Source: a virus
DNA length: 27,418 nt
Strand: one strand, 5' to 3'
IMG/VR virus record: IMGVR_UViG_3300037502_000954
Location: 1 to 27,418 of that record
Shown here piece by piece: positions 1 through 27,418 of this stretch. Every line of letters starts with the position of its first letter. Position 1 is the stretch's first letter. The notes under the pieces are model-generated. The model was not told the origin of the DNA, searched no databases, and was given only the letters and a program-made list of their open reading frames with translations. The position numbers and the translations under genes are program-made.

Positions 1-111
1 GTAGCAGGTGGTGGTACTGGGGCTACAACAGCTTCAACAGCGCTATCTAATTTAGGTGGCACAACAACAGGAAAAGCAATTGCTATGACAATTGTATTTG
101 GCGGAGGATAA
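1..111 (+). CDS. Tail fibre protein, C-terminal fragment (5' end outside window)
   Basis: An open frame runs from the first base to a TAA at 109-111, giving 36 residues with no start in view. It begins VAGGGTGATTAS and ends AMTIVFGGG. The GGTGATTA motif is a common repeat in phage tail fibres and occurs again in the fibre gene at 3293-4399 (VANGGTGATTAA). Fibre proteins often end in a short hydrophobic strand followed by glycines, as here. The gene presumably continues upstream as a receptor-binding or fibre-shaft protein. The stop is followed at once by the next gene, whose ribosome binding site lies inside these last codons, so the two are almost certainly co-transcribed and translationally linked. 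The family assignment rests on a short fragment. Confidence 0.7.
   Translation, partial: VAGGGTGATTASTALSNLGGTTTGKAIAMTIVFGGG
103..107 (+). promoter_or_regulatory. Ribosome binding site that sets the start at 113
   Basis: GGAGG lies five bases before ATG 113. It favours this ATG over the upstream in-frame TTG at 92, which would overlap the preceding stop and add seven poorly supported residues. The site is embedded in the final glycine codons of the preceding fibre gene. Confidence 0.75.
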
Positions 112-112
112 T

Positions 113-472
113 ATGGCAGCACCCAATATAGTTAACGTTACTACCATTATAGGAAGAACCGCAGGAGCAGCGCTTACTACGTCTACTGCAGATATTGTAA
201 CTAACGCAGCAGCAAGTAATAAAGTATTTAAAATAAATGCTATTTATGTAGCGAACGTAGATGGCGTTAGTAGTGCTGATGCTACAGTATCTTTTTTTAA
301 TGCCGACAATACAACATCATATAAATTAGCTCATACGATTACAGTACCTGCTGATGCAACATTAGATTTAATAAGCAAACATATTTATCTTGAAGAAGGT
401 GACAAAATTACAGCTTCTGCTTCTGCTAACGGAGACTTGGAAATCGTTGTTTCATATGAGGAAATAAATTAA
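113..472 (+). CDS. Small phage virion-type protein, 119 aa
   Basis: The protein starts MAAPNIVNVTTI and is dominated by alternating hydrophobic and polar stretches typical of beta strands (KVFKINAIYVANV, residues about 42-54; ATVSFFNA; HTITVPADATLDLI). It ends with YLEEGDKITASASANGDLEIVVSYEE, a pattern of a small beta-sandwich. Proteins of this look are frequent next to tail-fibre genes in environmental phages and are usually annotated as hypothetical or virion structural proteins. I recognise the pattern but not a biochemical role. There is no signal peptide or membrane segment. Its stop overlaps the next start (TAATG), so it is coupled to the glycine-rich gene that follows. A role as a small capsid or fibre decoration is inference from position and fold only. 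Confidence 0.75.
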   Translation: MAAPNIVNVTTIIGRTAGAALTTSTADIVTNAAASNKVFKINAIYVANVDGVSSADATVSFFNADNTTSYKLAHTITVPADATLDLISKHIYLEEGDKITASASANGDLEIVVSYEEIN

Positions 473-1350
473 TGAAACGTCATAATGGCGGAATAGTTGG
501 TAGATTTAATGCTACATCCCAATCATCTGCTAGAGGTAGATTTTCTTTACCTGAAATACAAGAAGCTCTTTTAAATGGCACTTGGCCGTTACAAATTATT
601 ACTGCTGACTATTTAGTAGTTGCGGGCGGTGGCGGTGGTGGAGCAGATAATATTAATGGAACTCAAGGCGGTGGAGGCGGTGCTGGTGGACTATTAACTG
701 GATCTGTAACATTATCTAGTAGTACAGTTTATACAATTACTGTAGGCGGTGGAGGTAGCGGAGCTGGCGGTTCTAATCGTGGCGGTTCGGGCACAAATTC
801 AGTATTAAGTGGAACAGGTTTAACTACTGTAACATCAATTGGTGGTGGTGGCGGTGGATCAAGAAATAATAATACTGGTATAAGTGGAGGTTCAGGTGGA
901 GCAGCAACCAATAATAACACTGCTGGATCAGGAACTGCAGGTCAAGGTAATAATGGTGGTGTAGGTAACAGCGATGGTGGCGGCGGTGGCGGCGGTGCTG
1001 GCGCAGTGGGTGGCCAGTTTAATGGAGCTAGTGGATCAGCATCTTCTATCACAGGTACTTCAGTATTTTATGCTGGTGGTGGAGGAGGTAGATTAGGATC
1101 GTCACCATTTACTCTAGGGTCTGGTGGAGCAGGCGGAGGTGGAAGTTATGGAAATAGTGGAAGCCCTAATACTGGTGGTGGCGGAGGTGGCGGTGGCGGT
1201 GGCGGTGGAGCTGCTGGTGGTTCAGGAGTAGTTATTTTAAGCATTCCAACATCAAAATATTCTGGCACAACTACAGGATCGCCTACTATAACAACATCAG
1301 GATCTAATACAATTTTAACATATACAGCTTCAGGCACATACACAGCATAA
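472..1350 (+). CDS. Glycine-rich tail adhesin-like protein, copy 1
   Basis: A head of about 45 residues (ending LNGTWPLQIITAD) leads into YLVVAGGGGGG and then about 190 residues dominated by glycine with Ser, Thr and Asn, including a run of 12 glycines encoded at 1174-1209. The last 42 residues form a less glycine-rich cap ending TASGTYTA. The YLVVAGGGGGG...GGGGAGG layout is the glycine-rich domain seen in many phage and bacterial surface proteins. It resembles the polyglycine-II sandwich of T-even gp38 adhesins, which bind outer-membrane receptors at fibre tips. Receptor binding is therefore the likely role, by analogy. GAGGA at 458-462 lies nine bases before the ATG. The cap is nearly repeated in the next gene (36 of 42 residues identical). 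Proline-rich frames on the other strand are shadows of the glycine codons. Confidence 0.8.
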   Translation: MKRHNGGIVGRFNATSQSSARGRFSLPEIQEALLNGTWPLQIITADYLVVAGGGGGGADNINGTQGGGGGAGGLLTGSVTLSSSTVYTITVGGGGSGAGGSNRGGSGTNSVLSGTGLTTVTSIGGGGGGSRNNNTGISGGSGGAATNNNTAGSGTAGQGNNGGVGNSDGGGGGGGAGAVGGQFNGASGSASSITGTSVFYAGGGGGRLGSSPFTLGSGGAGGGGSYGNSGSPNTGGGGGGGGGGGGAAGGSGVVILSIPTSKYSGTTTGSPTITTSGSNTILTYTASGTYTA

Positions 1351-1359
1351 GGATAAATC

Positions 1360-2346
1360 ATGTCATTAACTCAAGTCACAAGTGGTCTAATAGCTTCTGG
1401 TGTAACTCTTACAAACCCGACTATTTCAGGCCAATTAAATCTTCCTACATGGACAACTGGGACAAGACCTTCTAGCCCTGCTACAGGAACAACAGGATAC
1501 AATACAACAACTGTAAATATAGAAGTTTATAATGGCACCACATGGCAAGGCTCAAATGTTGGACCATCTTATTCTGCATCTTATTTAATTGTAGCAGGTG
1601 GAGGTGCAGGAGGTAGTACAAGTAGTCCAAGCGATTGGGAAACAGGCGGTGGTGGCGGTGCTGGTGGATTATTATCTGGAACATCAACACTACTTACAGG
1701 TACAACTTATTCATTTACTGTTGGTGCTGGTGGCGCTGGAGTATCATCTAATAAAGGTAATAGTGGTAATAATTCAACAGGTTTTAGCCTTACAGCTATT
1801 GGGGGTGGAGCTGGTGGTGGTAGAAATAGTGCTCCTAATTCTGGTGGTTCTGGTGGTGGTGGAGAAGCTAATGATAAAATGACTGGCGCTGCAGGTACAT
1901 CAGGACAAGGTTTTGCTGGTGGAAATGGTGGAGGTGGACCAGGTAATGGAGCTGGCGGTGGCGGAGGTTCATCTGCAGTAGGTGGTAATCATAGTGGATC
2001 TACAGGCGGTGCTGGTGGCGCAGGTACAGCAAGTTCTATTACAGGTTCGTCAGTAACTTATGCAGGTGGCGGTGGAGGTTCAAGAGCTCAAGCTGGTGGC
2101 TCTGGCGGTTCTGGCGGTGCTGGTGGTGGAGGAGCTGGTGGAGGAACTAGCGGTACGGCAAATACTGGTGGCGGAGGTGGAGGTAATTTTAATGGTGGCA
2201 CAGGCGGTTCTGGTGGTTCAGGTGTTGTTATTCTTTCTGTTCCAACTGCATCATACTCAGGTACAACCACAGGCTCACCTACAATTACTACATCAGGTTC
2301 AAACACAATTATAAGATTCACAGCTTCAGGAACATATACAGCATAA
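1360..2346 (+). CDS. Glycine-rich tail adhesin-like protein, copy 2
   Basis: The first 75 residues look like a fibre-attachment segment: MSLTQVTSGLIASGVTL, then PSSPATGTTGYNTTT and IEVYNGTTWQG. The last pattern is common in phage tail proteins. YLIVAGGGAGG then opens a glycine-rich domain of roughly 210 residues, closed by the cap SGVVILSVPT...TASGTYTA shared with the preceding gene. The heads of the two proteins differ while the caps match, suggesting a shared C-terminal module on different attachment domains. AAGGA at 1349-1353 lies six bases before the ATG. The role is inferred to be host recognition at the fibre tip. It could instead be a structural fibre protein that merely carries this domain. 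Confidence 0.8.
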   Translation: MSLTQVTSGLIASGVTLTNPTISGQLNLPTWTTGTRPSSPATGTTGYNTTTVNIEVYNGTTWQGSNVGPSYSASYLIVAGGGAGGSTSSPSDWETGGGGGAGGLLSGTSTLLTGTTYSFTVGAGGAGVSSNKGNSGNNSTGFSLTAIGGGAGGGRNSAPNSGGSGGGGEANDKMTGAAGTSGQGFAGGNGGGGPGNGAGGGGGSSAVGGNHSGSTGGAGGAGTASSITGSSVTYAGGGGGSRAQAGGSGGSGGAGGGGAGGGTSGTANTGGGGGGNFNGGTGGSGGSGVVILSVPTASYSGTTTGSPTITTSGSNTIIRFTASGTYTA

Positions 2347-3257
2347 TGTTTGGTAATTCCGCCTTTGCCGTAGCCCCTTTTGCAACCCTAGGTGGAGGCA
2401 CAGCATTTACGTTTTCTCTAGTTGAAAATATCAACATGGCTGACGCAAGTAACCAAGTTTTTGCATACGCACCATCAGTCACAGAGAACGTAGTCATGGA
2501 TGATATTGATGCTACAGCAGGTTCGTTCTTTGGGCTTATCAATGAATTTGTAGCGATGAACGATGCAAGTGCTCAGACATTTAATTTTGTACAAAGTATT
2601 ACAGAAGACACCGTCGTATTAACTGATTCATCAACAATATCAGCACAGTTCGCAGCAAGTCAAACAGAAGACGTAGTGATGGACGATGTAAGAATAGATT
2701 ACTTTGCTGCATTACAATCCAGACTAGAACCTTTTGTGATGGATGATATAAGAAGTATAGCTGCTAACTTTGCAGTGTCAGATACAGAAAATGTTAACCT
2801 AGCTGATACACCTAATATCACAGCGCAGTTTGCAGTGTCAAGAACAGAGAACGTAAATCTTCATGACTTAAATAACATAACTGCTAACTTTAATGTAGTC
2901 CGCGCTGAGAACGTAGTCATGGATGATTTAGAATCTATCATATCTGTGTTTACCTTCTCAATTACTGAACCTGTCACTATGGCAGATGCAAATGCAACCC
3001 AAGCTAACTTTGTGTCAAGTATTGCAGAAAATGTTAATATGGCAGATACCTATACAGTGGTGGCTAACTTTGCGGTGTCCATTACTGAGGCTATTAGAAT
3101 ACTTGATGATATATGTTACAACGGCTGGTTTAGAATTGATGATAGCCAAACACCTTCATGGACTGCGATTGCAACACCGGCTGGGGTCTGGGTAGATATA
3201 AACGATGCACAAACACCAAGTTGGGGCGTAATTGATACCTCTCAACCATGTAAATAA
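2346..3257 (+). CDS. Virion-type protein built of eleven 20-residue repeats
   Basis: After a 26-residue head (MFGNSAFAVAPFATLGGG...), residues 27-247 fall into 11 consecutive units. Ten are exactly 20 residues and one is 21. The consensus is E-N-V-x-M-x-D-(x)6-F-x-V-S-x-T. A degenerate twelfth unit begins at residue 248 (EAIRILDD). The C-terminus carries two copies of I-D/N-D-x-Q-T-P-S-W about 20 residues apart, a motif I recall from other phage virion proteins. Alternating polar and hydrophobic residues suggest two short strands per unit and so a beta-solenoid or fibrous shaft, which is inference. The start overlaps the upstream stop (TAATG at 2344-2348). Location among fibre genes supports a fibre or baseplate-decoration role. 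No family name can be given. Confidence 0.8.
   Translation: MFGNSAFAVAPFATLGGGTAFTFSLVENINMADASNQVFAYAPSVTENVVMDDIDATAGSFFGLINEFVAMNDASAQTFNFVQSITEDTVVLTDSSTISAQFAASQTEDVVMDDVRIDYFAALQSRLEPFVMDDIRSIAANFAVSDTENVNLADTPNITAQFAVSRTENVNLHDLNNITANFNVVRAENVVMDDLESIISVFTFSITEPVTMADANATQANFVSSIAENVNMADTYTVVANFAVSITEAIRILDDICYNGWFRIDDSQTPSWTAIATPAGVWVDINDAQTPSWGVIDTSQPCK
2424..3086 (+). repeat. Eleven tandem 60-bp coding repeats (20-aa units)
   Basis: The units begin at each Glu of the ENVxMxD motif. Successive lengths in residues are 20, 20, 20, 21, 20, 20, 20, 20, 20, 20, 20. DNA identity is patchy; for example GCTAACTTTG recurs in several units. The array is therefore old and maintained at protein level, not a fresh expansion. 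Confidence 0.85.
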
Positions 3258-3292
3258 TATATAATATGGATAACTAAAATAAAGGATTTATT

Positions 3293-4399
3293 ATGGCAAG
3301 TACCTATTCAAACCTAAAAATAGAGCTCATCGGTACAGGTGACCAATCTGGTACCTGGGGGGTTACTACAAACACAAACTTAGGCACTGCAATTGAAGAG
3401 GCTATTACAGGAACAGCGGATGTTTCTTTCTCAAGTGCTGATGTTACCCTAACCCTTACTAATACTAATACAGCTCAAACTGCGCGTAACCTACGATTAA
3501 ACCTAGTAGGTACAGTAGGTGCTGCTCAAAACTTAATTGTACCTGCGATTGAAAAGCAATACATTGTTAATAATACTTTAGGCTTTGACATCACAGTTAA
3601 AAACTCAACCGGTACAGGTGTAGCAGTACCTGCGGGTAAATCCATGATCGTGTTTAATACAGGGTCAAACGTAGTAGAAGTAGTTACTGCTTTAGCTACA
3701 GGCACAGTAATCCCAGTGGCAAATGGCGGTACAGGCGCTACAACAGCGGCAGGAGCTAGATCAGCTTTAAGTGCGGCGGTCTTAGGAGCTAACAATGATA
3801 TTACTTCTCTTACAGGTTTAACAACTCCGTTATCTATTGCGCAAGGCGGTACAGCAGCTAATACAGCATCTGCGGCTAGAACTTCTTTAGGACTTGCTAT
3901 TGGTGTAGATGTACAAGCTTATAATGCAAATACAGTTTTTAATAATGTATCAAATACATTTACTGCTCAACAAATATTCACAGGTTCATCTAGTGTTATT
4001 TCATCTAAATTTGTTAATGCATTGGAAAGTGTTACCGTATCTGCAACGGCTGCATCAGGCACTATTAATTATGATGTAACCACTCAATCTGTTGTTTATT
4101 ACACCTCAAATGCATCAGCTAACTGGACAATAAACTTTAGAGCATCTTTAGGTACATCTTTAAATACAGCTATGGCTATAGGCGAATCTATTACGGCAGT
4201 ATTTTTAGCTACACAAGGTTCAACAGCTTACTATAATAATGTGGTTCAAATAGATGGAGTTACAGTTACTCCCAAATGGCAAAATGGAATTACACCTTCA
4301 TTAGGTAATGTTTCTGGTATTGATGCTTATACCTACACTATTATTAAAACAGCTTCAGCTACATTTACAGTATTTGCTTCACAAGTACAATTTAAGTAG
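3293..4399 (+). CDS. Tail fibre protein, 368 aa
   Basis: The N-terminus (MASTYSNLKIELIGTGDQSG, then TWGVTTNTNLGTAIEEAI) is a widely seen start of environmental phage tail-fibre proteins and probably attaches the fibre to the tail. Residues about 140-200 hold two spaced fibre repeats, VANGGTGATTAAGARSAL and IAQGGTAANTASAARTSLG. Residues from about 245 to the end form a beta-rich terminal domain (INYDVTTQSVVYYTSNASAN, WTINFRASLG, ITAVFLATQGSTAYYNN) often found at the ends of marine phage fibres. AAAGGA at 3281-3286 is a good ribosome binding site six bases before the ATG. The 35-bp gap upstream is AT-rich, with no convincing promoter. Role: receptor binding or fibre shaft, from motifs and context. 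Confidence 0.85.
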   Translation: MASTYSNLKIELIGTGDQSGTWGVTTNTNLGTAIEEAITGTADVSFSSADVTLTLTNTNTAQTARNLRLNLVGTVGAAQNLIVPAIEKQYIVNNTLGFDITVKNSTGTGVAVPAGKSMIVFNTGSNVVEVVTALATGTVIPVANGGTGATTAAGARSALSAAVLGANNDITSLTGLTTPLSIAQGGTAANTASAARTSLGLAIGVDVQAYNANTVFNNVSNTFTAQQIFTGSSSVISSKFVNALESVTVSATAASGTINYDVTTQSVVYYTSNASANWTINFRASLGTSLNTAMAIGESITAVFLATQGSTAYYNNVVQIDGVTVTPKWQNGITPSLGNVSGIDAYTYTIIKTASATFTVFASQVQFK

Positions 4400-4406
4400 A
4401 GAATAA

Positions 4407-5096
4407 ATGCCATTACTAGCAAGAAGATCAGTATTAGCAGCAAGAGCCTACGGATTAACCTCATCACAATATAAACCAGGCTCACAAACATTTACGTCTA
4501 GTGGAACTTTTACTGTTCCTATTGATGTTAGACAACTTACTATTACTATGACGGGTGGTTCTGGTGGTGGAGGTGGTGGAGGTACTGGAGCGGGACAGAC
4601 AGGTAGTACTTCTGGAAAAGATATTAGAACTATTACAGTTAATCCTAATGAGACAATAACTATTACAATAGGACAAGGCGGTCAAGGTGGTAGGTCAGGT
4701 ATTTCTAACTGCGGAAGTAATGCTATAAATTGGTTTAACATTGATAATAATCCATCTGACAGAAGAGGTTTTGGAGGGACGGGTTATGTTAATGGTGGTG
4801 CTGGAAGTGGTGCAGGATGCCCAAACTCATTTAACTCTACAGGTGGATGGTCTGGAGGCGGTGGAGGATCAACTGCTTATGTATACTCAGGTGGAACAGT
4901 AACTGCAGGTGGAGGTAATGGTGGTAATGGTGGTATAAATTATGCCGGTGGCAGTGGCACAGGAGGTACTGGAGGTAATTCAGGTACTGGAAATCAAGGT
5001 GCTACAGGTGTAGCTGGAGGTGCGGGTCAAGGTGCTACATTTGCCGGTGGATACGGAGGAGATGGTTCTGCAGGTTCTTTAAGTATTGTATGGTAA
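4407..5096 (+). CDS. Glycine-rich adhesin-like protein, copy 3 (gp38-like style)
   Basis: Residues about 27-50 read SQTFTSSGTFTVPIDVRQLT and then TITMTGG, the strand pair that usually precedes a polyglycine domain in phage adhesins (FTVPxxVxxxxxxxxGGGGGG). The rest is a glycine-rich field with Ser, Asn and Thr, ending GSAGSLSIVW. Unlike the two glycine-rich proteins at 472-2346 it lacks the TASGTYTA cap, and it has two cysteines in its middle (SNCGSN and GAGCPN). It follows the 368-aa fibre gene by only seven bases, so it may be that fibre's tip adhesin, as gp38 caps the gp37 fibre in T-even phages. That pairing is inference from order. Its last seven bases overlap the next gene. Confidence 0.75.
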   Translation: MPLLARRSVLAARAYGLTSSQYKPGSQTFTSSGTFTVPIDVRQLTITMTGGSGGGGGGGTGAGQTGSTSGKDIRTITVNPNETITITIGQGGQGGRSGISNCGSNAINWFNIDNNPSDRRGFGGTGYVNGGAGSGAGCPNSFNSTGGWSGGGGGSTAYVYSGGTVTAGGGNGGNGGINYAGGSGTGGTGGNSGTGNQGATGVAGGAGQGATFAGGYGGDGSAGSLSIVW

Positions 5097-5392
5097 CTTA
5101 TAAAGAATCAGTTGAGTTTATTAATAATCACCAAAACAAATTAAGGGCAGTTATCATGACTACTTTAAGTTGTAATGCTTGTGAACCTATTATTAATATA
5201 TTTAACGAGTCTACTATACCGTTTATTGCATTAAACGCAGATTCAGATGATTTAATTTATAAGCCACTTGGTTATCCACAAACGTATTTGTTTTCTGAAA
5301 GTAATAGATGTTATACAAGGGTTGACGTCTTTGATTCTAGAATGTTTTATGAGTGGGTAGATAAAATTAAGGATTGGGAAAAAACAGAATGA
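5090..5392 (+). CDS. Thioredoxin-fold protein with CxxC, 100 aa
   Basis: A predicted helix (KESVEFINNH) and strand (RAVIMTT) lead to C28-N-A-C31. A second strand (IPFIALNAD), a Tyr-Pro at 62-63 in the position of the thioredoxin cis-proline (GYPQTYLF) and a C-terminal helix follow. This order is that of a minimal thioredoxin or glutaredoxin fold, so it may reduce or exchange disulfides. CNAC is not the classical CGPC or CPYC. There is no signal peptide, so action in the cytoplasm is expected. The chosen ATG overlaps the upstream gene by seven bases and has a weak ribosome binding site. A later ATG at 5156 would remove the first helix and strand, which argues against it. It overlaps the next gene by four bases (ATGA). 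Confidence 0.7.
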   Translation: MVTYKESVEFINNHQNKLRAVIMTTLSCNACEPIINIFNESTIPFIALNADSDDLIYKPLGYPQTYLFSESNRCYTRVDVFDSRMFYEWVDKIKDWEKTE

Positions 5393-5856
5393 AAATTTTA
5401 GTTGGCGTTTTAATTACACTTTGTCTTATCTGGTGTGTACATCATGCTCACGCAGAAACCACGACAATCAATCAAAAAGGGATGCCAGTGCCTAGCGCTA
5501 TGGCACCTAGTATGTCTGCGTTTTCACAAGATGTATGTGCAGTGCCAGTGAGTGCAGCGGGTAACTTAGGCTTTATTTCTTTAGCAGGTGGTACTGTTTT
5601 ACTTGATGAGAACTGCGTTAAGATTAAGTTAGCAAAAACACTCAACGATTTAGGACTTAAAGTGGCTGCCGTATCGGTGCTATGCCAAGATCCAAAAGTA
5701 TGGGAAGCGATGGAGATGAGTGGTTCGCCTTGTCCTATGGGCGGTGCAGTGGGTTATACAGCTAAGAAAGCATGGTATGAAAAAGATCCTGAGAAGTTTA
5801 GAAAATTGTATGGTCCGAATTACACTCTTCCTACTCCTACTTCTAATAAGGAATAA
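5389..5856 (+). CDS. Small exported protein with four cysteines, 155 aa
   Basis: The start is ATG 5389, overlapping the upstream TGA as ATGA. It is preferred over an upstream TTG at 5374 because the signal peptide then begins directly: MKILVGVLITLCLIWCVHHAHA, with cleavage after AHA at residue 22. No lipobox is present (LIWC has Trp before Cys). The mature part contains VPSAMAPSMSAFSQDVC, LAKTLNDLGLKVAAVSVLCQ and MEMSGSPCPMGG. I recall these stretches from unannotated proteins near lysis genes of environmental phages. Four mature cysteines could form two disulfides in the periplasm. GGGA at 5376-5379 is a possible ribosome binding site. The function is unknown. The last 47 bases also encode the signal peptide of the next gene in another frame. 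Confidence 0.75.
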   Translation: MKILVGVLITLCLIWCVHHAHAETTTINQKGMPVPSAMAPSMSAFSQDVCAVPVSAAGNLGFISLAGGTVLLDENCVKIKLAKTLNDLGLKVAAVSVLCQDPKVWEAMEMSGSPCPMGGAVGYTAKKAWYEKDPEKFRKLYGPNYTLPTPTSNKE

Positions 5857-6820
5857 CGCATATGCTTGGTCCTGTTCTTTCGCAACTACTGAAGAAGGTT
5901 GGTACTTGGATGGTTCTATGTCGTGCCAAGGTATCGCAACTGATATTGCTTTGCAACAACATTATTGCGGTTGGTATAGACCGGGTGACCCATATTGTGC
6001 AATATATCAAGCGCCAGTATGTAGCCCTCAAGTTGAATATAGAACTTTGTCTTGCCCGGTTAACCAGAGCGGTGCTATTAATGAAACTAGGTCTTATGAA
6101 TGTTCTACACAAAGTTGGACAGGTTGGACAACAACTTCTAATAATTGCACGCAAGATCCACCAACGTGTATTGAATCTACTGAAACGAGGCAGCTAACAT
6201 GTCAAGCTGGGTACGAAGGATTATTACAAGAACAAAGAACTTCAATTTGTTCAGATCCGTATGGTTCGCCAACTTGGACTGCATGGTTGGAAATATTAGA
6301 TACTTGCAAGATGACAGCAGTGAACGTAAACAATGTGACTTCACCAATAAGCCCAATAAGTCCTTTGAATCCGATAGTCACAACTGCGCCCATCATTCCG
6401 CCAGAACCTGTAATTGTACAGGACATGACTGCGTTGACAACGACGGAAACACCAGCTACTTCGGTAGCCACAGTAAAAAGCGAGTCAAGTGGGGGGACAT
6501 CTGCACCAAGCCCCGTAAGTACTACGACGACGTCGGGTACCGTGAGAGCACCAGAAACACCGAAGGGTAAAGATTTAGTACCAGGTTTTGGCATTGTGTT
6601 ATCAATGCAGATTTTAAACGCAGGCTACAATATGCAGCAGGCGCAGATAGAAGAATCAATTAAACTTATACAGGAACAAGATTATGAGCGACAACAAAAC
6701 ATACTCCTTGAATTTATCAGCGCAAATGATACTGGGGATTATATTATCCGTGCTAGTGCCAATAGGTGGCGCAGTATATTACGGGATAACCCTCTTCAAC
6801 GATTTGACCTCGACGATTGA
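5810..6820 (+). CDS. Exported Cys-rich repeat protein with Pro/Thr-rich linker, 336 aa
   Basis: The start at ATG 5810 gives a compact signal peptide, residues 1-19 (MVRITLFLLLLLIRNNAYA), cleaved before Trp20. An ATG at 5777 (MKKIL...) is the alternative. Residues 20-166 hold 12 cysteines in three groups of four. The second and third groups are matching modules (71-113 and 120-166) with pattern C-x4/5-E-x-R-x-L-x-C-x5-G-x4-E-x-R-x3-C-...-WTxW-...-C. The Trp-x-x-Trp and Arg/Cys layout recalls thrombospondin type-1-like and other bacterial surface repeats, but I cannot assign a family. A linker rich in Pro, Ser and Thr (about 170-265) follows, then a helical tail. The gene overlaps its upstream neighbour by 47 bases and its downstream neighbour by 137, both out of frame. 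The role is unknown; export to the periplasm or surface is the firm part. Confidence 0.7.
   Translation: MVRITLFLLLLLIRNNAYAWSCSFATTEEGWYLDGSMSCQGIATDIALQQHYCGWYRPGDPYCAIYQAPVCSPQVEYRTLSCPVNQSGAINETRSYECSTQSWTGWTTTSNNCTQDPPTCIESTETRQLTCQAGYEGLLQEQRTSICSDPYGSPTWTAWLEILDTCKMTAVNVNNVTSPISPISPLNPIVTTAPIIPPEPVIVQDMTALTTTETPATSVATVKSESSGGTSAPSPVSTTTTSGTVRAPETPKGKDLVPGFGIVLSMQILNAGYNMQQAQIEESIKLIQEQDYERQQNILLEFISANDTGDYIIRASANRWRSILRDNPLQRFDLDD
6672..6675 (+). promoter_or_regulatory. Ribosome binding site inside the upstream gene
   Basis: AGGA lies eight bases before ATG 6684, within the coding sequence of the Cys-rich exported protein. It supports real initiation at 6684 and thus the 137-base out-of-frame overlap. 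Confidence 0.6.
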
Positions 6821-7079
6821 GGAAGTAAAAAAGATGAGCTCTGTTGAGACTCGCATTATAGTTTTAGAAGATAGATCACGTTCTACTGAGAGGCAACTAG
6901 TTGATGTGATGATGTCTAACAATCGAGCATTAGAAAAAGCAAACGAAGCTTATGGTCGTGCTATTGAAGCTAATAGTGTTGCTAAAGCTACGCAAGATAA
7001 AATAACAGATACAGTAACAAATGTAAAAGACGAAATGAAACAACTACGAAAGGCAATGGTAAACCCATTGAATAACTAA
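6684..7079 (+). CDS. Membrane-anchored coiled-coil protein, spanin-like or holin accessory, 131 aa
   Basis: One clear transmembrane segment (residues 15-38, MILGIILSVLVPIGGAVYYG and onward) is followed by about 90 charged, Ala-rich residues with heptad character (IEEVKKMSSVETRIIVLEDR, ALEKANEAYGRAIEANSVAK, VKDEMKQLRKAM). N-terminal membrane anchor plus coiled coil is the architecture of inner-membrane spanins. It sits immediately before a holin and an endolysin, so an envelope-lysis role is plausible. Against a spanin call, no lipoprotein partner with a lipobox is visible; the overlapping upstream gene has an ordinary signal peptide instead. Its first 46 codons lie over the end of that gene in a different frame. 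The stop is one base before the holin ATG. Confidence 0.7.
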   Translation: MSDNKTYSLNLSAQMILGIILSVLVPIGGAVYYGITLFNDLTSTIEEVKKMSSVETRIIVLEDRSRSTERQLVDVMMSNNRALEKANEAYGRAIEANSVAKATQDKITDTVTNVKDEMKQLRKAMVNPLNN

Positions 7080-7080
7080 T

Positions 7081-7593
7081 ATGCTATCAATTATTTCAGC
7101 AATTCTTGGTATAGGCTCTTCAGCCCTACCTAATGTATTAAGCTTCTTCCAACAAAAGGGAGATCAAAAACACGAGCGTGAAATGGCGATGTTACAAAAT
7201 CAACAAGCTATGGCTATGGCAGAGAAAGGCTTTGTGTCTCAAGAAAAAGTAGCAGCGATTGAATTAGAAGGTACGTACGCAGAAACGTACGCTCAAGAAC
7301 GTGTAGCTTTATATGATCATGATAAACAGTTAATTGAAAAAGCATCTCAAAATGTAGTTGACTTAAATGCTAAGGTAAGACCATTTATTACATTTATGTT
7401 TGTAGGCTTACTTGTATTTGTAGATGTATTATCTTTAATATGGGTTCTTTATTTAACATCACAAAATCCTGACTTGGATTTCTTTTTAACTGCAATAGAT
7501 AAAGTTTTCTCAACTGAGGAGATGAGTATTCTAGCATCCATTATTGGGTTCTGGTTTGGATCTCGTCAATGGGAAAAATATAATAGCAAATAA
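7081..7593 (+). CDS. Phage holin of the three-TM GTA type, 170 aa
   Basis: The N-terminal hydrophobic segment (2-23, LSIISAILGIGSSALPNVLS) is followed by a long polar helix (about 24-95). A strong transmembrane segment (101-125, PFITFMFVGLLVFVDVLSLI and onward) and a third segment (147-160) come next, ending in FWFGSRQWEK. The VRPFITF and FWFGSRQ signatures match the holin family with three TM segments known from gene transfer agents and many phages (GTA_holin_3TM style). It would permeabilise the inner membrane so that the signal-less endolysin reaches the wall. Its stop overlaps the endolysin start (TAATG at 7591-7595), giving coupled expression. The ribosome binding site is weak, so translation may depend on the upstream gene. 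Confidence 0.85.
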   Translation: MLSIISAILGIGSSALPNVLSFFQQKGDQKHEREMAMLQNQQAMAMAEKGFVSQEKVAAIELEGTYAETYAQERVALYDHDKQLIEKASQNVVDLNAKVRPFITFMFVGLLVFVDVLSLIWVLYLTSQNPDLDFFLTAIDKVFSTEEMSILASIIGFWFGSRQWEKYNSK

Positions 7594-8042
7594 TGAAAAC
7601 TTCAGAACGTGCTATCAAACTTATTAAACATCATGAAGGCATTCGTAATAGGCCCTATCGTTGTCCTGCTGGGTTGTGGACTGTGGGCGTGGGTCATCTT
7701 ATTGGTGATGGTAAATCGTTGCCTGAATCTTGGAATAGACTTTTTACGAAAGAAGAAATAGATGGAATTCTTAAACGAGACCTCCAACGTTTTGAGCGTG
7801 GAGTACTTAAGATGTTACCTAACGTGCCTCTTAGACAACATGAATTTGATTGCCTTGTATCTTTTTGCTTCAATTTGGGCTTGGGGACATTTCAAAGGTC
7901 AACACTCCGTCAAGCGCTTCTTAGGGGCGATAAAAAGGCGGCTATGGAATCGTTAGTGAAATATTGTCGTGCAGGTGGTAAAATACTACGAGGCCTACAA
8001 ATTCGTAGACTAGATGAACGTGCACTCTTTGAGGGTAGATAA
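7593..8042 (+). CDS. Endolysin, GH24 lysozyme (muramidase), 149 aa
   Basis: The protein has the compact size of T4/P21-type lysozymes. The catalytic stretch is HHEG followed by RPYRCPAGLWTVGVGH, giving Glu15, eight residues, Cys24, five residues, Thr30: the E-8-D/C-5-T triad of the family with Cys in the middle position. Later signatures include LRQHEFDCLVSFCFNLGLG, the conserved helix and N-G turn region, and a C-terminal LQIRRLDERALF where the family has GLxxRRxxExxLF. It hydrolyses the N-acetylmuramic acid/N-acetylglucosamine bond of peptidoglycan. There is no signal peptide or SAR segment, so release through the adjacent holin is expected. It overlaps both neighbours by one base (TAATG). 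Confidence 0.95.
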   Translation: MKTSERAIKLIKHHEGIRNRPYRCPAGLWTVGVGHLIGDGKSLPESWNRLFTKEEIDGILKRDLQRFERGVLKMLPNVPLRQHEFDCLVSFCFNLGLGTFQRSTLRQALLRGDKKAAMESLVKYCRAGGKILRGLQIRRLDERALFEGR

Positions 8043-10006
8043 TGGCATTAAGTAAATTAGTATTTAAACCCGGCGTTAACCGAGATCAAACTAACTACGC
8101 ATCAGAAGGTGGTTGGTATGAAACTCAACTCGTTCGTTTTAGATCAGGCTTCCCTGAAAAGTTTGGCGGTTGGACTGTATCTAACTTAAATGCTTATACT
8201 GATTCTGCTCGTGCTGTATTCTCATGGTCAACGACTGACGGATCTAATCTATTAGGTATTGGCACTAACTCAAGAATTTATGTAGGCGCAGGTACAACAT
8301 TACACGACATTACACCGATCTATGATACATATACATCTCCTGATACAGATAATTGTATCGCTACTACGAATGGATCTAAAACGGTAACTGTAACTATAAC
8401 AGGACACGGCGCTACGACAGGAACTTATGTAACATTTAGCGGTATTGCGGGCCCTACGATTGGTGGCATTCCTGTTACTGAAATGAACACGACAGTGCAA
8501 GTGACAACACTTGATTCTAATACATTTACATTCCAAGCCACGACTACTGCTACCTCAACTACAACAGGTCAAGGTGGTACGGGTATTACAGCTGTTGTTT
8601 ATATGCCAGCTGGGTTCCCTATCGCTACTGCAGGTTATGGCTGGGGTACTTCTACTTGGGGTCGTAGTACTTGGGGTTCTGGATCAACATCACCTATCTT
8701 CCAACCTGCACGTCTTATCTTTATGGATAAGTTTAATAATGATTTAGTATTTAATACACAATTCGATTCTGTGTCAAGTACAGGCGGCGAGATTTATTAT
8801 TGGCAATATAACACAGCGTTTAGTAATGATGCAGTTTTATTAAAATCATTGGCAGGCGCGGTTGCAGTACCACAAAAAGTCACTAAAATATTATTTACAC
8901 CACAAGGGTTCTTACTAGCGTTAGGATGTACTAACTATGATGCACTCGCTCCAAGCCCAGATTATTTAGGTACTTATGACCCATTACTTATTAGATGGTC
9001 TAATGTTGATCCTGATATTGGTCCTGAACCTGAAAATTGGCAACCTTTAACTACTAATTCAGCAGGGTTCTTGCGACTTCAATCAGGTTCAAGAATTGTA
9101 ACTGCAATTAATACCCGACAAGAAACTTTAGTATTTACTAATACATCATTAACTTCTATTCAATTTTTAGGTACGGCTGAAGTATTTGGTTTACAAGAGT
9201 TGTCCCATAATATTTCTATCATAGGTGCTAATGCACTTGTAGGTTCTAACAACATTACTTACTGGATGGGCCGTGATAGATTCTATACATACTCTGGTCG
9301 TGTAGATACATTACCTTGTACAATCAGACAATACATATTTACTGATATTAACTTTACTCAAAGTGCACTTATTTTTGCAGGGGTTAATAATAAATTTACA
9401 GAGATTATTTGGTTTTATTGTTCTGCTAACTCATCTGAAATTGATCGATATGTTGTATTTAACTACCTTGAAAACATTTGGTATTACGGACAACTATCAA
9501 GAACTGCATGGATAGATTCTGGCGTATTTAATAATCCTGTAGGACTATCTAATGGCTGGGTGTATCAACATGAAAACGGCACAAACGACGGCCAACCACT
9601 AGGTGCAGCACCGCTACCAATTACATCTTTTATTCAATCTGCTGACGTTGATATTGACGATGGTGATAAATATATGTTAATACGTCGTGTGATTCCAGAT
9701 ATTAACTTTAGAGGTTCTGATACTAATAATGAAGTAACGGGGGCTCCGATTATACCTGAAGCTGATATTACTGTAGGCGTACGTAATTTCCCAGGTGCTT
9801 CTAATGCTACTATAAATGCAGAAGGCCAACCAACAGATGCTACCATTGTGACTGCAACAGCTACTGTAGATCAATATACTAACCAAGTATTTATTAGAGC
9901 ACGTGGTCGTCAAATGAATTTTAGAATTGGATCAGATACAGTAGGTACACAATGGCAATTAGGTTTACCAAGAGTTGATGCACGCCCAGACGGAACGAGA
10001 AACTAA
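8042..10006 (+). CDS. Tail hub / DNA stabilisation protein (P22 gp10-like), 654 aa
   Basis: The opening LVFKPGVNRDQTNYASEGGW and RFRSGFPEKFGGW, and the ending RARGRQMNFRIGSD with WQLGLPRVDARPDGTR, are hallmarks of a virion protein family common in podovirus-like phages and related to P22 gp10-type tail hub proteins. Between them are repeating blade-like strands (VFSWSTTDGSNLLGIGTNS, ETLVFTNTSLTSIQFLG, NITYWMGRDRFYTYSG), as in a beta-propeller. Residues about 100-190 (ITGHGATTGTYVTFSG to TFTFQATTT) look like an inserted immunoglobulin-like domain. It would close the portal channel and hold packaged DNA, as gp10 does. GAGGG at 8031-8035 is six bases before the ATG. The gp10 equivalence is family recollection; a generic tail structural protein is the fallback. 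Confidence 0.75.
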   Translation: MALSKLVFKPGVNRDQTNYASEGGWYETQLVRFRSGFPEKFGGWTVSNLNAYTDSARAVFSWSTTDGSNLLGIGTNSRIYVGAGTTLHDITPIYDTYTSPDTDNCIATTNGSKTVTVTITGHGATTGTYVTFSGIAGPTIGGIPVTEMNTTVQVTTLDSNTFTFQATTTATSTTTGQGGTGITAVVYMPAGFPIATAGYGWGTSTWGRSTWGSGSTSPIFQPARLIFMDKFNNDLVFNTQFDSVSSTGGEIYYWQYNTAFSNDAVLLKSLAGAVAVPQKVTKILFTPQGFLLALGCTNYDALAPSPDYLGTYDPLLIRWSNVDPDIGPEPENWQPLTTNSAGFLRLQSGSRIVTAINTRQETLVFTNTSLTSIQFLGTAEVFGLQELSHNISIIGANALVGSNNITYWMGRDRFYTYSGRVDTLPCTIRQYIFTDINFTQSALIFAGVNNKFTEIIWFYCSANSSEIDRYVVFNYLENIWYYGQLSRTAWIDSGVFNNPVGLSNGWVYQHENGTNDGQPLGAAPLPITSFIQSADVDIDDGDKYMLIRRVIPDINFRGSDTNNEVTGAPIIPEADITVGVRNFPGASNATINAEGQPTDATIVTATATVDQYTNQVFIRARGRQMNFRIGSDTVGTQWQLGLPRVDARPDGTRN

Positions 10007-10674
10007 TGGCTGAAGTAGTAATTAAAGCCACTAAGGCCCCCAACTTACCTATACCTACTATAGCGTATAGTCAAACACAACAAGAAACTTTTAGTAATGC
10101 ATTACGTTTATATTTTAATACCATTGACTCTTTCACTGCTAATATAAACAACCCTGCTGGAGGGTCTGGTTTAAGCTTTCCTCACATAGCTGCATCAGAT
10201 ACAACTGATCAATATGCAACGGCTAGTAATACACCTACTATAGTTAAATGGAATACGCTAGATTCTGGTTTAGGTTTTACATTAAATCCTTCTTATTCTG
10301 CTACAGCTTTAAACGGCGGTATTTATAAAATAGATTATAGTTTACAGTATGCTAATACGGCTAATGCAGCACATGATGTAATTGTTTGGTTACGTATTAA
10401 TGGATTTGATGTTGCAGGTTCAGCCAGTAAATTTACTCTGCCGGCTCGTAAAAGTGCAGGTGTACCTAGTTTTATATTAGCGGTATCTTTTGTAGAGTTT
10501 TCTTTAAATGCAGGAGACAATATTGAGCTTTATTGGGCAACTGATTTAGCTTATGTAGTGTCCCCACCAACAGACGGAGTATATATGGAGTTTGTGCCAG
10601 CTCAAACTGTGCCTTACCCTCATCCTTCAATTCCCTCTGCAATTGGTACAATTACCTTTGTTTCAAGAATATAA
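10006..10674 (+). CDS. Beta-rich virion structural protein, 222 aa
   Basis: The N-terminal 50 residues (MAEVVIKATKAPNLPIP then a helical QTQQETFSNALRLYFNTID) look like an attachment segment. The remainder, from FPHIAASDTTDQYATASNTP, is a beta-sandwich with jelly-roll features: KIDYSLQYANTANAAHDVIV, WLRINGFDVAGSASKFTLPA, and FSLNAGDNIELYW. The VSFVEFSLNAGDNIELYW pattern is characteristic of C1q/TNF-like jelly rolls used in phage head fibres and receptor-binding proteins, though I have no search to confirm it. It has no signal peptide. It overlaps the tail-hub stop by one base, and the two are probably assembled together. The role is virion structure, possibly decoration or host contact. Confidence 0.7.
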   Translation: MAEVVIKATKAPNLPIPTIAYSQTQQETFSNALRLYFNTIDSFTANINNPAGGSGLSFPHIAASDTTDQYATASNTPTIVKWNTLDSGLGFTLNPSYSATALNGGIYKIDYSLQYANTANAAHDVIVWLRINGFDVAGSASKFTLPARKSAGVPSFILAVSFVEFSLNAGDNIELYWATDLAYVVSPPTDGVYMEFVPAQTVPYPHPSIPSAIGTITFVSRI

Positions 10675-10711
10675 ATATGATATTATTAGACAAAATTAAG
10701 GAATTTTTTAT

Positions 10712-12733
10712 ATGAACTACTCATCTCCCCAAGGTTTAGCCTCATTAGGTCGCAACGGCGACTCAATGCTCGTTCACATGAGCCCAGAAGAAGTTCAAGG
10801 ACTTCAAGGTTTAGCTATGGCTCAAGGGGGGTCTTTAACTATTAATCCTGATACTGGATTACCTGAAGCATTTAGACTTGGCGGCTTTTTTAAATCTTTA
10901 TTACCTACTTTAGTAGGAGTTATGACTGGAGGAGCCGGAATGCCTTTATATGCAGGTATTGCCGCTGGTGCTGCTACAGGAGCATTAACTAATAAAAATA
11001 ATAGACTTTTAGGAGCTATTACTGGAGGTCTTGGAGGTTATAGTGGTGTTGGTATTGGAAGCGCCTTAAAAGCTGCAGGCACTGCAGTTCCAAAAGCTGT
11101 TGCCGCAACCGTTCCATATAAAGGCGGGTTTGTAAATCCTGAAGTAGCTACAGGAACGGGTTTTGGAGGGGCTGCTACTACTGGTGCTGATCTAGCTCAA
11201 AACGCTAGCATTTTAAATAATGCTAATCAATTTGGTTTAACTAATTCTTCTTTAGCTGGATCTTCAGCAGGCATGCCTATAGAACAAGCGTTAGCTACTA
11301 GTAAACCTTTTGGTATGGCTAATATAAATAATGCTACAGCAAGTATACCTGCTGATCCTACTTATATGGGTAACTTAAGCACAGCTGGTAGAGGAGCATC
11401 AGAAATATTTTCTGGTAATCAAGCAGCTATAGATGCTTATACTAAGTCAATAGGTGCTGAATCTGCTATGGGTGCTTTAGGTAAAACAATGTTACCTGTT
11501 GGTGGTGCCGCTGTGTTTGGTGGTTTAGAAGAATCAGATTTATATGGTAAACCTGTACAAAGAGCAGAAGCTGAAAAATATGATCCATATGCTAGATTAA
11601 ATTTAAATACTGACACAGGTCTTCGTTTAGTTGCAAAAGGTGGTGAAATTAAATCATATGCATTAGGTGGCAACGTAGGTAACCCATCTGTAGGTGGAGG
11701 TTTATCTAGTTTATATAATAGACCTGAAGGTCAAGCACCACAAAACATTTCAAACGATGCTTATGGATTAGGTAGATTAAGTGATTTAGGTAGCGAACAA
11801 GCTAGATACCAAGCACAAACATTAGGTTATGCCGAAGGTGGTGATGTTGCCATGAATTTAGATAAACTCCCTACACTTAATACTGTAACAGGCGAACAAC
11901 TTTCTGCTAATGGGTTAACTAGTAAAGTCCCAGCTTATGGAATGACTGAGTTATTAGGAGACGTATTTAGTAGAAATAGCGCCGCGTTTAAAGAACAATA
12001 TCCAAAGGGTATAGGCATGTCTGAACTTGTACGTAATACTGCAAAAAATGCAGAAGCTGCGGGGCTTAATCCAAGATTTATTACTATGCCACAAGTAATT
12101 GATGCTATCCAGGCACGTGCAGTATCGCAAGGGGGATCTGCTTTTGGAAACTATGACACGTGGAAAGCAAGTAAAAAACAACAAGGTTATGCCGAAGGTG
12201 GAGTAGCTAGTTTAGAATTGCAAGACCCAACAGTTTCTCCAACTTCAGAACCAGTAGCTAATCCTGAAACTTCTGTAGTTAATGAAATAGCTAAAACACA
12301 ATCTAATGAAAATGAAATGAGAAAACTAGGTCTTAATGCTTTAAATAGCGGTAATATTCCTACTAATAATTATGCTCCAGGTTCATTAGCTTCATTAGCG
12401 GGTGCTATGAAAACTCAACCTGTTCCTCCGGAAGCAGGGTTTGTACAAAACTTAACATCTGCTAGAACAGGATATGCTAAAGGCGGTTATTTAGATGGTG
12501 CGGGTGATGGCATGAGTGATTCAATTCCTGCTACAATAGAAGGTAAACAACCAGCTCGTTTAGCTGATGGTGAATTTGTAATTCCTGCAGATGTTGTTAG
12601 TCATTTAGGTAATGGTTCTACTAAAGCAGGCTCAAAAAGATTATATGCAATGTTAGATCGAGTAAGAAAAGCAAGAACAGGTCACACTAAACAAGGTAAA
12701 AAAATTAAACCTGAAAAATACATGCCTGCATGA
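10712..12733 (+). CDS. Glycine-rich virion / ejection protein candidate, 673 aa
   Basis: Residues 1-55 include MSPEEVQGLQGLAMAQGGSL. A hydrophobic, Gly/Ala-rich stretch (about 60-115: LLPTLVGVMTGGAGMPLYAG, AIAAGAATGA-like) could be membrane-active. The body carries short YAxGG motifs at 308-311 (AKGG), 372-377, 492-497 and 587-592. Residues about 380-490 form a separate folded domain (LNTVTGEQLSANG to NYDTWKASKKQQ). The C-terminus (GDGMSDSIPATIEGKQPARL, then ADGEFVIPADVVSHLGNG, SKRLYAMLDRVRKARTG) is a strongly conserved end of such phage proteins in my recollection. Position between the hub and the large polyvalent protein suggests an internal protein released with DNA, which is inference. 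AAGGA at 10698-10702 precedes the ATG by nine bases. Confidence 0.65.
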   Translation: MNYSSPQGLASLGRNGDSMLVHMSPEEVQGLQGLAMAQGGSLTINPDTGLPEAFRLGGFFKSLLPTLVGVMTGGAGMPLYAGIAAGAATGALTNKNNRLLGAITGGLGGYSGVGIGSALKAAGTAVPKAVAATVPYKGGFVNPEVATGTGFGGAATTGADLAQNASILNNANQFGLTNSSLAGSSAGMPIEQALATSKPFGMANINNATASIPADPTYMGNLSTAGRGASEIFSGNQAAIDAYTKSIGAESAMGALGKTMLPVGGAAVFGGLEESDLYGKPVQRAEAEKYDPYARLNLNTDTGLRLVAKGGEIKSYALGGNVGNPSVGGGLSSLYNRPEGQAPQNISNDAYGLGRLSDLGSEQARYQAQTLGYAEGGDVAMNLDKLPTLNTVTGEQLSANGLTSKVPAYGMTELLGDVFSRNSAAFKEQYPKGIGMSELVRNTAKNAEAAGLNPRFITMPQVIDAIQARAVSQGGSAFGNYDTWKASKKQQGYAEGGVASLELQDPTVSPTSEPVANPETSVVNEIAKTQSNENEMRKLGLNALNSGNIPTNNYAPGSLASLAGAMKTQPVPPEAGFVQNLTSARTGYAKGGYLDGAGDGMSDSIPATIEGKQPARLADGEFVIPADVVSHLGNGSTKAGSKRLYAMLDRVRKARTGHTKQGKKIKPEKYMPA

Positions 12734-13143
12734 ACACAGTTAAAGTAGTAGCACCAAACTTTATATATGATGTTTGGAAAGATGTTGAAAGTTTTTTAAA
12801 CGCTTCTATTAATGTAAGCGGTGGTGACTTTACATTAGACCAATTAAAATTTAGTTTGGGAAGGGGCGAACAAACTCTTTTAGTTTCAGTTAATGAACAA
12901 AATAAAATTAATGGAGCTATGACCGTAGAGTTTACCAATAGGCCTAATGATCGAGTTATGTTTATAACAGCATTGGGTGGTAGTGGAATTGTTAATGATG
13001 AAACGTTTAGTCAAGTAGAAACATGGGCTAAATCGCAGGGAGCTACAAAAGCCAGTGCAATAGCGCAAGAAGCTCAAGCAAGACTTTATAAAATAAAAGC
13101 AAACTTTAATACTGTACGAATGGTTGTGGAGAAAGATTTATGA
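12730..13143 (+). CDS. GNAT-like fold protein, 137 aa
   Basis: The sequence follows the strand-helix order of a small GCN5-type acetyltransferase: FIYDVWKDVESFL helix, TLLVSVNEQNKINGAMTVEF strands, VMFITALGGSG as the cofactor-side strand, DETFSQVETWAKSQGATKAS helix, and an ending NFNTVRMVVEKDL. A clear acetyl-CoA P-loop (Q/R-x-x-G-x-G/A) is not visible; LGGSG is the closest. It may therefore be a degenerate member. Similar small GNAT-like proteins are common among virion genes of environmental phages, where their role is not established. It overlaps both neighbours by four bases as ATGA, so it belongs to the structural operon. Acetylation activity should not be assumed. Confidence 0.6.
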   Translation: MNTVKVVAPNFIYDVWKDVESFLNASINVSGGDFTLDQLKFSLGRGEQTLLVSVNEQNKINGAMTVEFTNRPNDRVMFITALGGSGIVNDETFSQVETWAKSQGATKASAIAQEAQARLYKIKANFNTVRMVVEKDL

Positions 13144-14249
13144 AATTATTTAATTTGTTTAGTTGGGTAACTAACCTAGTAGAAGCATTTACTTTTTATG
13201 GTGGAAGCTCTGGTGGAGGTGGGGGTGGAGGCAATCAAACTTCTACTTCTTATTCGACTAACTTACCTGAATACGCTAAGCCATACTACGAACAATTATT
13301 AAAAGAAACTGGTAAACAGGTTTATACAACAGATTCTTCTGGCGCTGTAACAGGCGTTAAACCAATGCCTGTTTATACAGGCGAGCGAGTTGCGGGTTTC
13401 ACTCCAGGTCAAGAAGCTATTCAAAGAGAGACTATGGGGTTAACAACACCAGGTCAGTTTGGTACTTCTGCTAGAGGTTTAACTGCTGGACAAACTATGG
13501 GTTTTGGCGCTGGCGCTGCAGGATTAGGCCAAGCATTTGGATATAGTCCTATGGCTGTTTCAGGCGGAACATTTGATGCTCCAGCAGCTTCATACTATAT
13601 GTCTCCCTATCAATCTAATGTTACAGACATTGCAGTACGTGAAGCAAGACGACAAGGTGATATTGAAAGATCTCGTGGCGCGTTGGGTGCTATTCAACGC
13701 GGTACATTTGGTGGTGCACGTCAAGCTTTATTACAATCAGAACAAGATAGAAACTTAGCACAAAACATTGGCGATATTAGAGCTAAAGGACAAGAATTAT
13801 CTTATCAAAATGCACAACAACAATTTGAACGTGATCAAGCCCGTCGTATGCAAGCAGCACAACTTGGTCAACAAGCTCAACAATTCCAAGCAGGACTCGG
13901 TAAAGACGTAGGTCTTGCTGGTTTAGCTGCTGGTATTGATACATCAGGTAAACTTGGTGCCTTAGGTACTGCAGAACAAACAGCTAACTTAGAAAGATTG
14001 AAAGCTCAAGCTGCTACTGAAGGTGAGAAACAAGCGCTACAACAACAAATTAATGATATGAAATATCAAATGTTTAATGAACAACAAAATTTCCAAAGAG
14101 CCCAACTTGAATATCTCAGTAATATTCTTCGTGGTAATGCAGGTGCTTTGGGTTCAACTCAGGTACAATATACACCACAACCAAGTACAGCATCGCAGAT
14201 AGCCAGCTTAGGTTTATCTGGTCTTGCTCTTTCTAAAGCTTTATCATAG
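13140..14249 (+). CDS. Internal virion / ejection protein candidate, 369 aa
   Basis: The N-terminus has a weakly hydrophobic segment and a Gly run (GGSSGGGGGGGNQTSTSYST), then NLPEYAKPYYEQLLKETGKQ and GFTPGQEAIQRETMGLTTPG, phrases I associate with phage virion proteins. The central and C-terminal parts are Gln/Ala-rich helices (SYQNAQQQFERDQARRMQAA, QLGQQAQQFQAG, KQALQQQINDMKYQMFNEQQ), as in proteins that pass through the tail in extended form. It ends in a hydrophobic ASLGLSGLALSKALS. GGAGAAAG before the ATG at 13140 is a good ribosome binding site, and the start overlaps the upstream stop as ATGA. Composition and position resemble podovirus ejection proteins (P22 gp7/gp20 or T7 gp14 style), but direct homology is not claimed. 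Confidence 0.65.
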   Translation: MKLFNLFSWVTNLVEAFTFYGGSSGGGGGGGNQTSTSYSTNLPEYAKPYYEQLLKETGKQVYTTDSSGAVTGVKPMPVYTGERVAGFTPGQEAIQRETMGLTTPGQFGTSARGLTAGQTMGFGAGAAGLGQAFGYSPMAVSGGTFDAPAASYYMSPYQSNVTDIAVREARRQGDIERSRGALGAIQRGTFGGARQALLQSEQDRNLAQNIGDIRAKGQELSYQNAQQQFERDQARRMQAAQLGQQAQQFQAGLGKDVGLAGLAAGIDTSGKLGALGTAEQTANLERLKAQAATEGEKQALQQQINDMKYQMFNEQQNFQRAQLEYLSNILRGNAGALGSTQVQYTPQPSTASQIASLGLSGLALSKALS

Positions 14250-14258
14250 GACTAAAAT

Positions 14259-15611
14259 ATGCTTAGTAATTTTAATAAACCTGATGCTGGTAGCGTTGAT
14301 TTAAATAAAGCTCTTAATGATTTAATTAAACTTGGACAAAGAGACCCTAATATACTTTTAAAGTATAGTCAAAATCCACCTCCAGAGTATGGTTCTCAAG
14401 GTAAACTAATTGTTAGCTTAGCTGCAAGTGCCGTTGCTCGAGATAAAACAGCAAAAAAAACCATGGAGCCTGCTCCTACTAAAACTGTAGCAGAACAAAT
14501 TGATAATAAATTAGTAGAAGCTACACAACCTGGTATTGCTGGTTTAACTAATCAAACTGCACCTATGCAAGGGGGTATTAATACAACTCCTCAAGAACCT
14601 TCTTTACAAGCTATGAATAGTGGTGTAGCTAATTTGCCTATTGATGATGGCATGTACAATGAACAAAATTATGCGGGTGGTGGTATAGTGTCTTTTGCTG
14701 GAGGAGGTAGATCAGCATATAAATATAAATATCCTTATGAAAGTTATTATGATGATCCTGTAGGATCATTAATGGAAATACCTGATATTCCTACAGCAGA
14801 TGATCTACTAATGCAACAAACTGATTTTAGATCTAGATTTGTTGACCCTGATTTTTATGAAAAAGAAGGTAAGGCTATAAAAGATCAAACTGCAGAAGAT
14901 GTAGCAGAAACTAAAAAAATGGGACAAGCAGATATTTTATTTGCATTAGCTGAAGGTTATGGTACAACTCCTGGAAGTTTTCTTAGAGGGACTGTAGCGG
15001 CAGGAACTAAAGCGCGCCCAGCTGTTATGGAAATGAATAAAAATGTATTAGCAGCTAAACGGTTACAACGTGATGCTCTCACTAAACTTAGACAAGCTAG
15101 ATACGCAGAATCTATGGGTGATTACAAAACGGCTAATGATCTTAGAGAAGCTGCTAGAAAAGATAACTTTGAAGCTAAGAAAACAAATGCTACGCTTAAC
15201 ACTCAAATTGGAGTTGCTAGATCTAGAGCACTTAAGAATGCTGGTTTAGATGAAGCTAAACTAAGAGTACAAGTTGAAAAAATTGCTACAGAAAAAATGA
15301 AAGCTCAATATCCTGCTGGCGCTTTTGAATCATTAATGCGTGATCGTCCTGATGTATATAGTGCTGAGCTAAATAGATATAAACAAGAAACTGAAAATTA
15401 TATCCTTAGAAATTTATCAGCTAAAAATTTATCTGCAGACTATATGGATAAATTACAAGCTAAACAAAAAACAAAAGCAACATTAGAAGAAAGACCCTTA
15501 TTAAATAAATATCCTCCTAAAGGATCACGATCCACAAACACTCAAGCAGAACTTGATATTGATTGGGATTCTGTAGGTGCTCATGAACCGGAAGACGAAG
15601 AATCACAATAA
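14259..15611 (+). CDS. Internal virion protein candidate, 450 aa
   Basis: The protein contains Y138AGGGIVSFAGGG, a variant of the YAxGG motif of the 673-aa protein at 10712. An acidic Tyr-rich patch follows (SYYDDPVGSLMEIPDIP). From about residue 185 it is mostly helical and charged: DPDFYEKEGKAIKDQTAEDV, MNKNVLAAKRLQRDALTKLR, MGDYKTANDLREAARKDNFE, AELNRYKQETENYI. ADILFALAEGYGTTPGSFLR is a recognisable conserved block in such phage proteins in my experience. It ends in an acidic tail (HEPEDEESQ). No enzyme motif is seen. Its place just before the 1791-aa polyvalent protein suggests that they are packaged together. The function is inferred from context only. Confidence 0.6.
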   Translation: MLSNFNKPDAGSVDLNKALNDLIKLGQRDPNILLKYSQNPPPEYGSQGKLIVSLAASAVARDKTAKKTMEPAPTKTVAEQIDNKLVEATQPGIAGLTNQTAPMQGGINTTPQEPSLQAMNSGVANLPIDDGMYNEQNYAGGGIVSFAGGGRSAYKYKYPYESYYDDPVGSLMEIPDIPTADDLLMQQTDFRSRFVDPDFYEKEGKAIKDQTAEDVAETKKMGQADILFALAEGYGTTPGSFLRGTVAAGTKARPAVMEMNKNVLAAKRLQRDALTKLRQARYAESMGDYKTANDLREAARKDNFEAKKTNATLNTQIGVARSRALKNAGLDEAKLRVQVEKIATEKMKAQYPAGAFESLMRDRPDVYSAELNRYKQETENYILRNLSAKNLSADYMDKLQAKQKTKATLEERPLLNKYPPKGSRSTNTQAELDIDWDSVGAHEPEDEESQ

Positions 15612-15617
15612 TATAAA

Positions 15618-18600
15618 ATGGAAGATATAAACGCCCTTTATAAGGCACTCGAACAAGCTGATGCTGCAGGTGATATTGCTACTGCTCAAAGTCTAGCAGA
15701 TAAAATTAGATCATTATCTCCAGAAGATACAGCTGATGAAGCAACAGCTGATATTGATACTGATGTTAATTCTCTTTACAGTTTATTAGAAAAAGCTGAT
15801 GCTGCAGGTGATAAAGCAACTGCACAAAAACTAGCTGATCAAATTAGATCACTATCTCCTCAAGAACCTGTTGAAGAAACTACCCTTGATACAAAAACAC
15901 AACCTAAACCGGAAGATGTAGGATTTTTAGCTCGCGCTGGAGAATCTTTAAAACAAGGTGTTACTTCTTTTGGTGATATTAAACGAGGTTATGAATTAGG
16001 TTCTGCTAAGGATCGTGGTGATTTAGCAGCTGCGGCTCTTAAGATGCAAGAAATTAAAACTGAAGCAGGACAACCAGTTACACCTACATTAACAGCTGCT
16101 GATATTAATCGTATTGCTCAGGAAAAAGGCTTGATCCCTGCAGGCGCTCAAGTTCCTTCTTATATTGTAGAACAAGTTCTTAAATCAGGTCCTCAATTTG
16201 CAGTTCCGTTATTAACTTCTTTATTAGTAGGTACAGGAACAGCAATGGTTACAGGTCCAGCAGCACCAGTTGCGGCACCAGTTGCAGCTACATTAGCAGG
16301 TATTGGTGCTTATGGTTTACAACAATATGGTAATTTTATGTCAACTCAAGGGTTAGTTAAAAAAGCTCCTGAAGATTTAGACACTGATCAAGCAAGAATA
16401 TGGGCAGCAATTACTGCGCCTCTTGGATTTATTGTTGATAGATTTGTTGGTGGTATTGGTAGTAAGTTTGGTCAAAAAGCTATGCTTAATAAGATGACTC
16501 AAGAAATAGCTAAACGTAAAGCAGCAGGAGAAACGGTTACAGCTGCTGTAGCTAAAGAAATAGGTAAAGCAACTTTAAAAGGTAGCGTTAAAGGTATTAG
16601 TGAAATGCCTACCGAGATGTTTGAACAAGCAGCGGAAATAATTCAAGCGGGTGGAGATATAACAACTGAAGAATCTAAACAACAAATATTTGAAGCTGGT
16701 TGGGCAGGATTAGCTGTTGGTGCAGGTATTGGTGGACCTTCTAATGCTTATAGTAAATATAGAGAATTTAAAACCGAACAACAAAAACAACAGCAACAAA
16801 GTGAACAAAGTGAAGATACGTTACAAAAGCAACGTCCTACACGAGATACAATGATTAATGAGATATGGAAAGACCTTCAATCTAAAGCTGAACCTATTGA
16901 ACCTGAAGTTACTGAAACAACAGAACCCGAAGTTACAACAGAACCGACAACGATCCTAGATAAAGCTACGTTAACTTCGTGGGGATTAAACCCACGTTCT
17001 AACGCATTTAAGGCACTAGAAGGTGTTGATGGTTCTACAGATGAAGGTCTTGATTTAATTAATAAGACCTTAGAAGCTAACAAAGGTAAAATAAACGAAT
17101 CAGCAGTAGACGATTACTTAAAAGGAGTTGAAAGTGGAAGACTTGACCTTGGAACAGCTACAATTAGCGATGCGGTACCTGGAGGACAAAAATATGGAAC
17201 TCCCGGAGGAATTGAAGGACGTTACCAATTTACAACTGATCTCAGTGGAAGTCCTATTGGACTCGCTCAAACTGGAGAAAAAGCAGTCGACACTGCACTA
17301 AAAACAACAAAAACGCCAGAAGTTATAACGCCTGAATCACAAGAAGTTATTACTGAATCCGTTGTTGAAGAACCCGTTGTTGAAGAACCAATGCCTTTAC
17401 AAGAAGAAGCTAAACAAGTAGCTTCTGAACTAAAAGCGCTTGATCGTAGTAATCCTCTTATTGAAAATTTATTAGATGAAACTGCTGTTACGGAACAAGA
17501 TGTAATTACGGCAAAAGAAGAACTCGCTGCTTTAAAAGCAGCTAAAGAAACTAAAACTCCAACCACATTAGCAGAAGAACAACAAGTTGCTAAAGTAGAA
17601 CAAGATTTACAATCTAAAACAGAGGGCACTCCTGAAGGACAAGCAATTGTTAATTCTACTAAACCTGCTAATACTTTAGGTCAAGCACTTAGCATTATTA
17701 AGAGACAACATTTCGATAAACTTAATCCTGTTCAAAAAGTATTACATGGCATGTTTGAAACATTACCTAACGTACTTAAAGGTAAGTATAAAGTTATGGG
17801 TATGCCTAAAGGTGAATATGGTAAGTATCGTTCTATTCTTAATGATACGACTATTAGCCCTAAAGCAGGCGCTGATTCAATCTATCACGAAGGTACTCAT
17901 GCTGCTACAGTATGGGCGGTAAGACGTCATGTAACGATGGATAAGAATGGTAGACCTAAAGCTAAAGGTAACTCTGTTGTAGGTCAACAATTAGTAGATA
18001 TATTTGATGCAGCTGAAGTAGCTGCTATGCAAGAAGAAAGAACTTTTGGTGATGCTTTCAAGAATATGGAAGAGTTTGTATCTTATGCGTTTAATGATAA
18101 AGACTTTCAATTATTTTTAGCTAAACAAAGAAGTGTTGCTCCTACCCCTGCACCTGAATCATCCTTATGGATGGATTTAATGAGTGCATTCAATAGACTT
18201 TTAGGTCTAGACATTTCTAATTCCTTAATGAGTGATATTGTAAGTTTAACTCCTGAGTTAATGACTGGTGAAAGACCAGGTGCTGTAGAAGCCATGGGCT
18301 CTGAAGTAACGCTATATCATAAATCTGAAAAAGAAATGGATGAAAGACTTAGAAAAACAGGAACTGTTGGTCCTGTAGTAGAACCACCTAAACAACCATT
18401 TAGTCTTCCAAGAAAAATTAATGAGTTTAGAAAAGCTGCGTTCTCTTTTGATATGGCTATTAATAAAAAAATATTAAACGCTATCAAAGCCGCAGGTATA
18501 TCTATGGAAGATTATGCTAAGGCGTTCTATCAATTAACTGTATCTCAAGCAGTTAAAGCAGATGCTATGGCTGCTGCATTTTTACATTTTGGTAATATTA

Positions 18601-20993
18601 ATTACAATCCTGAAAAATATAAATTTGATATAACACAATCAGACATAAGCATGAAGAAAGTAAATGACATTCTTCGTGGTATTTCTAAAAAATATAAATA
18701 CAATATATTAAAAACATATCAATATGCAAGTGCTGCATTTATTGCCCTTAGATCAAAAGGTTTAGTTGAATATAATACAAAATTAAAAGCTGATGTATTA
18801 AAAAAACTTAATGAAGGTAAAAAACAAGAAGCGGAAAAATTATTAAGAGATAACTATAAATTAGTTCGTATGGACCGAGCTCAAATTAAAGAAGGTTTAG
18901 AAATATTTAATAATCTTCCTGAATTGAGAGAGGCTTATGATATTTGGAATGGTGTTCGTGAAAAGGTTTTAAAGTTTGCTGCTCAAGAAGGATTATATAC
19001 TCAACAAAAAATAGAAGATTTATTAGCTATTATGGATTATGTTCCTTTCTATACTATTGCCCAATTAGAAGCTAAACGTGGTCCTAGAGAATATTCTAAT
19101 GGCTTAGTAGATGCTACTAAAGATAAAGCCTTTCGTGGTTCAAATAAAGAAGTTAATAACGCAATTGATAACATGGAAAAATGGGTATCCTATATCATAA
19201 AAAAAGGTATAAATAACCATTACGCTAAAAATAAAATTGATTTATACAAACAATTTGTGCCTGATGACATTAGACCTTTCCCTGAAGGTAAACGTAGTGA
19301 AACTGGTAATACTGTAACTATATGGGAAAATGGTAAGACTAGCCGTTATGAATTTCAAGGTCCTGACGGCGCACATATGGTAGATGGTTTTACAGGATTA
19401 GAACCTGTAATGATTCCTTGGTTAAGATATTGGTCTATGCCTTCTAAATTCTTGCGTTTAAATATTGTATTGAATCCTATATTTTCTTTACGTCAAATTC
19501 CAATGGATATGTTTAATGCTATGACTGCTGCGGGTGTTAAACACCCTTATATGATTCCTTTACAAGTCATGAAAGAAATTGCGTTAACTCCGTTGTTCTT
19601 AAGTAATGCTAGACAAGAACTTAAAAAAACATTAACTGTAGGTCAACCTGATTATAGTAAAGAGTTTCAACATATAGATGTTGAAGCATCTAAAGAAGCT
19701 AAAAAAATAAATAAATTAGATAAATTATTAACAGCTATTGCGTCTCCGTTTACTTTTTTATCTATGGCGTCCGACAATGTAATTCGTCAAGCTGTATATG
19801 CGCAGCATATGCTTGAAACAGGTGATAAAGCTTTAGCTACAAATGCAGCTGAAGAGATTATTAACTTTAGAAGAACAGGGTCTTCACAAGGTATAGCCAT
19901 TACAAGACAGTTAGCTCCATTTATTAATGCTAACTTGCAGGGTTTACATATTAACTTAGCAACAATTGCAACAGAAAGTATTAATCCCTTAACTAGAATG
20001 CAAGCTTTTGCTAGATATTGGTTAGGTATTAGCACACTTGTAGGAGCTACATTATTGTACTTATCTTTAATGTCAGATGATGACGAATATGAAAAACTAG
20101 ATCCTACAGAAAGAGACGCGTTTTTTATATTACCTAATGGATATAAAATTCCAATGCGTTATGATTTACCAACATATTTAGGTAAAGTTATTCCTGAACA
20201 TATTTTTAATAGATTTGTTAATGAGACTGAAGATCCAACTAAATTTAGAAAAGCTCTAAAAGAAGGTGCTATGCGTGCATTAGCAACTCCATCAGTTATG
20301 CCTACAATTGCTGCAGGTCCTTTTGAAGCAAAATTAAATAAAGACTTTACTACTAATAGAGATATTGTAGGTCAAGGATTACAAGGCTTAGAACCTGAAT
20401 TACAATATAGTCCTAAAAATACTTCTGAACTAGCTAGAGTTTTAGCAGGCAACATGGTATCACCTATGCAAGTGGATCATTTCTTACAAAAATATTTAGC
20501 TACTACTATGGGTTTAATTGCATGGATTACTAACGACATGCTTGCCGAAAAGCAAGGTCGTCAACGTCCTGAAAAAACATTTAAAGAAAAATTACTTGAT
20601 ATACCTAACATGAGCGGATTTGTATCTAAACTTGAAGGTAGCAGAAACATAAACGATTTCTATGAACTTAATCAAGAAGTTCAAAGAGTAGTTAAATCAT
20701 TCCCTAAATATAAAGATGTAAATATTGAAGAAGCTCAAAAATATTTAGACAAAGACAATAATAGACAGCTAATTCAATTACAAAAAACTATGGATAGAAT
20801 TTCTAACTTCCTATCAAGATTACGTGCAGAAGAAAACAGAGTTTATAATTCTACTACAATGAATGCTGCAGATAAGAAAGCTGCTCTAGATCGTATTGTT
20901 AAAGACAGGCAAGAAGCTTTAGGATTTAAAGTGCAGATTGGTGAAGAGAAAGACCGCTTTATACAACAACTAAGAAAACAAGGTAAATTATAG
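15618..20993 (+). CDS. Giant polyvalent (ejected) virion protein with HEGTH zincin motif, 1791 aa
   Basis: Polyvalent phage proteins enter the host with the DNA and carry several effector domains; this one fits. Residues 4-35 and 50-81 are a duplicated helical unit (ADAAGDxATAQxLADxIRSL). A hydrophobic Gly/Ala stretch (about 193-240) could insert in membranes. EMPTEMFEQAAEIIQAGGDI matches the E-x-P-T-E-x-x-Q pattern of such proteins. A Glu/Thr/Pro-rich linker leads to YHEGTHAATVWA, a metalloprotease HExxH at residues 757-761, with a possible third ligand at Glu818/Glu819 (NMEEFVSYAFND). The rest (about 930-1790) is largely helical, with PSKFLRLNIVLNPIFSLRQI and NGYKIPMRYDLP, resembling a large polyvalent-protein-associated domain (LPD38-like). 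Proteolysis is inferred from the motif. The stop overlaps the opposing gene by six bases. Confidence 0.75.
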   Translation: MEDINALYKALEQADAAGDIATAQSLADKIRSLSPEDTADEATADIDTDVNSLYSLLEKADAAGDKATAQKLADQIRSLSPQEPVEETTLDTKTQPKPEDVGFLARAGESLKQGVTSFGDIKRGYELGSAKDRGDLAAAALKMQEIKTEAGQPVTPTLTAADINRIAQEKGLIPAGAQVPSYIVEQVLKSGPQFAVPLLTSLLVGTGTAMVTGPAAPVAAPVAATLAGIGAYGLQQYGNFMSTQGLVKKAPEDLDTDQARIWAAITAPLGFIVDRFVGGIGSKFGQKAMLNKMTQEIAKRKAAGETVTAAVAKEIGKATLKGSVKGISEMPTEMFEQAAEIIQAGGDITTEESKQQIFEAGWAGLAVGAGIGGPSNAYSKYREFKTEQQKQQQQSEQSEDTLQKQRPTRDTMINEIWKDLQSKAEPIEPEVTETTEPEVTTEPTTILDKATLTSWGLNPRSNAFKALEGVDGSTDEGLDLINKTLEANKGKINESAVDDYLKGVESGRLDLGTATISDAVPGGQKYGTPGGIEGRYQFTTDLSGSPIGLAQTGEKAVDTALKTTKTPEVITPESQEVITESVVEEPVVEEPMPLQEEAKQVASELKALDRSNPLIENLLDETAVTEQDVITAKEELAALKAAKETKTPTTLAEEQQVAKVEQDLQSKTEGTPEGQAIVNSTKPANTLGQALSIIKRQHFDKLNPVQKVLHGMFETLPNVLKGKYKVMGMPKGEYGKYRSILNDTTISPKAGADSIYHEGTHAATVWAVRRHVTMDKNGRPKAKGNSVVGQQLVDIFDAAEVAAMQEERTFGDAFKNMEEFVSYAFNDKDFQLFLAKQRSVAPTPAPESSLWMDLMSAFNRLLGLDISNSLMSDIVSLTPELMTGERPGAVEAMGSEVTLYHKSEKEMDERLRKTGTVGPVVEPPKQPFSLPRKINEFRKAAFSFDMAINKKILNAIKAAGISMEDYAKAFYQLTVSQAVKADAMAAAFLHFGNINYNPEKYKFDITQSDISMKKVNDILRGISKKYKYNILKTYQYASAAFIALRSKGLVEYNTKLKADVLKKLNEGKKQEAEKLLRDNYKLVRMDRAQIKEGLEIFNNLPELREAYDIWNGVREKVLKFAAQEGLYTQQKIEDLLAIMDYVPFYTIAQLEAKRGPREYSNGLVDATKDKAFRGSNKEVNNAIDNMEKWVSYIIKKGINNHYAKNKIDLYKQFVPDDIRPFPEGKRSETGNTVTIWENGKTSRYEFQGPDGAHMVDGFTGLEPVMIPWLRYWSMPSKFLRLNIVLNPIFSLRQIPMDMFNAMTAAGVKHPYMIPLQVMKEIALTPLFLSNARQELKKTLTVGQPDYSKEFQHIDVEASKEAKKINKLDKLLTAIASPFTFLSMASDNVIRQAVYAQHMLETGDKALATNAAEEIINFRRTGSSQGIAITRQLAPFINANLQGLHINLATIATESINPLTRMQAFARYWLGISTLVGATLLYLSLMSDDDEYEKLDPTERDAFFILPNGYKIPMRYDLPTYLGKVIPEHIFNRFVNETEDPTKFRKALKEGAMRALATPSVMPTIAAGPFEAKLNKDFTTNRDIVGQGLQGLEPELQYSPKNTSELARVLAGNMVSPMQVDHFLQKYLATTMGLIAWITNDMLAEKQGRQRPEKTFKEKLLDIPNMSGFVSKLEGSRNINDFYELNQEVQRVVKSFPKYKDVNIEEAQKYLDKDNNRQLIQLQKTMDRISNFLSRLRAEENRVYNSTTMNAADKKAALDRIVKDRQEALGFKVQIGEEKDRFIQQLRKQGKL
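15627..15860 (+). repeat. Two-copy 46-residue-period repeat at the N-terminus of the giant protein
   Basis: Units at 15627-15722 and 15765-15860 encode 32-residue helical segments sharing LY-x2-LE-x-ADAAGD-x-ATAQ-x-LAD-x-IRSLSP. The period is 138 bp. Synonymous differences show that it is not a very recent duplication. Confidence 0.85.
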
Positions 20994-21182
20994 TCGCCAG
21001 ACTCTAATACCTTTAACCCCGTCTTCTATAACAACTTTGTGAACGAACTGAAACTCTAGTCGTTCACTTTCTTTTTGGATAGCTTTAATAGCTGCCTCTG
21101 TATCAATAGCAGGTATAAAGATAGATGAGCCTGGCACAAAGGCAGGCCAATCTATTTGGTAATTTACGCCGTTAGTTAACAC
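20988..21182 (-). CDS. Small phage protein after the primase-helicase, 64 aa
   Basis: From a GTG at 21182-21180 the protein reads MLTNGVNYQIDWPAFVPGSS and later IPAIDTEAAIKAIQKESERL, ending VVIEDGVKGIRVWRL. The D/N-W-x-x-F-x-P-G-x-S-x-F-I-P opening and the ending IEDGVxGxRVWR are recurring in small uncharacterised phage proteins near replication genes. A longer reading from a GTG at 21260 would overlap the primase gene by 89 bases and adds residues that look like its frame shadow, so I prefer the shorter form, which overlaps it by 11 bases. The ribosome binding site is weak (GGA eleven bases upstream). Basic and acidic residues alternate and no enzyme motif is seen. The function is unknown. 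The stop lies across the end of the opposing 1791-aa gene. Confidence 0.6.
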   Translation of the reverse strand: MLTNGVNYQIDWPAFVPGSSIFIPAIDTEAAIKAIQKESERLEFQFVHKVVIEDGVKGIRVWRL

Positions 21183-24018
21183 TTCGTGGTATATCCAATG
21201 GTAAGTCGTTAGTCTTAATTCCTTCAAAGCTAGAATTATCAATCCATATGCATCGAACACCTGAGCCGCTGATGTCTAATCCTTTTTGTAGCACTTTGGA
21301 ATCTCCTGATTTATACTTCAAAACATTATTGTCTTTAAGCTTTTTAATAAAGTCCTCGTAATCTACGTTGCCAAGGTTCTTTAAATATGAGCGCATTATA
21401 CCGCAAGGAATATAAATTGTATTAGTATCAGGCTCAATTCTGACTCGTAACTCATTGATTGGTTTCAATAAAGGAGCTTCTTGTAATCCTGTTCGTGCAT
21501 CTATAACACTATTAATAACTAAAGTGTTCTTTAAGTTTTCATGTAAGAATGTAGTTAAAGTTTCCATAGCATCAAAATCACGAGCCTTGAGTTCTATTCT
21601 AGATTTATCTAACTCTAACTTAATAGCTTTTTTAACGGGTTCTAAGTCTATATTATGGATACCTAATTGTTTCGCTATTTGAGCGCCTAAGAATACGGCA
21701 GCTAATGTAGCAGAATATTTGCGGTCTTCACCAGCTATGTTCCATGCCTTATCAATTTTCTCTTGTGTTTCTTTTAAAGCTATTCTTACTGATTCAAGAT
21801 TAGATATAATCCATTGAGCATAGATTTCACCTGCATGTCCATAGTTATCAAATAATCTACCAAAGTAATCATCAGCTTCTTTTTTTGTTAAGCTATTGTC
21901 TTTATCAATACGTAATTGTAAGAAGCGAGCCATTTCACCTGAAGCTTTAGCATTTGATGAGAACATAACTGTTCTAAAGTCGGTATTAGAAGATACAACG
22001 CAAATCAAATTAAAGACGGTATCGTTTTGTCTTTCTTTATTTGTGCCGCCACTACCCATACGATTTCTACCACGACCTGTTGACATGAACTTTAAAAACT
22101 CATGTAGTTGATCAGGTGTTACTTTAGTAAATTCATCAACCGCTGCAGGTAAATTATTCATATAACCCATACGATTAATTACGGCATTACCTGTATCACC
22201 CCATACTTGAATAAGTTTAGCTGATAATTCAGGGTTACCATATACGCTAGTCATAGCTTGTAATACTGTAGATTTACCTTGTCCTGACTCAGGGTTGTAT
22301 AGATTAATTACGGCTGACTTTTCTCTTGTTTTAAAGAAAGGCATAAGTAAAGAACCAAATGCACAGAAAAAACCAAAAGCTCGTAACTCCATGCCAGGTC
22401 TTTCATAAACAGCTATAGCTTTCTTCCATTCTTCGTAAGTTCCTTTCTTTTGTAATGCAGGATTTACGTCACTTAAATCTTCAGATACAGGAACATACTT
22501 AATACCAAAAGCACTAATCTCACGATTACCTATAACAATTTTGTTATATACAGTATTCCAACCATACTGTTTATACATGGGTGTTGAAGCTTTCTGTTTT
22601 TGTTCAGCATCTACAACAGCTATAATGTAATCAATAACGTTGTCTAACTTTTTGCCATTCTTAACAATACCTTTAGCTACTAAAATCTTTCTAGCTTCAT
22701 CACGAGATAGTAATTGAGTTAGTGGCGCTATAAATTCTTGAACCCCTTCATGAGGAAGATGTAATTTAAACCATGCACAAAAACCAATAGCATGATCATT
22801 TAATATCTCAACAAGATAGAAGTCAAAGTCATACACCATGATAGCTTCTTCGTTCTCATCAGCTACAGTTTTATACACTCCACCATTCTTACCTCTGAAA
22901 TAAGGAAAAGGATAATCAGGAATTTGATAAGTAACTACTTCACCTAATTCTTCTGACTTAGCTTGAATAACATTATCTGCACCTTTAGAACGTAAAATAA
23001 CTCTGCCTAATTCTATAGGAGAAGTAATCTTTCCTTTATGTTTACACCCATCACAACCTTCAGGACGCAAGCCTTCAAACTGTCTACATGTATGTGGACC
23101 TGGTATAGCATTAGCTTTAGCTTCTGTTTTAGCGTAGTCATAATCAGGATGGTGTTTAGATATATTGTGTATAGCAGCTTCAGAATCTTCACAATAAGCA
23201 GCGATAGATAATCCTGATCTCCATAGTGGTTCTTCTACTGTAGCTTGTTTAGTCATGATATGAATGAGTTGCGCACAGCCATCATCTTTACGGCAGCGTT
23301 CAATAATCTTCATGAATTTAGATGAGTTATTTCCTAGTATAGCTTTTGTAGCTTCATCTAAAGGACGTTTAGCTTTAGGTTTATCTGATAGATGAATAGG
23401 AATAAGGCTTGCTAACTCATCAAAAGGAGTAGGTGTTCCTTCATTAAGAACAATTACATTTTCAGGTTTAGCTACATCTTTAAAATTCTTTGTGCCTGGA
23501 ACACGTAATATACGAGCCATGTCTGCAGTGCAAGCACCGTCAGCTTTAAGTCCGTGTTTAGCACACAAGAACTTTAATCCTTCAGCAACGGGTTGCCATA
23601 TAGCTTTATCTACAGGTTCAGTAAAAGGCCAATAACAATGAATACCCCTACCTGAATCTACAATAGTAGGTGCGGGAAGTTGTGTTGTATCTGTGAATGA
23701 ACGTAACGCTACAAGTGCTGCGTCTTTAGTTTCGTAGTCTTTCCATTTGCGTTTCTTTGTGTCAAAACCACAGTCTATATCAAGCCATAATATACGTTGT
23801 TCTTTAGCATTTGTTTTCTTGCGTTCTGTTGGTTCAACATATGTTGAACATGCAAAATAAACATCTTGCGTATCTACTAATAATTTATTTACTACTTCAA
23901 TTGCTTCGTCTATGGAATTTATAAACTTAGGAACTACTACATTCTGTTGGTCTTTGCCGAGGATACAATAATATCCTTGATCAGGCCATACTTGTTGTAA
24001 AAATTCTTTTGTTTGCAT
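21172..24018 (-). CDS. Primase-helicase (AEP-type primase plus DUF927-like ATPase), 948 aa
   Basis: Residues 76-130 hold the archaeo-eukaryotic primase signatures: LWLDIDCG (Asp80 and Asp82, metal ligands) and SGRGIHCYWPF (Ser122-His127). A third motif, MARILRVPGTKNFK, is at 168-181. Cys311, Cys322, Cys325 and His327 form a possible zinc site in the PriCT-like middle part. The C-terminal ATPase has Walker A NPESGQGKST (Lys582) and Walker B LPAAVDEF (Asp628, Glu629), followed by SSNTDFRTVMFSS and GEMARFLQLRID (Arg in the sensor or arginine-finger region), consistent with the DUF927/phage primase-helicase group. It would prime and unwind DNA at the phage fork. The ATG at 24018 has a weak GAGAG before it and follows a 103-bp gap, so it may have its own signals. 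Confidence 0.9.
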   Translation of the reverse strand: MQTKEFLQQVWPDQGYYCILGKDQQNVVVPKFINSIDEAIEVVNKLLVDTQDVYFACSTYVEPTERKKTNAKEQRILWLDIDCGFDTKKRKWKDYETKDAALVALRSFTDTTQLPAPTIVDSGRGIHCYWPFTEPVDKAIWQPVAEGLKFLCAKHGLKADGACTADMARILRVPGTKNFKDVAKPENVIVLNEGTPTPFDELASLIPIHLSDKPKAKRPLDEATKAILGNNSSKFMKIIERCRKDDGCAQLIHIMTKQATVEEPLWRSGLSIAAYCEDSEAAIHNISKHHPDYDYAKTEAKANAIPGPHTCRQFEGLRPEGCDGCKHKGKITSPIELGRVILRSKGADNVIQAKSEELGEVVTYQIPDYPFPYFRGKNGGVYKTVADENEEAIMVYDFDFYLVEILNDHAIGFCAWFKLHLPHEGVQEFIAPLTQLLSRDEARKILVAKGIVKNGKKLDNVIDYIIAVVDAEQKQKASTPMYKQYGWNTVYNKIVIGNREISAFGIKYVPVSEDLSDVNPALQKKGTYEEWKKAIAVYERPGMELRAFGFFCAFGSLLMPFFKTREKSAVINLYNPESGQGKSTVLQAMTSVYGNPELSAKLIQVWGDTGNAVINRMGYMNNLPAAVDEFTKVTPDQLHEFLKFMSTGRGRNRMGSGGTNKERQNDTVFNLICVVSSNTDFRTVMFSSNAKASGEMARFLQLRIDKDNSLTKKEADDYFGRLFDNYGHAGEIYAQWIISNLESVRIALKETQEKIDKAWNIAGEDRKYSATLAAVFLGAQIAKQLGIHNIDLEPVKKAIKLELDKSRIELKARDFDAMETLTTFLHENLKNTLVINSVIDARTGLQEAPLLKPINELRVRIEPDTNTIYIPCGIMRSYLKNLGNVDYEDFIKKLKDNNVLKYKSGDSKVLQKGLDISGSGVRCIWIDNSSFEGIKTNDLPLDIPRSVN

Positions 24019-24121
24019 TTGTCTCTCAAATGTTGTATTGCATAAATAGGTGGGCTACTTGCGGTTTATAAATTAACTACCATCTAGCAATATATAAATA
24101 AAGGTGCTTTCGCCCATTGTC
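24019..24121. other. Intergenic region before the primase-helicase
   Basis: These 103 bases are the longest non-coding stretch on the leftward strand within the window. They are AT-rich and hold a short GNRA-loop hairpin with a T/A-rich tail near the HTH-gene end and an 8-bp palindrome, TTTATAAA, at 24065-24072. I see no -35/-10 pair with acceptable spacing. An operator for the adjacent HTH protein is possible but not shown. Confidence 0.5.
24091..24115 (-). terminator. Weak intrinsic-terminator-like hairpin after the HTH gene
   Basis: On the leftward strand GGGC-GAAA-GCACC forms a short stem (four pairs with one bulged A) closed by a GAAA tetraloop, followed by TTTATTTATATA. It lies just past the HTH stop. 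The stem is short, so partial attenuation is more likely than full termination. Confidence 0.3.
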
Positions 24122-24349
24122 TTACTTATTAAGATTAACGATCAATTCCTTAATCTTTTGGTCAAGTTTTCTTGATGGCTTTGCTTTACCCGAAAACCAA
24201 TCATACACTGTTTGCCTCGAAACGTTAAGTGCTTTCGCTACTTGACTAGCAGGATACTTTAGTGATATGCAGACCGCACCTAATAGTGTCCCTGTAGTCT
24301 CTTTAGCTTTAGCATTTGCTTCGATTACTACTTGGGAGTAACCACGCAT
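24122..24349 (-). CDS. Small helix-turn-helix DNA-binding protein, 75 aa
   Basis: Residues about 33-60 read ASQVAKALNVSRQTVYDWFS then GKAKPSRKLDQKI, a textbook helix-turn-helix of the Cro/CI (XRE) or MerR-like style with the recognition helix RQTVYDWF. The remaining N-terminal part is a helix (VVIEANAKAKETTGTLLGAV). The ATG at 24349 is chosen because it lies two bases after the upstream stop. A TTG at 24361 in the same frame would overlap that gene. It is the only clear transcription-factor candidate in the window. Standing between the ssDNA-binding protein and the primase-helicase, it may repress or time the leftward operon. It is too short for an effector domain, so it is a simple operator binder or a fork-associated DNA-binding protein. 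Confidence 0.8.
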   Translation of the reverse strand: MRGYSQVVIEANAKAKETTGTLLGAVCISLKYPASQVAKALNVSRQTVYDWFSGKAKPSRKLDQKIKELIVNLNK

Positions 24350-24351
24350 GA

Positions 24352-25266
24352 TTACGCCCAATCTGATACTAAGTCATCTAAACTAACATCACCTTGATCT
24401 GCTTTAGGTGCTGCTGGTTTTGGTGCTGGTGGAGGTGTAGGTTTCTCCGTTGCACGAACTGTTGGTTCAGGAATATCGTCTATTACTTTCAAAGGTTCAG
24501 GACGTTGAATAGGTTGTTGTTTCTTTTGTTCAAACTCTTCACCATCTTCATCTTTGTTAATATTTACTGACAATGTAATAGCACGTTTAGCTTCTTCTGA
24601 AGTTGACTTCGTGGCACATACTGCATACTCTTCGTCTGTTAAACGTTTGATTGCTTTAAATCCAATCTTAGTGCTGGATGAATCTTCATCAAAAGAAACT
24701 CTTGATATTACAGACATTAAGTTTTCACCATTTGCACGAACATAATCTGTATATTCATGTAAAGGTTTGCAATCTTTTGTGCCATTACCAAAGATAGATT
24801 GCGCAGGTAAAGTCATTTGATATACATCACCATTCATATCATCAGCACGAACTACTGCAATACGTCTACTAAAACGACATGCTTTAGTCCCGTTAGCACC
24901 TGAACCTTTAACATTTTGTGGACAGGTTAAACATGTTGTCGATTGTTTTTCTACAACGGCTGGGTCAGGTGTTTGACTATCTGATGTCCAACATGTTGGA
25001 GGTGGCATCTTCTCACCTGGCACATATGCTTTAGAAAAATACATTCTATGAACGTGTGGTGATGCATTAACAATAACTACATCTAGTGCGTCTTGATTTG
25101 ACTTTTCCACTTCTTTACCGTTAACCATCAATCTAAATTTACCGCCACGTATAGATATACGTTTAGCAGTTGATGAACTACCTGTAATGTTAGCAGTAAA
25201 GCCATCATCTCTACGAGAATGTGTTGCTACTGCGGTGCTACCAAATACGTCTAATTCGTTACTCAT
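24352..25266 (-). CDS. Probable ssDNA-binding protein with acidic tail, 304 aa
   Basis: The N-terminal two thirds look like a beta-rich binding domain (KRISIRGGKFRLMVNGKEVE, DALDVVIVNASPHVHRMYFS, YQMTLPAQSIFG). Four cysteines, Cys92, Cys112, Cys115 and Cys130, are spaced like a zinc site. The tail from about 240 is Pro/Lys/Glu-rich and ends acidic with one aromatic residue (DVSLDDLVSDWA), the arrangement used by phage and bacterial ssDNA-binding proteins to recruit partners. KRISIRGGxFR is a start I associate with phage proteins annotated as ssDNA-binding. It would protect single strands at the fork next to the primase-helicase. It has a strong ribosome binding site, AAGGAGG at 25271-25277, and an ATGA overlap with the upstream gene. 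The function rests on architecture and context. Confidence 0.65.
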   Translation of the reverse strand: MSNELDVFGSTAVATHSRRDDGFTANITGSSSTAKRISIRGGKFRLMVNGKEVEKSNQDALDVVIVNASPHVHRMYFSKAYVPGEKMPPPTCWTSDSQTPDPAVVEKQSTTCLTCPQNVKGSGANGTKACRFSRRIAVVRADDMNGDVYQMTLPAQSIFGNGTKDCKPLHEYTDYVRANGENLMSVISRVSFDEDSSSTKIGFKAIKRLTDEEYAVCATKSTSEEAKRAITLSVNINKDEDGEEFEQKKQQPIQRPEPLKVIDDIPEPTVRATEKPTPPPAPKPAAPKADQGDVSLDDLVSDWA

Positions 25267-25667
25267 ACTTCCTCCTTATTTCTGCTTTTAGTTATTCTTA
25301 CTGTATATTCACTTGTTGCTTGTAATCCTGGTGGTGCTTTATCAGGGTTCTGCTCTAAGTATTCTTTTATTGCGGATTGCACTAATCTCTTTTCAAAGAA
25401 CTCAGGCAATTTATTTTCTAGTATAAAGTCATACATACTAGGCCAATCGCTTGACCAATATCTAGTCTTTAATGTTCTTGACAACGTTCCAACTTTAGTT
25501 TTCAAACTAGTTACGTTAAGTGTCCTACATGCTTCATTAAGTGCAAGATCAATCTTATCTTTTTGCACTTTAATATTTGTGATTTCATTTTCTAATTCCT
25601 CAATCTTATCTCTCATGTTGACAGATGCCTGCATGAGTTTTTCTATCTTATTATCATCTAATTCCAT
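25263..25667 (-). CDS. Coiled-coil replication-region protein, 134 aa
   Basis: The start at 25667 has AAAGGAG five bases upstream and is preferred to the TTG at 25682, which would place that site inside the gene. Residues 1-52 are a charged helix with heptads (NKIEKLMQASVNMRDKIEEL, ENEITNIKVQKDKIDLALNE). The second half is compact and aromatic (RYWSSDWPSMYDFILENKLP, EFFEKRLVQSAIKEYLEQNP), ending in a basic tail. No catalytic motif is seen. It is the first gene after the strong leftward promoter and overlaps the ssDNA-binding gene by four bases, so it is expressed early with the replication genes. It may be a small DNA- or protein-binding accessory factor. I do not recognise the family. Confidence 0.7.
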   Translation of the reverse strand: MELDDNKIEKLMQASVNMRDKIEELENEITNIKVQKDKIDLALNEACRTLNVTSLKTKVGTLSRTLKTRYWSSDWPSMYDFILENKLPEFFEKRLVQSAIKEYLEQNPDKAPPGLQATSEYTVRITKSRNKEEV

Positions 25668-25672
25668 ATTCT

Positions 25673-25679
25673 CTCCTTT
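25673..25679 (-). promoter_or_regulatory. Ribosome binding site that sets the start at 25667
   Basis: AAAGGAG on the leftward strand ends five bases before ATG 25667. It is among the strongest sites in the window and rules out the upstream TTG start. Confidence 0.8.
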
Positions 25680-25696
25680 CAAATCTTAAGGATAAC

Positions 25697-25724
25697 AGTA
25701 TAGCACAATTATTTACAATGTCAA
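25697..25724 (-). promoter_or_regulatory. Sigma70-type promoter with extended -10, leftward
   Basis: Reading leftward, a perfect -35 TTGACA (25724-25719) is followed by a 16-base spacer and TATACT (25702-25697). The -10 is preceded by TGC, making an extended -10. Transcription would start near 25690 and give a leader of roughly 20 bases before the coiled-coil gene. The -35 overlaps the last codon and stop of the upstream HNH gene. It should drive the coiled-coil, ssDNA-binding and HTH genes, and perhaps the primase-helicase, using host RNA polymerase. Confidence 0.75.
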
Positions 25725-26197
25725 CTAATTTCTTTATCAATTAAATGTCCATAGGTAAGTAATACCCAAAATGCAAACTGTAATAACTCTTCAGGAGATG
25801 CGCTATTTTTCATTGCGTTAGCTTTGTGGCTAATAATTTGTATGTTTCCTTTTACATACCCTTTGGTGTTATCAAGTCTATCTATTGAGGGTGATGTTGA
25901 TCTAGGGCCTTTATTTTTATTACCTCCACCTTTAAATTCTCTAATAATTGGTATATTTAATATAGGGCACTTTTCAGGTATGTGTATATCATTTATATCT
26001 ATATTTAATTCAGTGCCATTTTTCTTAGCCCTTGTTTTAGTCTTTATTAATATAGCTTTTTCAGGATTGTTTTTACCCCATGCTTTTTGAGATTCATTAA
26101 ATTTATCTCGATTATTTTCTCTATACTTAATTTGATATGCTTTATATTTTTCATGATTATCAAGCCTCCATTGTTTTGATTTCTCATTAGGTGTCAT
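25721..26197 (-). CDS. HNH-family endonuclease, free-standing, 158 aa
   Basis: The C-terminal half carries KCPILNIPI (Cys77-Pro78), then SPSIDRLDNTKGYVKGNIQI (with Asp106, Asn110, Gly117-Asn118) and SHKANAMK (Asn127, Lys130). This S-x-D-R-x-D-N-x-K-G-Y-x-x-G-N signature belongs to a large group of phage HNH nucleases often acting as homing endonucleases. The N-terminal half is basic with repeating Lys/Tyr/Asn helices (QWRLDNHEKYKAYQIKYREN) that probably bind DNA. The first histidine of a classical HNH is not evident at the usual spot. It is AT-rich and sits between the helicase and the rest of the replication genes. AGGAG at 26206-26210 is eight bases upstream, and the start overlaps the helicase stop by four bases. 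Confidence 0.85.
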   Translation of the reverse strand: MTPNEKSKQWRLDNHEKYKAYQIKYRENNRDKFNESQKAWGKNNPEKAILIKTKTRAKKNGTELNIDINDIHIPEKCPILNIPIIREFKGGGNKNKGPRSTSPSIDRLDNTKGYVKGNIQIISHKANAMKNSASPEELLQFAFWVLLTYGHLIDKEIS

Positions 26198-27418
26198 TCT
26201 TCAAACTCCTCACGATATAAGTCAACTAGTTTTGTATGCGTATCAATTTTACCTTGCAACATTTTGTAAATTTTTTGTTCAACAGGGGAGCCTTGTAGGT
26301 GAACTACGGTCATCTTGTTTTTTTGTCCCGCCCTGTCAACACGAGCGCAACATTGTATGTAGGTTTCAACAGACATCACGGGTGACCAAAACACGACTAC
26401 GTTAGCTGCGTGGAGGGTAACGCCATGTGATGCAGCTTGAGGTTGGATCACCAAAACTTGTGGGTCTTTCTTTTCTTGGAAGTTTTTAAATATTTCTGAA
26501 CGATTATTCATAGACACATCGCCATGTATTGCTGCACATGTAATGTGATCTTTGTTTAACTCTGACATAATCTTTTCAATACTATGTCTAAATGGGCAGA
26601 ATATGAGAACTTTGTGGCTAGCTTCTTCTATGATTTCTTTGAGTGCTGTTATACGATTAGATATATCAAACTCTATAATCTCTTGTGTATCTGAATAGAT
26701 AGCACCTGCACTTACTTGTAATAGTTTTGTCAACATGACACCTGCGTTGACTACAGTAATTTCTTCACCTGAAGCTTCCATATACATATCTTTTTTAAGC
26801 TTCTTGTAATACTTATCTTGTTGTGGTGTGAGAGGGACTTCTCGTGTTGTATATAATACATCGGGTAAGTCAAGACATTCATCTTTGGTATATCGAATGG
26901 CAGGTTGTAATGTTTTAAATACAATATCCTGCGCATTAAATCTAGGCACCCAGGTGAACTGGCTAACTTTCTGCATGACCATGTCCTTAAACGTTCCTGC
27001 ATATTTCGGGACGGATGCGGGGTTCACAAGTCTAGCCAGTCCATATGCGTCAGCTGGTGATTGAGCAGCGGGTGTTCCTGTCATAAGCCATAACCATGTC
27101 TGAGGTGTTAGCACACGATTTAATGACTTCCAGCGACGTGTCGTGACAGTCTTGACATAGTTTGCCTCATCGACAACTATTAAATCAAAACCGCCAGATT
27201 TAATTTCTTTCTCTACTATTTCTATACCGTCATAGTTAATTATAACTACGTCTGTATTTTCTGCAAATACTTTTTTACGTTTCTCAGCGGAGCCATGAGC
27301 AATACCTACTGACCTATGCATAGCAGTTTTAAAGAAGTCTGATTGCCATGCCGCTTGCATAATAGATAGAGGACATACTACTAACATGCGTCTAACTTTG
27401 CCTTGATTCATAAGGTAG
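26194..27418 (-). CDS. SNF2-type helicase / ATPase, N-terminus outside window
   Basis: The frame stays open to the window edge. The ATG at 27411 is probably internal, because the nucleotide-binding motif I (GxGKT) is missing and would lie upstream. Numbering from that Met: motif Ia RRMLVVCPLSIMQAAW (about 7-22), motif II VVDEANYVK (Asp81-Glu82, with Asn84 where DEAH has His), motif III LMTGTPAAQSP, motif IV KVLIFCPF, motif V VIQPQAASHGVTLHAA, and motif VI YIQCCARVDRAGQ (Arg357, Arg360). This is a complete second half of an SF2 SNF2-like ATPase, common in phage replication modules. It would translocate on DNA to support replication, recombination or transcription. Its end overlaps the HNH nuclease start by four bases. 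Confidence 0.9.
   Translation of the reverse strand, partial: YLMNQGKVRRMLVVCPLSIMQAAWQSDFFKTAMHRSVGIAHGSAEKRKKVFAENTDVVIINYDGIEIVEKEIKSGGFDLIVVDEANYVKTVTTRRWKSLNRVLTPQTWLWLMTGTPAAQSPADAYGLARLVNPASVPKYAGTFKDMVMQKVSQFTWVPRFNAQDIVFKTLQPAIRYTKDECLDLPDVLYTTREVPLTPQQDKYYKKLKKDMYMEASGEEITVVNAGVMLTKLLQVSAGAIYSDTQEIIEFDISNRITALKEIIEEASHKVLIFCPFRHSIEKIMSELNKDHITCAAIHGDVSMNNRSEIFKNFQEKKDPQVLVIQPQAASHGVTLHAANVVVFWSPVMSVETYIQCCARVDRAGQKNKMTVVHLQGSPVEQKIYKMLQGKIDTHTKLVDLYREEFEE

Follow-up and report, generated by a model that had tools for sequence, protein, structure and literature searches.

A 20-residue repeat protein from the tail-gene region of an aquatic phage: a probable tail-fibre or tail-spike shaft whose relatives vary in length by whole units

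Phage shafts built from repeats are already known. The architecture described here recurs in three named phages, whose proteins are annotated as 'serine-rich adhesin', 'HERC6' or hypothetical: UOF77505.1 of the podovirus ctXG6705 (similar leader MFGICSFSQAPFSSLAG, self-identity at lags 40 and 20, a Trp every 10 residues), gp51 of Methylophilales phage Venkman (QLF88126.1; similar leader MYGLSAFSQSPYSALG, lag 20, a Trp every 10) and gp68 of Pelagibacter phage HTVC023P (QGZ17697.1; looser leader LLGITAISQSPIASLGG, lag 22, a Trp every 11). Two more, ct2t2046 and DSL-LC04, encode such repeats with a Trp tail and no leader. In these five phages the repeat-protein gene adjoins, or lies one gene from, tail-fibre, collar, tail or stabilization genes; the first three sit beside tail, tail-fibre-like or collar genes, like the protein of this study. 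Venkman has a short podovirus-like tail in electron micrographs, with a warning from its authors about possible tail loss (PMC8163748).

Two other systems bear comparison. Mycobacterium phage Aminay gp26, a minor tail protein (phrog_416, phrog_356), combines in one chain a 20-residue array (lag-20 identity 0.53) and a glycine-rich C-terminal part (L034:4782-6191), a combination that hints at cooperation between shafts of this kind and glycine-rich tips. It has neither such a leader nor a Trp tail, and its match, obtained through a relative (L015), is weak (27% over 153 residues, E 1e-4); shared ancestry is unproven. The central fibres of Douge are described as trimeric and anchored by N-arms (PMC13033339).

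The DNA analysed here (the window) is the 27,418-base virus record IMGVR_UViG_3300037502_000954 of an aquatic phage, and its features are collected in Table 1. The repeat protein P0001 shares the architecture outlined above: its start fits the leader motif MFGxxxFAQxPFAxLG, its repeat period falls on 20 where 20 or 22 is the rule, and its C-terminal Trp residues recur at 10-11 residues. Its repeats are of an ENxxxAD kind, unlike those of ctXG6705, Venkman and HTVC023P, which are of ASITATATV or VTGIQGTLALG types. When P0001 was compared by BLASTP with the ctXG6705 protein, only the leader aligned significantly (9/17 identical, E 0.005 in a single comparison); thus common descent beyond architecture is not proved.

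Table 1. Features of the window around the repeat gene
Feature	Position	Strand	Basis or remark
Glycine-rich protein	472..1350		phrog_2295; Pfam Gly_rich_2 match
Upstream glycine-rich protein, 328 aa	1360..2346	+	phrog_2295; last base is first base of the repeat gene start codon
Repeat protein gene P0001	2346..3257	+	ORF, 303 aa; 29 IMG/VR relatives by direct search; dN well below dS
N-terminal leader, residues 1-26	2346..2423	+	MFGNSAFAVAPFATLGG...; resembles leaders of proteins with other repeat classes
Eleven repeat units, residues 27-247	2424..3086	+	10 x 20 + 1 x 21 residues
Unit 4, sole 21-residue unit	2604..2666	+	segmentation of array
Twelfth unit start, residues 248-260	3087..3125	+	EAIRILDDICYNG; E248, D254, G260 invariant or nearly so
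Trp-repeat tail, residues 261-303	3126..3254	+	four W..[IV] elements, 10-11 residues apart
Downstream tail-fibre homologue, 368 aa	3293..4399	+	PHROG tail-fibre matches; PDB 7z47, 8vbx; phage records
Glycine-rich protein	4407..5096		phrog_863; just below Pfam Gly_rich_2 cut-off
Small tail-cluster protein	5090..5392		weak thioredoxin-domain match (phrog_22, E 0.021)
Homologue of DSL-LC04 'stabilization protein', podovirus-type tail hub candidate	8042..10006	+	32.8% full length, E 4e-87
DUF927 protein	21172..24018	-	E 2.7e-25; strand opposite to tail cluster

The initial annotation, made from the window alone, had described eleven units with one single-residue insertion, and its coordinates are exact. 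As a count of full units eleven stands; as the end of the array it does not, since the start of a twelfth unit (EAIRILDD..., from nucleotide 3087) runs on into the Trp tail, and proteins of P0001 length are therefore counted below as having 12 units. When residues 27-247 are compared with themselves, identity reaches 0.348 at lag 20, 0.326 at lag 40 and 0.286 at lag 60, against a maximum of 0.173 at any lag from 5 to 60 in 2000 shuffles. With one residue of unit 4 set aside, all eleven units have E at position 1 and D at position 7, and the repeat region is strongly acidic (32 D+E vs 5 K+R). At the DNA level the array is absent from Tandem Repeats Finder output, the mean nucleotide identity between units being 0.48, and comparison of the repeat region with seven relatives gives dN of 0.18-0.39 and dS of 0.73-2.18, the higher dS values being near saturation. 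The lack of a detected DNA repeat, together with dN well below dS, indicates an old array that has been kept as protein.

A direct search of IMG/VR with P0001 yielded 29 loci. Profile search confirmed at least 400 of 599 IMG/VR stretches as relatives, the best 80 of which were kept, and five DNA-pattern scans for the leader supplied further loci from among the matches listed. From 321 of the 328 loci (the seven from named records were left out) we obtained, among the matches listed, 175 distinct leader-bearing proteins, 165 of them complete; 141 of these are acid-type with a Trp tail and 24 fall outside that class. Conservation of the leader among relatives chosen by leader patterns is partly circular.

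The 20-residue register, on which the initial annotation had staked its array, is common to the relatives. Segmented with no limit on step size, 123 proteins give 1079 steps of exactly 20 out of 1181, and 75 of 21; for all 141 acid-type proteins, under a segmentation confined to steps of 19-23 with a preference for 20, 1324 of 1427 steps are 20, 94 are 21, eight are 19 and one is 22. The strongest lag within 8-44 is 20 in 87 of the 123 proteins, 40 in 35 and 41 in one. The family consensus is about EN[IV]x[LM]xDxxxIxAxFxxSIT. By a profile trained on the same proteins, its most conserved positions are E1 (94%), D7 (88%) and F15 (77%), accompanied by I/V3, L/M5, I/V11, A13, S18, I19 and T20. The conserved hydrophobic positions 3, 5, 11 and 15 alternate, and the consensus contains no conserved glycine.

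Outside the array, the tails of the 141 proteins space their Trp residues by 11 in 384 of 414 gaps. The 24 complete leader proteins beyond the acid class peak at lag 20 or 40 in 19 cases (ten of which form one near-identical group), at 22 in four and at 41 in one; several of the peaks, at 0.18-0.24, are near chance level. Leader proteins of the ctXG6705, Venkman and L171 type lack the acids at positions 1 and 7 and still repeat every 20 or 40 residues; the period can therefore exist without these acids. Some individual proteins are peculiar: (i) The 816-aa leader protein of L320 has a very long array, about 35 units as segmented, and an extended tail of Trp and other aromatic residues. (ii) The Trp tails at L276, L290 and L297 are interrupted by an insert in which a leader-like motif, GG[MT]PFASx[PS]FAG, occurs a second time. 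(iii) The repeat proteins of L248 and L249 are 97% identical, with L248 apparently truncated in the array and bearing an unrelated short end, the product of an assembly error or a frameshift.

Sequence searches agree with the initial annotation that the repeat has no named fold, none being recognized in Pfam, NCBIfam or PDB. P0001 matched nothing among phage records at E up to 1 and no PHROG family, and a 24-sequence profile matched no PDB chain at E up to 10; isolated PDB matches are at chance level, leaving the protein with no solved relative. Neither a known fibre family nor a solved fibre was matched in PHROG, Pfam, NCBIfam or PDB, and no calcium-binding (RTX-like) repeat profile in Pfam or NCBIfam. 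Matches of P0001 to HA70_C, DUF5834 and an ATP synthase delta model are well below the Pfam/NCBIfam cut-offs, and those of relatives to OSCP, the MukB hinge and others occur in no more than three of the 24 members, with E no better than 6e-4; we took these as chance. Relatives also gave weak matches to PHROG families with no named function (best phrog_15350, 4.4e-6; phrog_29691, 6.8e-6, in 4/24), and it was relatives, not P0001 itself, that gave the weak matches to MetMV (E 2e-3) and to Aminay gp26. A match to EBPR podovirus 1 was rejected as lying in a 60-base DNA minisatellite whose frame is broken by stops; this minisatellite (JF412294.1, L217:7958-8599) has 10.7 copies near one end of that record. 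A MinM2 gene upstream of a tail-fibre gene was likewise set aside, as having another architecture. The literature search found, in the accessible parts of the sources, nothing on the repeat protein itself; virion proteomics of such phages did not turn up either.

Unit number varies among related phages, a point the initial annotation had put forward for checking, and it does so by whole units. It could be counted in 139 acid-class proteins, i.e. the 141 less L111 (whose irregular array can be read as about 9 units) and the apparently truncated L248; the counts of L188, L282, L294 and L228 were set by hand or by length. There are four units in one protein, five in seven, six in two, seven in one, eight in 15, ten in four, 12 in 87, 13 in 13 and 16 in nine, while none of the 139 has 9, 11, 14 or 15. 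Multiples of four thus account for 112 of these proteins and other numbers (5, 6, 7, 10, 13) for 27, the proteins being kin and not independent draws.

Among the relatives, gains and losses tend to involve four units together. On a tree made from the flanks only (a similar tree had few columns and many weak forks), 28 changes of unit number are needed: 11 of four units, three of eight, four of one and ten of other sizes. Among the 16 changes that involve 12 units, 11 are of four. Disjoint pairs of unequal unit number differ by exactly four in 11 of 15 cases at 60% identity or more and in 15 of 24 at 50%; the 11 four-unit pairs appear to represent about six places in the tree, because several fall in one 8-unit group and two 16-unit groups. 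We aligned 12 pairs selected for a four-unit difference. In four of them (L234/L076, L101/L172, L224/L172 and L015/L005) a single 80-residue block makes up the difference, small gaps of 1-2 residues aside, and in six it is 80-82 residues split into two or three whole-unit pieces. The L039/L026 pair differs by 80 residues in the array and by 20 in the opposite direction, and in the L102/L081 pair (37% identical) the difference is scattered. Against a four-unit rule stands a sibling repeat class with a one-unit difference, 174 vs 194 residues.

Of all the results, this tendency surprises most. It suggests that four units, 80 residues, may form a structural module or a whole turn. A mutational cause, recombination between units four apart, is a possible alternative, identity at offset 4 being in some proteins slightly above that at other offsets (0.41 vs 0.28-0.39 in L234). 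With 12 as the main unit number, the units might also close into a ring or propeller; unit similarity by offset gave no clear two-unit pattern.

The initial annotation had offered a beta-solenoid or a fibrous shaft, with acidic positions stacking once per unit and perhaps forming a metal-binding ladder. In 807 three-unit windows (effective number 520), direct-coupling analysis showed residues two apart (i,i+2) to be strongly coupled over most of the unit, the pattern of extended strands, and revealed no antiparallel series. The strongest long-range couplings join equal positions of neighbouring units, namely 1, 5, 7 and 19 (averaged z 3.0, 2.8, 2.0 and 1.5; the next unequal pairs reach 1.4 and 1.3), a signal that may partly reflect the shared ancestry of neighbouring units. 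Such i,i+20 coupling, the conservation of E1 and D7 and the acidity of the region would all suit a parallel beta-solenoid formed by one chain, each unit making a 20-residue coil, with E1 and D7 side chains stacked and perhaps binding calcium. Monomeric solenoids are usually within AlphaFold2 reach, but neither monomer model predicted parallel stacked coils: the one from 24 sequences had pLDDT 31 and no secondary structure, and the one from 73 had pLDDT 45, one short helix and no paired strands. Models of such low confidence are weak evidence against a solenoid. The absence of a conserved glycine and the lack of the acids in some sibling classes also count against it, and we regard the solenoid as unlikely.

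The same pLDDT values, with the excess of acidic residues, might instead point to an acidic spacer or surface protein that is mostly disordered, its repeats adopting no fixed fold. Disorder with no stacking was the outcome that the initial annotation had set against its own proposal; stacking is indeed missing from the monomer models, but their low confidence does not amount to disorder. The alternating hydrophobics, the register and the four-unit preference are hard to explain with no structure, and we hold a disordered spacer to be slightly less probable than the solenoid. Poor monomer folding fits an intertwined fibre and fits disorder equally, monomer prediction being no test of a trimer or an intertwined oligomer.

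The gene neighbourhood bears out the placing of P0001 in a virion region, with tail-gene context both in the window and in the named phages. The next ORF downstream of 130 distinct leader ORFs is a tail-fibre homologue in 91, another ORF in 12 and a second leader ORF in one; for 26 no downstream ORF was seen, which may include contig ends. The homologue in the window matches tail or hypothetical genes in 22 phage records, including HTVC023P and cyanophages. It also matches, over about 50 residues each, the PDB tail fibres 7z47 (E 4e-9) and 8vbx (E 9e-6), whose chains we take to be trimers. The product of the tail hub candidate has weak matches to Venkman and ctXG6705 proteins. Upstream, the gene is not conserved (a homologue of the 328-aa glycine-rich protein in six relatives, other ORFs in 89, none in 40), and the one-base overlap recurs in 37 of the 95 upstream ORFs. 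The three glycine-rich neighbours of the repeat gene are perhaps adhesin tips. As the tail placing is read from gene context only, P0001 could be a non-fibre component of the tail or head that belongs to the tail cluster (an adaptor, assembly chaperone or decoration protein), the least probable of the alternatives given its repeat architecture and the position of such genes among fibre-type genes in several phages.

We think it rather probable that P0001 is the shaft protein of a tail fibre or tail spike in a podovirus-like phage, docked by its N terminus, oligomeric and all-beta, with a module of four units. The short leader would dock to the tail, and the twelve 20-residue units would form an extended, all-beta shaft, probably a homo-oligomer and, by analogy, most likely a trimer. 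The Trp-repeat tail may be the distal end or may join the shaft to a partner, for instance one of the neighbouring glycine-rich or tail-fibre proteins, and shaft length would shift by whole units, often in blocks of four. In favour of a shaft we count the tail-fibre homologue downstream and the similar architecture near tail genes in named phages, as well as the i,i+2 and equal-position couplings, the register, the whole-unit variation and the purifying selection. Against it weigh the changing upstream gene and the failure of the searches and monomer models to yield a solved relative or a confident structure. The likeness to trimeric tail fibres (Douge, 7z47, 8vbx) lies in the proposed N-anchored shaft role, and 7z47 and 8vbx match the product of the neighbouring gene, not the repeat protein. 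Of the initial annotation, the register, the varying unit number, the tail context and the lack of a named fold are retained, and the beta-solenoid is disfavoured.

A bolder reading, which we advance tentatively and at less than even odds, is that the shaft has an uncharacterized fold with a 20-residue rung and a four-rung period, that selection in most of the lineages seen favours 80-residue blocks, and that one type of leader and Trp end serves chemically different 20- and 22-residue repeats. If it is true, a large family that keeps a 20-residue register and prefers steps of four units would express the geometric rule of a fold, one missed by the profile libraries searched, by PDB sequences and by monomer prediction. 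Architectural relatives are carried by the cultured phages Venkman and HTVC023P, which makes the proposal testable, and it would help to give fitting names to proteins that databases now list as hypothetical, HERC6 or serine-rich adhesin.
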